From contig JAGKSW010000019.1 in NCBI GenBank assembly GCA_018993265.1, positions 62,001-126,000 of the forward strand: 64,000 bases of DNA. Direction: 5' to 3'. Shown here piece after piece: positions 1 to 64,000 of the stretch. Both the position numbers and the translations under genes were made by a program. Source of the stretch: Nostoc sp. TH1S01. Lineage in GTDB: Bacteria; Cyanobacteriota; Cyanobacteriia; Cyanobacteriales; Nostocaceae. The number at the start of each line of letters is the position of its first letter. Position 1 is the first letter of the stretch. A model generated the notes under the pieces. That model saw only the letters and a program-made list of their open reading frames with translations. It did no database searches and had not been told where the DNA came from.

Positions 1-1
1 C

Positions 2-2203
2 ACCAATAATTACGCCCAAGGTTATTTCGTCTATGACTCGAAAAAATCTGGTTCGGTGACGGTTTCGCATCTGCGTTTTGGTTCTCAACCTATCCACTCT
101 ACTTATTTAATTAGCCAAGCCAACTTTGTCGCCTGTCACCAATGGGGATTTTTAGAACAGTTTGATATGTTGGCGCATATTATTCCTGGTGGAACTTACT
201 TATTAAATAGTCCTTACAATGTAGAAGATATTTGGCAGAAATTACCGAGATTAGTACAAACACAAATTATCGAGAAACAACTCCAATTTTATGTAATTAA
301 CGCTTATAAAGTTGCCCGCGAAGCCGGGATGGGCGGCAGAATTAATACGGTTATGCAAGTATGCTTTTTTGCATTGTCTGGTGTGCTGCCACGAGAAGAA
401 GCGATCGCCCAAATCAAGCAATCTATCACTAAATCTTACGGTAAAAAGGGCAATGAAATCGTGCAAATGAACCTCAACGCCGTAGACCGCACCTTAGAGA
501 ACCTCTATCAAGTCCAGGTTCCTGCAAGTGTAGATAGTAACATTGAATTGCGCCAGCCTGTACCCGATACTGCACCAGCTTTTGTGCGGGAAGTGTTGGG
601 TAAAATGATTGCTAAATGTGGCGATGATTTACCTGTGAGTGCGTTACCTGTGGATGGAACTTACCCCACCGGCACAGCCAAATGGGAAAAACGCAACATT
701 ACCCAGGAAATTCCCGTCTGGGATGCAGATGTCTGCGTACAGTGTGGCAAATGTGTCATGGTATGTCCTCACAGCGTCATCCGCAGCAAGGTTTACGAAC
801 CCCAAGAACTGGAAAATGCACCGCCAACTTTTAAGAGTACCAATGCCAAAGACCATGATTGGCAAGGCTTAAAATACACTATCCAAGTAGCAGCCGAAGA
901 TTGTACAGGTTGCGGTATTTGTGTAGATGTGTGTCCGGCGAAGAATAAAAGCGAAACGCGCAAAAAAGCCATCAATATGGAACCGCAGCGTCCATTGCGG
1001 GAAGCTGAACGGCAAAATTGGGATTTCTTTTTGAATCTTCCCAACCCCGACAGGCGCAACTTGAAGCTAAATCATATCAACCAACAGCAAATGCAAGAAC
1101 CGCTATTTGAATTTTCTGGTGCTTGCGGCGGTTGTGGGGAAACTCCCTATATTAAATTAGCAACACAGTTGTTTGGCGATCGCATGGTGGTAGCTAACGC
1201 CACTGGTTGTTCTTCGATTTATGGCGGTAACTTACCCACCACACCTTGGACACAAAACGCCGAAGGACGCGGCCCGGCTTGGTCTAACAGTTTATTTGAA
1301 GATAACGCCGAATTTGGGTTAGGTTTTCGCATTTCCATTGATAAACAAGCCCAATTCGCCGCCGAATTGCTGACTTTACTTGCACCAGTCGTTGGTGAAG
1401 AACTAGCAAATAGCATTCTTAATGCGGTGCAGAAAGATGAAGCCGATATTTGCGAACAACGCGATCGCATTGCTATTCTCAAACAACGGTTAGAAGTAAT
1501 TGACAATCCAACTGCCAAGCAACTGCTGAGTATTGCCGACTACCTGGTTAAAAAGAGTGTCTGGATTATTGGCGGTGATGGTTGGGCGTATGATATCGGA
1601 TTTGGCGGACTGGATCACGTCTTAGCCAGTGGTCGGAATGTGAATATTTTGGTTCTCGATACAGAGGTATATTCTAACACTGGTGGGCAAATGTCCAAAT
1701 CTACGCCAAAGGGAGCAGTTGCTAAATTCGCGGCTGGTGGTAAAGCTGCACCTAAAAAAGACTTAGGCTTAATGGCCATGACTTACGGTAACGTCTACGT
1801 TGCGAGTGTAGCAATGGGCGCGAAAGATGAACATACACTTAAAGCATTTTTAGAAGCTGAGGCTTATCCTGGGACATCACTAATTATCGCCTACAGTCAT
1901 TGCATTGCCCACGGCATAGATTTGAGTACAGCTATGCACAATCAAAAAGCCGCTGTAGATTCAGGCAGATGGCTACTGTATCGCTACAACCCAGAACTCC
2001 GCAACCTTGGCGAAAATCCCCTACAACTTGACTCGCGTACACCAAAACTACCTTTAGAACAATCAATGTATTTAGAAAACCGCTTCAAAATGTTGACCAA
2101 AATTAACCCAGAAGCGGCGAAGCAATTACTCCAAGAAGCGCAAGCCGATGTCAATACCCGATGGCAAACCTATCAATATTTAGCAAAAAAGTATGAAGTG
2201 TAA
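2..2203 (+). CDS. nifJ: pyruvate:ferredoxin (flavodoxin) oxidoreductase, 5' truncated by window edge
   Basis: Catalyses CoA-dependent oxidative decarboxylation of pyruvate to acetyl-CoA with reduction of ferredoxin or flavodoxin, in the cytoplasm. The frame is open from base 2, so the N-terminal part (about 450 of the usual 1,190 or so residues) lies outside the window; the GTG at 56 is an internal valine codon, not a start. Visible motifs are two ferredoxin-type 4Fe-4S clusters (CVQCGKCVMVCP near 735-770, CTGCGICVDVCP near 901-938), a third cysteine cluster GACGGCGE near 1120, and the TPP pocket GGDGWAYDIG near 1567 with DTEVYSNTGGQ near 1657. The stop at 2203 is followed by heptamer repeats and two co-directional metabolic genes. 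In heterocystous cyanobacteria such enzymes serve nitrogen fixation or fermentation; which applies here cannot be read from the sequence. Confidence 0.96.
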   Translation, partial: TNNYAQGYFVYDSKKSGSVTVSHLRFGSQPIHSTYLISQANFVACHQWGFLEQFDMLAHIIPGGTYLLNSPYNVEDIWQKLPRLVQTQIIEKQLQFYVINAYKVAREAGMGGRINTVMQVCFFALSGVLPREEAIAQIKQSITKSYGKKGNEIVQMNLNAVDRTLENLYQVQVPASVDSNIELRQPVPDTAPAFVREVLGKMIAKCGDDLPVSALPVDGTYPTGTAKWEKRNITQEIPVWDADVCVQCGKCVMVCPHSVIRSKVYEPQELENAPPTFKSTNAKDHDWQGLKYTIQVAAEDCTGCGICVDVCPAKNKSETRKKAINMEPQRPLREAERQNWDFFLNLPNPDRRNLKLNHINQQQMQEPLFEFSGACGGCGETPYIKLATQLFGDRMVVANATGCSSIYGGNLPTTPWTQNAEGRGPAWSNSLFEDNAEFGLGFRISIDKQAQFAAELLTLLAPVVGEELANSILNAVQKDEADICEQRDRIAILKQRLEVIDNPTAKQLLSIADYLVKKSVWIIGGDGWAYDIGFGGLDHVLASGRNVNILVLDTEVYSNTGGQMSKSTPKGAVAKFAAGGKAAPKKDLGLMAMTYGNVYVASVAMGAKDEHTLKAFLEAEAYPGTSLIIAYSHCIAHGIDLSTAMHNQKAAVDSGRWLLYRYNPELRNLGENPLQLDSRTPKLPLEQSMYLENRFKMLTKINPEAAKQLLQEAQADVNTRWQTYQYLAKKYEV

Positions 2204-2205
2204 AG

Positions 2206-2312
2206 TATGAAGTATGAAGTCTGAAGTGTGAAGTCTGAAATTTCCTATTCCCTACTCCCTACTCCCTATTCCCTACTCCCTACTCCCTATCCCCTAGCCT
2301 CTAGCCCCTTAC
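2206..2312. repeat. short tandem heptamer repeats between nifJ and the next gene
   Basis: Two runs of degenerate 7-mers: TGAAGTA/TGAAGTC/TGAAGTG units at about 2207-2240, then CTCCCTA/TTCCCTA units at about 2242-2305. Such short tandemly repeated repetitive (STRR) sequences are typical of intergenic DNA in heterocystous cyanobacteria. They are translated if the next gene is started too early (a spurious repetitive N-terminus rich in SLLPTPY). Confidence 0.85.
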
Positions 2313-2317
2313 AGAAT

Positions 2318-3349
2318 ATGGATATAACAACAACATACATGGGGATGCAATTGCGATCGCCCCTCGTTCCTTCATCATCTCCTTTGACGGAAGACATTGA
2401 TAATATTCAACGCATGGAAGATGCTGGTGCTGGTGCAGTAGTCATGCACTCACTGTTTGAAGAACAGTTAAGCATGGAAAGTTACGAACTGCATCATCAC
2501 TTAACTTATGGCACAGAAAGTTTTGCCGAATCCCTAACTTACTTTCCTGAGCCGGAAAGATTTCGCATCGGCCCAGAAGAATATTTAGAACTAATTCGCC
2601 AAGCTAAAGAAAAAGTAAATATCCCAATTATTGCCAGCTTGAATGGTTCTTCTTTGGATGGCTGGACTGATTACGCCAGGCTTTTAGAACAAGCAGGTGT
2701 CTCAGCACTAGAATTAAACTCTTATTTTGTCCAAACTGACACAAAACTGCTAGGGGAAGAGATAGAGCAAGGTTACGTCAACATGGTACATACCGTCAAA
2801 GCTGCTGTAAATATTCCTGTTGCAGTCAAGCTGAGTCCATATTTTACCAATATGGCAAATATGGCCAAGCGTATAGATAATGCTGGTGCTGATGCTTTGG
2901 TATTATTCAACCGATTTTATCAACCAGATATCAACCTCGAAACTTTAGAAGTACAACCAAACGTACTTTTAAGCACTCCCCAAGATATCCGCTTACCTAT
3001 GCGCTGGATTGCTATTCTCTACGATCACATCAATGCAGACTTAGCTGCAACTAGCGGCATTCATAACGCTCACGATGTCTTAAAAATGCTCATGGTGGGA
3101 GCAAATATCACTATGTTGTGTTCTGTCCTGCTGCGTCATGGCATTGATCATATTAGTTGTATCGAGGAGGAAATGCGCCAATGGATGGAAAAACATGAAT
3201 ATGAGTCAGTCCAACAGTTGCAAGGCAGTATGAGCCAGAAAAACTGTCCTAATCCTAGCGCCTTTGAACGCGCTCAATATATGAAAGCTTTACGGACTTA
3301 TAAACCTGAATGGGGACGAATTTATGAACCATCTTATTATCACGGATGA
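2318..3349 (+). CDS. dihydroorotate dehydrogenase-like flavoprotein
   Basis: A 343-residue TIM-barrel protein of the dihydroorotate dehydrogenase-like group. The ATG at 2318 (MDITTTYMGMQLRSPLVPSS) is chosen because the frame upstream encodes only the heptamer repeat; an earlier start at 2228 would add 30 repetitive residues. FMN-barrel features are the start LRSPLVPSSSPLT, the strand IPIIASLNG, VAVKLSPYF and a C-terminal GANITMLCS. In true DHODs an NxSCPN-type segment supplies the catalytic Cys or Ser; the matching segment here reads ALELNSYFVQTD with no such residue, so it is probably not the pyrimidine enzyme. Its place between nifJ and a phosphofructokinase gene suggests a link to fermentative or redox metabolism, but the reaction is unknown. 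Confidence 0.85.
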   Translation: MDITTTYMGMQLRSPLVPSSSPLTEDIDNIQRMEDAGAGAVVMHSLFEEQLSMESYELHHHLTYGTESFAESLTYFPEPERFRIGPEEYLELIRQAKEKVNIPIIASLNGSSLDGWTDYARLLEQAGVSALELNSYFVQTDTKLLGEEIEQGYVNMVHTVKAAVNIPVAVKLSPYFTNMANMAKRIDNAGADALVLFNRFYQPDINLETLEVQPNVLLSTPQDIRLPMRWIAILYDHINADLAATSGIHNAHDVLKMLMVGANITMLCSVLLRHGIDHISCIEEEMRQWMEKHEYESVQQLQGSMSQKNCPNPSAFERAQYMKALRTYKPEWGRIYEPSYYHG

Positions 3350-3354
3350 AGAGA

Positions 3355-3448
3355 AAGTCTGAAGTGTGAAGTATGAAGTATGAAATTTCTTACTCCCCAC
3401 TCCCTAGCCCCTAGCCTCTAGCCTCCAGCCCCTACTCACTACTCCCTA
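3355..3448. repeat. second STRR block
   Basis: The same heptamer types as at 2206-2312: TGAAGT-type units at about 3358-3380, then CTCCCTA/CCCCTAG-type units to about 3448, just before the phosphofructokinase start. Copies on both sides of one gene show that this family is dispersed in the genome. Confidence 0.8.
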
Positions 3449-3453
3449 CTTTT

Positions 3454-4533
3454 ATGAAAAAACGTATTGGTATTCTTACTAGTGGCGGCGACTGTCCGGG
3501 ATTGAACTGTGTGATTCGCGCAGTTGTGAGTCATGCGACACTCACATACAATTGGGAAGTTGTGGGTATTCCTTATGCCACGCAAGGTTTATTAGAGCGA
3601 CAAGCGATCGCACTTAGCGTCCACGGCTGGGATTTACGCGGTATCGACCCACTACTGAATATGGGCGGTACTATTTTAGGCACAATCAATAAAGGTGATA
3701 CCCTAGCACGTGCGAGTGAGATGATTGCTAGCTATGCAGAGTTAAAATTAGATGCTTTAATTGCCATTGGTGGCGATGGCAGTATGAATATTATTCATCA
3801 ACTAGCTAGTCTCGGTAATTGGAATTTAGTCACTATCCCCAAAACTATAGATAATGATGTTGCCTTAACAGAACGAGCGATCGGATTTGATTCGGCTGTC
3901 AATACAATTGTTGATGCTCTCAATCGTCTCACATTTACTGCTGCCAGTCACGATCGCGTCATGATTGTGGAAGTGATGGGACGCAGTGCTGGACATTTAG
4001 CTTTACATGCAGGTATTGCAGGCGGCGCAGATGTGATTTTAATCCCCGAAGTTGCTTATACAATTCCCGGTTTATGCCAACATCTTGATGAACTACGAAA
4101 TATTTGGCGACGGAAATTTGCTATTGTTGTCGTTGCTGAGGGCATTTCCCCCTGCACAGCAGATTTTGGTAATAGTTGCAGTTTAGAAATCAATAGCAAA
4201 TACCCATCATTAAAATGTGGAATGGGACAGTACATTGCAGACCAAATTACTCAATGTACTAACCATGAAGTAGATACGCGAGTTTCTGTTTTAGGACATA
4301 TTCAGCGTGGTGGAATTCCTTCTGCCTTAGATAGACTAACAGCTACAGTCTTTGGCAAAGCTGCTGTAGATTTAATTGCTCAAGAAAAATATGACCAGAT
4401 GGTAGCTTGGCAAAATGGTCAAGTTGTTGCTGTGCCGATCGCAGATGTGGTGGCTAAAAGTCCCTTACCTGTAGATCCTGGCAGTTATTTGGTACAAAGC
4501 GCTCGTTCTTTGGGTACTTATATTGGTGAATAA
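3454..4533 (+). CDS. pfkA: 6-phosphofructokinase, ATP type
   Basis: Phosphorylates fructose 6-phosphate to fructose 1,6-bisphosphate in glycolysis. The 359 residues carry the PFK signatures: GILTSGGDCPGLN at residues 5-17, GGDGS near residue 107 (Gly after GGD, as in ATP-dependent forms, rather than the Asp of pyrophosphate-dependent forms), the catalytic PKTIDND segment, MGRSAGHLALHAGIAGGAD, and LGHIQRGG near residue 287. The ATG at 3454 directly precedes KKRIGILTSGG, the normal N-terminus. It lies 104 bp after the DHOD-like gene in the same direction, so nifJ, the flavoprotein and PFK may be co-regulated for sugar breakdown under low oxygen; that link is inference. Confidence 0.93.
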   Translation: MKKRIGILTSGGDCPGLNCVIRAVVSHATLTYNWEVVGIPYATQGLLERQAIALSVHGWDLRGIDPLLNMGGTILGTINKGDTLARASEMIASYAELKLDALIAIGGDGSMNIIHQLASLGNWNLVTIPKTIDNDVALTERAIGFDSAVNTIVDALNRLTFTAASHDRVMIVEVMGRSAGHLALHAGIAGGADVILIPEVAYTIPGLCQHLDELRNIWRRKFAIVVVAEGISPCTADFGNSCSLEINSKYPSLKCGMGQYIADQITQCTNHEVDTRVSVLGHIQRGGIPSALDRLTATVFGKAAVDLIAQEKYDQMVAWQNGQVVAVPIADVVAKSPLPVDPGSYLVQSARSLGTYIGE

Positions 4534-4541
4534 GAATTTGA

Positions 4542-4588
4542 GATTTTAGATTTTGGATTGGTTGATGAAAAATCCAAAATTTAAAATC
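4542..4588. terminator. possible bidirectional terminator between converging genes
   Basis: TTTTGGATT (4551-4559) pairs with AATCCAAAA (4571-4579), with further A/T-rich pairing outside. It lies between the phosphofructokinase gene (+) and the beta-propeller gene (-). The stem is weak in GC, so this is only plausible. Confidence 0.4.
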
Positions 4589-4637
4589 ACAATTCAAAAT
4601 TGAAAAGGTAGATGATCATCACAAATGACTATTGGCT

Positions 4638-5765
4638 TTATTCTCGATAACAACTAAATGTCTGTGTTGGTAAGTTCCAACTAGCAAACACACCATTTCC
4701 TAAAGGTAAGGCATCAGGCTTAAATCTGAGTGCGTGTCCTGGTGCGTTGGGGTTTTCTACCACAGCTAGGGAAGATTTACCTTGTCCTGTCCAGTATATT
4801 TTGCCGTCTGGAGCTAATCTTGCTCCAGAATAGCCAGTCATATCTCCAATTGCTAATGTATCTATTTCGGTTTCTCTTTCGGTGACTAAATCCATTTGGT
4901 GTGGTGTTGCACTCCAACCTTCTAAAGTATGGTGGTTCCACTGTCCAAACTCCCAATCACCTTTCGCGTAATATAACTTGTTACTGTCCGGGGAAAAGGC
5001 ACAGGAGTATCCAGCCGAACCGCGAATTAAAAAATCGCTGTGGCTGATTTTACCTGTAGCACGGTCAACTTTGGCGATCGCAATTCCCAATCCAGCTACA
5101 CCCAGGGCGACTTTGTTCCAATTGGGACTGAATGTGATTGAACCTTTATTCACTCTTTTACCAATTAGAGGGTTAAGTCGATTTTCTGGGAAATCAACTG
5201 GTGAGGCAACATATTTGCTATTGATACCAGTGTTATCTACTAAGTAGGCACGCACTTCGGTTCTGCCATTGAAAATCATTAGCCAAAAAGACTTACCATC
5301 CCTATGCGGCACAACACCAAGTGCTTCCCCTGGGTTTTCCTGTTTTCCTGTCAATTTTCGGTTCAATAAAATCACTGAACCGTTTCTACCTAGAGACAAA
5401 TCGGCAATAGAGTAGTATATCTCTTGGTTGTTATTAGTAAAGATGTAGAATCTGTCAGGATGACTACCAGGCGCAGGTACAATTGCCACTGCTTGTGTCG
5501 CCGACCAACTTCTTGCACCCCATACTCCATTGTCTAAGATTTGATGAGTTTGTCCGTTAAAGATTAGTTGACCATCGCTATATAACCGAAGTTTTCCTGT
5601 CATCGGATCGGTGTAGCTAGCAGTTGCCTCAAAACCTGAACTCTGTCCAACTCTAGGAATAATTTTCGGGCGATCGCTACCAAAGTCAATTAATACTTTT
5701 TTTCCAACTCCTGTATACCAAAATTGATCGGGAACCGCCAGTTTCGTAACGGATAGTGCATTCAT
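4638..5765 (-). CDS. predicted beta-propeller protein, function unknown
   Basis: A 375-residue protein with no signal peptide that I can see. It is made of beta-strand repeats typical of WD40/TolB/YVTN-like propellers: TFSPNWNKVALG, CAFSPDSNKLYYAKG, RLAPDGKIYW. The N-terminal half (EATASYTDPMTGKLRLYSDG, a Q-rich SATQAVAIVPAPG segment, then RFYIFTNNNQEIYYSIADLS) resembles, from memory, the N-terminal propeller of large secreted gliding or type IX secretion proteins of Bacteroidetes, which is unusual for a cyanobacterium. It is convergent with the phosphofructokinase gene and stands alone. It may be a stand-alone structural or binding propeller; no catalytic residues are recognised. Confidence 0.7.
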   Translation of the reverse strand: MNALSVTKLAVPDQFWYTGVGKKVLIDFGSDRPKIIPRVGQSSGFEATASYTDPMTGKLRLYSDGQLIFNGQTHQILDNGVWGARSWSATQAVAIVPAPGSHPDRFYIFTNNNQEIYYSIADLSLGRNGSVILLNRKLTGKQENPGEALGVVPHRDGKSFWLMIFNGRTEVRAYLVDNTGINSKYVASPVDFPENRLNPLIGKRVNKGSITFSPNWNKVALGVAGLGIAIAKVDRATGKISHSDFLIRGSAGYSCAFSPDSNKLYYAKGDWEFGQWNHHTLEGWSATPHQMDLVTERETEIDTLAIGDMTGYSGARLAPDGKIYWTGQGKSSLAVVENPNAPGHALRFKPDALPLGNGVFASWNLPTQTFSCYRE

Positions 5766-6456
5766 AGTGCGTTTTTTTGGGCAATTAATTGCGTAATTTA
5801 GTTGTCAAAAATCTTTATGATAGCAATCACTGAAATTTCTCGTTTGCGATTGACTTCATATCAAAGTATAGTATTTGTACTTAGTCTTAAATATTACTTT
5901 TTATCTTTTAAGTATGCACTCTTGTACACTTACACTGAATTTTCATATAATTTGAGTTATTGCAACCCCATAAATTACATATTTTTTTATTTTATTTATT
6001 TTTTCTTTATTAAATCACAACATGGCAAGAATGTAAAAACTTGATCTTTGCTTGATCAGTTTTAACATTAACATACGGACTTGGTAATTTTTGTATACCG
6101 AACAACAAAATTTTGGTTTTACTAGTGATATTACTTAATGTCTTTTTAATTGAAAATTTACATTTATTAATTAACCGCAAGTTATAAGCTTATATATTGC
6201 AGATTGATATCTCAACGCATCTATCAATCTGTAGATTTAAGTAACTACTTTAGATAGAAGACAAGACAAATACACTGAAATGTGCGAATTAAAAGAATGC
6301 TGCGATCGCAAATATTGGTAGCTGAGACAAGGTAGCGGAAGATGTTGTAATAAAACTAGGGACTAGAAACTAGAGGCTAGAGACTAGTATTTTTTCTAAC
6401 CACTCCCAGTCAACCATTCCAAAATCCCAAATCTAAAATCCAAAATGGTATAAGCT
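5766..6456. other. AT-rich intergenic region, divergent promoters expected
   Basis: About 690 bases with no convincing gene. The 80-codon frame at 5802-6044 is Phe/Tyr/Ile-rich low-complexity translation of AT-rich DNA. A HIP1 site (GCGATCGC) is at 6302-6309 and a run of ACTAG-type repeat units at 6355-6387. Promoters for the divergent propeller gene and the mtn operon should lie here, but I cannot pick convincing -35/-10 boxes or a SAM riboswitch. Confidence 0.6.
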
Positions 6457-7017
6457 ATGGCGATTCTCAAACTAGAAGATGGCAAAATTCTCACAGATAT
6501 CAATCACATTACCCAAGAACTTGCACCTTTGAACATTCAACTCAATCGCTGGCCTGTGCAAGAAAATCCAGAGTTACATCATCTACTAACCCAAGATAGC
6601 CTCAACGAAGACCAAAAAGCACAAGTCCTGGAATTTCTAGATGATTATTTTAAACAGCTGCAACAAACAGCAGGTTATCAATCCCGTGATTTGATTGTGT
6701 TGCATCCAGGAATTCCCGACCTGGATGGATTTATGACAAAATTCGCTCAAATTCACACTCATGCAGATGATGAGGTACGCTACGTTATTGATGGCGAAGC
6801 AATTTTTGGCTTCGTGCGTCCTGATGATAGCCAAGTAGAATTAACAGTGCAGCCAGAAGAATACATCAACGTACCAGCCGGAACCGAACACTGGTTTTAT
6901 CTCACCCCAGCGCAGCGAGTCAAAGCAATACGTTATTTTATCGATACAGCAGGCTGGGTTCCGCAGTATACAGGTAGAGAAATTCGCACTCGTCAAACTG
7001 TTGCGTCACAAGCGTAA
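6457..7017 (+). CDS. mtnD: acireductone dioxygenase
   Basis: Methionine salvage enzyme (cupin fold) that oxidises the acireductone 1,2-dihydroxy-5-(methylthio)pent-1-en-3-one; the product depends on the bound metal (Fe or Ni). The 186 residues show the metal site His100, His102 and Glu106 in IHTHADDEVRY, with His145 in AGTEHWFYL. The length is normal for bacterial ARD. The ATG at 6457 gives MAILKLEDGKILTDI, a typical start. First of three salvage genes in a row (mtnD, mtnX, mtnB), 48 bp ahead of mtnX, so likely one operon that recycles methylthioadenosine from polyamine or SAM metabolism. Confidence 0.95.
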   Translation: MAILKLEDGKILTDINHITQELAPLNIQLNRWPVQENPELHHLLTQDSLNEDQKAQVLEFLDDYFKQLQQTAGYQSRDLIVLHPGIPDLDGFMTKFAQIHTHADDEVRYVIDGEAIFGFVRPDDSQVELTVQPEEYINVPAGTEHWFYLTPAQRVKAIRYFIDTAGWVPQYTGREIRTRQTVASQA

Positions 7018-7065
7018 ATTGGCTGCAAATAAAGAAACATCAAATTAACTTTATAGGATAAAACT

Positions 7066-7698
7066 GTGAAGCGGATTGTTTTTTGTGATTTTGATGGGAC
7101 AATCACAGTTGAAGAAACCTTTGTGGCGGTGCTAAAAAAGTTTGCGCCGGAAGTTGCAGGACAATTTTTACCAGAAATGTATGCACAACGGGTAACACTG
7201 CGGGAGGGAGTCAAGAAAATATTAGAATCAATTCCATCTTCACAGTATGGAGAAATTTTAGAATTTACGCGATCGCAACCCATACGACCAGGATTTATCG
7301 AACTGCTAGATTTTCTTGATTCCCAAAATATCCCTTTGGTTGTGGTATCTGGTGGATTGCGGGGAATGGTAGAAGTTGTTTTAGGTGAGATAGCCCAAAG
7401 AGTAGCAGCAATTCACGCCGTTGATATAAATACTAGTGGTGCTTACTTCCAGGTAAACTCTGATTATGAAGGTGGTACAGAATTAGTCGCCAAAGTACAA
7501 GTGATGACGAAGTATCCCGCTGATCAGACAATTGCCATAGGTGACTCCCTCACAGATTTAAATATGGGCTTACAATCTTCTGTTGTATTTGCCCGCGATC
7601 ACCTAGCATATTACTTAGACCAACATCAAAAACCCTATATTCCCTGGAATAATTTCTGGGATATTCAGGAGTATCTACAGCAATTGTGGAAACTGTGA
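7066..7698 (+). CDS. mtnX: 2-hydroxy-3-keto-5-methylthiopentenyl-1-phosphate phosphatase-like
   Basis: HAD-superfamily (IB type) phosphatase expected to remove phosphate from HK-MTPenyl-1-P, the step that yields the acireductone used by MtnD. Motif I is DFDGT at residues 8-12 with the nucleophile Asp8, motif II is VVVSGG near residue 95, and motif IV is AIGDSLTDLNM near residue 156. The start is a GTG at 7066 (KRIVFCDFDGTIT). The 210-residue length fits MtnX. Its stop TGA at 7696-7698 overlaps the GTG start of mtnB as GTGA, which suggests translational coupling. Confidence 0.92.
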   Translation: MKRIVFCDFDGTITVEETFVAVLKKFAPEVAGQFLPEMYAQRVTLREGVKKILESIPSSQYGEILEFTRSQPIRPGFIELLDFLDSQNIPLVVVSGGLRGMVEVVLGEIAQRVAAIHAVDINTSGAYFQVNSDYEGGTELVAKVQVMTKYPADQTIAIGDSLTDLNMGLQSSVVFARDHLAYYLDQHQKPYIPWNNFWDIQEYLQQLWKL

Positions 7699-8324
7699 TT
7701 GACCCTCGTGCAGAATTGATAGCAACAGCCCGTCACTTTTACCAGCAAGGTTGGATGGTAGGCACAGCAGGAAATCTTTCGGTATTATTAGGCGATCGCA
7801 GTTTTTGGATTACCGCTAGTGGAGTGTCTAAAGGCGAACTCTCAAACAGTGATTTTGTCCGTGTTTATCCAGATGGCAGAATAGAGACAGCCTCACCGCA
7901 TTTAAAACCATCGGCGGAAACAGACATTCACCAATTAATTTATCACCTGTTTCCCGAAGCACAAGCCTGCTATCACATCCACTCCATCGAGTCCAACTTA
8001 GTGGCGCGTTTTGTAGTGGGAGATAGTTTACCTCTACCACCATTAGAAATGCTCAAAGGCTTGGGAGTGTGGGAAGAAAACCCTCGTTGTACAGTACCGA
8101 TTTTTCCCAATCACCTACAAGTTTCGCAGATTGTGGCGGAGATTTGCGATCGCTTTCAGATAAATCCACCCAAAATTCCCGCCTTACTTATCCGCAACCA
8201 CGGGATCACAGTCTGGGCTTCTTCTCCGCAAACCGCCCGCAACTACATTGAGTTGATAGACTACATCTTCCGCTACATGGTGGCCGCCAAAAAACTGGGA
8301 ATTGAGGGAGAGAATAACAATTGA
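7695..8324 (+). CDS. mtnB: methylthioribulose-1-phosphate dehydratase
   Basis: Zinc-dependent class II aldolase-fold enzyme that dehydrates 5-methylthioribulose 1-phosphate in methionine salvage. Seen: GTAGNLS near the N-terminus, ITASGVSKGEL, a His pair in CYHIHSIESNLVAR and a C-terminal His in LIRNHGITVWASS, as expected for the Zn site. I prefer the GTG at 7695 (IDPRAELIATARHFYQQGW), overlapping the mtnX stop as GTGA, over the in-frame GTG at 7686; both are possible. The 209-residue length is normal. Together with mtnX and mtnD it covers three consecutive steps of the pathway; the isomerase mtnA is not in this window. Confidence 0.93.
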   Translation: MIDPRAELIATARHFYQQGWMVGTAGNLSVLLGDRSFWITASGVSKGELSNSDFVRVYPDGRIETASPHLKPSAETDIHQLIYHLFPEAQACYHIHSIESNLVARFVVGDSLPLPPLEMLKGLGVWEENPRCTVPIFPNHLQVSQIVAEICDRFQINPPKIPALLIRNHGITVWASSPQTARNYIELIDYIFRYMVAAKKLGIEGENNN

Positions 8325-8458
8325 CAAATGATATCGTGTCCCGTGAAAGACTTATCATTAAGACCGCAGAGGAAGCAGAGGAAGCAGAGGAGCAGAGGAG
8401 AGGGTTTTGACGTGTCTGCACAGATGTCTGGAATCATAACTGATTACCCGGACATGAT

Positions 8459-8788
8459 ATGACTATTAACTATTATCAGAGGTATAAAATATCTAATCAA
8501 TCTCTACGTGTTGTTGCCCGTCTGATTGCTTTACCTGATAAAGTAGAAGAACTCAAAACTTTACTGCTAGAACTAATAGAACCTACCCGACAAGAAGCAG
8601 GCGTAGTTAGTTACGAACTTCTGCAAAACCAGTCCGACCCAACAGATTTCACATTTGTTGAAGAATGGACTTCTGCGGAAGCGTTAGACACTCATCTAAG
8701 TTCACCTCATCTCCAAGCAGCATTAGGCAAACTAGAAGGTTTAGTAGCTGTTGCACCCGATATTCGCCGCTACAATCTTTTGGCTTAA
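8459..8788 (+). CDS. antibiotic biosynthesis monooxygenase (ABM)-fold protein
   Basis: A 109-residue dimeric alpha/beta-barrel type protein of the ABM or putative quinol monooxygenase family. Visible family pattern: VVARLIALPDKVEELKTLLL, then PTRQEAGVVSYELLQN, FTFVEEWTSAEALDTHL, and a C-terminal ALGKLEGLVA segment. These proteins often act on quinones or reactive aldehydes, but the substrate here is unknown. It starts 134 bp after mtnB; the gap holds a purine-rich AGAGGAAGC repeat (about 8365-8400), so it may be transcribed separately. Its stop TAA (8786-8788) forms the edge of a 17-nt palindrome next to the TnpB remnant. Confidence 0.82.
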   Translation: MTINYYQRYKISNQSLRVVARLIALPDKVEELKTLLLELIEPTRQEAGVVSYELLQNQSDPTDFTFVEEWTSAEALDTHLSSPHLQAALGKLEGLVAVAPDIRRYNLLA

Positions 8789-8840
8789 GTCAACTTGACT
8801 TAGGTGAAGTACCACAGGTTACGCTACGCTGCACCTGTGG
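8786..8840. repeat. right-end hairpins of an IS200/IS605-type element
   Basis: Two foldbacks: a 17-nt palindrome TAAGTCAACTTGACTTA at 8786-8802 and an 8-bp stem CCACAGGT (8812-8819) with ACCTGTGG (8833-8840). The second overlaps the stop of the TnpB gene on the minus strand, where IS200/IS605-type elements carry their right-end hairpin and the 3' part of the omega RNA. On the minus strand a TCAA follows, as at some right cleavage sites. The link to omega RNA is inference from position. Confidence 0.55.
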
Positions 8841-9693
8841 CTTCCTGTCCTGAACCAGTATCCCGGCTCATCCCTAGTCTTGCAACTAGCTGATCAGGCG
8901 TAGATTTCCCTTCTTCCAAGGGTATTTTTGACTCAGACAATAGCATTAGGTTAAGGGCTGCGTTAATATCTCTGTCCCAAAAACTCTTGCATTCTGGACA
9001 CTCCCACTCACGAATAGCAAGTGTTAAGTCTTGCTTGATGTAACAGCAGTTGGAGCATCTCTTAGAGCTAGGGAAAAATCTATCTACATAGTGAACTTCA
9101 CAACCGTAGATATCCCCTTTGTACGCCAGCATCGTGAGGAAGTTGCCCCACGCTACATCGCTGATTTGTTTGGCTAATTTACGATCCTTGACCATACTCT
9201 TAATGTTCAAACTTTCCACTGATATTGCTTGGTTTTCGCAAGTTAGTTTCAAGCTGATTTTGTGTTGGGAATCTTGCCTTTGATTAGCCACTTTTTCGTG
9301 AATCCTGGCAACAGTGAGCCTAGACTTGCTCCGGTTGTTAGAACCTTTGTTTTTTCTACTTAATCTCCTCTGTCTTATTTTGAGTCTACGTAAAGACTTC
9401 TGAAAATATCTAGGGTTCTCAAACTTCTCACCTTTTGAAGTAATCGCAAACTCCTTAAGTCCAAGGTCAAGACCTATCTTGTCTCCATTCAAGGGAGCAG
9501 AGGGAATGTCTTGTTCAGTTACTATTGATGCGTAATATTTACCAGATGGTGTTTTAGATATAGTGACATTTTTGGGTATTCCCAGTATCTCCGGATGAAT
9601 TACCATCTTGATAGGTGTCATCTTGGGAAGTCTTAGAAATCCATCAGTATCTATCGAAAAGTGTTGCGGTACTATTACTTTATCTACGCACAT
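8824..9693 (-). pseudogene. tnpB: TnpB (IS200/IS605 OrfB) transposon nuclease, N-terminally truncated
   Basis: RNA-guided DNA nuclease family encoded by IS200/IS605 elements. The 289 residues cover the second half of the wedge region, the RuvC domain and the zinc finger. The RuvC triad is intact: Asp76 (IGLDLGLKEF), Glu160 (ISVESLNIKS), Asp242 (WDRDINAAL); zinc cysteines are CSNC (213-216) and CPEC (232-235). Full-length TnpB has about 400 residues; roughly the first 110, including the helix-turn-helix, are missing. The break is at about 9690, where the coding DNA meets the end of the VOC gene. The element's left end and any tnpA are absent. Probably a dead remnant, although the catalytic half is undamaged. 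Confidence 0.85.
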
Positions 9694-10165
9694 TCACACC
9701 CGCCGCTGAATTAGCTCTTTGTTCTAATCTTTGCGGGTTTGTTGCTTCCAGATACTTAGTAGCCATCTCTGGAGTCAGGAGTTCCAACATTAAACGGTTT
9801 TCAATCCAAAATTCCACCACATCGAAAGCACCATCACGACTACAAGGAAGCACTCGCCAACCTTCCCGTGCGCCAATTCGTTCGATTTCCTCGACGCTGA
9901 GGGGAACAGAAATAGCTGCATGAACTGATGTGTAATTTGCGGGATGCTCATTTATCTGAAATCCTGCTTGTCCTTGCCATGCATCTGGGATAAGCTCACT
10001 ACCCAAAGGATAAAATTCAATTCCTGTACCAAATTCATCTCCTACAAACATCATATATGCACCAGGATTAGGGGAAAACGGTACTACTCTGCCATGCATA
10101 ATTTCTGCCATGACGTTAGCTACATGTTGAGGATTCTTTACAGAAATGGAAATGTGATGGAGCAT
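9680..10165 (-). CDS. VOC (glyoxalase/dioxygenase)-fold protein
   Basis: A 161-residue protein with the vicinal oxygen chelate pattern: N-terminal MLHHISISVKNPQHVANVMAE with an early His, a middle GTGIEFYPLG with Glu, VHAAISVPLSVEEIERIG, and a C-terminal EFWIENRLMLELLTPE with Glu. Such proteins bind a divalent metal through His/Glu; the substrate is unknown. The start at 10165 directly gives the typical N-terminal strand. Its last codons (AGVNVRR) overlap by 14 bp the open frame of the truncated TnpB, so the 3' end of this gene may have been reshaped by the deletion that removed the TnpB N-terminus. Confidence 0.8.
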   Translation of the reverse strand: MLHHISISVKNPQHVANVMAEIMHGRVVPFSPNPGAYMMFVGDEFGTGIEFYPLGSELIPDAWQGQAGFQINEHPANYTSVHAAISVPLSVEEIERIGAREGWRVLPCSRDGAFDVVEFWIENRLMLELLTPEMATKYLEATNPQRLEQRANSAAGVNVRR

Positions 10166-10327
10166 AGTTACCTCTCAAAATATTACTAAATCACCAAATT
10201 TAGTAGAGCCTTATACTTTATCTATAGCGTGTATTAAAATATTGAAATCTATCTTGAGATGTCATTTAAAAGCAATAATTGCTTAGTAATTGTAGAGTTT
10301 GCTTGAATTATTGACCAAATTAATAAA

Positions 10328-10354
10328 GGTGCGTCTCGATATTACAAACGCACC
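10328..10354 (-). terminator. possible terminator downstream of glgA
   Basis: GGTGCGT (10328-10334) pairs with ACGCACC (10348-10354); on the minus strand the stem is followed by TTTATTAATTT. It lies about 70 bases beyond the glgA stop. The T-run is imperfect. Confidence 0.45.
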
Positions 10355-10421
10355 CTAAAAAATTTTGTGTTAATTAGATGAAAAAACCGTTGCTAAGAGA
10401 AACTTATTAAATGACGCTGAC

Positions 10422-11900
10422 TTACCAATGATGTCTAATCCACTCGTAAATCTTTAAATACTCTGCTCCCGGAATGTTCCATGAGTAGTCATATTTCATC
10501 CCCTGAATAGCTAGTTGTTGGAACTCATCAGGAGACTGATACCACAAATCGATTGCTCGGTTCATCGCCGATTCTAGAGCGTAATTATCGGTTTCATAAA
10601 ATACATAACCATTGCGTTTTTCTGGTGGCAGATTTTGGTCGTAATCTCTATCAAATACCGTATTTACTAACCCACCAACACCACGCACAATCGGCACTGT
10701 ACCGTATTTTAAACCAATCATTTGAGTTAACCCACAGGGTTCGTAATTGCTGGGAACAACAATCATATCTGCCCCAGCATAAATTAGGTGGGATAACTCT
10801 TCATTAAAGCCCAACTCTAAATGCACATCGGGGTGATTATTTAAAAATTCTTTTTCATGGCGAAAATGAGCATTAATTCCTGGTTCTGTAGCTGAACCTA
10901 GTAATACAAATTGTGCGCCTTTATTGAGTGCGTGATAAATAGCGTGATGTACTAAATGCACACCTTTTTGATTATCTAACCGACCGATGTAAGCAATGAT
11001 GGGTTTATCGGCTGCATCAAGCAAGAGCCTTTCGCGCAAAGCCTTTTTGTTATATATTTTTTGCTCAAAATCTTCGTAGGTATAGTTATTTGGGATATAA
11101 CGGTCAATTTCAGGATTCCAAAAATCGTAATCTATACCGTTAAGTACTCCAGAGAATTTATCTTGATGTAAATGCAGTGTATGACCTAAACCACAACCAA
11201 CTTCTGTATAACGCGCTTCTTCTGCGTGGTTGGGTGAAACTGTGGTAACTGCATTGGCGTAAACAATACCCCCTTTCATATAATTCAACGCAAAGGGGTT
11301 GAAGTTGTCGCGTAGCTTATCGTATTGGAAATAGTAAGCTGCTCGATTTAAACCTGTAGCTGCAAGCGTTTCTCCACCACCTATTCCCTGATGCTTGAAG
11401 TTATGGATGGTGTAGCAAACTCGCTGATATTCCATACCATTGTATTTGTAAATTTCAGCCAGCAAGACGGGAATTAAGCCCGTTTGCCAGTCATGACAAT
11501 GGATAATATCAGGGCGCTTGTTGCTTTGATTTAAAAATTCTAAAGCGGCTTTGCTAAAGAAGGCAAAGCGCATATTGTCATCATCGCAACCGTAATAGCA
11601 ACCACGATTAAAGAAATTATCTTGCGAGTGGGGTTGAATAAAGAAGCACAGCCTACCATGCACCCATCCGCAGTATACAGAACAGTGAATTGCTGCACCG
11701 TACCAGGGTACCCATAAGTCTTTGTAGGCATCATGCAGTCCCCAAATATGGTCGTAGCGCATACAATCATACATGGGCAGAATGATCTCAACGCAATTTC
11801 CCCTGCCTTCTAATTCCCTACTCAGTCCGTAAACAACATCCCCTAAACCGCCTGCTTTAATTACAGGAGCGCATTCCGAGGCAATCTGTACTATGTACAT
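10422..11900 (-). CDS. glgA: glycogen (ADP-glucose) synthase, GT5
   Basis: Transfers glucose from ADP-glucose to growing alpha-1,4-glucan. The 492 residues start with MYIVQIASECAPVIKAGGLG, containing the ADP-glucose-binding KxGGL motif (KAGGL), and contain GVLNGIDYDFWNP, IAYIGRLDNQKG and the C-terminal catalytic segment VPSNYEPCGLTQMIGLKYG. The N-terminal wording and the cysteine-rich stretch CSVYCGWVHGRLCFF resemble, from memory, the GlgA2-type paralogue of cyanobacteria rather than the one closest to E. coli GlgA. The RBS AGGACTAGGA lies just before the start. It is monocistronic here, next to a divergent DUF4365 gene. Confidence 0.93.
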   Translation of the reverse strand: MYIVQIASECAPVIKAGGLGDVVYGLSRELEGRGNCVEIILPMYDCMRYDHIWGLHDAYKDLWVPWYGAAIHCSVYCGWVHGRLCFFIQPHSQDNFFNRGCYYGCDDDNMRFAFFSKAALEFLNQSNKRPDIIHCHDWQTGLIPVLLAEIYKYNGMEYQRVCYTIHNFKHQGIGGGETLAATGLNRAAYYFQYDKLRDNFNPFALNYMKGGIVYANAVTTVSPNHAEEARYTEVGCGLGHTLHLHQDKFSGVLNGIDYDFWNPEIDRYIPNNYTYEDFEQKIYNKKALRERLLLDAADKPIIAYIGRLDNQKGVHLVHHAIYHALNKGAQFVLLGSATEPGINAHFRHEKEFLNNHPDVHLELGFNEELSHLIYAGADMIVVPSNYEPCGLTQMIGLKYGTVPIVRGVGGLVNTVFDRDYDQNLPPEKRNGYVFYETDNYALESAMNRAIDLWYQSPDEFQQLAIQGMKYDYSWNIPGAEYLKIYEWIRHHW

Positions 11901-12082
11901 TCCTAGTCCTCGCTATACAAAACTTTATATTAACTATACTGTTCAGTATATGCAATATGTACTCATTGACAAGTGACTAGGCCAATGTTAATCACGAAAG
12001 CTTAATACAAGTGGTAGAGATTTGGGATGCTTCATCTGCTGCAAGACTTATACTGAGGAGATTCGAGGGGTATTAAATTTAA

Positions 12083-12622
12083 ATGAAGCCGAATCTACAA
12101 GATTTTATTGCTGAACGCGCCGAATATCTTGCAGTTATGTACCTGACTCGTCGCAATGATTTAGTGATTGAACGGATAAAGTCGGCTGATTATGGCTTTG
12201 ATATTCTTGTAACGATACTAAGAGATAACCTGCCTACTGGAAGAGTTTTTGGTGTGGAAGTTAAAGCACAAGACACAGCTATCAGCAATTTACAAGATAT
12301 TTCACTCTCTATTGCTCGACAAACAACTGAATATCTTCATAACGTGCCATTTCCTCTATATATATTCCTGTTTACGATGGAGGATGACAAAGGATATTAC
12401 AAATGGCTAAACAATGTTATTGCTGACTCTAACCAAGTTTCTCCTGTTTTGCAAAAAGAACAATGGCATTCTCTAGATGAGAATGGAATTAGACAGATTG
12501 TTGACGATGTAAACGCTTGGTACGATGCCAAGAGTCATTTTGCTGTAAAAATACTCTGGCTTGATAATTATACGATCGCTCCAAATAAAAACCTGACAGG
12601 TGACGCTGCTAAAATACCATAG
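12083..12622 (+). CDS. DUF4365-type protein, possible PD-(D/E)XK nuclease fold
   Basis: A 179-residue protein. The N-terminal part carries the order expected for a restriction-endonuclease-like fold: an early Glu in FIAERAEYLAVMYL, Asp in DYGFDILVTI near residues 46-55, then FGVEVKAQ (E-x-K) near residues 74-81. That matches the DUF4365 family as I remember it. The gene ends 34 bp before the helicase start in the same direction, so the two may be co-transcribed and a nuclease-helicase partnership is conceivable. It could equally be an unrelated small gene ahead of a housekeeping helicase; no activity is shown by sequence alone. Confidence 0.65.
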   Translation: MKPNLQDFIAERAEYLAVMYLTRRNDLVIERIKSADYGFDILVTILRDNLPTGRVFGVEVKAQDTAISNLQDISLSIARQTTEYLHNVPFPLYIFLFTMEDDKGYYKWLNNVIADSNQVSPVLQKEQWHSLDENGIRQIVDDVNAWYDAKSHFAVKILWLDNYTIAPNKNLTGDAAKIP

Positions 12623-12656
12623 AACAAGCAGCGACTCACCAGCACACCTCACAGCC

Positions 12657-14981
12657 ATGACTACAACTATTGACTTTCTCAGTCACCTTAACCCCAGCCA
12701 ACGTCAAGCCGTAGAACACTATTGTGGCCCGTTGTTAGTTGTGGCTGGCGCTGGTTCTGGTAAAACACGCGCACTAACTTATCGCATCGCTAACTTGATT
12801 CTCAAACACCGTGTGCATCCTGAAAATATCTTGGCGGTGACTTTCACCAACAAAGCCGCAAGAGAAATGAAGGAACGCATTCAAAAGCTGTTTGCGGAAG
12901 AATTGGCGATGACGCAACATGGTACAAGATTTGAGTTATTACCAGAACACGAACAGACAAAGTTGCGATCGCAAGTTTACCGCACAACCATTAAAGATTT
13001 GTGGTGTGGCACTTTCCACAGTTTATTTTCACGGATTTTGCGCTTTGATATCGAAAAATATCAAGATGAAAAGGGACGTAAATGGAATCGAAATTTCTCG
13101 ATTTTTGACGAATCAGATGCCCAATCTTTAGTTAAAGAAATCGTCACCAAACAATTAAACCTCGACGATAAAAAGTTTGAACCTCGTTCTGTGCGCTACG
13201 CCATCAGCAATGCGAAAAATCAAGGCTTAACACCCCAAGACTTTGAAAAAGAACAACCAAATTATCGCGGACGAGTAATTGCTCAAGTTTACAGTTCCTA
13301 TCAAGATAAACTAGCAGAAAATAACGCCCTCGACTTTGATGATTTAATTCTTGTCCCGACAAAATTATTTCAACAAAACGAGCAAGTATTAGGTTATTGG
13401 CATCGCAAGTTCTGTCACATTTTGGTAGATGAATATCAAGATACCAACCGCACTCAATATGATTTGATTCGGTTGTTAGTAACTAATGGCGGAGAAAGAA
13501 AAAGTGAATGGAATTGGCAGAATCGCTCAGTATTTGTAGTGGGTGATGCTGACCAATCAATTTATAGTTTCCGCATGGCAGATTTTACCATTTTGCTGGA
13601 ATTTCAAAATGATTTCGGTGATGGTTTGCCAGATGAAGATACGCGCACAATGGTGAAGTTAGAAGAAAACTATCGCTCTTGTGAAAATATCTTACAAGCT
13701 GCGAATGAATTGATTGAAAATAACACGCAACGAATTGATAAAATCCTAAAACCAACGCGGGGAAGTGGCGAACAAATTTATTGTCATAAAGCTGATGATG
13801 AACTTGCAGAAGCAGATTTTGTAATTCGGCAAATTCGTACCTTAGAACATCAACATCCCGAATTAAATTGGGGTAGTTTTGCAATTTTGTATCGCACTAA
13901 CGCCCAATCTCGACCTTTTGAAGAATTGTTAGTGAGGAATCAAATTCCTTACACAGTTGTGGGCGGGATGAAATTTTATGACCGCAAAGAAATCAAAGAT
14001 GTGATAGCTTATCTCAGAGCGATCGCTAACCCTGCTGATACAGTTAGTTTATTGCGGGTGATTAATACTCCCCGGCGGGGAATTGGTAAAGCCACTATTG
14101 ATAATTTAATTAACGCCTCCCAGCAATTAGGGCTGAACTTATGGGAAATTCTCAGCGATGAAACCTCTGTAAATACATTAGCTGGGCGTTCTGCAAAAGC
14201 GGTGAATAATTTTGCCCAAATGATTAGCCGCTATCAAAAACAAGTCGCCACGGTTCCAGTTTCTGAAATTGTCATGGGTTTGTTAGAAGAATCTGGTTAT
14301 GTCCAAGATTTGCAAAGCCAAGGTACAGATGAAGCAGAAGACAGAATTCAAAACGTCCAGGAACTTTATAACGCTGTCTTGCAATTTCAAGAAGAAAACG
14401 AGGATGTTTCGTTAACAGCCTTTCTGCAAAGTACCGCTTTAAGTTCTGATTTGGATAATTTAAAAGAGGGACAAACAGCCGTTTCGTTGATGACTTTGCA
14501 CGCTTCTAAAGGTTTGGAATTTCCGGTGGTCTTCTTGGTGGGTTTAGAACAAGGATTATTCCCCAACTACCGTTCGATGAACGACCCCGCAGCCTTAGAA
14601 GAAGAACGCCGCTTGTGTTATGTAGGAATTACCCGCGCTCAAGAACGCTTACATTTATCCTTCGCCCGCGAACGCCGTTTATATGGTTCACGCGAACCTG
14701 CATTGCGATCGCAATTTCTGGACGAATTACCCCCAGAATTATTAACTAGTCACACTAAAGTCCACGCAGTCTATCCCAAAGCTGCTGCTACAAATCGTGG
14801 ACAGCAAGAAATATCTCAGAACTGGCAAGTGGGAGATAAAGTCCTACACAAAACCTTTGGAATTGGTGAAATAACTCACGTTTTCGGTTCAGGAAATAAA
14901 ATATCTGTGGCGATTAAATTTGCTAGTTTGGGGCAAAAAATTATTGATCCCAGAGTAGCACAGTTGCAAAAAGTAGATTAG
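12657..14981 (+). CDS. pcrA: ATP-dependent 3'-5' DNA helicase, UvrD/PcrA type
   Basis: Superfamily 1A helicase used in DNA repair and in clearing replication blocks. The 774 residues start at the ATG at 12657 (MTTTIDFLSHLNPSQRQAVE), preferred over in-frame codons upstream that overlap the DUF4365 gene. Motifs: Q-motif LNPSQRQAVE, Walker A GAGSGKTR, Ia AVTFTNKAAREMKERI, motif II DEYQDTN, motif III VFVVGDADQSIYSFR, motif IV LEENYRSCENIL, motif V SLMTLHASKGLEFPVVF, motif VI RRLCYVGITRAQERL. The C-terminal GDKVLHKTFGIGEI segment is the Tudor-like tail of PcrA/UvrD that contacts RNA polymerase. A housekeeping gene. Confidence 0.95.
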   Translation: MTTTIDFLSHLNPSQRQAVEHYCGPLLVVAGAGSGKTRALTYRIANLILKHRVHPENILAVTFTNKAAREMKERIQKLFAEELAMTQHGTRFELLPEHEQTKLRSQVYRTTIKDLWCGTFHSLFSRILRFDIEKYQDEKGRKWNRNFSIFDESDAQSLVKEIVTKQLNLDDKKFEPRSVRYAISNAKNQGLTPQDFEKEQPNYRGRVIAQVYSSYQDKLAENNALDFDDLILVPTKLFQQNEQVLGYWHRKFCHILVDEYQDTNRTQYDLIRLLVTNGGERKSEWNWQNRSVFVVGDADQSIYSFRMADFTILLEFQNDFGDGLPDEDTRTMVKLEENYRSCENILQAANELIENNTQRIDKILKPTRGSGEQIYCHKADDELAEADFVIRQIRTLEHQHPELNWGSFAILYRTNAQSRPFEELLVRNQIPYTVVGGMKFYDRKEIKDVIAYLRAIANPADTVSLLRVINTPRRGIGKATIDNLINASQQLGLNLWEILSDETSVNTLAGRSAKAVNNFAQMISRYQKQVATVPVSEIVMGLLEESGYVQDLQSQGTDEAEDRIQNVQELYNAVLQFQEENEDVSLTAFLQSTALSSDLDNLKEGQTAVSLMTLHASKGLEFPVVFLVGLEQGLFPNYRSMNDPAALEEERRLCYVGITRAQERLHLSFARERRLYGSREPALRSQFLDELPPELLTSHTKVHAVYPKAAATNRGQQEISQNWQVGDKVLHKTFGIGEITHVFGSGNKISVAIKFASLGQKIIDPRVAQLQKVD

Positions 14982-15153
14982 GTAAAAATCAAAAGTTTCA
15001 GATCCTCGACTTTTTCAAAAAATCGGGGATCTTTGAGTTCACGAATAATTAATGATGGTTATATAGGGTTCCTATTGGATTTCTGAAAAAAATACAGTAC
15101 AGTAAGTCTTGATAGGGAGCATCCCACTTTTTTGCTTGTCATTGCGAGCGCAA

Positions 15154-15231
15154 CGAAGTGGAGCGTGGCAATCCCATCAACTTGTTAAGATTGAAGACTG
15201 TGGGATTGCTACCCTTCGGGAAGCCACTTCG
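15154..15231. repeat. long inverted-repeat (MITE-like) element
   Basis: Lies in the 328-base gap after the helicase gene. Outer arms CGAAGTGG (15154-15161) and CCACTTCG (15224-15231) enclose inner arms GCAATCCCA (15168-15176) and TGGGATTGC (15201-15209), giving an interrupted foldback of about 78 nt. The wording (ATTGCGAGCG, CGAAGTGG, GCAATCCCA) looks like the dispersed palindromic repeats common in Nostocales genomes. No coding is seen in the rest of the gap. Confidence 0.6.
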
Positions 15232-15309
15232 TGTCTACGTCGTTCCTCCTCGCTGCGGACATTTATTCTCTAGTTGCTAAATAAAAACTGGGATGCACCC
15301 GTCTTGATA

Positions 15310-15669
15310 TTATCCAAACCAATGAGATGCAACCAAACTTGGATCAACTGCTTCTGGGATGTAGCGATGAATATCCTGGACTTGCTCACCTAGAACTTTT
15401 TCAATTCCTTGGCGAATAATTGATTCTATGTGCAATGTACGTTCTAAAGAACGACACAGAGATTCTGAGCAAATAAATTCTGGCTTGTCTGCCGCATCAA
15501 CTGTGATGTATTGATTGGGAATTCTGCTTAAAATATAAGCAATGAGAGTTTGTCTCATATCAGGATTTGCAAAAGCTTCTTGATAGGGATGATGAGGGTA
15601 AGTTTCTAAAATACTCTCAAGCTCTTGAACAACTACGGTTATTGTGAGATTAACTAGAGTTTTAGTCAT
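15310..15669 (-). CDS. small protein, possibly ComFB-like
   Basis: A 119-residue soluble protein. The central segment MRQTLIAYILSRIPNQYITVD resembles the core of late-competence ComFB-family proteins (a helix ending in ALNRLPPxY), and the flanking helices VVQELESILETYP and ESIIRQGIEKVLGEQV fit that all-helical fold. The usual zinc cysteines of ComFB are not evident; Cys appear only in EFICSESLCRSL. The assignment is by eye and tentative. It is preceded by AGAGAGGCG (SD-like) before the start at 15669. It stands alone, 319 bases from the next gene upstream. Confidence 0.5.
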   Translation of the reverse strand: MTKTLVNLTITVVVQELESILETYPHHPYQEAFANPDMRQTLIAYILSRIPNQYITVDAADKPEFICSESLCRSLERTLHIESIIRQGIEKVLGEQVQDIHRYIPEAVDPSLVASHWFG

Positions 15670-15988
15670 TTTAAATCGCCTCTCTTCAATGTAGCTTTCT
15701 TATGATGAGATACCCAATCATAATGGGGCTTTTATAAATTGCTAAAAATAATTCATGAACAATATAGTAATAGCTAAAGTCGTTAGGACATTGATAGATT
15801 GGAATAAATCAGCACCCAAGAGTCAGAAATTAGAGTTTAGACGTAATTAAGTATGATTAATACCTTGATTGATCACACTATGTTTTTATTCTTGTAACTC
15901 TCATGAATCCTGAACTCTTTTGGTAGATGATAAAACTGTCACCTATCTCTTGTCCTCTACTTTAATTAATAATTAACCGGAAAAATTT
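15670..15988. other. intergenic region, nothing recognised
   Basis: About 320 AT-rich bases between two minus-strand genes. I see no gene, no strong hairpin and no repeat here. It should contain the promoter of the ComFB-like gene. Confidence 0.5.
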
Positions 15989-16384
15989 TTAGCAGTGAGA
16001 CGAAATTAAACCTAGATTTATAGTTTGTTGGAGTGCTTTTTCAAAAGTCACTCCTTGTTTAGTAGCAATATATAAAAGTACTATTGCTGCTGAACGGATG
16101 GAATCATCACAATGAATTAAAGTTGGTTTAAGTGATTGGTTGATCACTTTAAAGATATCGAGTGCTGCTTGATGATTAATTTCTCCAAGATTGGTAGGAA
16201 AATTAATATACTGCAATCCTAACAACTCCACTTTTTCTTTTTCGTTGTCTAGTGAGCTTGTTTCATCTGGCGATCTCAAATTGATTACAGACTGGTAGCC
16301 TTCATCAGCCAATTGCTTTAATTGGTCTAATGTAATTTGTCCGGCGATCGCTAATTCATCGTTAATTTTCCTAACAGTAATCAT
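15989..16384 (-). CDS. DUF442/Blh-type tyrosine-phosphatase-like protein
   Basis: A 131-residue protein of the DUF442 (beta-lactamase hydrolase-like) phosphatase fold: MITVRKINDELAIAGQITLDQL at the start, GYQSVINLRSPDE in the middle, and the phosphate loop region PTLIHCDDSIRSAAIVLLY near residue 90. In the family this loop reads HCxSGxRS; here it is HCDDSIRS, so the Cys and Arg remain but the SG core is changed. Activity may be altered or lost. It starts 50 bases after the stop of a 55-residue gene on the same strand, so the two could be co-transcribed. Confidence 0.7.
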   Translation of the reverse strand: MITVRKINDELAIAGQITLDQLKQLADEGYQSVINLRSPDETSSLDNEKEKVELLGLQYINFPTNLGEINHQAALDIFKVINQSLKPTLIHCDDSIRSAAIVLLYIATKQGVTFEKALQQTINLGLISSHC

Positions 16385-16434
16385 GTTTGCCGCCTTACTT
16401 GAGTGGGGCGACTTATTCCGCCGCCCATTTAACT

Positions 16435-16602
16435 TTAATGCCTACGTTTATCGTCAGCGATGTCGCCATCAAAAGGTTGAACTCCCGTTTCTGGGTAGTT
16501 ATCATCTCTAGGGCTAAAAATTCTACTGGCTGCACTTGAGATGTATGTGACAACTTGTGCCGTACCATCTGTAATGGATTGTATGATTTTGGCAACAGAC
16601 AT
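16435..16602 (-). CDS. conserved-looking 55-residue protein of unknown function
   Basis: A short gene below usual size cut-offs, in a different frame from a longer, less convincing open frame (16413-16595). It runs from ATG at 16602 to TAA at 16435-16437 and reads MSVAKIIQSITDGTAQVVTY, then a segment with SAASRIFSPRDDNYPETG and an acidic tail ending DDKRRH. A strong ribosome binding site AGGAGAAG lies five bases before the ATG. The composition (helical N-terminus, PRDDNYP core, charged C-terminus) looks like a real small protein rather than noise. It is followed by the DUF442 gene. The function is unknown. Confidence 0.6.
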   Translation of the reverse strand: MSVAKIIQSITDGTAQVVTYISSAASRIFSPRDDNYPETGVQPFDGDIADDKRRH

Positions 16603-16748
16603 AAATGCTTCTCCTAATGTATTTTGATTGTGAAAAACTTGATTGACTGCTGTATATAAAGAGAATTTATGAGTCAGAATAAATATTTGAAATACCTGGA
16701 ATAAATGAATTTCGTACTCATCAATTCTGACTTTTTAATACTTTTATC

Positions 16749-16991
16749 TTAGTTAGCCTCAATCTCTATTTCTAAACATCTCTCTAAGAGAATAATTGTG
16801 TCAGATTTACAGCATCTCTCGAAAATTTGAATCATGTCATAATCCCAGCTTTTCTCTAATCTTTCGCGTATGTGGTAGATGTGCCAAAACTTGAAAGGGT
16901 TTAACAGTGTCGTGTGCTGGAAAAGTGGTTGGTTAATAAAATGCCATAAAACAATACAATCCTTTAGTAAATAATTATGATTTTTCGACAT
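16749..16991 (-). CDS. hypothetical 80-residue protein
   Basis: An open frame of 80 codons that I do not recognise. The product is rich in aromatic residues and His (CIVLWHFINQPLFQHTTLL, FWHIYHIRERLEKSWDYDM) and ends in an acidic helix (LLERCLEIEIEAN). No clear ribosome binding site precedes the ATG at 16991. It fills an otherwise empty stretch between the 55-residue gene and the GerMN gene on the same strand. It could be a real small gene or chance. Confidence 0.35.
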   Translation of the reverse strand: MSKNHNYLLKDCIVLWHFINQPLFQHTTLLNPFKFWHIYHIRERLEKSWDYDMIQIFERCCKSDTIILLERCLEIEIEAN

Positions 16992-17039
16992 AGTAGTGCA
17001 GTTTTAGATATTGAGAAAACAGAACAGCAAAGAAAACAA

Positions 17040-17654
17040 TCAAGAAATCGAAAAATCTTGGAGAAATTGCCGTCGTGTAATTGGTTGTCGCAAAATTAGT
17101 CCTTCTCCACCAAGTGGATGATCTGTATCGATGGGTTTACCTGCAACAAAGACGTAAACCTTAGCTGTCGGATCAATACTAGTAGCAGTATAGATAACCT
17201 GTGCTAACCGATAAGTCATGGAATTACTACCACCACCTTGACTAAATTCTGGGGATAGATTGACATAAATTCCTGTCTGATTAACTCGCACATCTAGTAA
17301 TTTTGTACCTGCGGGAATTGTTGTATTCAACTCAGCAGTTTTAGGAGTTTTTAAGAGATGAGTGAATGCTAATTTTAAAGCTTCCTCAGATGTTAATCCG
17401 ACTTTTACTTCTACAAGTTGAGGTACTAAGTGAATTTGGTTATCATCAAATTTTAACCAGTAAGTTTGTGGTTGTATTTGTACTACTTCTGATGCAGATT
17501 TAGAAGAAATAATTACTGATGAATTATTCACTTGTGTTGTAGGATGATTTATTTGCCAAGTCCACCAAGCAGTCCCTCCACCTACCGCCAAGGTAACTAG
17601 TGCAAAACCTGCGATCGCTTCTCGATATACTGGATAGTTACGTTGGGTTTTCAT
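17040..17654 (-). CDS. membrane-anchored GerMN-domain protein
   Basis: A 204-residue protein starting at the ATG at 17654 (MKTQRNYPVYREAIAGFALV), preceded by CAGGAG six bases upstream; a longer frame to 17747 lacks such a site. One N-terminal membrane segment (AIAGFALVTLAVGGGTAWWTW) leads to an extracytoplasmic GerMN domain: EEALKLAFTHLLKTP, TTIPAGTKLLDVRVNQTGIYVNLSPEF (split here for display), and AQVIYTATSIDPTAKVYVFV. GerMN domains occur in spore germination and cell-envelope proteins, often with amidases; here the role is unknown, with envelope function likely. Confidence 0.82.
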   Translation of the reverse strand: MKTQRNYPVYREAIAGFALVTLAVGGGTAWWTWQINHPTTQVNNSSVIISSKSASEVVQIQPQTYWLKFDDNQIHLVPQLVEVKVGLTSEEALKLAFTHLLKTPKTAELNTTIPAGTKLLDVRVNQTGIYVNLSPEFSQGGGSNSMTYRLAQVIYTATSIDPTAKVYVFVAGKPIDTDHPLGGEGLILRQPITRRQFLQDFSIS

Positions 17655-17840
17655 AACGAACTCCTGTAAATCTGATAAGTGTGAATAAACATCAGACTGA
17701 TTTGTGCTGAAGTTTGGTCTTAGAAGATATGAGATTAAATCAAGCAACTAAAGGCGATCACTAATTTACCTACACTTTTAATTTAGAAGAACAATTTGAG
17801 GAACTTGTGAGGGAGTTTCTTTATCAGGCCTGAATATGAT

Positions 17841-18446
17841 TTATTTAATTTTTTTGCTATTCGATCTAGGTTGAGACCGACGAACACGGCGTGATACTTT
17901 GCGCTTCTTAACTTTGCTAGAAGTAAGTAAACCGCAAATGCCTTGCTTTTGCATTCGCTTATATGCTGAACCACACCAGTCACTAAGAGAATGACTCATC
18001 GCACCGAGTTCTAAACCAAGAAACAGGGCAAGATATTCTGTACCATAGCCAACAAGCGATCGCTGGATATTTTTACCCAAAGCTGGCCAATTAAATGTAG
18101 TGTTTCCCAGCTTTTCGACAATTATCAAAATGATAAACGCTGCGATCGCCAACAAGCAGAAAAGATATATGACTCGCAGCGTCGTCCCAATAATCGGCCC
18201 GTGCGATAAAAAAGAACGATGACGCAGACTTTTTTGATAAGGTAGCCAAATCCAGCGCAAATAACCCCAGCGTTGATATTGGCGAGAGTAAATATCTAAG
18301 TCGGGGCCAAACATCAGACCGCCAAACATAAACCCACCAGCTACCAGCAAGGTCACGCTGCTACTGCGGGTCTGCCAAAAAGCCACACCCGCCACCAACG
18401 GCAAAGCCCACAGAGTAATGCGATCGTGCGTTCGACCAGAGGGCAT
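17841..18446 (-). CDS. DUF2227 putative metal-binding membrane protein
   Basis: A 201-residue protein starting MPSGRTHDRITLWALPLVAG, a hallmark of the DUF2227 family (an HD/LexA-hydrolase-like membrane fold with conserved His/Asp). Further conserved positions: GPDLDIYSRQYQRWG, KSLRHRSFLSHGPIIGT with its His cluster, and MSHSLSDW near residue 150. Several hydrophobic segments lie between these, and the tail is very basic (KVKKRKVSRRVRRSQPRSNSKK). Histidine-rich membrane segments suggest metal binding near the membrane face; the biochemical role is unknown. It is divergent from the tRNA-Val gene, 93 bases away. Confidence 0.82.
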   Translation of the reverse strand: MPSGRTHDRITLWALPLVAGVAFWQTRSSSVTLLVAGGFMFGGLMFGPDLDIYSRQYQRWGYLRWIWLPYQKSLRHRSFLSHGPIIGTTLRVIYLFCLLAIAAFIILIIVEKLGNTTFNWPALGKNIQRSLVGYGTEYLALFLGLELGAMSHSLSDWCGSAYKRMQKQGICGLLTSSKVKKRKVSRRVRRSQPRSNSKKIK

Positions 18447-18539
18447 TTAAAGGTTCTCAAAAATATTCAAAAAAATTTTCTCAAAAATACTAGCGCGATT
18501 CAAAATCTTTTGCTATATTATTTAATTGTGAGCGGAAAC

Positions 18540-18612
<73 letters not shown>

Positions 18613-18620
18613 TATTCCCG

Positions 18621-18646
18621 AAAGCCACTATTTAAGTGGCTTTTTT
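18621..18646 (+). terminator. terminator of tRNA-Val
   Basis: AAAGCCACT (18621-18629) pairs with AGTGGCTTT (18635-18643, sharing the first Ts), loop ATTTA, followed by TTTTTT. It begins nine bases after the tRNA. Confidence 0.85.
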
Positions 18647-18670
18647 AATTGGAAGCATAACCTTGTCGCA

Positions 18671-18716
18671 TGATTTCCGGCAATATTATTGTGCTGAATT
18701 ACTCTAAATTATCCTA
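18671..18716. repeat. left copy of a direct repeat flanking the accessory block
   Basis: The core GCTGAATTACTCTAAATTATCCTA (18693-18716; shown here as GCTGAATTAC, two bases, TAAATTATCCTA) matches 22 of 24 bases at 29928-29951 in the same orientation; similarity extends upstream through TTTCCGG-AATATT versus TTTACCGT-AATATT. The two copies are 11.2 kb apart. The rest of the gap to about 19000 holds no gene that I recognise. Confidence 0.6.
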
Positions 18717-19003
18717 AATCACAGAGTAATTCTAGCTCAGAATTAGCACGGTGAAATTAGCTCATGAGGCCGCAAACCAGTGTTTAAAAGCTGCCAAGAT
18801 TGGGGTGAGAGTTGAGACAAGGGACGATCGCTTATCCCTTCGCGCTACACTGCCACCCAACCCAGGAAGTAATAAGATTAAGCCCCATCAGCAGTACATC
18901 ACGCTAGTACACGCGGCGTAAATAGAGTACCCATATTGTGAGACACTAGCGTTAGCTGAGATTAATCGCAGCCAGAGCGCGTAAAAGGAACGAAGAGGTG
19001 TGA

Positions 19004-19105
19004 CAATTAGCGGCAAAATCACTAACCTTAAGTGAATGCAACCGCCAAGAATTAGAAAAATTCCTCAATCGACGTAGTACACCACAGCAAGTTTATTCAC
19101 AGTAA
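19004..19105 (+). pseudogene. IS630-type transposase remnant, N-terminal piece
   Basis: The frame 19004-19105 reads SLTLSECNRQELEKFLNRRS followed by TPQQV and a stop, matching the N-terminal helix-turn-helix region of IS630-type transposases (LTLSxxERQELEKLLRRxST). A stop lies directly before it and no continuous frame follows. The reading would continue beyond the IS1634 insertion, where a catalytic-core fragment is found (21050-21150), so both are one decayed gene split by a later insertion and by internal deletion. Confidence 0.7.
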
Positions 19106-19139
19106 AGTTCGTTCTCACCCTGATACTGAAAGTTTAGAA

Positions 19140-21011
19140 CCCAGACTCCGCACTTCAAATTGAAGTATAAATAGATTACAAACAGAAGAAAAGCGCAAAA
19201 ATAAGAATGATTAAATAATGAATATGTTTTCAAAAATCAATTAATAAAGCATAATAAATTTGACCATAAAATTGGTCATACAAGCACGCTTAAACTGAAG
19301 GAAGCATGAATGTTCCTTTATGTGTTGGTAAATTTTGATTTCCTATAAAAATTTTATCAAGTTAAGAAATAAAATAATATTTTTGACAAGATGATGGTAG
19401 AGACTTCAAAATAAAATGACGTTCTGAAGTTAAATTAATAATTTGACTAATGCCATCTAAATTTAAAAAATGAATACCTTGAAAGCATTGAAATATCCAT
19501 CTTAATGTCGGATTCATGGTTAACTTACCTAATTGATTCTTAACTCCAATTTTGATTCTCTTTAAACTATTCCTTAGTTGCCTTTGACCAAGATTATAAA
19601 CTAACAAGCACAAGGACATTAAAAATAACATGGTCTCGATTCGCTCCGGGTTTTCAACGAAGAAGCTATCAGCAAAAAACAAAGGATCTTTTAAAAACCT
19701 AAACCCTCTTTCACAAGACTGTTGGTTTTTATAAGCTCGAATAATTTCTGATGCTTCTAACTTCTCTTCACCAACTAAATTAGTCGCTAAAATAAATCTT
19801 CCAGCTTCTTTTCTTTTTATTTCTATTTCTTCTACTTTTTCAGTTATTTTTCCTGACATTCTATAAACAGTCTGATTATTTTTTGACTTGCTTTCAAAAA
19901 CTTTTACTTCTTTAATCTCATTAAATTTCAGCTTTTTGTTTATTCCTTTTAATTTATATCTGGCTTGCTCTGGGGTTTCAAACTCTTCTTTTTTTATTTC
20001 ATTGAGTAGTTTCTCAACCTTTTCTTTTTCTTTTTTTAGTTTTTCATCTAGCTTTTTTAAATCACTATCTTTTCTTTTTTGACTTTCTACTATCAGCCAA
20101 TTTTGTTGAATTCCACCATAATTTACTATTTCTGACTTCCATGTATATCCATCTAAGTTTAAGCCCCCTCTTCTCTCTCTTTCTTTTGCATCTATCTCTT
20201 CTATCTCTACGCTCTGAACTAATTCCTGCGCTCTCTTAATTGTCATCGGTACACGACTTATCCATTTTAGATGCTGAATTAATTGGAGATTTTCTTGGCT
20301 ATATAATGCACTATCACAAACCATAATACTGTCAAAAATTATTTGTTTTCTAAACTCTACTAAGATTTTGCCAAATACGGATTTATCAGCTTCATTCCCA
20401 TCTCCCGTTCTCATGAATAATGGTATATCTCCATCACCACTCTTTATTAAATCTAAAACACATTGCTTTAAATCTGGTCGATGGTCACGAGAATATCCTT
20501 TAGTTATAATTATCGGTCTTTCTCTGGTTATTCCCTCTTCTCTTTCTTTGATTTCTTCACTTTTATATTCTCCATGTAGATGAAATGATGTTGCGTCCAA
20601 ATGTGAATACTTTGGCTCTATTTTAAATTTTTTAATCACTGATAAAACAATTTCTATAAAGAGATTATTCAATCCATGTTTGTATAGTTTATCCATGACT
20701 CTACCAATCTTATCATCATTGATATAATTACTTTCTACATCTTTTTAATTGTTGCATTTTCGATTTGAGACATTTTTCTGAGATATTTTTGAGTTTTTTT
20801 GATTGTCTCACTTCAACTGAACCAATGTATATTTAGTTTTATAAAAAGCTGGAAATCAGTTTTTTCTCAACACTTTAGTCTCAGTGGCTTCGCCACACAG
20901 GTTTATTTCTAAATGTCAGATTACTGGCTATTGTTGTGTATTATTATTTACTTTAGTTTTCCGAATAACCATGTAGTTTTTTGTGCTTCATAATGAAGTG
21001 CGGAGTCTGGG
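19140..21011 (-). mobile_element. IS1634-like insertion sequence with intact ends
   Basis: An 1,872-bp element. The ends are perfect 18-bp inverted repeats CCCAGACTCCGCACTTCA (19140-19157) and its complement (20994-21011). Both sides carry the same 6-bp target duplication TTAGAA (19134-19139 and 21012-21017). The internal gene (19362-20696, minus strand) belongs to the IS1634 group (IS4 superfamily). The short, clean duplication shows a direct insertion into the IS630 remnant. About 300 bp between the transposase frame and the right end do not encode the N-terminal domain expected there, so the copy seems non-autonomous. Confidence 0.9.
19362..20696 (-). pseudogene. IS1634-family transposase, N-terminus missing
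   Basis: 444 residues of a DDE transposase: YSHLDATSFHLHGEY holds the first catalytic Asp, KGYSRDHRPDLKQCVL with MRTGDGNEADK follows, then MVCDSALYSQENL with a second Asp, and the C-terminal YKNQQSCERGFRFLKDP holds the conserved YxxR/E segment. Family members of about 550 residues have some 95-100 residues before MDKLYKHG. Here the frame continues upstream only as NYINDDKIGRV before an in-frame TAA, and the remaining DNA up to the inverted repeat does not encode the missing domain. Presumably inactive. The gene is AT-rich and Lys/Glu-rich compared with its neighbours. Confidence 0.85.
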
Positions 21012-21049
21012 TTAGAAGATAGCGGCTACCAGAGAATTGCTAAATTTCA

Positions 21050-21150
21050 TACCAATAGCCATTTACAGACTTAATATTTATCGATGAGACTGGAGTGAAC
21101 ATTGCGATGACTAGACGTTTTGCTCGTAGTGTCAATCAATGTATACTGGC
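21050..21150 (+). pseudogene. IS630-type transposase remnant, catalytic-core piece
   Basis: The frame through 21077-21145 reads FIDETGVNIAMTRRFARSVN, the hallmark DDE-core segment of IS630-type transposases (IDETGVNxxMTRxxGRA). Stops interrupt the frame just upstream. It lies immediately right of the IS1634 target duplication, so it is the other half of the gene at 19004-19105. The C-terminal part is gone; the next gene ends at 21155 on the opposite strand. Confidence 0.75.
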
Positions 21151-21154
21151 AAAA

Positions 21155-22306
21155 TTATCTACCTTTAAGACGTAAAGAAACATAGATGATTTGTTGCAGA
21201 TAATCAGGGATACCGGGATAACAGCCTTCTGCAATTCCTTCTAACATATCTAAAGAACCAGGATAAACCATTATTGATAAGCCATATTTGACAAGACAGG
21301 CAAAAATAGCTAATTCTTCGAGTAAATAACCAGATGATAATTCTACATAACGCTCAAAATTTTCAATATTTTTGTCAAATTGACGCAGAACAAACTCCTG
21401 TGCTGAAGATTTAATTGAATTGGCAAACTTCTCATTTTTTTTCATAAAAATATGTAATTGCTCGTAATATTTGAAATACTCTTCAGATTCTTGTATATCT
21501 GAGCAAAAAATTACATCAAAATGGCATTTTTCAGTATACTTTACAAAAATATTAGTTGCATTATCTATATACTCTCTTCCTAGGATTATAGCTTTGCTAA
21601 ACGCATGACTCTCATTTAAATCTTGATTGATTTGTAGTGTAATGCGATGTATACTATCACCAATCAAAACAGTACATTTTTTAAAATGTTTACTAATCCA
21701 ATCTGTTATTCCTACTAATTTTGGTATTGAAAAATTCTCATTTTCTAAACTGACACCTAAAAAACAATCTTCATGAATGTCAAGTTCTTGCCTGGTAAGT
21801 TTTGGAATAATTGCTTCAATCTCTACCCTATACTTAGCTCTAGTCAGAAATGCTAATTTATTTTGGAAATTTAATAGCTTTTCAAAATCAATATACTTCA
21901 TTTTTACCAGATGAGCATAAGAATAAGCATAATATGCAACATTTTTATTTTCAGACAAATCGTGACTCCAAAAAACATCCATATCATAAAATCCACCGTA
22001 GGGAGGTAGCGTACCAAATTCACAATCAGGAAATAAATGTTCAAATTCTTTTTGATTAAGTAATTTAATTGAGTTTGCATCTAAAGCTTTCTGGAGAGAG
22101 TCAACATTAATTTTTACACTTGCAGATAAAAGAACTATAGCTATTTTTTGTTTATCAATTTCTACTACTATAGCCTCAATTAACTCTAGTCCCAGTGCTT
22201 GTTTATATCTGTTGAGTTCCTCCGCTGTGTAAGCAGGTGAATAAAAGATAGTTTGATATTTAAGCTGGTGACTGTTCAGGAATTCTTGGAGTTTTTGAAT
22301 AGACAT
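21155..22306 (-). CDS. YbaK-like aminoacyl-tRNA deacylase domain fused to a cyclodipeptide-synthase-like domain
   Basis: A 383-residue two-domain protein. Residues 1-145 match YbaK/ProX trans-editing domains: YSPAYTAEEL, VVEIDKQKIAIVLLSASVK, DCEFGTLPPYGG, and YSYAHLVKMKYIDFEKL. The family's catalytic Lys (KTxxV) is replaced by Glu44 in IEAIVV, so editing activity is doubtful. Residues 178-383 match tRNA-dependent cyclodipeptide synthases: CFLGVSLENENFS gives Ser186 (nucleophile, AlbC Ser37) and Asn189 (AlbC Asn40), SSGYLLEELAIF gives Tyr327 and Glu331 (AlbC Tyr178 and Glu182), and VYPG gives Tyr348-Pro349. The Ser-Tyr spacing of 141 equals that of AlbC. No oxidase, P450 or other tailoring gene is adjacent. 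It lies 113 bp after the nSTAND gene, on the same strand. Confidence 0.82.
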   Translation of the reverse strand: MSIQKLQEFLNSHQLKYQTIFYSPAYTAEELNRYKQALGLELIEAIVVEIDKQKIAIVLLSASVKINVDSLQKALDANSIKLLNQKEFEHLFPDCEFGTLPPYGGFYDMDVFWSHDLSENKNVAYYAYSYAHLVKMKYIDFEKLLNFQNKLAFLTRAKYRVEIEAIIPKLTRQELDIHEDCFLGVSLENENFSIPKLVGITDWISKHFKKCTVLIGDSIHRITLQINQDLNESHAFSKAIILGREYIDNATNIFVKYTEKCHFDVIFCSDIQESEEYFKYYEQLHIFMKKNEKFANSIKSSAQEFVLRQFDKNIENFERYVELSSGYLLEELAIFACLVKYGLSIMVYPGSLDMLEGIAEGCYPGIPDYLQQIIYVSLRLKGR

Positions 22307-22419
22307 AAAGAAAGTAAGATTATTGATTAATTACAAACAGATCAATATCAACTTCTATAACCAAACAATAGTAAAACTTAGAAAAAATAATAAGGTTGGT
22401 TATACACACTTAATTCTTC

Positions 22420-25400
22420 TCATTCCTGAGAATGCTTGGTAAGATAGTCTTTGAGCCAATTACAACCCCTTGCCAAAAGTGACTCAAAACTGTCAATTGA
22501 CCATAACTGAACAGTACTATCAGCAAAAGCAGTGGCTAACTGCTGCCCATCGGGGCTAAAACTAACGCTATATACTGGTCTCTTAGAACGTTTGAATTCT
22601 TGTACGAGCTTGCCTTGCAAGTCCCAAAGGCGAGCCGTGCCATCCGATGAAGCAGTAGCTAACTGTTGACCATCAGGACTGAAACAGATGTCATAAATCC
22701 AGTCTTGATGACCTTTAAATTCTTGCAATAGGTTGCCCTGTAAATCCCATAAGCAGACATTACCGTCAGCAGAGCCAGTAGCAAGACGCTGCCTCTCTAT
22801 GTTCAGTTCAGGGCTAAAACTGACGTTCCAGACCCAGCCCTGATGAGCTTTGAATTCTCGTTTGAGATTGCCCTGTAAGTCCCACAAGCGAACCTTGCCG
22901 TCAGCAGAGCCAGTGGCTAGTTGCTGTCCATCTGGGCTGAAACCGGCGCTCCAGATGAAATGGGAAAGGTGAAATTTTTGCAGGAGTTGACCCTGTAAAT
23001 CCCACAGGTAAGCACTGGAATCATCAGATGAGGTAGTAACAAGGCACTGCCCATCGGGGCTAAAATTAGCACTCCAGACCCAGCCCTTATGTTTGAATTT
23101 TTGCAGGAGGTTGCCCTGCAAATCCCACAAGCAAGCAGTACCATCTTCTGAACCAGTAACCAGTTTCTGTGTATCGCGGCTGAAACTAACGCTTAAGACA
23201 GGGCCTGTGTGCCCTTGGAAGGGATTGCCAATAGGCTTACCTTGTAAGTCCCATAGGCGAACTGTACTATCAGCGGAACCAGTAGCAATGTACTGCCCAT
23301 TAGCACTAAAACTGACGCTCCAGACCCAGGACTCATGTCCTTTGAATTCAGCCAACGGTTTATCCCATAAATTCCACAGGCGAGCTATGCCATCAGCAGA
23401 AGCAGTGGCGAGGTGCTGACCATCAGAACTGAAACTGAGACTATAAATCCAGCCATCGTGTCCTTTAAATTTAGCCAACAGCTTGCCTTGTAAGTCCCAC
23501 AGGCGAGCTGTACCGTCGGATGAGGCTGTAGCCAAGTGTTGACCATCAGGACTGAAACTGAGACTATAAATCCAGCCATCGTGTCCTTTAAATTTAGCCA
23601 ACAGCTTGCCTTGTAAGTCCCACAGGCGAGCTGTACCGTCGGATGAGGCTGTAGCCAAGTGTTGACTATTGGGACTAAAGACGCTGTATACCCAGCCCTG
23701 ATGAGCTTTGAACTCTTGCACGAGGTTGTCCTGTAAGTCCAACAAGTGGACAATCCCATCATCAGAGCCAGTAGCAAAATACTTACCATCGGGGCTAAAA
23801 CTGATGCTCCTAAAGCGACTTTTGTCTTTTTTGTCTCTTTGGAAAGGTTCTCCAATCTGATTACCTTGTAAGTCCCACAGACGAGCAGTACTGTCATCAG
23901 AACCAGTAGCAAGATACTTACCATCGGGGCTAAAACTGACGCTCCACACCCAGTCCTTATGTTCAAATTTTTGCAGAAGGTTGCCTTGTAAATTCCACAA
24001 ACAGGCTGTATTGTCTTTTGAGCCAGTAGCAAGATACTTACCATCGGGGCTAAAACTGACGCTCCACACCCAGTCCTTATGTTCAAATTTTTGCAGAAGG
24101 TTGCCTTGTAAATTCCACAAACAGGCTGTACCGTCTTCTGAGCCAGTAGCGAAATACTTGCCATCGGGGCTAAAACTGATACTCCATATCGGTTGTGTAT
24201 GGCATTTAAATTGATTCTGCTGTCGGATATTGTCAAGAATTTTCTGCAATATGGCTTTTAATTGAGGAGCATGATAGTCCTTGGGAAGGACTCCGTGCTT
24301 ATAATTGTGCATTAGCTCCTGCCCAGCCCGCATTGCTTTTAGTAATGCTTCTAGCTCGGAAGACTCAAACTGTAGCCAAGCATCTTTTGCCATCTGTTCA
24401 ATTTCTTTGATTTTGCGTTGACGCTGTAATCGCTCCAAGATGGCCTCAGCCAAAACGTCTAAAAAAATTTCATAGCGGTGAGCAGCTAAAGGGCGCAGAA
24501 TTCGGAACTCTCCTTGACTAAGCTTAGTGAGCCATTGATGAACGATTTCAAAACTAAGTTTTTCGGTTAAGTTTGATTCTTCGTTGACGTAATGAAGTAA
24601 ATCTTCAGCCTTGAGAGCTAGTTTGTCTCCAGAAGGTGTAACTAAATAGTAAAAAAGGCGATAAGAAGTACTTTCTTCAATATTTAAATCGAGATCCGAC
24701 TCTTCCAATTTTTTATCGAGATGATCTCTCACAATTTGCTTTGCTCCTCCTAAGTCAGTATAGGTTTTTTTCTGTAGTTGACGCGAGGAGGGATCAGATG
24801 TCATTTCCTGGTTCCACAAACGAAGCATTATCATTTGGAGGTAAGGTGATTCAATTCTCTCTTCTGATAGCACTTCTGATTGAGCTTGTTTAGACTTGAT
24901 ATCATTTAAAACTGCTGTAACTAAATCTGGCTTTTCAATACTAACTAATTTGTCCTCAAAACATTGAATAACAGTACTTTCTCCCTCAAGGGGTCGGATG
25001 TTTACAGACTCTAGGGATAGATGTAAATAATATTTACAGCACCTAGCAATTTTTTCTTTGAAAATATTCAGTTGAGCCAGGCTATACTCATGAATACAAA
25101 TGAGGAAATTTACTTTTAAATCAGGATGATTAATTGCCCGGAATAACTCATCATTGAATGTTCTTGTTGCTGCTTCTTGGTAGTGATTTGAGAAATATTC
25201 TTCAAACTGGTCAAGAATGATAAAAAATTTGCCATTTCCATTATGCTCAATGAGCTTTACCCATTCTTTTAAAGTCTCGGTAAATGGTAGATCTAATTGA
25301 GGAACTTGAATATTACCGAGATGCTGAATATCGGCTGCTATCTGCATCAATAAATTAACTAATGGCTGTTCTTTCTGCCAGGAGTTAAAGACAGTAACTG

Positions 25401-26349
25401 CCAACTTGGGTTGACCAAATTTTTCGATGTTCTGTTTTGCTGCTTGTCTTATGTAATAAGCTATACCATCTTGTAATACGGAAGTCTTACCAGCATTGCT
25501 GTCACCATAAAGTACAGTCAAGCGTGAGGTACACAGGTTATTAAGAATAATTTGCTGTCGGTTATATTCATCAATTGCTTTCTCAATTGCATATTGTGCC
25601 GATTGCCAGTTAAGGTGTTTGATGGCTAAACGATTATCCAATAAATTACGAAAAATGCGACCTTTAAAATAGTCAAGTTTAGCTAGGGCATTTTCACGAA
25701 TGGAAATGAGGAAATGGACATTCAATTTAGAGTCATTGACAGCTTGGGAAAATTCACCAGCAAAGGTGTCCCTCAGTCCTTCGCTTAATAAATCGAAGTA
25801 GTCCTCGAACTGATCAAGAATAATAAATAGCCTACCTTTCTCATCTTCTTGACCAACGATTTCCATCCAAGCTTTTAAGATATCAGCTAAAGATGGCTTC
25901 CCAGACGGAGGTAAGGATTTATTTTTGAGAATACTTGCGATCGCTTGTTCAAGCTGCTCTTTGATCTCACTAGGCGGTTTAGTTGAGAACAAGTTTGTGA
26001 TTTCTAATTCTAACTCTTTTTCAATGCCAGTTATCGGATCTTCCCAAGAAAACCTATCTTTTATTTCGCCTTTTAATGGTGGAAAAACTATCACTGCCGA
26101 ACCTGGTTTACCAGTTTTCTCTAGATATTCCTGGGCAGACTGACGCAAATGATAAGCAACACCTGCTCGCAGGAGAGAAGTTTTACCTACCCCGCTATCG
26201 CCATACAAAACCGTCAATCGTGAGGCTCGCAAATTTTGAATGATAATTTGTTGCTCTTTTTCTCGCCCAAAAAAGAACAAACTATCAGTTTGTGAATACG
26301 GAATTAGTCCTTTGTAAGGAGCAGGAATCTCAATACCATCACAATACAT
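22420..26349 (-). CDS. tandem nSTAND-type NTPase with 14-blade WD40 array
   Basis: A 1,309-residue STAND-class protein, of the type used as a nucleotide switch with a sensor of repeats. The N-terminus PYKGLIPYSQTDSLFFFGRE is typical of nSTAND1. It has two P-loop modules in tandem: Walker A GDSGVGKT (50-57) with Walker B LFIILDQFEDYF (174-185), and Walker A GDSNAGKT (282-289) with Walker B FFIILDQFEEYF (375-386). A helical linker is followed from about residue 715 by 14 WD40 blades (SFSPDGxxLATGSxDGTARLWDLQG), enough for two seven-blade propellers. A GAGGAAG site precedes the ATG; the upstream SIR2 gene ends 14 bases before it. No effector domain is visible, so the neighbours may be the effectors. 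Confidence 0.9.
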   Translation of the reverse strand: MYCDGIEIPAPYKGLIPYSQTDSLFFFGREKEQQIIIQNLRASRLTVLYGDSGVGKTSLLRAGVAYHLRQSAQEYLEKTGKPGSAVIVFPPLKGEIKDRFSWEDPITGIEKELELEITNLFSTKPPSEIKEQLEQAIASILKNKSLPPSGKPSLADILKAWMEIVGQEDEKGRLFIILDQFEDYFDLLSEGLRDTFAGEFSQAVNDSKLNVHFLISIRENALAKLDYFKGRIFRNLLDNRLAIKHLNWQSAQYAIEKAIDEYNRQQIILNNLCTSRLTVLYGDSNAGKTSVLQDGIAYYIRQAAKQNIEKFGQPKLAVTVFNSWQKEQPLVNLLMQIAADIQHLGNIQVPQLDLPFTETLKEWVKLIEHNGNGKFFIILDQFEEYFSNHYQEAATRTFNDELFRAINHPDLKVNFLICIHEYSLAQLNIFKEKIARCCKYYLHLSLESVNIRPLEGESTVIQCFEDKLVSIEKPDLVTAVLNDIKSKQAQSEVLSEERIESPYLQMIMLRLWNQEMTSDPSSRQLQKKTYTDLGGAKQIVRDHLDKKLEESDLDLNIEESTSYRLFYYLVTPSGDKLALKAEDLLHYVNEESNLTEKLSFEIVHQWLTKLSQGEFRILRPLAAHRYEIFLDVLAEAILERLQRQRKIKEIEQMAKDAWLQFESSELEALLKAMRAGQELMHNYKHGVLPKDYHAPQLKAILQKILDNIRQQNQFKCHTQPIWSISFSPDGKYFATGSEDGTACLWNLQGNLLQKFEHKDWVWSVSFSPDGKYLATGSKDNTACLWNLQGNLLQKFEHKDWVWSVSFSPDGKYLATGSDDSTARLWDLQGNQIGEPFQRDKKDKSRFRSISFSPDGKYFATGSDDGIVHLLDLQDNLVQEFKAHQGWVYSVFSPNSQHLATASSDGTARLWDLQGKLLAKFKGHDGWIYSLSFSPDGQHLATASSDGTARLWDLQGKLLAKFKGHDGWIYSLSFSSDGQHLATASADGIARLWNLWDKPLAEFKGHESWVWSVSFSANGQYIATGSADSTVRLWDLQGKPIGNPFQGHTGPVLSVSFSRDTQKLVTGSEDGTACLWDLQGNLLQKFKHKGWVWSANFSPDGQCLVTTSSDDSSAYLWDLQGQLLQKFHLSHFIWSAGFSPDGQQLATGSADGKVRLWDLQGNLKREFKAHQGWVWNVSFSPELNIERQRLATGSADGNVCLWDLQGNLLQEFKGHQDWIYDICFSPDGQQLATASSDGTARLWDLQGKLVQEFKRSKRPVYSVSFSPDGQQLATAFADSTVQLWSIDSFESLLARGCNWLKDYLTKHSQE
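23428..23666. repeat. identical 116-bp tandem copies inside the WD40 region
   Basis: Bases 23428-23543 and 23551-23666 are identical over 116 bases, offset by 123 bases (one blade of 41 codons). Such identity at DNA level, silent positions included, points to recent duplication or gene conversion of a blade. Confidence 0.85.
23903..24130. repeat. identical 108-bp tandem copies inside the WD40 region
   Basis: Bases 23903-24010 and 24023-24130 are identical over 108 bases, offset by 120 bases (one blade of 40 codons). This is a second, independent recent blade duplication in the same gene. Confidence 0.85.
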
Positions 26350-26363
26350 GACTTCCTCTCGCT

Positions 26364-28556
26364 TTAAAATACTGATTTCGACAACCGTTTGTTCAGTTCG
26401 TTGACATAATTTTCTAAGGGCATTTCACTGATGAGTTCCACATGATTAGCACGCCAAAGTTCGTTATCTAAAGCACCAGGTTTGGGGTGAATTGCCCACC
26501 AGTTTCTGCGTCTGTCTTCTGTTTCTGGCCAAATACGATGCAAAATTACACGCTGATGCCAGTAGCGAAGACTGTATCCTAAAAACCAAATATGACTATT
26601 CTTGAGTTTATTGAAAAGAGAAATTGGTAGGATGCTTATGGGGTTGCTATTGCTATCACCATAAGCTAAATAGTCAATAAAATGGTCTTCAGTAATAGCA
26701 AAGCTTTTCCTATGGCTGTTTTGCCCTTCCGTAGGCCCATAAAGTTTTAAGATGACTGGACGCTCGTTGAGCGAAAAATCCAGATTTTCGGGGGCTGTTC
26801 CTGGTAGAATTGCTTTTCTTTCACCTTTGGGAACTATTGGTGAATCCTGATCTCCATCAATTTCATGCTCAAACTTTTGATGCATAAACTGCTTGAAGAT
26901 TTCGCCTTCATTATTTTCTTCTACTACGGTATAGGAAACTAAGTCAAACGGTTGCTTGGCTTCTAAAAAGGCGTGTTCCAATGTACTGTCAAAATTGGTT
27001 GTTACTAACAACTGATAGCGTGTAGCTTCGCTTGCAACTCCAGTTTTGATCCGAGAAGAATAGCCCATCTTATCCATAAGGCGAGGAAGTTGTGCGAAAA
27101 ACCTATGCAAGCTGTTAGGCGTATAGTTATGTTGAGAAATTTCATTGATTGCCTGGTTGATTGTATCTTTACCTTGAAGACGAACATTTAAGTATTGCGA
27201 TACATGCTGTAAATCCAACCTAGTAACTTTAGTCACAATTGCTGCCATAAGTGGACATTCTGGGGGTAAAGTTTCTGTGTCGCATAACGGACAGCGAACA
27301 GTTCTTAAGTATTCTTGGCTCTTGTCTAGGTAAGCAGCTAGTTCAACGCTAGTAGGTGGATAGTTCCCGCTAGGCTCCCAGTCCCAGGGATATGGGATTC
27401 CATTAGTGTGTTTTGAGCGATCGCATAAGTTGATGTCTGCACCTAAAAAAGGAACTACTAAGCCACATTTGAGCTTTGCAACCAGTGTCTCTAAGTGCTC
27501 GTTGAGTTTTGCGTCTTCTACAGATGTTCGTGGTGGTGGTTGAGGCACATCTAGAGTCGGAGGTGGGGCTTTAATTTTTTTTTGCGGAATTTCAAAGGTG
27601 ATATACCCATCCTCATGGGACATTGCTGTGTGTTTGCACCAGTAGTTGTCATCATAATCCCAGCGGCGCAAATATACGATTCCTTTACTAGTTACAAAAT
27701 CAAGGTGTACAAAATTGTAACCATTATGATAATCACGGTTGCTGTAACTGGAACCAGCTGGAATAATTACACAGTTTCCTGTTGTCCCAGTTACTTGATA
27801 AGCTTTAGCTTTATGCTGATGACCACATAGAAGAAAATGACACCCATCGTTGTATTGGAGACGTTTTGTGATTAGATCGCGTTCAAATTCAGTTAGCAAT
27901 TCTAACGGATGATGTAGCACCGCAATCCGTACCTCATCACTAGCTATCTTGTGGAGGGCATCATACAATTGGGGTTCTCCGACAATTAGTTTTCCTTCAT
28001 CATTTACTTCTCCTCTTTCATTTGTGCGCCCAGCCATTAAAGCGGAGTTGAGACCAAGTAATGCTACCCGCTTTCCTTGAATCTGTAGTCTGCGGATACT
28101 GCTGTAGTCAGGCTGAGTCTGATGTGTGTATTGAGTAACAAATTCCCTATAGGCTTCAAAGGGTTCCCGCAGGCGATCGCATTTTTTTTTGTTCGTCAGC
28201 CAATTTTTGACCTGCTCATTAGACTCAAAAGGCTTGAGGATAGAATTTGGCAGTAAGTCAAAGGCACTGCGATCGAGGTCATGGTTGCCAGGTACAATAA
28301 ACAGTCGCTCGGCAGATAACCCAGTAGCTTCCAGCAGAGGCTCAAATAAGTTTTCTCGCGCTGCTACATATTCTTCTTTCTTGCCAGAGTAAGCCACATC
28401 ACCACTAAATATGATGAAATCAATCTTTGCCAAGTCGAGACTGATTTTATCCCGTTCCTCAATATCTCTAATTAAGGCATCACGTACAACTTGCCTGTCA
28501 AATTCTTTCCCTTTTTGATGCCAATCCGAGAGATGAAGCCAAGTTATACCTGCCAT
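26364..28556 (-). CDS. metallophosphoesterase-SIR2-like fusion protein
   Basis: 730 residues, starting at the ATG at 28556 behind a GAGAGGAGAA site. Residues 1-300 form a calcineurin-like phosphoesterase with the full metal set: DWH (11-13), SGD (51-53), GNHD (90-93), HH (215-216) and GHQH (245-248). After a Pro-rich linker, residues 345-730 form a SIR2-like Rossmann domain: LVVPFLGADIN (366-376), LVTTNFDS (517-524), VILKLYG (601-607), WFLGYSLRYWHQRVI. In active SIR2 proteins the third motif is KLHG with the catalytic His; here it is Tyr, so NADase activity may be changed or lost. SIR2 domains deplete NAD in several anti-phage systems. It lies between the three-TM gene (18 bp) and the nSTAND gene (14 bp), clearly one operon. 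Confidence 0.85.
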   Translation of the reverse strand: MAGITWLHLSDWHQKGKEFDRQVVRDALIRDIEERDKISLDLAKIDFIIFSGDVAYSGKKEEYVAARENLFEPLLEATGLSAERLFIVPGNHDLDRSAFDLLPNSILKPFESNEQVKNWLTNKKKCDRLREPFEAYREFVTQYTHQTQPDYSSIRRLQIQGKRVALLGLNSALMAGRTNERGEVNDEGKLIVGEPQLYDALHKIASDEVRIAVLHHPLELLTEFERDLITKRLQYNDGCHFLLCGHQHKAKAYQVTGTTGNCVIIPAGSSYSNRDYHNGYNFVHLDFVTSKGIVYLRRWDYDDNYWCKHTAMSHEDGYITFEIPQKKIKAPPPTLDVPQPPPRTSVEDAKLNEHLETLVAKLKCGLVVPFLGADINLCDRSKHTNGIPYPWDWEPSGNYPPTSVELAAYLDKSQEYLRTVRCPLCDTETLPPECPLMAAIVTKVTRLDLQHVSQYLNVRLQGKDTINQAINEISQHNYTPNSLHRFFAQLPRLMDKMGYSSRIKTGVASEATRYQLLVTTNFDSTLEHAFLEAKQPFDLVSYTVVEENNEGEIFKQFMHQKFEHEIDGDQDSPIVPKGERKAILPGTAPENLDFSLNERPVILKLYGPTEGQNSHRKSFAITEDHFIDYLAYGDSNSNPISILPISLFNKLKNSHIWFLGYSLRYWHQRVILHRIWPETEDRRRNWWAIHPKPGALDNELWRANHVELISEMPLENYVNELNKRLSKSVF

Positions 28557-28574
28557 GACGATTTCTCCTCTCAA

Positions 28575-29108
28575 TTAAAGATTCATGAATGATTTGCCCA
28601 AAAAATTGAGGAAATTGTGTCGAAATAAAAGCAGTAATGTCAGTAATAATATTTCTAGAATATAAGTGACAGATACACTCCGATTAAAGACTCCATCTTT
28701 CCAATAATTGACATGATAAGGCTTTGCAGAACGATGGAAAGAATGCTGCCAGCTACCATAAATATTAGGACTTTGAAAGTTAAAATTTTCATTGAAAATA
28801 TTTTCGATTACAGCTACTCGATGATAAAAACCTCTCTGAAAGTGTTTCCATTGGCTTTCGAGTGCCCAGAATAAAATAGGGATGGCAAAAATAAGTAAGT
28901 CCGCATTATTGGGTATAATTATTTCTTTTTTCATCATTAAGACAATTACAGCCCCTGTTGCTGTTAAACCTAACGCTTTAATTGCCCAAATTTGCTTGTT
29001 GTAGTCTTCAATTGTGGTTTCCAAAAAGAAATACTCCTGCTTGAGCAAATTTAGCTCAAATTCCCATAGTTTTTTGTCATTGTTTTCGTTGTTTATATCT
29101 CTTGTCAT
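28575..29108 (-). CDS. three-TM membrane protein, SLATT-like in layout
   Basis: 177 residues: an N-terminal amphipathic/coiled stretch (WEFELNLLKQEYFFLETTIE), TM1 ALGLTATGAVIVLMM, TM2 LLIFAIPILFWALESQW, a soluble segment rich in His and aromatics, and TM3 VTYILEILLLTLLLLF near the C-terminus. An early helix followed by a TM pair resembles SLATT-type effectors associated with nucleotide-signal conflict systems, but I cannot confirm the family. First gene of the operon, ending 18 bp before the MPE-SIR2 gene. In context it could be a membrane-acting effector or an anchor; this is inference. Confidence 0.6.
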   Translation of the reverse strand: MTRDINNENNDKKLWEFELNLLKQEYFFLETTIEDYNKQIWAIKALGLTATGAVIVLMMKKEIIIPNNADLLIFAIPILFWALESQWKHFQRGFYHRVAVIENIFNENFNFQSPNIYGSWQHSFHRSAKPYHVNYWKDGVFNRSVSVTYILEILLLTLLLLFRHNFLNFLGKSFMNL

Positions 29109-29358
29109 TTAGATTACAGAACTTGGAAAGGAAAACTTAGTAATTATATTTTTTGCTACATCAAGTTAAAGTATTGATAGTTAACAGCAGTATTTATATA
29201 CTAAAGTAAGAGCCTTAGCTACAAAATTCATATCCCTAAAGACTTAAACCAAAAGTTATAAAACATCTGGTAATTCATGTATGTGGTGTGACTTTTATAG
29301 AAATAATTAAATTTCAGTCCTACTGTATTAGAATTCCCGATTTTAATTAACTATTTAC

Positions 29359-29550
29359 TCAAACATCAACATTTATCTGTTCTATTTGTCGAGCAGCTTT
29401 CTCCTACACCTTGGCTGAAGTTTCATCTTGCCAATGAGTTCGCAAATCTTCTGCTTTTTTGTGGCATATTCGCTCTAACATTTCTAGGATTGTAGCTAAT
29501 GTCAATTTATAGATTTATTCTGCTAAAGCATCCATGTATTCTTTGTGCAT
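29359..29550 (-). pseudogene. broken small gene with two in-frame stops
   Basis: The frame from ATG at 29550 reads MHKEYMDALAE, stop, IYKLTLATILEMLERICHKK, AEDLRTHWQDETSAKV, stop, EKAARQIEQINVDV, stop (63 codons). Both internal stops are one base away from sense codons (TAA from CAA, TAG from TGG), as in a recently inactivated gene. The product would be a small helical protein of unknown function. It lies just upstream of the four-gene operon on the same strand, next to a transposase remnant. Confidence 0.6.
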
Positions 29551-29943
29551 AGGAATAAACCCTGAATTTTATAAATATTTTCTGGCCATACCTACATTTG
29601 TGGCGCTCAACCCGAATTAATGACATCGGACGTGTAGCGGCTTTCCGAAAATGTAAATTTGACCACAAGGTCGCTTTGACACGTCCTAGTTTTGGATGGT
29701 TGACTTCTATAGTTTGAATGGCTTCAGTCCATGTCGAAGCATCATTCAACTTAAACTTATCATCATGCTTTTTCTGTCGTCCCTTGCCAGAATATGGTGC
29801 CAGTGCGCCCCACAGACATAGGTTTGAACGTAAACGCACCAGAATATCTGCTTTGATGTTAGCCGTTTTCACGGCGAAAGGCGCACAGCCATACTCACAA
29901 TCTTGCCGGGTGGTTTACCGTAATATTGCTGAATTACCGTAAA
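29551..29943 (-). pseudogene. transposase remnant (IS701/IS4-superfamily type)
   Basis: The frame from 29872 reads ADILVRLRSNLCLWGALAPY, then KFKLNDASTWTEAIQTIEV and ATRPMSLIRVERHK, which matches the central part of a transposase common in cyanobacteria (ADVLVRLRSNRxLxxxPPPY, PMSLIxVER). Upstream, another frame (29943 to about 29885) reads VIQQYYGKPPGKIVSMAVRL, so a frameshift separates the two. The catalytic C-terminal part is missing. It is a remnant at the right edge of the accessory block. Confidence 0.7.
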
Positions 29944-29951
29944 TTATCCTA
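29911..29951. repeat. right copy of the direct repeat flanking the accessory block
   Basis: The core at 29928-29951 matches 18693-18716 at 22 of 24 bases, same orientation. It overlaps the upstream end of the transposase remnant, so the similarity might come from a shared mobile-element end rather than from integration. Confidence 0.5.
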
Positions 29952-30068
29952 GGGCGCGTCCTCAAAGCGGTATCAATCTAATTTAGGATTGATAGCCGAG
30001 TTAGAGTTGAGTAATTGGGAAGAGTGCGATCGTTCCAGCATCTATCAAAACGCCTAACTATAAACAAC

Positions 30069-30090
30069 AAGCCGCCATTAAGGCGGCCTT
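30069..30090 (-). terminator. terminator at the end of the hps locus
   Basis: GCCGCC (30071-30076) and GGCGGC (30082-30087) form a GC-rich hairpin with loop ATTAA; on the minus strand TTGTTGTTT follows. It lies 13 bases beyond the stop of the last hps gene. Confidence 0.65.
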
Positions 30091-30102
30091 ACACTTTACT
30101 TT

Positions 30103-30993
30103 TTATCCTTCTCCAGCAGTTTGTGTAGCCACAACTTTGCTGTTCTCACTTCGAGATAGTGTTTCTTCTACAGTAGGTGTAGGTAGATACTTCATTTCCC
30201 ACACTTTCAGCAAAATTAGGTATTCATAAAAAGCCTGCAAGGTACACCAAGCCATACCAGCGCGACCATCTAAGCAACCACCTAAAATAAAGTACATATA
30301 TAGAAAGCGTAAAAAAGGTCTAGCTGGTAAACGCAAAGACAAATCTTTTAACGCACGTCGTCTTTCTACCTCAGTCTTACCAAAAAATAAATCTCGCCAG
30401 TCAACTTTGCCATTTTCTAGTTGATGTAGTGTTTCTTTGGCTTCATCTGTAGAATAACGATTGTGTTTTTCAATCCAACGGCTCAAGCCCTTGCTACAAG
30501 TGTAATGAGGATAAGTTTCTTTTAAAAAGCTAGTAGCACCATCACAAACTTCTCGTTCTGTGTGACCATAGTCTGTAAACCAAACTTTACCGTGGCGGAA
30601 AAGACGCATCTGATAACGAGGATATTGGGTGCTATAGCGAATCCAACGATTCATGAACATTACCCGTTCAGCAACGTAGTAACCAATATAGTTTGGTTTT
30701 TGCGTTGCTTGTGTGCATTCCACAAATAATTCTGGTGTCATCCGCTCGTCAGCTTCCAGAATATAAACCCACTCGTATTTTGGGGGTATAGACTCTAGCA
30801 TCCAAGTGCGTTGACGACCGTGGCTTTCAAAAGCGTGTTGCACAACACGCACAGGATAGCGACTGGCAATTTCCACAGTGCGATCGCTACTGCACGAGTC
30901 CACAACTATAATGTCATCTGAGAGCATTGCCGACTCGATACAAGGCGCAATATCTAGTTCTTCGTTATATGTCAATATGTAAATTGAGAACAT
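30103..30993 (-). CDS. family 2 glycosyltransferase, last gene of the hps locus (hpsK position)
   Basis: 296 residues. A GT-A fold N-terminus FSIYILTYNEELDIAPCIES, then DDIIVVDSCSSDRTVEIA and a DxD-like EADERM near residue 80, followed by membrane-associated C-terminal helices (PFLRFLYMYFILGGCLDG). This layout fits WaaE/KdtX-like beta-1,4-glucosyltransferases. It is the eleventh gene of a co-directional run that starts with hpsA, so it occupies the hpsK position of the Nostoc punctiforme order as I remember it. It probably adds a sugar to the hormogonium polysaccharide on the cytoplasmic face; donor and acceptor are unknown. A terminator hairpin follows. Confidence 0.8.
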   Translation of the reverse strand: MFSIYILTYNEELDIAPCIESAMLSDDIIVVDSCSSDRTVEIASRYPVRVVQHAFESHGRQRTWMLESIPPKYEWVYILEADERMTPELFVECTQATQKPNYIGYYVAERVMFMNRWIRYSTQYPRYQMRLFRHGKVWFTDYGHTEREVCDGATSFLKETYPHYTCSKGLSRWIEKHNRYSTDEAKETLHQLENGKVDWRDLFFGKTEVERRRALKDLSLRLPARPFLRFLYMYFILGGCLDGRAGMAWCTLQAFYEYLILLKVWEMKYLPTPTVEETLSRSENSKVVATQTAGEG

Positions 30994-31040
30994 GTGCAGA
31001 TTTTATAGCGATTTTACTAACAGTTAATTACTAGAGAATA

Positions 31041-31085
31041 TGAAGTATGAAGTATGAAATTTCTGACTTCATACTTCATATTTCA
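31041..31085. repeat. heptamer repeat forming an inverted repeat
   Basis: TGAAGTA units at 31041-31058 are followed by their complement TTCATAC units at 31068-31085 (one mismatch in 18), so the STRR block folds into a hairpin just past the hpsJ stop. It may act as a terminator or RNA stabiliser. Confidence 0.65.
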
Positions 31086-31093
31086 TACTTTCT

Positions 31094-31939
31094 TTACCGT
31101 GCAGCAGCTTTACGTCCACCAGTTTGTAAAGCACCGCCACCTCTTAATCCTGTCCAGCCGATGATAATGTAGCCAATAGATAACAAAAGACTGCTCATAC
31201 CAATCCGCAATCCAGACTTCCAAGCGTTGTCTCTAGCTTGTTTTTCAGCATCTTCCTTACGCTGACGAATTTGGGTGAGTCGTTGATTTGCCAATCCTTG
31301 AGGATCAGTTTGTTGGGCAATAAATTTGTCCAGTTCTTGCGGATTAGCTTTAAATTTCTTGAGTAAGTCTTTTTGGGATTGGGGCAATTGAGGATTTTCC
31401 AGGGCTTGCTTATACTTTTGATCGTCTTTTAACAAGTCCGAAAACTGCGCTTTTGCTTGGGCGCGGAGTTGTTCTAATTGAGCTTTTCCTTGATCAGTAT
31501 TAAGTTGGGCTTGAAATTGATTTAGCTGGTTTTTCAGTTGAGTTTCAGCTTGATCTGCCTCTTGACTAATTTGACTAACGGTTTGCGCTTTCGCTTGGTT
31601 AACATTATTTAGGTGCAAGGGAAAAATCAACAAGAAAATTAGACCCAAGACACTGGAGAGTATAAATGCTGGGAATCGTAAGTCGATACCTTTAGGGCTA
31701 CCATCATTAGAACCATCAATCCAATAGCCAATCAACAGTGAACCTAAGCCCACCATAGGCACAATGCCTCGGTCAACTAGGGCTGTTGATAAATTAATTT
31801 GCCATCCGCGATCGGTTGGTTGAAAGGGTAGCAATAAAATTAAAAAGTCCAGCAAAAAGGACAAAATTAAAACTACCCCTATCACTTTGAGTGCGAGGGC
31901 CGCGTTCCCGGAAGTAAAACGATTAGTCATATTTTCCAA
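31094..31939 (-). CDS. hpsJ: HpsJ-like membrane protein
   Basis: 281 residues. Three N-terminal TM segments (VIGVVLILSFLLDFLILLLP; GIVPMVGLGSLLIGYWI; FILSSVLGLIFLLIFPL), a long Gln/Ala/Lys-rich coiled coil (about residues 115-235, QISQEADQAETQLKNQLNQF and repeats of QLEQLRAQAKAQ type), and one C-terminal TM segment GMSSLLLSIGYIIIGWTG. This layout is that of HpsJ-type proteins linked to hormogonium polysaccharide and, in related forms, to exosortase systems. Tenth gene of the hps run, which fits the letter J. It may scaffold the polysaccharide export machinery in the inner membrane; the exact role is unknown. Confidence 0.78.
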   Translation of the reverse strand: MENMTNRFTSGNAALALKVIGVVLILSFLLDFLILLLPFQPTDRGWQINLSTALVDRGIVPMVGLGSLLIGYWIDGSNDGSPKGIDLRFPAFILSSVLGLIFLLIFPLHLNNVNQAKAQTVSQISQEADQAETQLKNQLNQFQAQLNTDQGKAQLEQLRAQAKAQFSDLLKDDQKYKQALENPQLPQSQKDLLKKFKANPQELDKFIAQQTDPQGLANQRLTQIRQRKEDAEKQARDNAWKSGLRIGMSSLLLSIGYIIIGWTGLRGGGALQTGGRKAAAR

Positions 31940-32214
31940 ACTTATAGTGAATCAGTGTGATTGTCCTATTTAAAGTTACTGGAATATTGTTCCCGTAACT
32001 CTGCCTGTTCAATAAAACTATTTCTGATATAGAAAAGGCAAATGTAATACTAGTGGATACCTGTAGGTCTGAATCTACACCACGGTAGCACTAGTTAACT
32101 TGAGTGTCTTCAGAAAATACATGGTCTTTGAAGATACGAGATTAGCTGATATGAATAAAAAAAACAACTTTTATTTTCAGCTTCTACCCTGTAATTTTCT
32201 TCTCTTAGCCCGAT

Positions 32215-32850
32215 TTACCGCTGAACAACTGCTTCCCAAAGGGAGAGATCCTCTGGTCGGTCAACGTCAGCCAAAGCAGGTAAGTAGATAGGTGATACAC
32301 CAAGTTTTTCCGCAATAGCTACAGTTTGTGGCAATACCTGAGAAGTTCCCCAATCGATGTTAGTGAATAATTCCGGGATGAAGCGACGTACACCAATTAA
32401 GTAATAACCACCGTCAAGAGCTGGCCCCAGTACCAGCTCAACAGTTTGTAATTGTTGGAAAGCAGCTGCCAGAATTTGGGAAGTCAAACCAGGACAATCG
32501 GTACCAATGATAATCACAGATTCTGCACTTTTTTGGAAAGCATCAACCAGCGATCGCGCCATTCGTGAACCTAAATCACCGTCACCTTGTGATGCGTAAA
32601 GTAATTCCCACCCTAACCAATCTTGCATTAACTGCAAACTTCCACCAGCAAACCGCACTTCTACAGAAAAATTAATAGCTTTTTGTAATTCATGAACTTG
32701 CAACAGAGTATATTCAGTCATTTGCTGTTGCAGATTAGCAGCACCAATACTACCCAAAGCTGGTATTAATCGAGTTTTAGTCTGCCCTGGTTCTGGATAG
32801 CGCGTAAAAATAATCAAGTGCTGCTTTTGGATTTGTGATAATTTCAGCAC
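32215..32850 (-). CDS. DUF2064/TIGR04282-type glycosyltransferase (hpsI position)
   Basis: 211 residues with a nucleotidyl- or glycosyltransferase-like GT-A core. It starts QKQHLIIFTRYPEPGQTKTR, where the PxPGxxKTRL motif defines the family, followed by GDGDLGSRM, VIIIGTDCPGLTSQIL and LVLGPALDGGYYLIG. Proteins of this kind are annotated as TIGR04282 transferases and lie near polysaccharide or arsenosugar genes. Here it is the ninth gene of the hps run, so a role in polysaccharide sugar transfer is more likely. The activity is unproven. Confidence 0.8.
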   Translation of the reverse strand: MLKLSQIQKQHLIIFTRYPEPGQTKTRLIPALGSIGAANLQQQMTEYTLLQVHELQKAINFSVEVRFAGGSLQLMQDWLGWELLYASQGDGDLGSRMARSLVDAFQKSAESVIIIGTDCPGLTSQILAAAFQQLQTVELVLGPALDGGYYLIGVRRFIPELFTNIDWGTSQVLPQTVAIAEKLGVSPIYLPALADVDRPEDLSLWEAVVQR

Positions 32851-32883
32851 GCAATAACCTAATTTTGCTCAACTAACAATAGT

Positions 32884-33528
32884 TTAATAGCAATACTTAT
32901 CGTTTTCATTAGCGTTAGAATGTTCTCTGCCCTTTCGCACTGCACCTAAAATCGTAGACACATAGACACATCGCCTAGCTTTGCCTGCTTTATGACTGTA
33001 TAAAGTAATTTGCCCCAACGTTCGCAGTGATGTACTAGTACACTCGTCTCCAGGCTGATAAACTGGACAACCTTGGTGGTTAAAAACCACGCGCCAAATT
33101 GCTTGAGAACTATGTTTTGGTAAAGTAGTCTCAGATGTATTGCGATTGTTTAAACTTTTCTCAATCAGAATATTCATCTCTAAGCTCTGCCATAAATTAT
33201 CATTGTTATTCACTGCATCAGAAATAAACAGATTCACATCTGCTCGATGAACTGACCACTTAACGACGTTGTTTTCCTCACGAAAACTTACCTGCCAACT
33301 CAATTTTTCCTTAACGGCTTGAGTCTGAGCTTGACGCATAGCTAAATAAACTTTATCTTGAGCAGCATTAAGGCGAGTTCTATCTATAAAAGCTAACCAA
33401 GTTGGTAATACCAGCCCAGCTAGAGCGCCAACCATTAAAATAATCACTAAAATCTCTGGTAATGTAAAGCCACTACTAGAATCTGTATATAAGCTATTTT
33501 TTAACTTACCATTATAAGACAAATGCAC
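32884..33528 (-). CDS. pseudopilin-like protein with class III leader (hpsH position)
   Basis: 214 residues. A prepilin peptidase site G20|F21 with Glu25 (SSSGFTLPEILVIILM), followed by the hydrophobic N-terminal helix VIILMVGALAGLVLPTWLAF and a GspH/FimT-like C-terminal beta domain with cysteines (CPVYQPGDEC). Such pseudopilins assemble through the type IV pilus or type II secretion machinery. Eighth gene of the hps run; it resembles HpsD (GFSMVEVV) in layout, suggesting duplication. It probably takes part in polysaccharide secretion from motile hormogonia. Confidence 0.82.
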   Translation of the reverse strand: MHLSYNGKLKNSLYTDSSSGFTLPEILVIILMVGALAGLVLPTWLAFIDRTRLNAAQDKVYLAMRQAQTQAVKEKLSWQVSFREENNVVKWSVHRADVNLFISDAVNNNDNLWQSLEMNILIEKSLNNRNTSETTLPKHSSQAIWRVVFNHQGCPVYQPGDECTSTSLRTLGQITLYSHKAGKARRCVYVSTILGAVRKGREHSNANENDKYCY

Positions 33529-33582
33529 CTGAAAATATTGCTAAAAATACTTTAATTATCGAATGCCAGGATTTTTTTTCAA

Positions 33583-34554
33583 CTATATATATTTCATTTT
33601 ATTATTGCTCATTAATTTTGTCGAAATGCTTGTAGGTATAATAATAACTATGGCGATTTTCAATAGTAATTTAAACGTAAAATTAACTCGTTTAAATCTT
33701 GCAGTATCATAAATAAAAAACAAGTATAAAAACCTAGCTGCCAACATACCTTTTCGTCTACTAAATGGTTTTTGGAGAGCCTTACATACTAGATATTTAT
33801 AAATGTTGGTTAGGCTTAGATTCCAAATGTTTTTATTTACTATTGGTCTAGCATGATATGCACACTCTAAAACTTGTAAACAAGCTTTTTCTTGTCTAGC
33901 AAGATTAGAAGATAATGAATTAACACTGACTCTATACAAAATTTGCACTTTAGGCACACATATAAAAGAATATTTAGCAGCTAATCGCAACCACATATCC
34001 CAATCTTGAGCAGCACTTAGTGATTCATCAAAGCCACCTAATTCTACTAAAGCTTCTTTATAAATTAATGGATTTGAGCCATTTTCTAAAAAGTTACTTA
34101 TTAACAATCGTTCATACACATCACCATTAACAGTAATATGATTTCCTGAAACTAAAAATTGACCATGCTCATCTATATAGTCAGTCCAGCTATAGGCAAC
34201 CTTTGCATCAACATTATCTTGCAAAGCCTTGAATTGACTTGCCAACTTATCAGGTGTCCAAACATCATCTGCATCTAGAAAACTGACAAATTCTCCAGTT
34301 GCTTGTTGTAATCCTCGATTACGGCTGACATTACCACCAGCATTTTCAAAAGAAAATACTTTAAGCCGGGAATCTTGAATTTGTGAAATAATTTCTAAAG
34401 TTAAGTCTGTTGAACCATCATTAATGACAATTAATTCAAAATTTGTAAAACTTTGGTTTAATACAGAATCTACAGTTGTTTTGATGGTTTTTTCACTATT
34501 ATAAGTAGGAATAATTACAGAAATTTTCGGTATATTTTGAATGACATTGGTCAT
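33583..34554 (-). CDS. family 2 glycosyltransferase (hpsG position)
   Basis: 323 residues with a standard GT2 GT-A domain: ISVIIPTYNSEKTIKTTVDS, FELIVINDGSTD, SFLDADDVWTPDKLA (DxD motif DADD near residue 95), and a candidate catalytic ED-type site at AAQDWDMWLRLA. The C-terminus has a membrane-associated helix (KLLLKIAIVIIIPTS). The start ATG overlaps the stop of the preceding gene as ATGA (34551-34554), so translation is coupled. Seventh gene of the hps run, matching the third of three transferases expected after hpsD. Sugar specificity unknown. Confidence 0.85.
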   Translation of the reverse strand: MTNVIQNIPKISVIIPTYNSEKTIKTTVDSVLNQSFTNFELIVINDGSTDLTLEIISQIQDSRLKVFSFENAGGNVSRNRGLQQATGEFVSFLDADDVWTPDKLASQFKALQDNVDAKVAYSWTDYIDEHGQFLVSGNHITVNGDVYERLLISNFLENGSNPLIYKEALVELGGFDESLSAAQDWDMWLRLAAKYSFICVPKVQILYRVSVNSLSSNLARQEKACLQVLECAYHARPIVNKNIWNLSLTNIYKYLVCKALQKPFSRRKGMLAARFLYLFFIYDTARFKRVNFTFKLLLKIAIVIIIPTSISTKLMSNNKMKYI

Positions 34555-35534
34555 GATTTATCTAAACTATCTATAAATTTATTGAACAAGTAGCATCTTA
34601 AAGCATATAAAGGACTCATCATACTAGCCCAATAAAACTCTATTTCAAACAGCGCAATCAAATCGCTGCTTAAACTTCCTCTATACTTAATCAGATGATT
34701 TAAAATTCGGCGGAGATTTCCCAAGATAGTTTTGCAGAAAATTATTGGCTTTTCCCAATTTTTAGCATTGATTAACCGGAGTTGGAAAATACACAAACCG
34801 CAACCACGAGCCAAATTTAACAAGTAACTCTTCTCAAATCGCCAGTGAGGAATTTGATGATAAACATGCATCGTAGGATTGTACCAAATTTGCCAACCAG
34901 CTTTGTGCATATATAGAAGTACTTCTGTATCATCACCACTAAGCATTAATTTTCCTAGTCTACCTTTGAAAATCAATTGCTGGGGAACACTTTCAAGCCA
35001 AGCTTGTTTACGAACAACTAGTGCAGCGCCTGGAGGCAATCTTAAATTATATGCATCAAATATATATGCTTCCTGCCCATCTTCTCTAACAGCCAAAAAG
35101 GCTTGTATTCTTGCAAAATTTTCTGGGGGTTCTACCTCGAATTTTCCATGAATTTGACCACTCCATGCGCCTGCTTGAGGATATTCTCGTCCAAATTGGT
35201 AAGACCGTAAAACCCAATCAGTTTCCGGCAAATTATCATCATCTAGAAACGCAATAAATTGTCCTCTAGCTTCCTTAACACCACGCGCACGCGCAAATGC
35301 AATTCCTTGTTCTGTCTCTAAAAAATATTTTAAACAACAATTTTTACTATATAGTTTTTGGTAATCAATAAATACGTTAGCAGTTGAATCAAAACTATTA
35401 TTATCAATGATAATAATTTCCCACTTGATTGCTTCAATGCCTGTTTGTCTTAATAGACAATCTAGGACATTTGGTAGACGTTCAGCACCATTATATGTAG
35501 GAATAATTATCGAAATATCTAAAATCTTATTCAT
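34551..35534 (-). CDS. family 2 glycosyltransferase, paralogue of HpsE (hpsF position)
   Basis: 327 residues. GT2 motifs ISIIIPTYNGAERLPNVLDC, WEIIIIDNNSFDSTANVF, FIAFLDDDNLPETDWV (DDDN metal site) and SGDDTEVLLYMHKAGW. It is clearly similar to the next upstream gene (35558-36529) along its whole length, with shared EQGIAFARARG/KQGAAYARKRL, PPGAALVVRKQAWLESVPQ and WQIWYNPTMHVYHQIPHWR segments, so the pair arose by tandem duplication. Its stop overlaps the start of the following gene as ATGA. It probably acts in hormogonium polysaccharide synthesis. Confidence 0.85.
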   Translation of the reverse strand: MNKILDISIIIPTYNGAERLPNVLDCLLRQTGIEAIKWEIIIIDNNSFDSTANVFIDYQKLYSKNCCLKYFLETEQGIAFARARGVKEARGQFIAFLDDDNLPETDWVLRSYQFGREYPQAGAWSGQIHGKFEVEPPENFARIQAFLAVREDGQEAYIFDAYNLRLPPGAALVVRKQAWLESVPQQLIFKGRLGKLMLSGDDTEVLLYMHKAGWQIWYNPTMHVYHQIPHWRFEKSYLLNLARGCGLCIFQLRLINAKNWEKPIIFCKTILGNLRRILNHLIKYRGSLSSDLIALFEIEFYWASMMSPLYALRCYLFNKFIDSLDKS

Positions 35535-35557
35535 TAATTAAAAATAATATTATTAGA

Positions 35558-36529
35558 TTATTTAATATCGTTATTAAAATAGCCGTTTTTCCATAAATAT
35601 AAAGGGCTAAACAAACTACTTAAAAATAGTTGCATTTCACAAGCTGCAACTAAGTTATCTTTAAAATTACCTCTGTATTTCAAAAAGTGTAAAATTATTT
35701 TACGTAAGTCGTTAACTAAGTAACACAGAAAAATCAATGGTTTAATATAATATTTTGTATTTACCATTCTAGTCACATAACGACTCAATCCAATACCTTG
35801 AAAAAATGGTATTAGGTAGTCCCTTTGTAATCGAAAATTTGGAATTTTGTGATAAATTTCCATGCTGGGATTGTACCAAATTTCCCATCCTGCTTTTTGA
35901 ATGTAACATAGTACTTCTAAATCTTCGCTAGTCAGCATATTGCCAGGAATTCTCCCAGTTAATATAGTTTTTTGAGGTACACTGTCTAACCAAGCTTGTC
36001 GTCTAACAACTAATCCCGCAGACGGAGGGAGTAATTTCTTTTTAGGTTGATAAAGCAGAGGCATATTTCCGCGCTCTGTAATTGCTAAAAAAGGCGCGAT
36101 ACGTCGTTTAAAATCTTCGGAAGGTTCTACTTCCCAATCTGGGTGAATTTGACTGCCATAAGCCCCAGCTTTAGGTGTTTTTTGAGCAAAAGCATAAGCT
36201 TCGGCTACCCAGTTTGAAAGTGGATAGTTGTCATCATCAAGAAAACCTATCAATTTACCTGAAGCCTCTGTGACTAAACGTTTTCGGGCATAAGCTGCTC
36301 CTTGTTTAGCTTCAAATACATACTTCAAAGGGTAAGAATATTGCCAATTTGCTTGATAACTTTTAATAACTTGAGCCGTATTATCTGTACTGTTATTATC
36401 TACAACAAGAATTTCCCAAGAGATATTTTCAGTATGTTGTTGAGCTTGCAGTTTTTCTAATAACTTAGGTAGGCGAGTTGCACCGTTATACGTTGGAATA
36501 GCTACTGTAAAATCAAAGCTTGCAGTCAT
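35558..36529 (-). CDS. hpsE: hormogonium polysaccharide glycosyltransferase, HpsE-like
   Basis: 323 residues from the ATG at 36529 (MTASFDFTVAIPTYNGATRL); the frame stays open to 36613, but those 28 extra residues are an AT-rich, aromatic-rich extension not seen in GT2 enzymes. Motifs: WEILVVDNNSTDNTAQVI, KLIGFLDDDNYPLSNWV with the metal-binding DDDN, and TSEDLEVLCYIQKAGW with the acidic catalytic site. First of three transferase genes after the pseudopilin genes, as for hpsE in Nostoc punctiforme. It is predicted to transfer a sugar from a nucleotide-sugar donor at the inner membrane during hormogonium polysaccharide synthesis. Confidence 0.8.
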   Translation of the reverse strand: MTASFDFTVAIPTYNGATRLPKLLEKLQAQQHTENISWEILVVDNNSTDNTAQVIKSYQANWQYSYPLKYVFEAKQGAAYARKRLVTEASGKLIGFLDDDNYPLSNWVAEAYAFAQKTPKAGAYGSQIHPDWEVEPSEDFKRRIAPFLAITERGNMPLLYQPKKKLLPPSAGLVVRRQAWLDSVPQKTILTGRIPGNMLTSEDLEVLCYIQKAGWEIWYNPSMEIYHKIPNFRLQRDYLIPFFQGIGLSRYVTRMVNTKYYIKPLIFLCYLVNDLRKIILHFLKYRGNFKDNLVAACEMQLFLSSLFSPLYLWKNGYFNNDIK

Positions 36530-36693
36530 ATTTAGAAATTTATAGTTTGTGGATATTTTTTTAAGAATTTTAAAAATACAAAATACAAAATACAAATAAT
36601 ATTGACTCCTCAATCAAACTTAACTGACGTTACAATTTTGCTCTGAATATACAGTCTTATGCACCGTATTTTTATGGATTTTTTTGCTTAACT

Positions 36694-37341
36694 TTAATTA
36701 CACTCATTATTTTTACCTCTCAGAGTTGAGCCTAAAATGGTTTTTACAATCACACATCGCTTTGTAGAATTGTTGGATGCAGCTACGATAATTTTTAATC
36801 CAGGCGCTTCCCCTGTTGTTGGTGTAATAAAATTTGGCAAAGTACCCATATAGTCGAAAGTAATTGTTTGTGGATTATTTAAGTATGTTGTACTTGTATT
36901 AACTGCGGGGTTACTAGAGTTAACAGTATTTTTGCCAGTCAAGTTTGTAAATAAGGTTATCTGTCCAGATTTAATTCCTAAAGATTCATCTATGGACTGC
37001 CATTGATTACTAGGAAGACTAGATGCTGCTGTAGAATCGGGATGAATAGCCAACTTAGAAACTTGATTTTCTATTTTAAAACTGACACTGTAACTTAGTT
37101 TTTTCTGTTTAGCTTCTCGCTGTGCTTCTTGTACAGCGGAAAAAACAACATCATTAGCTTTATTCACTCGTTGTTGGTTAATAAAACTAAACCAGCTAGG
37201 AATAGCAATCATAGCTAAAATTCCTATCATTAGCGTTACGGCAACTACTTCTACCATGCTGAAACCAGCATCATGTTGGATATGTTCAGATAGGTATCTA
37301 TTTTTAATCCTTTGAAGAAAATTTAAAGCTGACCAGTGCAT
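36694..37341 (-). CDS. hpsD: hormogonium polysaccharide pseudopilin, HpsD-like
   Basis: 215 residues. Leader cleavage is predicted at G26|F27 with Glu31 (DAGFSMVEVVAVTLMIGILA), then a long hydrophobic helix ending IPSWFSFINQQRVNKAND and a GspH/FimT-like beta domain; the C-terminus has a Cys pair (RCVIVK, NNEC). Fourth gene of the hps run. It should be processed by prepilin peptidase and assembled with HpsB and HpsC into a pseudopilus that works with the type IV pilus motor in polysaccharide secretion and gliding. That role comes from the Nostoc punctiforme system. Confidence 0.85.
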   Translation of the reverse strand: MHWSALNFLQRIKNRYLSEHIQHDAGFSMVEVVAVTLMIGILAMIAIPSWFSFINQQRVNKANDVVFSAVQEAQREAKQKKLSYSVSFKIENQVSKLAIHPDSTAASSLPSNQWQSIDESLGIKSGQITLFTNLTGKNTVNSSNPAVNTSTTYLNNPQTITFDYMGTLPNFITPTTGEAPGLKIIVAASNNSTKRCVIVKTILGSTLRGKNNECN

Positions 37342-37380
37342 ATTATATGTTTGATAAATTAACTAAGGTATTTATAAAGA

Positions 37381-38370
37381 TCATTTAGTCAACAAAAATC
37401 CGTGTCCTTGTACTCGCACACTTGCACTAGGAAAGTAAGCTTTTTGGGAGTTTTGGTAATTCAGGTTATTATTTTGTATGCGAGCAAGTGCATTGCCTCT
37501 AATGAAAACCTGTGCTAATACTTCGGCAGCATCCACACAGGTATAAAAACCACTTGTAAGGCTACCCACAAGTTTAGGACTAGCGTTTGTACCAGGGCAA
37601 ACCCCACTAGTATTAGTGCTAATTGAAGGGCTAGTTGTACTAATAAAATCAATTAAAGTTGTAACTGGTTGAGTATAGCTTGCTGATCCTGTTAACGAGG
37701 TCTTCCATTGATTCATTCTTTCTTTAAGTGTAGAACCAGTGATGTTGGGATCGAGTGGTGGTGGACTAAAGCCAGTATCATTGGTAGTGTTAGTATTAGC
37801 TGCATTAACTTGACCTCGAATTTGAAACCTACCAATCCGTGCTTCTTTAGACCAAGTAGTGTTACTACCATCGGTATTAGTAATTAAATAGTATGCAACT
37901 AATGAATATGCATAGCCGTCATCTCTTGTGGTATCAGTAGGAGAACTGACACCAACGCTATTAGCTAGAAATTCACGTTTCCAAAATACCAGTATTGGCT
38001 TACAAACATTTGCATCATTGCAATTAGGAGCGGTTTTGACTGGCGGTATTTGGTCTTGAATACCTGAAAGAGTAATATCTAAAGTATTTCTGTTTCTAGC
38101 GACTCCATCAGCATCATAAATGTATATTGCTTGCTGTAAGTCGCGTGCTATGTAATCTAGGGCAGCTTGCATTTCTTGCTCTGTAGTTGCTTTGGCTTGT
38201 TCTTTACGATCGCCGTCTAAAACATTGATCATAAATAACATTAAAGGAGTTATTACTAGAAATGCCATAAGCATAGCTACTAATAATTCAATCAGTGTAA
38301 AACCATTTATTTGAGCATTTTTTTGGCAATTTTTGAGTTGAGTAATTAAGATGAATTTTAGTGAACTCAT
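37381..38370 (-). CDS. hpsC: hormogonium polysaccharide pseudopilin, HpsC-like
   Basis: 329 residues from the ATG at 38370 (MSSLKFILITQLKNCQKNAQ). The frame reaches back to a TTG at 38409, 7 bases from the hpsB stop, which is less likely as a start. The class III leader is cut at G23|F24, with Glu28 (NGFTLIELLVAMLMAFLVIT). The mature part has a long N-terminal helix and a Thr/Asn/Ser-rich beta region, as in PilW/GspJ-type minor pilins. Third gene of the hps run, between HpsB and HpsD. Confidence 0.86.
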   Translation of the reverse strand: MSSLKFILITQLKNCQKNAQINGFTLIELLVAMLMAFLVITPLMLFMINVLDGDRKEQAKATTEQEMQAALDYIARDLQQAIYIYDADGVARNRNTLDITLSGIQDQIPPVKTAPNCNDANVCKPILVFWKREFLANSVGVSSPTDTTRDDGYAYSLVAYYLITNTDGSNTTWSKEARIGRFQIRGQVNAANTNTTNDTGFSPPPLDPNITGSTLKERMNQWKTSLTGSASYTQPVTTLIDFISTTSPSISTNTSGVCPGTNASPKLVGSLTSGFYTCVDAAEVLAQVFIRGNALARIQNNNLNYQNSQKAYFPSASVRVQGHGFLLTK

Positions 38371-38416
38371 AATGTTGCGGCTTCTCTTTTGTTCACAGGT
38401 AATTAACAATTAATCT

Positions 38417-39115
38417 TCAATTGCAGCCGCCGCTAAAGCGAGCGCAAAGGTCACTATACTTAGGTACGATATCGCTAACATCTGCTGTCATCTCTACTAA
38501 TGGTGCTGTTGGCTGACCAATACCTAGGCTAAAAGTTCTTTGTGTAGCCTGGCTTGTAGCAGTATTTTTAATTAGAGTAGTGCTGGTTTTAAAAGCATCT
38601 GCTCTATATAGCCGTAGCCCTAGAGTGTAACCTGTAACTGGGTTATTAGTATTACTGTTATTGGGGTTGTAACGAAAAGCTTGCACAACCATATCTGTGA
38701 GACTACTAGTTTCACAGCTATTAGTACTATCTAAGTCTACACAGTATAAAGATGTCCCTGTTGGTGCTGTGCAGTAAGAGTTAGCAGTACAAGTGAGAGT
38801 TCCTGTAGCTGTGGGTGCGCTATACGTTGCAGGTGTACTAGTTCCAGTTTCTGCTGGGGCTGTTATTTTTTGAGTGCGGACTGCATCGATGTAAGCTTTA
38901 GCTGCTTGTGTTGCCAATTCTACCCGTCGAGATTGTACACGGGTGGCCACAGATAGGGAAAGTACTGGGGCGATCGCAGCCAGCAAAATTGTTACTACCA
39001 GTATTGCTACCAAAGACTCAACAATAGTAAAACCAGCTTCTTCATTGATTTCTGATACTGTTTTTTTGTCTACTTTAGTTTTTGATAACTGGAGTTTAAT
39101 TTGTTTCCCCATCAT
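38417..39115 (-). CDS. hpsB: hormogonium polysaccharide pseudopilin, HpsB-like
   Basis: 232 residues. Leader site G28|F29 with Glu33 (EEAGFTIVESLVAILVVTIL), followed by ATRVQSRRVELATQAAKAYI, the standard minor-pilin N-terminal helix, and a Thr/Ser-rich C-terminal domain with several cysteines (TCTANSYC, YCVDLDSTNSC, CARFSGGC) that could form disulphides outside the cell. Second gene of the hps run, 34 bases after hpsA. It is probably a PilV/GspI-like minor pseudopilin working with HpsC and HpsD. Confidence 0.86.
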   Translation of the reverse strand: MMGKQIKLQLSKTKVDKKTVSEINEEAGFTIVESLVAILVVTILLAAIAPVLSLSVATRVQSRRVELATQAAKAYIDAVRTQKITAPAETGTSTPATYSAPTATGTLTCTANSYCTAPTGTSLYCVDLDSTNSCETSSLTDMVVQAFRYNPNNSNTNNPVTGYTLGLRLYRADAFKTSTTLIKNTATSQATQRTFSLGIGQPTAPLVEMTADVSDIVPKYSDLCARFSGGCN

Positions 39116-39149
39116 GGCAATTTACCTAATATGTACAAGAAACGAATTG

Positions 39150-42100
39150 TTAGTTGTTTGGTATGGATGTCAAAGATGAACAGTCGCTTGGGCGGTATCC
39201 ATCGGGAGTTACGTAAGCGGTTGGCGATCCTGATGACGGTTCAACAGCACAGAGTAAGGCTTTTACCCAGGGATCATCTCGGCCTACTTCTCTAAAGAAC
39301 TCGTTTGGACGACCTGTTGACGGTAAGGTAAATCTTTGAGCAAACAAGTCTGGTTGTTCCGATAACAAACCAACATCAAACCCCCATTTTCTGTCCGGTG
39401 GCGAGTAGGTAGGTAAAACACCATTACCGTTCTGTGTGGGGTAATTGTCTAAAGCATAGTCAAAAAGACTTAAATTATTAGTTACAGAAGATGTGGTTGT
39501 GGTTCGGTCAGTGAAAATTGGTGCAATAGGCGCTGTGGCATAGGCACTGCGTTTCAACTGAATAAAACTGCCGCTAATTTTGGCTGTGAAGGTTCTCCAG
39601 TCTTCCAAGAACCGCACTAGGTTTTGCAAACCTGCTGAGGACTCCTCTGGTCTACTAGGACTATTACCTAATACAAAGGTGGCATTAAATGTGGTATCAG
39701 CATTCGGAATCTGTAGCCAATGAGACCTAAAATCATCTCCAGATGCTACTGTTGTCCCATCATTTCTGATACTGGCATTGTTAGTTGTAGTGGTATCTTC
39801 TGCATTGTGAATTTGCAACACTGGCACCAAGCGTGGCTGACCATCTAAATCAGGATTGGTATCAGCATCACTGCCATCAATGGGAGGATAGTAGAACAGG
39901 GACTGGTCGTTGTTGTAGCGAACATTAGCAATGGCAGTAGGATCGTTAGCAGTGTTAACTATAGTTCTGAACCACAAGGCACTGTCTCCCCTTTGACCGT
40001 AATGAGTTCCTTCTGTTAAACCACTGGTTGCGTAACTGCAACCGTTGTTAGCAAATGTGTTACCAGTAGTATCGAGAGGACAGCCTATCCCCATTGGTTT
40101 ATACGTAGCAGATGTACCCGAAGTGATTAGTTGATTACTGTCATTGCGTGCAAAGGCAACTCGACGGGGGTAGCGTCTATCTGCTGGTACTAGTGCTGAC
40201 TTAGTACCTGTATCGCCAGCACCAAGTCGGTCTCTGATGCTTTTATTAAATGAGCCAGTAGTAAATGTAGTAGACCAGCCTAGTTCGTTGTTAGTCAGTA
40301 TGTAGTCTCCACCAGCTACATTAGAACCGTAAGCAGTGATAATGGCTTTACCTAATTGATAAGCTTTAATATCTTTCTCAACTAAGCTTTCACCTGGGTC
40401 AGAAGTGTCTCCATCAGAATTTAAATCCAATTGAACAGGATCGTCTAAATCAGTATCTCCATTCATATTAAACCCAACCACCCAATCACTTGGTGTGCAT
40501 TGCTCAATTAAGTCTTTACGGCATAACTCCATTACATACATAGGGTAATTATCAATTCGTCGTTGAATGGGTGTTATGCCGTTACGTGCATAAGAACCTG
40601 CATTTGTTGTAGGGAAATTCTTATTAGTTCCACTTGTTTGCCACCAGCTGGCATTGGTAGCAAAATAGTTTTCCCAAAAGCCATTTTTTAGGCGATTTGT
40701 TCTGGCAGGATCAGTAGCATCAACTGCAACACCACTATTATTGTTGAGGTTATAATCGCCATCACTGCGGAAACCATCTACAAAACCACCAGATAGTAGG
40801 GTCATTGAATCGGAAATCAAAGTTGCAGGTCTCCAATAATCACCTGTTCCCGTTGGACAACCAGTTCTACCGGGACGACAAGCAAATCGAGTTTCGGCGG
40901 TACTGCGTGTGTAGAAGTTAGTGGTTGGCTCTTTTTCTGTGAATTCTTCCAGTTCTGTTGTACTACCCAGGCTTGGTTGGTGGACATTGAATTTACCTTT
41001 GATGTATGCAGGTAAATTAGTAACCAAAATTAGACCTTTTTCTTTAGGATTGTAAGCATTGTTATCCGTGCTGGTTTTTCTGGCTAAAGTCTCGCCATTG
41101 ATGAGGCGGATACCATTTGGACGACGTGTGGGGTCAAGTTTAAAGTCTGTGGGACTGAGTAATTCCGATTCAGCAGTCGTGTCACTCGCATCACGCAGAG
41201 CATCTTCTCTGGAGACATAAATAATACCACTGTAGGGTAGTAAATACTCGCTGGTTGCTATGACAGTGCCACGTAACTGATTTAAATCAATGTCTGTTAC
41301 TCGAATTTCTAATGGTTGACGCTGTTCTAAATCAAGGTCATAGGTGGTGGAATTAGTTGCTGCACTAATCTGCTTTGCTTCTCTCGCATCTAAGAAAGTT
41401 GCTTCTTTGATTGCACCATGAGGAGGCTTGTTAGTTAATGAGGTAGCAAAACCAGCTTCATTATTCAGAATTGAAATAGCGCAAAGAGCAGTATCAATTG
41501 CGGAATAGTCAGCTAACTGCAAGCCTGTGCTGGGTACTGTAGTACCAGTACCTATTTTCGCTAGAGCATCCTGTAATGGTTTATTTGCCCAACGTCCATT
41601 AGGGAATTTTAAATTAGCTTGTAGTTGCAGAAGCTTTTTGTTGGTTGTAAATGTACCTCTGCCAGGGTAATCGTAAACAACACCATTATTTGAGCGGCCG
41701 TTGGTGGTATCAATGCCATATCCACCATCTTTATTAACTTTGTTTTTCTCTGTTGTGCTATCGGTTGAGTCATAATAACTACTTACGCAAGCAATTGGCT
41801 CCTGGTCTGTGCCGTAGTCTACTTTATAGTGGTAAACAGCTGTAGCACGCATGAGCAAATCACCTTTTTTGCTGGCATCTGCCGGAGTTGACATTGGCAT
41901 AGTGTCTGGCCAGACGATGGTAGCATCTGTTGTAGAAGGCGCTGATAAAAATGACCGAAGACCACGAGGATAAAATGGGCCAGTAGTTGTGTTAACAGTA
42001 TTACCAGTACCATCAACATAGATGCCTGCGCCAGTAACTATTCTGGCACCACCGACACTATCTAAATCGTTGATAGGATTCTCGGCTGCTTTTTCTTCCC

Positions 42101-44012
42101 AAAAACCATTGCGGTCGGAGATACCTAAGTCTGCGATCGCTTGAATTTGGCTATTACGCCATCTATTTTGATTTTGTGCAGGGTTGGGAGAAGGTGGTTC
42201 AGTCCACTCCACATTATTAGCAGAACTATCTTTCACAAAATCTTTACCATCTGAACCAACATATTGGCCGTTCAGTAACCATATTGCAGGTAAATTGTTA
42301 CCCACAAGGACGCGATCGCCTAAATAAAGTTGAGTGCCTTTTTGCTTTTGAAAGGTTGGATAAGTTGCAGATAATTTAGTTTCGTTCAGAGTAATAGTTG
42401 TACCAGTTAATTGATTACTGCTATTGATTGGTTCTCTCCAGGTTGCTTGTGGAGTTAAACTGACATTAATAGCTGTATAGCCAGTTGTACCAGAACTCCC
42501 ACTAGCAACTTCCGCAAAAGGCACTCGTCTTGTCCTATTTCTCAGATAAATCTCTATTTCGTCTGCCAGTACATTTTTAGCGGTAGCCGCATCATCACTA
42601 CTTTTTACTTTAGCTGCCACATTTCTTTTTACGTCCTCTGGATATCCACTGGCATTCACAGCTGAGATTAAAGCATTAGCAGTAGTAGCACTCTGACAAG
42701 TTGTACAAGCAGCCAGTCCATCTGCCTTCATTCGAGCAATGCGCTCATTATATGCTGTGTCGTTAAATCCAATTTGCGAACCACCTGTACTGCTTGTAGA
42801 TTTTTCCGTACTACTAATCTGTGCTGTAGCAATACCTTGTCCAAACCCTTGATAAAGGTCAACGGTAACAGCATTCTGATTTGTATTCTGGTTAACATTT
42901 CCAGTACCTACATTACCGCCAACACTAATCAGTCCATTTTCTTGGTTATAGAAACAGGATGTTTTACTACTAACTTGCCGTAAAACAAGGCTACCGTTAC
43001 CTCTTCCTACTAGTAAGTTACCGTTTGTATGAATTCGGCCATTAAGTAATAAGTCTGTAGCACCAACGATAATTTCTAAATCATTTTCAAACCAAACAGC
43101 ATTATTTGGTAAAGGAACACGACTGCGGTCTTGCTGGAATTCTATAGCGGCAATACTTTTGTTACCTTTGTATGGTTCGTATTGACTTTGATTAGTAGTG
43201 ATTGCGTTATATGCCGCTTGAGTTATTGGTACATTCACAGTGTAGACAAAAAAGCTCTTACCAAGATTACCGCTTTGAAGTTGATACCAACTGGAATTGC
43301 CAACCAATGTAGAAAAACCAACAGCACTAGTACACTGGGTATTTGTAGAAGCATTATCCATTGGTGGGGTTCTAGCTTCTAAAGGATTTCTTTTACGATT
43401 AAACTGCCCTGTTGTAGCATTTCGCGTGGGAGTGCGAAAGTAAATTCCATAAAGAGTAAAAGTATCTTTTTTACCGTTATTATCTGTATCAACTGCATAT
43501 TTCCAAGCAGTTTTTAAAGTTTCATCATTTTCTATGGTAGTGCTAGTTTGAATACCGGCAGTACTGTTAATACCATCAAAAGTCAGCTTTAAACGAGTCT
43601 CATCACCTAGACTATACTTAGTTTTTGTTAAAGCATCATATAAAGCACTATCAGTAGGAGTTCCTCGCGGTAGTGTAGGGTCTTCAAGTAGAGCATCTAT
43701 TTTAGCTCTAGCGCGATCAATTGCGGGAGTCGCAGCATTTAGAACAACTTCATTAACTCGCACATTACTTGCATTTTTAGCTCTTTCAAAAGACCTAAAT
43801 AAAATTGCGGCACTCAATAAAACAACTACTAAAGCAACCATGGCCACTGTGGGCAATACAAAACCAGCATTTACAGAATCTCGTCTTCTCCTGCTGAGAA
43901 ATAAAGTTCGCAGTAGCCAATTAATTCGCTTTTTAAATGCAAATAACGAGTAGTTACTAATTTTTTTAGAGATGATTTTGAGAATCTTGACTAGCTGGCG
44001 TTGTAAAGACAT
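39150..44012 (-). CDS. hpsA: hormogonium polysaccharide protein HpsA, giant minor-pilin-like protein
   Basis: 1,620 residues. An N-terminal basic leader of 50 residues ends at G50|F51 (NAGFVLPTVAMVALVVVLLS), a class III-like site, but the fifth mature residue is Thr instead of Glu, as in some PilX/GspK-type tip pilins. The mature part is a very long Asn/Thr/Asp/Gly-rich extracellular domain with VWFENDLEIIVGATDLLLNG, an Asp-rich calcium-like segment FNMNGDTDLDDPVQLDLNSD, and scattered cysteines. First gene of the 11-gene run, behind an AGGAAAG site. In Nostoc punctiforme, hpsA is needed for hormogonium motility and polysaccharide secretion; HpsA may sit at a pseudopilus tip. Confidence 0.85.
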   Translation of the reverse strand: MSLQRQLVKILKIISKKISNYSLFAFKKRINWLLRTLFLSRRRRDSVNAGFVLPTVAMVALVVVLLSAAILFRSFERAKNASNVRVNEVVLNAATPAIDRARAKIDALLEDPTLPRGTPTDSALYDALTKTKYSLGDETRLKLTFDGINSTAGIQTSTTIENDETLKTAWKYAVDTDNNGKKDTFTLYGIYFRTPTRNATTGQFNRKRNPLEARTPPMDNASTNTQCTSAVGFSTLVGNSSWYQLQSGNLGKSFFVYTVNVPITQAAYNAITTNQSQYEPYKGNKSIAAIEFQQDRSRVPLPNNAVWFENDLEIIVGATDLLLNGRIHTNGNLLVGRGNGSLVLRQVSSKTSCFYNQENGLISVGGNVGTGNVNQNTNQNAVTVDLYQGFGQGIATAQISSTEKSTSSTGGSQIGFNDTAYNERIARMKADGLAACTTCQSATTANALISAVNASGYPEDVKRNVAAKVKSSDDAATAKNVLADEIEIYLRNRTRRVPFAEVASGSSGTTGYTAINVSLTPQATWREPINSSNQLTGTTITLNETKLSATYPTFQKQKGTQLYLGDRVLVGNNLPAIWLLNGQYVGSDGKDFVKDSSANNVEWTEPPSPNPAQNQNRWRNSQIQAIADLGISDRNGFWEEKAAENPINDLDSVGGARIVTGAGIYVDGTGNTVNTTTGPFYPRGLRSFLSAPSTTDATIVWPDTMPMSTPADASKKGDLLMRATAVYHYKVDYGTDQEPIACVSSYYDSTDSTTEKNKVNKDGGYGIDTTNGRSNNGVVYDYPGRGTFTTNKKLLQLQANLKFPNGRWANKPLQDALAKIGTGTTVPSTGLQLADYSAIDTALCAISILNNEAGFATSLTNKPPHGAIKEATFLDAREAKQISAATNSTTYDLDLEQRQPLEIRVTDIDLNQLRGTVIATSEYLLPYSGIIYVSREDALRDASDTTAESELLSPTDFKLDPTRRPNGIRLINGETLARKTSTDNNAYNPKEKGLILVTNLPAYIKGKFNVHQPSLGSTTELEEFTEKEPTTNFYTRSTAETRFACRPGRTGCPTGTGDYWRPATLISDSMTLLSGGFVDGFRSDGDYNLNNNSGVAVDATDPARTNRLKNGFWENYFATNASWWQTSGTNKNFPTTNAGSYARNGITPIQRRIDNYPMYVMELCRKDLIEQCTPSDWVVGFNMNGDTDLDDPVQLDLNSDGDTSDPGESLVEKDIKAYQLGKAIITAYGSNVAGGDYILTNNELGWSTTFTTGSFNKSIRDRLGAGDTGTKSALVPADRRYPRRVAFARNDSNQLITSGTSATYKPMGIGCPLDTTGNTFANNGCSYATSGLTEGTHYGQRGDSALWFRTIVNTANDPTAIANVRYNNDQSLFYYPPIDGSDADTNPDLDGQPRLVPVLQIHNAEDTTTTNNASIRNDGTTVASGDDFRSHWLQIPNADTTFNATFVLGNSPSRPEESSAGLQNLVRFLEDWRTFTAKISGSFIQLKRSAYATAPIAPIFTDRTTTTSSVTNNLSLFDYALDNYPTQNGNGVLPTYSPPDRKWGFDVGLLSEQPDLFAQRFTLPSTGRPNEFFREVGRDDPWVKALLCAVEPSSGSPTAYVTPDGYRPSDCSSLTSIPNN

Positions 44013-44600
44013 AATTGCTTTCCTGTCAAGTTTTTTGATGCTAATTTATCTTTTGGCAATTGTGAAATTTACCTGTTGAGTAATTCCCCAGGTTCAATGA
44101 TTTTATTGATGCTAATCTTTGCTTGACCTGTTGAATTAATATCTCAACACAGTAAAACACCAGACAATGATTTTTAAGTTATATCATTGCTAAACTTTTT
44201 AGATTTTCCGGAAAATACTGATTTTTCCACTTAAATCCATTTGTTGCTGATATGGGATAAAATACGGATGCTTCATATTAACTTTAAAAACATGTATTGC
44301 ATTTGCATTCAATTTTATGAAGGGTGTTTTGACAAGATAAGCTTAGGCTACCCAACTTGAGAACAAAAAATATCAATTGAATCTAAAAAATATGCGTTAA
44401 TTAAAAACCTCCCCACAATAGGGAGGTTGATAGCATCAATATCCTAAATTTATTAGCTGTTGATACCTTGCTTGCAGGTGATTTAACGAATCTTACTGCC
44501 TCATCTTGTATTCAAAAGATGAGGATGAATAACTCAAAACTAGGAATTCATGCAACTCGTACATAAATACCATCGCGTTGAATTCACTTTGCTTGAGGGT
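44013..44600. other. intergenic region between hpsA and rpmB
   Basis: About 590 AT-rich bases with no gene. It must hold the hps promoter (unidentified; hps genes in Nostoc depend on alternative sigma factors). Two hairpins are visible: a terminator-like stem at 44406-44428 and a stem CCTCATCTT/AAGATGAGG at about 44500-44525 without a T-run. Confidence 0.55.
44406..44428 (-). terminator. terminator downstream of rpmB
   Basis: AACCTCCC (44406-44413) pairs with GGGAGGTT (44421-44428), loop of seven; on the minus strand the stem runs into TTTTTAATTAA. It lies about 170 bases after the rpmB stop. Confidence 0.65.
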
Positions 44601-44837
44601 TTAGTAATGGTTCAGGTTAATACCTGCTTCTTTAGCCATTGCTTCTAAACCTTTGACTTCTAAGGTTTTGATGGCTTTGGTAGATAGTTTTAGTTTGACC
44701 CAACGATTTCCGCCTTGCCACCAAACGCGCTTGGTTTGGAGGTTGACCTGTTGAAGACGCTTTGTACGGCGATGAGAGTGAGAAATTGCAAAGGCGTTAT
44801 TTGCCTTCTTACCAGTTAGTTCGCAGCGACGAGACAT
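44601..44837 (-). CDS. rpmB: 50S ribosomal protein L28
   Basis: 78 residues, [20 protein letters not shown], then [20 protein letters not shown] and [18 protein letters not shown], the conserved L28 sequence of cyanobacteria and plastids. Very basic, as expected for a protein of the large ribosomal subunit near the E site. A single zinc-type Cys (Cys5) remains, so this is the non-zinc or partly ligated form. It is monocistronic between hpsA and htpG on the same strand. Confidence 0.96.
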
Positions 44838-44999
44838 AGGAATTTTGATTTCAATACAACCTTTCTATTTTAGGGCTTCGGAAACAGAACAGCGATAGTT
44901 GGATTATTTTAGATTTTGGATTCAGAATTACTGTTTGTTTCTAGGCTATGTCGCAACATCTTTTAGTCCAGGCTATTGGTTAGGTTTTGTTGCCTGTAA

Positions 45000-45020
45000 A
45001 GACGTTGCACTGCAACGTCT
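45000..45020. repeat. palindromic repeat downstream of htpG
   Basis: AGACGTTGCA-C-TGCAACGTCT is a perfect 10-bp inverted repeat around one base. This AGACGTTGC type of palindrome is a common dispersed repeat in cyanobacteria. It lies 10 bases past the htpG stop and might also serve as a weak terminator. Confidence 0.65.
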
Positions 45021-45029
45021 CTACAAAGG

Positions 45030-47000
45030 TTATTTACTAGCTTGTTCTGTCAACTTGGTGAGTACGTCATTTGAACGCTCAACGAAAGATTTCATACCTT
45101 CTGCATCAAACCCTTTCTGAGACATCAGTGCTAAATCATAAACGTGTTGACAAATCATATTTACTAGCTGACCTGTGGGTGACTCTGCACCGTCTTGAAT
45201 AATACTACCTTGGCTGAGATTTGCCAGATTTTGAATTAGGGGATGGGCAGTGTTCACCAGTAAGATATGGTCTTCAGGAAATTCTGCGTTTTGCTGCTGC
45301 ATCATGGCATTCATTTCTCGCAAACGGCGGAGAATCTCTGGTAGCAGCACCATTGCCGGAGGTGTTCCTTGAGGATCGTCAGATTTTAAAGCTTCGGTGC
45401 GAATGTTAACTTTGGGTTTGTTGAGAGCTTTTTCAAATAGCTCTTTGATAACTTCGCTCTTAGTTTTGTTGGTTTTGGGGTCAACTATTTCGCCAGATTT
45501 GTCTTTATCTAGCAAGGTATTATCTAAGTCTGAATCTACGCGGGTAAATTTGACATCATTATATTCCCGTTCTAAGAAGTTAATGAAGTGAGTGTCGATG
45601 AAGGAGTCCATAAAGAGAACTTCCAAGCCTTGATTTTTGTGTAATTCTATGTAAGTAGCTTGGCTAGCTTCATCTGTACTGTAGAAAACGCGGTTTTCGT
45701 GGCGTTCTTTGTTGCGTTCTAGGTATTCTTTGATGGTTGTGTAGGGAGAGGTGCTAGATTTGGCTGGGCTGACATCCTGCCAAGCATCTCCTTCTTGGGA
45801 CTGTACTTCAACTGCGGGAGTTTCAGCGGCTGTTTGAGCAAAGTTGGCAGTGGTGCGGAAAACGATAATATCTTCGACTTGTTTTTTGAATTTTTCGTCG
45901 TTGAGAGCGCCAAATTTGACGAAAGTGCCGAGATCCTTCCAAGCATTAATGTACTGCTCACGGTCATCGCGGTAAAGTTCTTTGAGGCGATCGCCTACTT
46001 TTTTGGCTATATAATCACCGATTTTGCGGACGGTGCGATCGCCTTGTAAAGCACTGCGCGATACGTTCAAAGGAATATCAGTGCTATCAATTACACCCCG
46101 CATTGGCATCAGGAATTGCGGAATGATTTCGTCGCAGTTGTCGCTGACAAAAACTTGATTGCAGAATAACTTGATTTGCCCTTTAGTAACATCCACATCT
46201 GGGCGCATCTTGGGGAAATACAAAATACCGTTGATAATAAAGGGATAATCTGTATTTAGATGTACCCAAAGCAACGGCTCTTCTTGGAAGGGATAAAGAT
46301 AGCGATAAAACTCTAAATAATCTTCTTTAGTTAAACTGCTGGGAGACTCTCGCCAAGGTGCTTTTTGTCTATTTAAGACTTCACCATCCAGCTTGATGGG
46401 TACTGGCATGAAGTCGCAGTATGTCTTGACGAGATTTTTAATGCGTGCAGTTTCTAAATAGTCCTCCTCATCTGGCATTAAGGTGAGGGTGATGGTAGTA
46501 CCGCGAGTAGTGCGGGGAGAGTCATCTAGAGTAAATTCTGGGGAACCATCGCAAGTCCAGTGAACTGCTTGTGAACCTTCTTTATAAGATAGGGTATCGA
46601 TTTCTACCTTTTGCGCCACCATAAAAGAAGAGTAAAAACCTAAACCAAAATGACCGATAATCGGTTGGTCTGCTTTACCTTCATATTTGTGGATAAATTC
46701 TTCCGCACTAGAAAAAGCAACTTGGTTAATATATTTTTTGACTTCCTCGGCGGTCATCCCAATACCATTATCGGTAATAGAGAGTGTTTTTTTATCTTTG
46801 TCAATAGCAATTTGAATTTCTGGTTCGCCGACATCACCATTGTATTCTCCAGCGCGGGATACCATTTTGAGCTTTTGGATAGCGTCTACAGCATTAGAGA
46901 CTAATTCCCGCAGGAAGATTTGATGATCTGAATAGAGGGACTTCTTGATAATCGGGAAAATATTTTCAGTATGTATACTGATAGTTCCTTGTTCAAGCAT
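45030..47000 (-). CDS. htpG: molecular chaperone HtpG (Hsp90)
   Basis: 656 residues, full length for bacterial Hsp90. The GHKL ATPase N-domain shows LRELVSNAVDAIQKL (N-box), ITDNGIGMT, and GHFGLGFYSSFMVA; the middle domain has the catalytic-loop sequence DIPLNVSRSALQGDR with Arg, and the C-terminal dimerisation domain follows. HtpG refolds client proteins and, in cyanobacteria, also affects phycobilisome and heme-pathway proteins under heat and high light. The start at 47000 gives MLEQGTISIHTENIFPII, normal for the cyanobacterial form. I see no CIRCE element in the 227 bases upstream. Confidence 0.97.
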   Translation of the reverse strand: MLEQGTISIHTENIFPIIKKSLYSDHQIFLRELVSNAVDAIQKLKMVSRAGEYNGDVGEPEIQIAIDKDKKTLSITDNGIGMTAEEVKKYINQVAFSSAEEFIHKYEGKADQPIIGHFGLGFYSSFMVAQKVEIDTLSYKEGSQAVHWTCDGSPEFTLDDSPRTTRGTTITLTLMPDEEDYLETARIKNLVKTYCDFMPVPIKLDGEVLNRQKAPWRESPSSLTKEDYLEFYRYLYPFQEEPLLWVHLNTDYPFIINGILYFPKMRPDVDVTKGQIKLFCNQVFVSDNCDEIIPQFLMPMRGVIDSTDIPLNVSRSALQGDRTVRKIGDYIAKKVGDRLKELYRDDREQYINAWKDLGTFVKFGALNDEKFKKQVEDIIVFRTTANFAQTAAETPAVEVQSQEGDAWQDVSPAKSSTSPYTTIKEYLERNKERHENRVFYSTDEASQATYIELHKNQGLEVLFMDSFIDTHFINFLEREYNDVKFTRVDSDLDNTLLDKDKSGEIVDPKTNKTKSEVIKELFEKALNKPKVNIRTEALKSDDPQGTPPAMVLLPEILRRLREMNAMMQQQNAEFPEDHILLVNTAHPLIQNLANLSQGSIIQDGAESPTGQLVNMICQHVYDLALMSQKGFDAEGMKSFVERSNDVLTKLTEQASK

Positions 47001-47251
47001 GGTTTGTAATTAATAAGAATGTCTCAGTGAGGATTGTAACGGCTACTGGCCACGCAGTCACTTATAACTGGTAAGTAATATCTAGACATTATAGATTCGG
47101 ATTACCCTACTCATTCTTAAATTATTAATATTTGTGTAATTTACGGCTGCGTAACTTTGGTTAATAAACTTACAAATTGCTGCCTTCAATAACTGGCACT
47201 AAATTTTGATTCTGACCAATTCATTTATTGCATTTTATAGGAGAATACAGT

Positions 47252-47983
47252 ATGACTAATTCTGGAATGAGCAAACTATATGAACAACTCAAGCAAATTT
47301 ATTATGCTGCAATTTATTATGACTATGATCAGCCAATTATACTTAGTTTTTTAGAGAAGTACGCTCAACCAGAACGGTCAAAATGCAAAGTATTAGATGT
47401 TGGCTGTGGACTTGGTAAAAAACTAACAGCACTAACTAAAGTAGGTTATCAAACATTAGGTGTAGAGGTTAATGTTCAAATTGTTGAATCTAATCAAAAG
47501 CAGGGATTAAATTGCATCACAGTAGAAGAATTTTTTAATAAAGAAGAGGAATTTGATATAATTTTGATGTCTCATATTATTGAACATTTCTATCCAGCAG
47601 AATTAAAAGAGTTCATGGATTCTTATTTGGATAGACTCAAAGTAGGCGGATATTTAATTATTGCTACCCCTTTATTAACTAAGTATTTTTACGACGATTT
47701 TGATCATGTTAAACCATATTCACCTACTGGGATTTGGATGGTATTCGGAAAAACTGCAACTCAGGTTCAATACTATTCGCGGAATAAACTTAGCTTAAAA
47801 GATTTGAAGTTTCGCAGACAGCCTTATAAATTTACTTTTGTTAGAGGAAAATATATCAGAAATTGGACTACCAAAATTTATCAAGTTATCGAGTTTATCA
47901 GTGTGGTGTTATGTCTAATTTCGTTTGGATGGTTAGGGAAAAAAGATGGCTGGGTCGGTATATTTAAAAAAGTTAATAATTAA
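47252..47983 (+). CDS. class I SAM-dependent methyltransferase
   Basis: 243 residues from the ATG at 47252 (MTNSGMSKLYEQLKQIYYAA), eight bases after AGGAG; the frame stays open to 47228 without a better site. SAM-binding motif I is VLDVGCGLGKKLTAL, motif II is around LGVEVN, and motif post-I DIILMSHIIEHFYP, so it is a Methyltransf_23/UbiE-like type. A C-terminal hydrophobic segment (FISVVLCLISFGWLG) may bind the membrane. Substrate unknown; similar proteins occur in polysaccharide or lipid clusters. It is alone here, divergent from htpG. Confidence 0.8.
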   Translation: MTNSGMSKLYEQLKQIYYAAIYYDYDQPIILSFLEKYAQPERSKCKVLDVGCGLGKKLTALTKVGYQTLGVEVNVQIVESNQKQGLNCITVEEFFNKEEEFDIILMSHIIEHFYPAELKEFMDSYLDRLKVGGYLIIATPLLTKYFYDDFDHVKPYSPTGIWMVFGKTATQVQYYSRNKLSLKDLKFRRQPYKFTFVRGKYIRNWTTKIYQVIEFISVVLCLISFGWLGKKDGWVGIFKKVNN

Positions 47984-48140
47984 AAATATATATATTAATA
48001 TTTTTGAGTTAATTATAGATTCGGTTAATCATGATTCGTCGGCATATATTCAACGTTAATTATGCTGAGCTAAACCGTATGTATATTGAGTATATTTATT
48101 AGAGCAAACTTCTGTTTTATTCTATAGACACAAATTACAA

Positions 48141-48569
48141 TTAACTGTGCAAATCTTCGTTCATCCGCTGTTCTAATAAATCTAACAACTCATCTACATC
48201 TTGACCCATTTGAGCAAAACATTCAGGTGGTGCTGGTTCTGGTGCAAACTGAATTAACTTAACTTCTCCCTTACCAATACCTATCATCAAAACTTCTACT
48301 TCTGGCTGATGATGGGTAATAATTCCTAAAATCTCTTGCAACCGATTTTCCACATTCTCATTTAAGTTCTCTATCGCCGCTTGCGGACAATAAACAAAGT
48401 GCGGAGTTGGCTGCAAATCAATGCCGATAGTACCCTGGCTATCACCATTTTCTAACCACAATGCCCAAGATAACGCCGCCAATTCTTGTTGATTTGCTTT
48501 CACAAACCTATCTAACTGACTACGCCACTTACTATCACCTGCTTCCGACTGGGTACTACCAAACATCAT
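48141..48569 (-). CDS. conserved cyanobacterial protein, probably CcmS-like carboxysome chaperone
   Basis: 142 residues. The pattern SKWRSQLDRFVKANQQELAA, LSWALWLENGDSQGTIGIDL, QPTPHFVYCPQAAIENLN and VEVLMIGIGKGEVKLIQF is one that I associate with the small beta-carboxysome assembly chaperone CcmS found in beta-cyanobacteria. That family name is from memory and not verified. Acidic C-terminus (DVDELLDLLEQRMNEDL). No carboxysome genes lie nearby. It starts 63 bases after the stop of the ABC exporter gene... in the order of transcription, so the two may share a message. Confidence 0.55.
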   Translation of the reverse strand: MMFGSTQSEAGDSKWRSQLDRFVKANQQELAALSWALWLENGDSQGTIGIDLQPTPHFVYCPQAAIENLNENVENRLQEILGIITHHQPEVEVLMIGIGKGEVKLIQFAPEPAPPECFAQMGQDVDELLDLLEQRMNEDLHS

Positions 48570-48632
48570 TTCTTTGAACCTTTGCGCCTTTGCGCCTACT
48601 CTGCGAGAACGGCTTCGCCGAATGCGCGAAAC

Positions 48633-50441
48633 TTATCTTAAACCACTTTGCACACGCCACAAACTAGCGTAAACTCCATTCTTTTCCAACAACTCCTCAT
48701 GGGTTCCCGACTCGACTAATTGTCCATATTCCATGACATATATACAATCGGCATTGCGAATTGTGGAAAGACGGTGAGCGATCGCAATTGTGGTTCTATC
48801 TACTGTAATCTTTTCTAGCGATCGCTGAATAGCGGCTTCGGTTTCATTATCTACGGCGGAGGTAGCCTCATCTAAAATCAAAATTGGGGGATTTTTTAAC
48901 ACTGCACGAGCGATCGCAATTCTTTGGCGTTGTCCACCAGATAGCTTTTGTCCCCGTTCCCCGACAATTGTCTCATAACCTTGGGGCAGATTTTGAATAA
49001 ATTCATGGGCTTCTGCCACCTTCGCCGCTTGTATAATTTCCTCCTCGGTAGCATCAAAAGTGCCGTAAGCAATATTCTCTGCTACCGTACCATGAAAAAG
49101 AAACACATCTTGGCTGACTAAGCCAATACAACGGCGTAAATCACGCAAACTTAAATCTTGGATATTAATTCCATCTACCGTAATACTGCCGTTTTCCACC
49201 TCATAAAACCGCAGTAACAGCTTGACGAGGGTGCTTTTACCGGAACCTGTTGAACCAACAATGGCGATGGTTTTACCAGCCGGAATTTGCAAAGATAAAT
49301 TAGTAATTACCGATAATCTATCTTTATAGGCAAAAGTGACATTTTTAAACTGCACTTCGCCGCGTACTTTCTCCACTGGTAAGGCGACATTTCCCGGATG
49401 AATTGTAATTGGTGTATCCAATAAATTCATAACTCGATTAGTAGAAGCCATCGCCCGTTGATATTGGTCGAAAGTATCGCCTAACCTAGTTAAAGGCCAC
49501 AACAACCGTTGAATTAAAAACACCAATACACTGTAGGTGCCGACAGTCATTTTTCCCGCAACCGCAGCCATTCCGCCATATAATAGTAATGCAGTGAAAC
49601 CAACTAAAATCAGCATCCGAATGAGGGGAACAAATGCAGCCGAGAGTTTAATTGCTTTAGAGTTACTTTTTTTGTAAGCTTCACTATCTTCTGCTAAACG
49701 GTAACTTTCATAATCTTCGGCGGTAAAACTTTTAATAGTAGTAATCCCGCTTAAATTATTTACCAGTCGCCCATTTAAATAACCTACCTTTTCGCGCACA
49801 TCAGCGTAACGCGGTGCAAGTAGGCGTTGAAAAGCAAAGGAACCCCAGAGAATAAAGGGCATCGGTGACATCGCCATCCACGCTACACTAGGAGCCAAGA
49901 TAAAGAAAGCTCCACCGATAATGACTACTGTCGTGGCTACCTGGATAATGTCATTGGCTCCCACATCCAAAAAACGCTCTAGTTGGTTGATATCATCACT
50001 GAGGATGGACATCAAACCACCAGTGCTGCGTTCTTCAAAATAAGCTAATTCCAACTCTTGTAAATGGTTGTAAGCATCCAGTCTCAAGTTATGCTGAATA
50101 TTTTGTGCCAAATTCCGCCAAAGTTTGGCGTAAGCGTACTCAAAAACTGACTCTAGTATCCAGATGACAACAGTAAGTAGGGAAAGAATTAAAAATTGTC
50201 CAAAGACATCTTTGACACCCAACTGGGCAATGATAGAATCCTGCTGTTTGACTACCACATCCACCGCTACACCAATTAATCCCGGTGGTGCTAAATCAAA
50301 CAGTTTGTTCAGAATAGAACAACCAATTGCCAACCAGATTTGTTTACGATACTGGTGTCCGTAGTCAAGCAGGCGGTGGAGGGGATGCACTGAATGTCTA
50401 CGCTTGTTTAATATTTGATGAGAATTAAATGCTATAGCCAC
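48633..50441 (-). CDS. ABC transporter, fused permease and ATPase (exporter, MsbA/lipid A type)
   Basis: 602 residues in the type IV (exporter) layout. The N-terminal six-TM domain covers about residues 30-320 ([60 protein letters not shown]). The ATPase domain has Walker [16 protein letters not shown], signature [15 protein letters not shown], Walker [19 protein letters not shown] and the H-loop IAHRLST. It should work as a homodimer in the inner membrane. The substrate is unknown; lipids, polysaccharide precursors or peptides are possible. It is followed by the CcmS-like gene on the same strand. Confidence 0.92.
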
Positions 50442-50581
50442 AGTCGTTTAAAATTGTGTGCATTTGATAATAACACGGAGAGGAAGTATCTGACTTTTGT
50501 AGAATTTAGCCAGCCTCAACAGGCAAATAAAGTCTCACAATCACACTGGAGTTGCGGGAAAATCCAAAAGGAGATACAACC

Positions 50582-51430
50582 TTGAAAAGTCAGCAATTTG
50601 GCAATTGGCAAACTACAATTTTAGGAATTGTGTTAGGAATACTGGTGATTATTGGGCTAAATGCCTTTATCATTATCAATCCAGGACAAGCAGGGGTGAT
50701 TAGTATTTTGGGTAAAGCTAGAGATGGTGCTTTATTGGAGGGAATTCACTTGAAACCGCCCTTTATTTCCGTGATAGATGTGTATGATTTAACAGTCCAA
50801 AAATTTGAAGTGCCAGCCGAAAGTTCCACTAAAGATTTGCAAAATTTATCGGCACGATTTGCCATTAACTTTCGTCTTGATCCTTCACAAGTAGTAGAAG
50901 TGAGAAGAAAACAAGGAAGCTTAGAAAACATAGTATCAAAAATAATTGCTCCTCAAACTCAAGAAGCATTTAAAATAGCAGCTGCCAAAAGAACAGTAGA
51001 AGAAGCTATTACTAAACGCAGTGAACTCAAAGAAGATTTTGATAATGCGTTAGGCGATCGCTTAGACAAATACGGAATAATTGTGCTAGATACTAGTGTA
51101 GTTGACTTAACTTTCTCCCCCGAATTTGCCAGAGCCGTAGAAGAGAAACAAATTGCCGAACAACGCGCTCAAAGAGCAGTTTACATAGCAAGAGAAGCAG
51201 AACAAGAAGCCCAGGCAGAAATTAATCGCGCTAAAGGTAAAGCCGAAGCACAAAGACTTTTAGCCGAAACTCTCAAAGCTCAAGGCGGGCAATTAGTTTT
51301 GCAAAAAGAAGCAATTGAAGCATGGAAAACAGGTGGCGCGCAAATGCCGAAAGTTCTGGTTATGGGTGATAAATCCCAAGGTAGTGTACCTTTTATTTTC
51401 AACCTAGGGAATGTTCCCAATCCACAATAA
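50582..51430 (+). CDS. prohibitin/SPFH-domain membrane protein
   Basis: 282 residues. I choose the TTG at 50582 as start because AAGGAGAT lies six bases upstream; an in-frame TTG at 50552 has no such site. One N-terminal TM segment (TILGIVLGILVIIGLNAFII) leads to an SPFH domain (VQKFEVPAESSTKDLQNLSA, INFRLDPSQV, SLENIVSKIIAPQTQEAFK) and a C-terminal coiled coil rich in Glu/Ala/Arg (QAEINRAKGKAEAQRLLAET). Prohibitins form ring assemblies at the membrane and regulate FtsH-type proteases. It is divergent from the ABC exporter gene. Confidence 0.9.
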   Translation: MKSQQFGNWQTTILGIVLGILVIIGLNAFIIINPGQAGVISILGKARDGALLEGIHLKPPFISVIDVYDLTVQKFEVPAESSTKDLQNLSARFAINFRLDPSQVVEVRRKQGSLENIVSKIIAPQTQEAFKIAAAKRTVEEAITKRSELKEDFDNALGDRLDKYGIIVLDTSVVDLTFSPEFARAVEEKQIAEQRAQRAVYIAREAEQEAQAEINRAKGKAEAQRLLAETLKAQGGQLVLQKEAIEAWKTGGAQMPKVLVMGDKSQGSVPFIFNLGNVPNPQ

Positions 51431-51616
51431 TTTAGGTAAATTAACCAAATACATTTGACTGAGCCAATTATTAGATTACAAATTTCAGATTTTTTGCTTC
51501 ATGTCGGGAAACATACCTACTCTAATTGTTTCTCCTTGTAGCCACAATCATACCAAAATCCAAAATCTAAAATTGACTGTGTTCACCTCGCACAAAAAGG
51601 CAAATTCTCGAAAACC

Positions 51617-52045
51617 ATGATTAAATCTATGCCAAACTCCAACCAACTCCCTCTAACTGTTGCTGACGCTAGAAAATTCCTCAATAAATTCAACTGTTTA
51701 GATATTGCCCCAGTGCTTGATGCTTCGGAAAAAGCCTTGGTGCGCCAGTCTTTAATCTTAATTACTAAACTCTCTGACTATCAGATATTAGGTATTTGTG
51801 CTGATACTGCCGAAGAAGCACTACTTGCAATGAACACTTACTCAAGGGCTTTAGGTTATGAAGTCCCAACAGATTTACCTACAACAGAAGGGCCAGTTTA
51901 TATCAAATTAAATGGCAAAAATGGTCTGTGCTATCTTGATTCCTACGCTGGACATCATCGCGGTGTATTAGTATCTTGCCAATCTTATGATGAAAGAGGA
52001 ATCAACGAAATGTATGGACATCTACCCCTCGATTTATTTGCCTAA
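51617..52045 (+). CDS. DUF1824 family protein
   Basis: 142 residues, MIKSMPNSNQLPLTVADARK followed by FNCLDIAPVLDASEKALVRQ, NLICADTAEEALLAMNTYSR-like (here GICADTAEEALLAMNTY) and SYAGHHRGVLVSCQSYDERG. This is a cyanobacteria- and plant-specific family without known function (DUF1824), with a small alpha/beta fold. A second ATG (MPNSNQ, 51629) is also possible as start. It lies 71 bases ahead of the ABC-F gene in the same direction. Confidence 0.8.
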   Translation: MIKSMPNSNQLPLTVADARKFLNKFNCLDIAPVLDASEKALVRQSLILITKLSDYQILGICADTAEEALLAMNTYSRALGYEVPTDLPTTEGPVYIKLNGKNGLCYLDSYAGHHRGVLVSCQSYDERGINEMYGHLPLDLFA

Positions 52046-52116
52046 AATTTGGGAGAATGTAGGTAAGGTAAGAACCTTGCCTACTGGCTGGCGATCGCAA
52101 ATAACAAATCCATATT

Positions 52117-54045
52117 ATGAGTATTATTACACTCCAATCTGTTAAAAAAGATTTTGGCATCAAAGAAATATTAAAAGACGCTAACTTTAGCATTGATGTT
52201 AATGATAAAGTTGGTTTAATTGGTACTAATGGTTCTGGTAAATCAACACTATTAAAAATGATTGCTGAATTAGAACCAGTTGATAGTGGGCAAATTATCA
52301 CTAGCTCTGGTGCAAAAATTATCTACTTACCCCAGCAACCAGATTTAGATGAAAATCGCACAGTTTTAGAGCAAGTTTTTGCTGACAGTGGCGAACAAAT
52401 GACATTGGTACGCCAGTATGAAGAATTATCCGATAAACTCGCCCATTATCCCGAAGATAGTCAGTTAATGTCGCGCCTATCTAGCGTTATGCAAAGGATG
52501 GACGCAACAGGCGCATGGGAATTAGAAACTAACGCAAAAATAATTCTTACCAAATTAGGAATTGCCGATTTTGATGCACCCATAGCCACATTATCGGGGG
52601 GATATCGTAAGCGTATAGCTTTAGCCACAGCCTTGCTTGCAGAACCCGATGTTTTGCTTATGGATGAGCCGACAAACCATTTGGATGCACTCTCTGTAGA
52701 ATGGTTACAAAGTTATTTAAATCGCTTTCGTGGCGCATTATTATTAATTACCCACGATCGCTATTTCTTAGATAAAGTCACCAATCGCATCATCGAAATC
52801 GATAGAGGCGACATTTACACTTACACAGGCAACTATTCATATTACCTCGAAAAGAAAGCCCTAGCTGAAGAATCAGCCGCCAGTACTCAACGCAAACATC
52901 AAGGAGTATTGCGGCGAGAATTAGAATGGTTAAAACGTGGCCCCAAAGCTAGAAGTACCAAACAAAAAGCTAGAATTCAGCGCATCCAAGCTATGCGCGA
53001 AACCGAATTCAAACAAGGTTTAGGCAAAGTAGATATTTCTACAGTCAGCCGTCGCATCGGCAAAAAAGTTATTGACTTAAAAGATATTTCTAAAGCTTAT
53101 AACGATAGAACTCTGATTAAAGATTTTACTTACGAATTCAGCCCCGAAGACCGCATTGGCATTATTGGCGGTAACGGTGCGGGTAAGTCTACTTTAATGA
53201 ATATGATTACCGGACGTGTACAGCCAGATTCAGGTAATGTAGAAATTGGTTCGACAATTCACATTGGTTATTTTGACCAACATTCCGAAGAATTACTCAC
53301 AGCTTTGAATGAAAATCAGCGCGTGATTGACTACATCAAAGAAGAAGGCGAATTTGTGCAAATTGCCGATGGCACAAAAATTACTGCATCCCAAATGTTA
53401 GAAAGGTTTCTCTTTCCCGGAAACCAACAGTATGCGCCAATTCATAAACTTTCGGGTGGCGAAAAACGCCGTTTATTTTTATTACGCGTGTTGATAAGTG
53501 CGCCCAATGTTTTAATCTTAGATGAACCTACCAATGATTTAGATGTGCAGACATTGGCAGTTTTAGAAGAATATCTCGAAGATTTTTCAGGCTGTGTAAT
53601 TGTAGTTTCACACGATCGCTACTTTTTAGACCGCACTGTAGACACAATCTTTGCCTTAGAAGAAGGCGGAAATATTAGGCAATATCCAGGTAATTATTCT
53701 GTTTACCTCGACTATAAAAAAGTCGAAGAAGCAGCACAACAAGAAGCAGCGAAAACTCAAGAAAAACCCAAAAATTCCGCAGCACAAACAGCCACTCAGA
53801 CTAAAGATAGCGAACCCAAAAAACGCCGTCGGTTATCCAATTGGGAGAAGCGCGAATTTGAACAATTAGAAGCTAAAATTTCTCAATTAGAAGCTGAAAA
53901 AGCCGAAGCCGAAACAGCAATGAATAAAGTTGCGCCAGGTAATTACAGCCAAGTGCAGAAACTCTACGAACAAGTAGAAAACCTCAAACAAGCAATTGAT
54001 ACAGCTACAGAACGCTGGTTAGAATTAGCCGAAATCGAATCTTAA
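52117..54045 (+). CDS. uup: ABC-F ATPase, Uup type
   Basis: 642 residues with two ABC ATPase domains and no membrane part. Domain 1: Walker A GTNGSGKSTLLKMI, signature LSGGYRKRIALATALL, Walker B VLLMDEPTNHLD. Domain 2: Walker A GGNGAGKSTLMNMI, signature LSGGEKRRLFLLRVL, Walker B VLILDEPTNDLD. A linker rich in Lys/Arg (GPKARSTKQKARIQRI) joins them, and the C-terminus is a coiled coil (RLSNWEKREFEQLEAKISQL) as in Uup. ABC-F proteins act on the ribosome during stalled translation; Uup is also linked to transposon excision and replication. A terminator follows. Confidence 0.92.
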   Translation: MSIITLQSVKKDFGIKEILKDANFSIDVNDKVGLIGTNGSGKSTLLKMIAELEPVDSGQIITSSGAKIIYLPQQPDLDENRTVLEQVFADSGEQMTLVRQYEELSDKLAHYPEDSQLMSRLSSVMQRMDATGAWELETNAKIILTKLGIADFDAPIATLSGGYRKRIALATALLAEPDVLLMDEPTNHLDALSVEWLQSYLNRFRGALLLITHDRYFLDKVTNRIIEIDRGDIYTYTGNYSYYLEKKALAEESAASTQRKHQGVLRRELEWLKRGPKARSTKQKARIQRIQAMRETEFKQGLGKVDISTVSRRIGKKVIDLKDISKAYNDRTLIKDFTYEFSPEDRIGIIGGNGAGKSTLMNMITGRVQPDSGNVEIGSTIHIGYFDQHSEELLTALNENQRVIDYIKEEGEFVQIADGTKITASQMLERFLFPGNQQYAPIHKLSGGEKRRLFLLRVLISAPNVLILDEPTNDLDVQTLAVLEEYLEDFSGCVIVVSHDRYFLDRTVDTIFALEEGGNIRQYPGNYSVYLDYKKVEEAAQQEAAKTQEKPKNSAAQTATQTKDSEPKKRRRLSNWEKREFEQLEAKISQLEAEKAEAETAMNKVAPGNYSQVQKLYEQVENLKQAIDTATERWLELAEIES

Positions 54046-54104
54046 AATTAATGAAGCTTGCTTGAAGTTTTTCTGATTTATCTTGATAGAGTCTGTCAGC
54101 CTTT

Positions 54105-54126
54105 GCCCTTTGGTAAGGGTATTTTT
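54105..54126 (+). terminator. terminator of the ABC-F gene
   Basis: CCCTT (54106-54110), loop TGGT, AAGGG (54115-54119), with a G-T pair outside, followed by TATTTTTA. It lies about 60 bases after the stop. Confidence 0.6.
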
Positions 54127-54305
54127 ATGATTAGATTATGATTACGCTATTAAGATATTTTAAGCTTCAGCCAGTTAGGTTTAAAATATTGTTTTCGCCA
54201 TTCCTGTTACTAAAATTCCTTCGATAAAGTCAAATCAAAACAAATATTTCCCTATGTGTTTGGCGAGAGTTTAGCCTATCTTGCCGTTAATTTTGGCTGA
54301 ATACG

Positions 54306-55523
54306 ATGTTAAGTTCATCAATAATTATTTCTTTGATTTCCACATTGATTAGTCTTGGTGCTGGAGTAATGGTACTATCCATTCTCAAAACACGAAAAAT
54401 TATGAAATTATTCAAGACAGCCCCAGATAAACTCAGTTGGCGAATCATGTTTTCACTCATGATTTTTTTTCTGGGTGGTTATTCGTTATGTATTTATTTA
54501 ACAATTAACCAACTATTTGAATGGATACCATTGCTCACTAGCATGGTTTTCTTTTTTGGCTCATTATTTGTCTTATTTAGTGTTACTATTTATTACAGAA
54601 CATTACAACGCTTATTTTTAGTTCAAGAACAATATCGCCTAGCCAAAGAAAATGCAGAATCGGCATTATCTAAATTACAAGAAACACAGCAATATCAAAT
54701 GCAATTAATTCAACGCGAAACTATGTTAGCGTTAGGAAAAATGGTGGCTGGTGTTGCCCATGAAATTAATAATCCCATCAGTTTTATTCATGGTAATTTA
54801 CAATATCTGCGCCAATATACTACTGACTTACTCAATCTTTTAGCGACTTATGCCACTGTATATCCTAACCCAGAGGCTAAAATTGCTAAAGCTCTTGCCA
54901 ACAGCGACCTAAAGTTTATCCATCTAGATTTACCAAAACTGTTAGAATCAATGGAGACTGGTACAACTAGAATTAGTGAAATTGTGGAATCACTCTCTAG
55001 TTTTTCGCGCTTGAATGAATCTGACTATAAAAAAGCTGATATTCATCAAGGTATTGATAGTACACTTGTAATTTTGCAACATCGGCTTAACCGTTTTGCA
55101 AGTAACAGCCACGCTATATCTATAGTGAAAGATTACGGAAAAATCTCCCGCATTTATTGTAATCCTCGTCTTTTAAATCAAGTATTTCTCAACCTAATTA
55201 CTAATGCCATTGATGCTTTAACTGAAAAAGAAAGCTTTTTTAATGGTAATAAATATGAAATCCCAACTATTTGGATTCGCACATTCAAATCCCAGGAAAA
55301 TCAAGTTACTATTTCCATTACTGACAATGGTTGTGCTATGAATGAAGATATTTGCCAAAGTATTTTCCAACCTTTTTTTACTACTAAGCCTGTTGGTCAA
55401 GGCACAGGTTTAGGTTTATCTATTTGTCATCAAATTATTGTTGAGCAACATAGTGGCTCTATTGAATGTATTTCCCAAATTAACAAAGGTACTACAATTA
55501 AGATAGTCTTGCCTATTAAATAA
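54306..55523 (+). CDS. membrane sensor histidine kinase
   Basis: 405 residues. Three N-terminal TM segments (SIIISLISTLISLGAGVMVL; FSLMIFFLGGYSLCIYLTI; LLTSMVFFFGSLFVLFSVTI) leave almost no periplasmic sensor, so it may sense within the membrane. A coiled linker leads to the DHp domain with phospho-accepting His152 (GVAHEINNPISFIHG), then the HATPase: N-box VFLNLITNAIDAL, G1 SITDNGCAMNE, F/G2 FTTKPVGQGTGLGLSICHQI. This is the NtrB/AtoS-like type of kinase. No response regulator gene is adjacent, so it is an orphan. It is followed 36 bases later by a pentapeptide-repeat gene that may be co-transcribed. Confidence 0.9.
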   Translation: MLSSSIIISLISTLISLGAGVMVLSILKTRKIMKLFKTAPDKLSWRIMFSLMIFFLGGYSLCIYLTINQLFEWIPLLTSMVFFFGSLFVLFSVTIYYRTLQRLFLVQEQYRLAKENAESALSKLQETQQYQMQLIQRETMLALGKMVAGVAHEINNPISFIHGNLQYLRQYTTDLLNLLATYATVYPNPEAKIAKALANSDLKFIHLDLPKLLESMETGTTRISEIVESLSSFSRLNESDYKKADIHQGIDSTLVILQHRLNRFASNSHAISIVKDYGKISRIYCNPRLLNQVFLNLITNAIDALTEKESFFNGNKYEIPTIWIRTFKSQENQVTISITDNGCAMNEDICQSIFQPFFTTKPVGQGTGLGLSICHQIIVEQHSGSIECISQINKGTTIKIVLPIK

Positions 55524-55559
55524 GTATAAAATATTTCTTAACAGCGTTTAATATTCATA

Positions 55560-56057
55560 ATGCTTAATTCATCTACTCCAGAATTACAAAATAGAGCAAT
55601 TCAATTTTTACAACAGAATCCCGAACAACGGTTAAAAACTCTCAAGCAATTGGGAATAGGTCGTTATGAGTTTTTAACCAAAATTCAGTTAAATGAAGCC
55701 AATATAGTGTGTATGATGCGATTTTTACAAAATTCTCAGCAGCTAAAGTTTCCTTATTTAGTTGGGGCTGATTTATCTAATTTGATATTAAATGAGGTAA
55801 ATTTTATTAGAGGTAATTTAACTAATGCTAATCTGCAACGTAGTAGTTTAGTTAATGCTGACCTCTTATTTGCTAATTTTACTAAAGCAGACTTACGCAA
55901 CGCTGATTTAACAGGTGCAACACTCAATGAAACTATTTGGACAGAGGCGTTAGTAGAAGGGTGTCAGTTTGGTGAAGGTATTGGTTTGACTCAGCTACAG
56001 TATCAAGATTTAAAATTGCGGGGAGCAAAGTTTACTCATCTAAATAATGATAATTAA
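55560..56057 (+). CDS. pentapeptide-repeat protein
   Basis: 165 residues. An N-terminal helical part (PELQNRAIQFLQQNPEQRLK) is followed from about residue 75 by eight or so pentapeptide repeats A(D/N)LxN: GADLSNLILNEVNF, GNLTNANLQRSSLVNADLL, ANFTKADLRNADLTGATLNE. The repeats form a right-handed square beta-helix, here short. Function unknown; many are made by cyanobacteria, some as DNA-mimic gyrase protectors. It is downstream of, and possibly co-expressed with, the orphan histidine kinase. Confidence 0.85.
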   Translation: MLNSSTPELQNRAIQFLQQNPEQRLKTLKQLGIGRYEFLTKIQLNEANIVCMMRFLQNSQQLKFPYLVGADLSNLILNEVNFIRGNLTNANLQRSSLVNADLLFANFTKADLRNADLTGATLNETIWTEALVEGCQFGEGIGLTQLQYQDLKLRGAKFTHLNNDN

Positions 56058-56107
56058 AATCCGAAAAATTATAAGATGATGATACTGAAATTTTTCTGGA
56101 TAAATTG

Positions 56108-57283
56108 ATGAGTAATTCTATTAAGTTGCCCAAAAAACTGATGCTGTTAGGTTCAGGCGAACTCGGCAAGGAATTTGTAATTGCGGCTCAACGTCTGGGT
56201 AATTATGTAATTGCTGTTGACCGCTATGCTAATGCGCCGGCGATGCAGGTTGCTGATTGTGCGGAAGTTATTTCAATGCTGAGTGCGGATGATTTAGAAG
56301 CAGTGGTTACAAAGCATCAGCCTGATTTGATAATACCAGAAATTGAAGCAATTAGAACGGAAAAGTTACTAGAATTTGAACAACGTGGGATTACTGTTAT
56401 TCCCACTGCGGCGGCGACTAACTACACAATGAACCGCGACAGAATTCGAGAATTGGCACATAAAGAGTTAGGCATTAGAACGGCTAAATATGGTTATGCT
56501 GTAACTTTGGAAGAATTGATTGCAATTTCAGATGAAATTGGCTTTCCGAATGTGGTGAAACCTGTGATGTCATCCTCTGGAAAGGGTCAATCTGTAGTAG
56601 CAAATAAAGATGAAGTTGAAAAGGCTTGGAATTATGCGATCGCTAATTCCAGAGGTGATAGTCAAAAAGTCATTGTCGAAGAATTTATTAACTTTGAAAT
56701 CGAGATTACATTGCTGACCATTAAACAATGGAATGCACCAACAATTTTCTGTTCACCTATTGGTCATCGTCAAGAAAGAGGCGATTATCAAGAGTCTTGG
56801 CAACCAGCAGGCATATCTGAAGATAAAATATTACAATCTCAAGCTATAGCTAAAAAAGTCACCGATGCTTTAGGTGGAGCCGGCATTTTTGGCGTTGAAT
56901 TTTTCATCACTAAAGATGAAGTAATTTTTTCGGAACTTTCACCCCGACCTCATGACACAGGTATGGTGACATTAATTTCCCAAAATCTGAATGAATTTGA
57001 ATTACATTTAAGGGCTGTTTTAGGCTTACCAATTCCTCATATCGAACAACTTGGCCCTTCAGCTAGTGCAGTAATTTTAGCCTCAGAAAAGTCAGATTCT
57101 ATTTCTTTTGCCGGTGTTGCCGAAGCTTTAGCAGAAAAAGATGTCGATATTAGATTATTTGGCAAACCAACGGCTCATCCTTATCGACGTATGGGTGTGG
57201 CTTTAGCAAAAGCTGAGAATGTTGAACAAGCGCGGAAAAAAGCTACAACAGCCGCTAATCAAGTTCAAATAATTTCGGCTTGA
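56108..57283 (+). CDS. purT: phosphoribosylglycinamide formyltransferase 2 (formate-dependent)
   Basis: 391 residues. ATP-grasp enzyme that uses formate and ATP to formylate GAR in purine synthesis, an alternative to folate-dependent PurN. Seen: LMLLGSGELGKEFVIAAQRL (N-terminal nucleotide/substrate fold), AVDRYANAPAMQVAD, FPNVVKPVMSSSGKGQSVV (ATP-grasp loop), VIVEEFINFEIEITLLTI, FGVEFFITKDEVIFSELSPR and HDTGMVTLISQ. The ATG at 56108 is preferred over the TTG codon just before it. A terminator hairpin follows at 57298. Confidence 0.95.
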   Translation: MSNSIKLPKKLMLLGSGELGKEFVIAAQRLGNYVIAVDRYANAPAMQVADCAEVISMLSADDLEAVVTKHQPDLIIPEIEAIRTEKLLEFEQRGITVIPTAAATNYTMNRDRIRELAHKELGIRTAKYGYAVTLEELIAISDEIGFPNVVKPVMSSSGKGQSVVANKDEVEKAWNYAIANSRGDSQKVIVEEFINFEIEITLLTIKQWNAPTIFCSPIGHRQERGDYQESWQPAGISEDKILQSQAIAKKVTDALGGAGIFGVEFFITKDEVIFSELSPRPHDTGMVTLISQNLNEFELHLRAVLGLPIPHIEQLGPSASAVILASEKSDSISFAGVAEALAEKDVDIRLFGKPTAHPYRRMGVALAKAENVEQARKKATTAANQVQIISA

Positions 57284-57297
57284 AGAATGCAGAATTT

Positions 57298-57332
57298 AGA
57301 ATACCTCAAACATGGGGTATTCTCACTTTTTT
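57298..57332 (+). terminator. terminator of purT
   Basis: AGAATACC (57298-57305) pairs with GGTATTCT (57316-57323), followed by CACTTTTTT. It separates purT from the convergent crtH. Confidence 0.8.
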
Positions 57333-57363
57333 GGAGATCACACTAGAGCTAATTAACTATTGA

Positions 57364-58875
57364 CTATTTACCAATTCCTAAATCGACAGCGATGCGATGG
57401 GCGCAAGCAAACCCAGAAAAGGCTACAGCATTTAACCCCTGACCAGGAAAGGTGCTATCACCGACACAATACAGTCCTCTAATAGCGGTGCGGTTAAACG
57501 GCATTCCTAACAAGCCCCACAATTTCCGTCGGGGAATTGGCCCATAAGTCCCATCTTCGCGCCCCAAAAAGCGGCGATGGCTGCGGGGTGTCCCAACGGA
57601 TAGATAATCTAACCCTGCATCTAACCCCGGAAAAATCTTTTCGAGTCGGTCAATAATTCGCCAAGCTGCTGCTTCTTTCTTCGCTTCATACCTATTTGCC
57701 GATAAACCTAGCCAACCATCAATCCAGTGAGGTGTAAAGGCATGAATGATATGATGTCCCGGTGGTGCTAAATCTGGGTCAAGTAATGTGGGGATAGAAA
57801 CAAAAATTGTGCCTTCTGCTGCTGCCATTTTTGCCCAATCTTCTAACAAAATATGATGGCATTCTGTGCCATTGGGTAAAACTGAGCTTTTCACACCTAT
57901 ATGTAAACTCAAAAAGCTAGGCGATTTTTCATAGCGTTGTTGCCATATTTTCTCATTATTAGGCATTTTCTCTACAGGAATTAATTTACCAAATGTATCC
58001 CAACGTGTAGCATTAGAAACTATGCGTTTACCTCGATAAATTTGACCGTTAGCGAGTTCTACACCGACAGCACATCCTTGTTCTAAGATAATTTTTTTTA
58101 CCCTCGCTTGATACTTAATTTGACCGCCAAGTTTTTCTAGACCTTCTACTAGTTTTTGAGCAATTCTGCCTACTCCCCCTTGAGGATAATTGACACCGCC
58201 ATAATGTCTATCTGAAAAGACCATGCCTGCATTAATCATTGGTGTCATACTTGCTGGGACTACTGACCAGCAATAACATTCCATATCAATGAATTTTAAT
58301 AATAAGGGGTCTTTAATATAACGTCGCGCGACATCTCCAACATTTTTTGGTAAATATTTCAGTAAACCAAAACACGCTAAAGGATGCTGAAAGAACATCC
58401 GCATCAAATACCGAGGTTCTTCTAGCGACAACAAATCCATGCTGTTAAGGCAATTAAAAACTTGCCAACATTCGTTATAAAAGCGACGAATACCTCTTGC
58501 TTCTTGAGGAAAGTAAGCAGTAAGATTTTGCAAAAATTTGTCATAAACCCGGTCAACTTTAATGTCTAATCCATCGGGTAAATGATAATGAATCTGTACT
58601 GGGTCGGGTATTGTTTCGATTTGCATATTGACTGCATCTAAGGCGCGAGTTAGTAAATTAGTTGTGCCTTTTTTTCCCAGACCAAAAATCATGGATGCAC
58701 CAACATCAAAGCGATAACCATGCTGTTCAAAATAGCCCGCACTACCGCCGGGAATCAGATAACGCTCTAGCACCAAAACTTTTGCACCTTTGGCTGCTAG
58801 TTGAGTTGCTGTCACTAAGCCACCCATTCCAGAACCAATGATAATTGCGTCAAACACAAAATTGTTATTTGTCAT
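57364..58875 (-). CDS. crtH: carotenoid (prolycopene) isomerase
   Basis: 503 residues. FAD-dependent CRTISO-type enzyme that converts tetra-cis-lycopene (prolycopene) to all-trans-lycopene at the thylakoid or envelope membrane, needed in the dark for carotenoid synthesis. The dinucleotide-binding start is DAIIIGSGMGGLVTATQLAA, then VLVLERYLIPGGSAGYFEQHGYRF (split: LERYLIPGGSAGYFE), FDVGASMIFGLGKKGTTNLL, and the C-terminal FAD segment IRGLYCVGDSTFPGQGLNAV. The length and the HYGGVNYPQGGVGRIAQKL segment fit CrtH rather than phytoene desaturases. It is convergent with purT. Confidence 0.93.
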   Translation of the reverse strand: MTNNNFVFDAIIIGSGMGGLVTATQLAAKGAKVLVLERYLIPGGSAGYFEQHGYRFDVGASMIFGLGKKGTTNLLTRALDAVNMQIETIPDPVQIHYHLPDGLDIKVDRVYDKFLQNLTAYFPQEARGIRRFYNECWQVFNCLNSMDLLSLEEPRYLMRMFFQHPLACFGLLKYLPKNVGDVARRYIKDPLLLKFIDMECYCWSVVPASMTPMINAGMVFSDRHYGGVNYPQGGVGRIAQKLVEGLEKLGGQIKYQARVKKIILEQGCAVGVELANGQIYRGKRIVSNATRWDTFGKLIPVEKMPNNEKIWQQRYEKSPSFLSLHIGVKSSVLPNGTECHHILLEDWAKMAAAEGTIFVSIPTLLDPDLAPPGHHIIHAFTPHWIDGWLGLSANRYEAKKEAAAWRIIDRLEKIFPGLDAGLDYLSVGTPRSHRRFLGREDGTYGPIPRRKLWGLLGMPFNRTAIRGLYCVGDSTFPGQGLNAVAFSGFACAHRIAVDLGIGK

Positions 58876-59033
58876 TGGTCATTTGTCCTTTGTCATTGGT
58901 TATTTGTATTACTAAATACAAAATACAAAATAGCCTAATTTCCGTTGGGAAAGTTTAGTCTTTTTACTTAATATCTGTGCTGGGATGTGTTTCTAAGCCT
59001 TAAACCCTAACAATTGACCAATGACAAATACAT

Positions 59034-59105
59034 AAAAAAGAGGGACAAGCCTGCTACTGCTGGCTAATCCCGTCTGCCGATCCTTAAAGAGAGGAGAACA
59101 CTGAC
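59034..59105 (-). ncRNA. predicted small RNA of about 70 nt
   Basis: On the minus strand a promoter (see 59110-59139) is followed by a stretch without reading frame that contains the CU-rich TTCTCCTCTCTTTAAGG, then a hairpin GGGATTAGCC-loop-GGCTTGTCCC (59042-59071) and TCTTTTTT, a textbook intrinsic terminator. The start site should be near 59102-59106. The CU-rich, unpaired part could pair with Shine-Dalgarno sequences, as Yfr1 of cyanobacteria does, but it lacks the Yfr1 core ACTCCTCACAC, so I do not assign it to that family. Confidence 0.62.
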
Positions 59106-59109
59106 TAAT

Positions 59110-59139
59110 AATATAACCGTGATTGAGAATGTATGTCAA
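59110..59139 (-). promoter_or_regulatory. sigma70-type promoter of the small RNA
   Basis: On the minus strand: TTGACA (59134-59139, consensus -35), an 18-base spacer, TATATT (59110-59115). The strongest-looking promoter in the window. Confidence 0.65.
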
Positions 59140-59259
59140 CTATTAATGAAAAAGATTTTCAATAATTTTAGAGGTGTTGATTTTGGCTGTCACCTATACG
59201 CAGGAAAGAGTATGATGAGGTTTCAGTTCCTCTAAAATCAAAAGTGGCAATTTCCAGCT

Positions 59260-59910
59260 ATGACGGTACAGCTGCGTGTTTACGTTCCACCCCATCCTTT
59301 AATTAAGCACTGGTTGGCAGTTGCCCGTGATGCTGCTACGCCTTCAGTATTATTTCGGAGTGCGATTACTGAGTTAGGCAGATGGCTAACTTACGAAGCG
59401 GCACGAGAGTGGCTACCGACGGTAGAAACTACGGTGCAGACTCCTTTAGAGAAGTGTCCGGCAACTTTTATTAATCCTAAAGTGCCGGTGGCAGTGGTGC
59501 CGATTTTACGGGCAGGATTAGGATTATTAGAGGGGGCGCAAACTTTGCTACCTTTGGCTTCGATTTATCATTTGGGCTTAGTGCGTGATGAAGAAACGCT
59601 GGAGGCTCGGTGTTATCTGAATAAATTGCCGGAAAAATTTGACCCACAAACCAGAGTGTTAATTACAGACCCGATGTTAGCAACGGGGGGGTCGATTATG
59701 CGGGCTATGGCAGAATTAACACAGCGGGGAATTGATCCGGCGTTGACGCGAATTGTCAGTGTAGTTGCGGCTCCGCCAGCATTGCAGAAACTGAGTGCGG
59801 CATATCCAGGTTTAATAGTCTACACGGCAACTATTGATGAAACGGTTAACGATCGCGGTTTTATTGTACCGGGATTAGGCGATGCAGGCGATCGCATTTT
59901 TGGTACTTAA
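59260..59910 (+). CDS. upp: uracil phosphoribosyltransferase
   Basis: 216 residues. Makes UMP from uracil and PRPP (pyrimidine salvage). The type I PRTase core shows the PRPP loop VLITDPMLATGGSIMRAMAE (residues about 130-149), VAVVPILRAGLGLLEGAQTL and the C-terminal TIDETVNDRGFIVPGLGDAG flap with the uracil-binding segment IVPGLGDAGDR. The start ATG at 59260 gives MTVQLRVYVPPHPLIKHWLA, typical of cyanobacterial Upp. The GTACC-type C-terminus DRIFGT is normal. Confidence 0.95.
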   Translation: MTVQLRVYVPPHPLIKHWLAVARDAATPSVLFRSAITELGRWLTYEAAREWLPTVETTVQTPLEKCPATFINPKVPVAVVPILRAGLGLLEGAQTLLPLASIYHLGLVRDEETLEARCYLNKLPEKFDPQTRVLITDPMLATGGSIMRAMAELTQRGIDPALTRIVSVVAAPPALQKLSAAYPGLIVYTATIDETVNDRGFIVPGLGDAGDRIFGT

Positions 59911-59987
59911 GTTACTATGCAGCTAGGAAAGGAAAATCGCTTAACACAATATCAAGATTGTAAGGTTGCTTCAAGGCGGGTAAAGTT

Positions 59988-60332
59988 ATGAGTCAGCGAG
60001 ATGGTTTTGCTAGTGGTTTTTTCGCAGGGGCGCTGTTTGGTGGCTTAGTTGGTGGTGTTTTGGGAGCTATTATTACTTCTCGGCTGGATTTAGAATCAAC
60101 AGAAGAAGAAGCCGAATTAAGCAATGGTACGGTAGAGCCGAAAAAAAATTCAGCAAAAAGACGGATGAGAGCCTCAGAAAGTGGAAATCTAGAAATGGAA
60201 TCAGCTAGGCGATCGCTAGAAGATAAAATTGCTCAGTTAAATGCCACAATTGACGAAGTAAGACAACAATTGGGCAATGTTAACGGTAGTGCTAGTCAAA
60301 CAGTGAGCGATCGCTCCTCAATACAAGAGTAG
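59988..60332 (+). CDS. YtxH-like membrane-anchored protein
   Basis: 114 residues. One Gly-rich TM segment near the N-terminus (GFFAGALFGGLVGGVLGAII) precedes an acidic stretch, a basic patch (KKNSAKRRMRAS) and a coiled coil (ARRSLEDKIAQLNATIDEVR). This resembles YtxH/gas-vesicle-associated or stress proteins with a GxxxG glycine helix. Function unknown. It lies 77 bases after upp and may share its message. Confidence 0.78.
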   Translation: MSQRDGFASGFFAGALFGGLVGGVLGAIITSRLDLESTEEEAELSNGTVEPKKNSAKRRMRASESGNLEMESARRSLEDKIAQLNATIDEVRQQLGNVNGSASQTVSDRSSIQE

Positions 60333-60504
60333 TCACTTGTCAACGGCTTTCTGCAACTGAGTTTCCACCTTCAAGCTCATCAGTAATGGCGGTCAATGTT
60401 AGTCGTGGTCAAAATAGATACTGATTCGCAGACAGCATGACAACGACTAAACTAAAATCAACTATAAGACCGCTTGTGAAACTTAGCAGGAAACCGAAAA
60501 ATCC

Positions 60505-60780
60505 ATGTTTTTACTGATTAGCACTCTCAATACCTTCATACAGCTTTATACGGCTTTATTATTCATTAGAGTTCTATTGACTTGGTTCCCAACCATCAAT
60601 TGGTACAATCAGCCTTTCTCTGCTTTAAGTCAAATTACTGACCCATATCTCAATGTCTTCCGTTCCATTATCCCCCCCTTGGGCGGCATCGATCTTTCTC
60701 CAATGTTGGCGATTTTATTGTTGCAAGTAGTAGGCCAAGTAGTAGCTAGTCTGGTAGGTGGTTTGCAGGTTTTTGCTTAA
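60505..60780 (+). CDS. YggT family membrane protein
   Basis: 91 residues with two hydrophobic segments (LISTLNTFIQLYTALLFIRV; MLAILLLQVVGQVVASLVGG) around the family motif RVLLTWFPTINWYNQPFSAL and ITDPYLNVFRSIIPPLGGID. YggT/YlmG proteins act in membrane organisation; the cyanobacterial and plastid forms affect nucleoid and thylakoid distribution. The ATG at 60505 is a good start. A strong terminator follows. Confidence 0.9.
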   Translation: MFLLISTLNTFIQLYTALLFIRVLLTWFPTINWYNQPFSALSQITDPYLNVFRSIIPPLGGIDLSPMLAILLLQVVGQVVASLVGGLQVFA

Positions 60781-60806
60781 CTATCCGCTGGATGTTATTA
60801 GTTGGA

Positions 60807-60837
60807 AGTCTGGGTTTACCGACCCAGACTGTTTATT
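60807..60837 (+). terminator. terminator of the YggT gene
   Basis: AGTCTGGGT (60807-60815), loop TTACCG, ACCCAGACT (60822-60830), followed by GTTTATT. A perfect 9-bp stem. Confidence 0.8.
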
Positions 60838-60849
60838 AAAAGCTTTTGT

Positions 60850-60890
60850 CACTCAGTACTCAGTACTCAGCACTCAGCACTCAGCACTCA
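60850..60890. repeat. STRR block of ACTCAGT/ACTCAGC units
   Basis: About six heptamers ACTCAGT or ACTCAGC in tandem, another family of the short tandem repeats seen at 2206 and 3355, at the 3' edge of the secreted-protein gene. Confidence 0.85.
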
Positions 60891-61379
60891 TCTTCGGACT
60901 TGGCTACTAAATCCCGATGCTTTAAATTGCTTTAACTTTAAAGGTAATGGCTGATTTGCTGGTACAGAAATTCTCAGTTCAAAATCGCTAATCCCTGGAG
61001 GAACTTCAGCAATAGAACCCAGGCGGGTACGATTTTGTAAAACTGAGTCGTTGTTAGCATCATAAATCCGACCATAAATATCTGCATCGTAGACGGTTTT
61101 GTAAGTGCCATTTTCTGCTTTACCTGTGACAATAAAGCAATTAGCCGCCGCCGCACTACCACCGCTTGTCACAGCCCCCTGAGCTAGTTCTGGGGGACAA
61201 TCTTTATAAGAAATGTCAAATAGTTTAATCTGGGTTAAGGCTTCGGCTGTTGGTGTGATTACCCATGAGAGCAACGCAAACAGACAAACAGTAAATATTA
61301 ACTGCATCAGTTTTGAGTAGTCCTGCATAACCAAAGTTGGGAAATTCCATAAAAATGCTTTGCTGTGTTGTTTTTTCAT
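60888..61379 (-). CDS. secreted protein of unknown function
   Basis: 163 residues. The N-terminal region holds a signal peptide, most likely starting at Met25 (MQLIFTVCLFALLSWVITPT followed by AEA|L), although the frame opens at Met1 (MKKQHSKAFLWNFP) and the start is uncertain. The mature part, about 115 residues, has DISYKDCPPELAQGAVTSGG, ANCFIVTGKAENGTYKTVYD, ADIYGRIYDANNDSVLQNRT and the beta-rich SDFELRISVPANQPLPLKLK; its two cysteines could form a disulphide. I do not recognise the family for certain; an FxLYD-like (beta-sandwich) domain is possible. It is convergent with the YggT gene. Confidence 0.7.
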   Translation of the reverse strand: MKKQHSKAFLWNFPTLVMQDYSKLMQLIFTVCLFALLSWVITPTAEALTQIKLFDISYKDCPPELAQGAVTSGGSAAAANCFIVTGKAENGTYKTVYDADIYGRIYDANNDSVLQNRTRLGSIAEVPPGISDFELRISVPANQPLPLKLKQFKASGFSSQVRR

Positions 61380-61427
61380 ATTTCACACAAGTAATTACTT
61401 TACGCAACGTGCAACTTATTTTTACAA

Positions 61428-61553
61428 CCCCTCTCCAAACCTCTCACGCCAGTCGCTACAACGGAGGGAACCTCCGCAACGCGCTGGCTCCCCGAAGCGG
61501 AGAGAGGCTTTGAATCTTGCTCCCTTCCCTTGTAGGGAAGGGGTTGGGGGTTA
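61428..61553. repeat. dispersed palindromic repeat upstream of the ars-type operon
   Basis: A G+C-rich, non-coding stretch including CCCTTCCCT (61522-61530), spacer TGT, AGGGAAGGG (61534-61542). The wording CCCTCTCC-AAACCTCTC and CTCCCTTCCCTTGTAGGG is of the kind scattered through Nostocales genomes. The gap 61380-61807 holds no gene; its right part carries the two operator sites. Confidence 0.6.
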
Positions 61554-61693
61554 GGTTTGAGATAAAGTTGCACACGGCGTTACTCTAAGTGAACTTAGTG
61601 CTGAAAAACTCGACATTCAGCACTATTTTTAACCTCAGCTTACCTGAATTTCGCAACCAAGAGATTGCAGACGTTTAATTCTGCGGAGTATCC

Positions 61694-61709
61694 ATCAAGT
61701 TTTTTTGAT
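61694..61709. promoter_or_regulatory. ArsR-type operator, distal copy
   Basis: ATCAA-N6-TTGAT (ATCAAGTTTTTTTGAT), an inverted repeat of the form that I remember for the ArsR repressor site in front of the arsBHC operon of Synechocystis. 114 bases before the pstS-like start. Confidence 0.6.
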
Positions 61710-61728
61710 GAATTTTTGTATTCTCTAG

Positions 61729-61762
61729 TTGACATCTATCTAATACATCAAGAAAATTTGAT
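61729..61762 (+). promoter_or_regulatory. promoter with overlapping ArsR-type operator, proximal copy
   Basis: A consensus -35 box TTGACA at 61729-61734. Seventeen bases on, GAAAAT (61752-61757) can serve as -10. The operator ATCAA-N6-TTGAT (ATCAAGAAAATTTGAT, 61747-61762) covers this -10 box, so a repressor would block polymerase. The two operator copies are 53 bp apart, about five helical turns. Confidence 0.62.
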
Positions 61763-61807
61763 ATGAGGAATAGACAACCTTAGCGACAACACGCGGTGGA
61801 GAGGTCG

Positions 61808-62869
61808 ATGAATACAAAAGTTAAGAAATTGGCTCTCTTGTTGGGAACGCTGGCTCTAATCAGCAGTTGTGCGGATAAATCAACTTCTAATACTCAAAGT
61901 CAGCAGTCTCCAAGTGCTATAGAAGTGAGTAATAATACAAAGACTGGGATATCGATTAAGATTGATGGTTCTAGTACGGTGTATCCTATTACGCAAGCGA
62001 TCGCCCAAGAGTTTCAAGCCAACGCTGATAATAAGGCACAAGTTGAAGTCAAATTCTCTGGTACTACAGGCGGATTTGAAAAATTTTGTGCAGGAGAAAC
62101 AGCAATCAGCAATGCGTCCCGACCGATTTTGTTAGCAGAGATGATAGCTTGTAAGAATAATGGAGTGGGATACATAGAGCTTCCCATAGCTTTTGATGCT
62201 TTAACTGTGGCTGTCAATCCCCAAAATACTTGGGCAAAAGACATTACAGTAGCGGAATTAAAAAAGATTTGGGAACCTGCTGCTCAAGGAAAAATTACCC
62301 GATGGAATCAAGTACGCGCAACTTGGCCAGATCGTCCTCTTACTTTGTATGGTGCTGGGGGAAGATCTGGTACTTTTGACTACTTTACTGAGGCAATTGT
62401 CGGTAAAGCCAAAGCTTCTCGTAACGATTATACTGCCAGTGAAGATGATGAACTGTTAGTAGATGGTATTAGTAAAGATCCAAATGCGTTAGGTTACTTT
62501 GGGTACGCATATTATGAAAAACATCAAGATAAATTAAAAGCTCTTGCTATTGATAGCGGTCGTGGCTCTGTATCACCTTTACGGCAAGCAGTAGAGAAAG
62601 CAACCTATCAACCACTTTCTCGACCATTATTTATTTACGTTAATCCTCAATCTCTCTCACAAAGAGGAACGCTGTACGAATTTATAGATTTTTACATCAA
62701 AAATGCACCAAAAGCGGTAGCTTCTGTGGGTTATATACCTTTACCTGATGAAGGCTACCAGATCAATTCTGTTCACTTGTATCAAGGCAAGGTAGGAACA
62801 GTGTTTGATGGCAAATCAGAAATGAATCTCACGATTGGTGAATTGTTACGGAAAGAAGCTAAGTTTTAG
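61808..62869 (+). CDS. PstS-like phosphate/arsenate-binding lipoprotein
   Basis: 353 residues from the ATG at 61808 ([20 protein letters not shown]), with GAGAGG upstream; a GTG at 61796 is less likely. The lipobox LISSC gives a lipid-anchored Cys. The mature protein has the PstS fold: [91 protein letters not shown] with the oxyanion-binding SGT, and a C-terminal [11 protein letters not shown]. It precedes an ACR3 arsenite pump by 29 bp, behind ArsR-type operators, and no pstCAB genes are visible, so it likely serves arsenic response rather than phosphate import. Confidence 0.85.
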
Positions 62870-62898
62870 CAATTAAGTTTTATTTTAGGTGTACTTTG

Positions 62899-64000
62899 AT
62901 GAGTCATAATCCGCAAGCTAGTACAAATCGGATACAAGCAGGAAGCAATCTCAGTTTTTTTGAAAAGTACCTCACTGTTTGGGTATTTTTATGTATCTTT
63001 GGCGGAATTGTCCTGGGTCGATTATTCCCAGGAGTAGCGGTAGCACTAGACGCAATGAGTGTATATCAAGTGTCGATTCCGATTGCTGTCTGTTTATTTT
63101 TCATGATGTATCCCATCATGGTGAAGATTGACTTCACCCAAGCTACAAATGCTATCCGCGCCCCAAAACCGGTAATTCTTACCTTGGTAGTGAATTGGTT
63201 AATTAAACCTTTCACAATGGTGGTATTTGCTCAATTTTTCTTAGGATGGTTATTTCGTCCTTTGATTGTCGGAAGTGAAATGATTCGCGGTGGTGAAGTT
63301 GCACTGGCTAATTCTTATATTGCTGGCACAATTTTATTAGGAATTGCACCTTGTACAGCAATGGTGCTGATGTGGGGATATCTTTCTTACGGCAACCAGG
63401 GACACACCTTAATTATGGTGGCTGTAAATTCTTTGGCAATGCTTTTTTTATATGCGCCTTTGGGTAGATGGTTACTAGCGGCGAATAATTTAGCTGTACC
63501 TTGGGAAACTATTGTTTTGTCGGTATTAATTTACGTTGGTTTACCGCTAATAGCAGGAATGTACAGCCGTTACTGGATTTTTAAATATAAAGGTAAAGAG
63601 TGGTTTGAAAGACGATTTCTTAATTATTTGACTCCAGTTGCGATTACGGCTTTGTTATTAACTTTGGTACTGCTGTTTGCCTTCAAGGGGGAATTAATTG
63701 TGAATAATCCCTTGCATATTTTGTTAATTGCTGTACCACTGTTTATCCAAACGAATTTCATTTTCTTAATTAGTTATGTAGCAGGATTAAAGCTGAATTT
63801 AGCTTACGAAGATGCCGCGCCAGCAGCATTAATTGGAGCAAGTAATCATTTTGAAGTAGCGATCGCCACGGCTGTGATTTTATTTGGCTTAAGTTCTGGT
63901 GCCGCACTGGCTACAGTGGTAGGGGTTTTGATTGAAGTACCAGTAATGTTGATGCTGGTTGAGTTTTGTAAGCGCACAGCAAGTTGGTTTCCTAGAGAAC
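62899..64000 (+). CDS. ACR3-family arsenite efflux transporter, 3' truncated by window edge
   Basis: 367 codons are visible and the frame is open at the window end; family members have about 350-400 residues, so little is missing. The ATG at 62899 gives [20 protein letters not shown], then TM segments in a ten-TM layout: [60 protein letters not shown], and the ACR3 hallmark [20 protein letters not shown], whose Cys is essential for arsenite transport in studied members. It expels As(III) using the proton gradient. It is 29 bp after the PstS-like gene, one operon under predicted ArsR control. The arsenate reductase needed for As(V) detoxification may lie just outside the window. Confidence 0.92.

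What the first reader, a model, noticed from the sequence alone, without database searches (positions are those of the whole stretch)
21155..22306. YbaK-like tRNA-editing domain fused to a cyclodipeptide-synthase-like domain
Seen: residues 1-145 show YbaK/ProX motifs (YSPAYTAEEL, DCEFGTLPPYGG), and 178-383 show the AlbC-type catalytic set Ser186, Tyr327, Glu331 with a Ser-Tyr spacing of 141, identical to AlbC Ser37-Tyr178. Asn189 and Tyr348-Pro349 combine marks of the NYQ and XYP subfamilies. Known: YbaK domains deacylate mischarged tRNA; CDPSs consume two aminoacyl-tRNAs. Inference: the YbaK half, whose catalytic Lys is Glu44 here, may hold or select the aminoacyl-tRNA for the CDPS half. I do not recall this fusion being described. 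No tailoring enzymes are nearby, so it is not a normal diketopiperazine cluster.
Basis: partly seen in the sequence, partly recalled or inferred. Interest (0 to 1): 0.87.

Follow-up and report, generated by a model that had tools for sequence, protein, structure and literature searches.

The report
Immune-like sensor operon with peptide-making enzyme
A filamentous cyanobacterium carries a two-part enzyme that should join two amino acids, taken from their transfer RNAs, into a small ring; its gene sits beside genes for an immune-type sensor, which hints at a new kind of bacterial alarm or self-shutdown chemistry.

Summary
Confirmed. The 383-aa minus-strand ORF is a YbaK-type tRNA_edit domain fused to a cyclodipeptide synthase (CDPS); both profiles exceed their cut-offs. 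The CDPS half keeps Ser186/Tyr327/Glu331/Tyr348. The YbaK half lacks the catalytic Lys (Glu44) but keeps the GXXXP loop.

The gene closes a same-strand array: P177 (hydrophobic protein), metallophosphoesterase/SIR2-like, nSTAND1-WD40, YbaK-CDPS. SIR2-like and nSTAND/WD40 parts adjoin the fusion gene in 8 of 9 loci of the fusion clade; the ninth contig ends 97 bp upstream. The pairing persists down to 45% identity and through gene reordering, though one copy (L013) has lost the NTPase P-loop. The SIR2-like part lacks the NADase His in 8 of 8. A related pair in L110 is followed by a radical-SAM RiPP cassette instead.

Best reading: YbaK-CDPS is the output enzyme of an NLR-like STAND module, consuming aminoacyl-tRNAs to make a cyclodipeptide signal or toxin. 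The linkage is shown; activity, trigger and defence role are inferred. My paper searches listed no description of the fusion or of a STAND-linked CDPS.

The parts
21155..22306 (-). YbaK-CDPS fusion gene, 383 aa
21872..22306 (-). YbaK/tRNA_edit-like half (residues 1-145); catalytic Lys position is Glu44 (codon 22177-22175); GXXXP loop G98-P102 kept
   Evidence: PF04073 48.1 bits; column control; Lys and GXXXP as family marks (PMC9425024 passages)
21158..21838 (-). CDPS half (residues 157-383), XYP type; Ser186 (21751-21749), Tyr327 (21328-21326), Glu331 (21316-21314), Tyr348-Pro349
   Evidence: PF16715, TIGR04539, 9j61 match; the four residues kept in 12 of 12 aligned copies
22420..26349 (-). 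nSTAND1 NTPase-WD40 protein, 1309 aa, putative sensor and switch, two P-loop motifs; 113 bp upstream of the fusion gene
   Evidence: PF20703 nSTAND1 147 bits and 14 WD40 stretches; P-loops; counterpart in 8 fusion loci
26364..28574 (-). Metallophosphoesterase + SIR2-like protein, 736 aa from TTG (relatives start at the ATG 6 codons later); SIR2 catalytic His replaced by Tyr (KLYG)
   Evidence: PF00149 54.3 bits, PF13289 54.9 bits; alignment of 8 loci; metallophosphoesterase motifs intact in 6 of 6 copies
28575..29108 (-). P177: small protein with three hydrophobic stretches, found with the module in 6 loci; upstream of the SIR2 gene here and in two relatives, downstream of the fusion gene in three
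   Evidence: no Pfam/PADLOC/NCBIfam match

Best explanation
YbaK-CDPS is the dedicated output enzyme of an NLR-like STAND module. The WD40 propeller senses an intruder or a stress cue and the nSTAND1 NTPase switches state. The SIR2-like domain, which lacks the NADase His, more likely acts as adaptor or nucleotide binder than as the executing NADase. Once released or recruited, the CDPS half takes two aminoacyl-tRNAs and makes a cyclic dipeptide, using the Ser186 acyl-enzyme, Tyr327/Glu331 and Tyr348. The YbaK half, without its catalytic Lys but with its GXXXP loop, holds or selects the aminoacyl-tRNA end or gates the CDPS. The product (signal or toxin) and/or the drain on aminoacyl-tRNA stops growth of the affected cell. 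Shown here: the domains, the residues, the conserved linkage and purifying selection on both halves. Inferred: activity, the trigger, the order of events and any defence role.
For: Domain matches. Ser/Tyr/Glu/Tyr kept in 12 of 12 aligned CDPS halves and the YbaK Lys absent in the same 12 rows, Lys present in 4 of 4 non-fused relatives aligned. SIR2-like and nSTAND/WD40 genes lie next to the fusion gene on its strand in 8 of 9 loci of the fusion clade, gaps 18-159 bp in seven and 436 bp in L013; the ninth contig ends 97 bp upstream. Linkage persists when the metallophosphoesterase is absent (L012), when SIR2-like and WD40 parts are one protein and the gene order is inverted (L013), and when P177 changes sides. 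The partner is rare: any match (E up to 1e-20) to the metallophosphoesterase-SIR2 protein occurs in 18 of 208 family genomes, and 6 of the 7 near full-length ones are in fusion-bearing genomes. The P-loop is present in 7 of 8 STAND proteins and the metallophosphoesterase motifs in 6 of 6. The metallophosphoesterase part matches two PADLOC models (PDC-S60 1.8e-41; an 'Effector' model 4.4e-34). In L110 a related SIR2/nSTAND-WD40 pair has another peptide-product cassette in the downstream place (GrrM, 545 bits against a cut-off of 310); L111 and L112 have similar-looking ORFs there. dN/dS 0.25-0.41 for both halves against the window.
Against: No activity or phage data. In L013 the STAND protein has no P-loop and the SIR2-like part has lost its Asn too, so that copy cannot work as an NTPase switch of the known kind. 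Three more distant relatives (L080-L082) have no STAND neighbour, and the YbaK domain is below cut-off in L080 and undetected in L081/L082. The STAND-linked copies come from one cyanobacterial order and form one clade, so part of the synteny may be shared descent. G415 has the sensor genes without the fusion gene, although its WD40 gene looks shortened. Four of seven related SIR2/nSTAND-WD40 pairs (L109, L113-L115) show no recognised downstream cassette. PADLOC has no model that matches the fusion. Some close pairs give higher dN/dS: L083/L084 CDPS half 1.74, L083/L085 and L084/L085 YbaK half 0.60 and 0.51, all on few changes.
Confidence: 0.48

Rival explanations
1. Toxic aminoacyl-tRNA drain: on activation the enzyme depletes one or two aminoacyl-tRNAs and so arrests translation; the cyclodipeptide is only a by-product.
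For: A tRNA-type binding domain is fused to an aminoacyl-tRNA consumer; STAND systems commonly end in an executioner (inference; effector lists in passages of PMC7159879 and PMC8195603).
Against: Many CDPSs have been expressed in E. coli and gave product; the passages that I saw report no arrest (PMC5816076). Two CDPS pockets imply a defined product.
Confidence: 0.2
2. Ordinary cyclodipeptide metabolite enzyme: a secondary-metabolism CDPS that happens to be co-inherited with a STAND operon.
For: The nearest solved structure is a Streptomyces sapporonensis CDPS. Cyanobacterial CDPS-only relatives exist, three with a 511-aa gene beside them that is a cytochrome P450 in the one copy scanned. All STAND-linked copies are one clade.
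Against: No recognised tailoring or transport gene in the conserved part of the array; the linkage survives rearrangement.
Confidence: 0.21
3. Catalytically idle sensor: the fusion only binds aminoacyl-tRNA and reports on translation status to the STAND switch.
For: The YbaK half lacks Lys and the SIR2-like part lacks His, so dead-enzyme binding domains are a theme here; cyanobacterial XYP CDPSs were among those inactive in E. coli (PMC5816076 passage).
Against: Ser186, Tyr327, Glu331 and Tyr348 are kept in 12 of 12 copies, unlike the decayed Lys and His positions.
Confidence: 0.11

Closest known systems
XYP-subfamily cyclodipeptide synthases (TIGR04539/PF16715; 9j61 of Streptomyces sapporonensis)
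   Same: CDPS half: profile scores over cut-off, catalytic Ser/Tyr/Glu/Tyr, Tyr-Pro mark
   Different: N-terminal YbaK-like domain; array with STAND/SIR2-like genes. Published CDPS fusions that I saw are C-terminal methyltransferase, P450 or ABC transporter, plus an unknown C-terminal domain in Legionellaceae (PMC5816076 passages; PMC5767969 passage)
YbaK/ProXp (INS-like) trans-editing deacylases (PF04073; PDB 3op6)
   Same: Family by sequence profile, GXXXP loop
   Different: Catalytic Lys replaced by Glu; fused to a CDPS; far below the YbaK_EbsC equivalog cut-off (16.2 vs 153 bits)
STAND/NLR-like conflict systems of multicellular bacteria (PMC7159879, PMC8195603)
   Same: nSTAND NTPase + WD40, SIR2-like and metallophosphoesterase partners, small hydrophobic protein
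   Different: Output is a CDPS; 'cyclodipeptide', 'CDPS' and 'YbaK' have 0 occurrences in the main text of either paper (term searches)
SIR2 NADase defences (DSR2, ThsA; Avs5 recalled and in a listing)
   Same: SIR2-like domain with a sensor partner
   Different: Catalytic His is Tyr in 8 of 8 loci, so NAD depletion is not the obvious output

Membership tests
Cyclodipeptide synthase (CDPS) | Match to the family profiles | tested here: met
   TIGR04539 94.4 bits vs 45; PF16715 42.1 vs 27
Cyclodipeptide synthase (CDPS) | Catalytic Ser37, Tyr178, Glu182, Tyr202 (AlbC numbering; PMC7731078 passages) | tested here: met
   Ser186, Tyr327, Glu331, Tyr348; placed by alignment to relatives and spacing, AlbC itself was not aligned
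Cyclodipeptide synthase (CDPS) | Rossmann-like CDPS fold with the pocket | tested here: inconclusive
Cyclodipeptide synthase (CDPS) | Makes a cyclodipeptide from two aminoacyl-tRNAs | not testable with these tools
   needs LC-MS
YbaK/ProXp editing domain | PF04073 profile | tested here: met
   48.1 bits vs 25.5
YbaK/ProXp editing domain | Catalytic Lys | tested here: not met
   Glu44; Glu in 9 of 9 copies of the clade; Lys in 4 of 4 non-fused controls
YbaK/ProXp editing domain | GXXXP loop | tested here: met
   G98-T-L-P-P102; kept in 9 of 9 copies of the clade, lost in L080-L082
STAND/NLR-like conflict system | STAND NTPase with repeat-type sensor | tested here: met
   PF20703 147 bits vs 27.1, 14 WD40 stretches; P-loop present here and in 7 of 8 loci, absent in L013
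STAND/NLR-like conflict system | Recognised effector domain | tested here: inconclusive
   SIR2_2 present but without the catalytic His; metallophosphoesterase part matches PADLOC models; YbaK-CDPS matches none
STAND/NLR-like conflict system | Protects against phage | not testable with these tools
   needs infection assay
SIR2-type NADase | Catalytic Asn and His (DSR2 N133/H171; PMC11087589 passages) | tested here: not met
   Asn kept in 7 of 8, His replaced by Tyr in 8 of 8; the His was placed in the KL[H/Y]G motif from recall, no solved SIR2 was aligned (one search found none)

The most novel reading that the evidence does not exclude
A cyclic dipeptide made from aminoacyl-tRNA on demand of an NLR-like sensor serves as an immune second messenger or alarm: a tRNA-derived signalling chemistry parallel to the cyclic nucleotides of CBASS and the ADP-ribose signals of Thoeris, with the His-less SIR2-like domain or the hydrophobic P177 protein as possible receiver.
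Probability: 0.16. Interest if true: 0.95.

Novelty: new variant of a known kind. Interest (0 to 1): 0.8.

Why it matters
CDPSs are known to me only as metabolite makers, and STAND conflict systems only with nucleases, NADases, proteases, pores and similar outputs (recalled; passages show part of the published lists). A STAND module wired to a CDPS would give bacterial immunity an output based on aminoacyl-tRNA and small peptides, explain some orphan CDPSs without tailoring genes, and make directly testable the 2010 suggestion that some animal CDPSs act in immune response (abstract of PMC2922099). It also suggests that a domain that edits tRNA in translation has been re-used as a non-hydrolysing holder.

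Tried and rejected
Structure prediction of the fusion with the 4 sequences that the tool admits gave pLDDT 46.4 and pTM 0.37; Foldseek still ranked CDPSs first, but I do not use the model as fold evidence. The second structure job was not used. A PDB search with the L012 SIR2-like protein gave no useful match.

The NYQ/XYP mixture was rejected because residue 189 varies. Active editing by the YbaK half was judged unlikely (no Lys). A phage or plasmid origin found no support: no match in phages, no plasmid record covering 80% of the query (8 records, mostly one half), none in viral contigs. A named defence system: PADLOC gave no match for the fusion. The operon reading is not proved: no terminator-like site lies between the genes on the minus strand, but the scan as a whole was no better than shuffles (6 found, 6.7 expected).

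L081 and L082 were first counted as YbaK fusions; Pfam finds no tRNA_edit domain in them. So I count 9 firm fusion loci (8 scanned and over both cut-offs, plus L084, not scanned but 94.5% identical to L083 as L002/L001), 1 below cut-off (L080) and 2 with an unrecognised N-terminal domain. L083 and L084 are the same records as L001 and L002 (contig lengths) and were counted once. On rechecking, L013 proved to lack the P-loop; I lowered the best explanation from 0.50 to 0.48 and the novel case from 0.17 to 0.16 for that.

Not in print: of ten paper searches eight bear on novelty (all but 73 and 74), and no listed paper describes the fusion or a STAND-linked CDPS; searches list only 30 of 294 and 10 of 1,573. 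The library lacks most subscription journals. Of papers opened I saw passages found by term, none in full.

Full report
What is there. The window belongs to a genome of the same family as G760 and G807, which are Nostoc paludosum FACHB-159 and N. parmelioides FACHB-3921 by their contig lengths. Residues 24-144 match PF04073 tRNA_edit and residues 179-359 match PF16715 CDPS, both over their curated cut-offs; TIGR04539 scores 94.4 bits against 45. By sequence the two halves match two different solved proteins: 3op6 (E 1.2e-27, residues 1-145) and 9j61 (E 6.7e-51, residues 157-383), the latter a CDPS of Streptomyces sapporonensis.

Catalytic state. In AlbC the residues are Ser37, Tyr178, Glu182 and Tyr202 (passages of PMC7731078). 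Their counterparts Ser186, Tyr327, Glu331 and Tyr348 are kept in 12 of 12 aligned copies. Editing domains of the YbaK/ProXp group share a catalytic Lys and a GXXXP loop (passage of PMC9425024). The Lys position is Glu44 here, Glu in 9 of 9 copies of the clade, Asn or Ser in three more distant ones, and Lys in 4 of 4 non-fused relatives put in one alignment: 3op6, two alphaproteobacterial proteins (2 of the 7 plasmid hits to this half were fetched) and the host's own ProRS insertion. The GXXXP loop is kept in the 9 and lost in the three. The host genome holds only two PF04073 places, the fusion and a 605-aa frame that I read as ProRS. So the half probably binds and does not hydrolyse; this is inference.

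Distribution. Full-length matches were found in N. paludosum, N. parmelioides and a Nostocales MAG, and in searches of 60 relatives and 386 phylum, 388 order and 217 family genomes (overlapping sets, 1,051 in the tool's count). This gives 9 firm fusion loci in 8 genomes (G000; G059 twice; G689, the MAG; G692; G760; G807; G808; G813), one below cut-off (G437, L080) and two with an N-terminal domain that Pfam does not recognise (G556 L081, G456 L082). The first look scored at most 5 or 8 candidates per genome, so misses are possible. One genome-contig scan, tuned to close relatives, covered other phyla, so absence elsewhere is not shown.

Neighbourhood. Upstream of the fusion gene and on its strand lie an nSTAND1-WD40 gene (113 bp away), a metallophosphoesterase-SIR2-like gene and P177. 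In six loci (window, L083-L087) the order metallophosphoesterase-SIR2, nSTAND-WD40, YbaK-CDPS is the same; P177 is upstream of the SIR2 gene in three (window, L086, L087) and downstream of the fusion gene in three (L083-L085). In G059 one copy has SIR2 without the metallophosphoesterase, then nSTAND-WD40, then the fusion gene 18 bp on (L012). The other, whose fusion gene is 45% identical to ours, has SIR2-like, partial nSTAND and WD40 parts in a single 1265-aa protein 436 bp downstream of the fusion gene on the same strand (L013); that protein has no P-loop motif, whereas the other 7 have one or two. The ninth locus (L003) has a stop at codon 7 and its contig ends 97 bp before the gene, so nothing can be said of its context. 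Matches to any part of the metallophosphoesterase-SIR2 protein (E up to 1e-20) occur in 18 of 208 family genomes; 7 are near full length, and 6 of these are in fusion-bearing genomes. The seventh, G415 (L107), has a shortened WD40 gene and no fusion gene.

The SIR2-like domain. PF13289 is over its cut-off. NADases of this type need Asn and His (DSR2 N133/H171; passages of PMC11087589). The Asn is kept in 7 of 8 loci; the His, which I place in the KL[H/Y]G motif from recall, is Tyr in 8 of 8 and Tyr or Phe in 7 of 8 further SIR2-like proteins (motif not found in the eighth, L113). The metallophosphoesterase motifs are intact in 6 of 6 copies. In L012, without the metallophosphoesterase, the CDPS and the NTPase are the only parts with their known active-site motifs; in L013 the CDPS alone.

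Evolution. A tree of 39 CDPS halves puts the 8 STAND-linked copies and L003 in one clade (95/61 with L013; 98/86 without it). The three other N-terminally extended copies and five short TerB-linked CDPSs fall beside it. Both halves are under purifying selection (dN/dS 0.25-0.41 between the window and five orthologues); some close pairs are higher on few changes (L083/L084 CDPS half 1.74; L083/L085 and L084/L085 YbaK half 0.60 and 0.51).

Replaceable output. Of the 13 places outside fusion loci I fetched 10 (G702, G780 and G806 were not fetched). Seven of the loci (L109-L115) hold a related SIR2-like + nSTAND-WD40 pair. In L110-L112 the pair is followed by a 90-99 aa ORF and a radical SAM-like gene. 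In L110 the latter is GrrM/OscB (TIGR04261, 545 bits vs 310) and the short ORF resembles GrrA below cut-off (18.6 vs 31 bits); L111 and L112 were not scanned and are judged from similar sequence starts. The other four (L109, L113-L115) show no recognised cassette downstream. So the place after the STAND gene can hold another peptide-product cassette, which fits a modular output but does not prove it.

Mechanism. I favour regulated synthesis of a cyclodipeptide by a STAND switch. The alternatives (aminoacyl-tRNA drain, plain metabolite, idle sensor) are weighed in the rival list. The product cannot be predicted safely. The CTVLIGDSIHR, AIFACL and MVYPGS stretches are shared with the S. sapporonensis enzyme, and bicyclomycin's core is cyclo(L-Ile-L-Leu) (abstract of PMC5930311); that 9j61 is a bicyclomycin enzyme is recalled from the species name only, so an aliphatic product is a guess.

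Novelty. Passages of two CDPS overviews mention C-terminal fusions to methyltransferase, P450 or ABC transporter (PMC5816076; PMC5767969). Two large surveys of STAND conflict systems have no occurrence of cyclodipeptide, CDPS or YbaK in their main text (term searches). No paper in the listings of my searches describes the fusion or its STAND link.

Noticed in passing
L014, L015, L060-L079: Cyanobacterial CDPS genes without the YbaK half lie within 3 kb of a TerB-domain gene in 25 of 27 cases counted (28 of 40 listed non-fused matches were fetched; one was a fragment and dropped), and one is a TerB-CDPS fusion of 454 aa (L014 7658-9022). One paper search for CDPS with TerB listed nothing relevant.
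   Followed up: partly
L008, L018, L052, L053, L057, L059: A fossil of about 120-130 nt of the first 40 or so codons of the fusion gene sits between mutually similar flanks (88-98% over 0.8-2.6 kb) in G004, G378, G758, G759 and twice in G813, with stops.
   Followed up: partly
L110 6866-15489, L111, L112: SIR2-like/nSTAND-WD40 pair with a radical SAM gene downstream (GrrM/OscB in L110) and, in L110, an S8 protease and Trypco2 gene upstream.
   Followed up: partly
window 22423-26349: Some WD40 blades are near-identical at DNA level (123-nt unit, 2.4 copies, 92%; 120-nt unit, 2.7 copies, 90%), as if homogenised or expanding recently.
   Followed up: no
L060, L061, L063: A 511-aa gene lies near three short CDPS genes; the L061 copy, the only one scanned, is a cytochrome P450 by Pfam (E 1.1e-14), i.e. 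a possible ordinary tailoring pair.
   Followed up: no
L013 4973-8770: Single protein with SIR2-like, partial nSTAND and WD40 parts but no P-loop and no SIR2 Asn/His, still beside a fusion gene with an intact CDPS active site: an apparently NTPase-less version of the module.
   Followed up: partly
window 19362-20696: 444-aa ORF that looks like a transposase by eye, next to the module; not tested.
   Followed up: no
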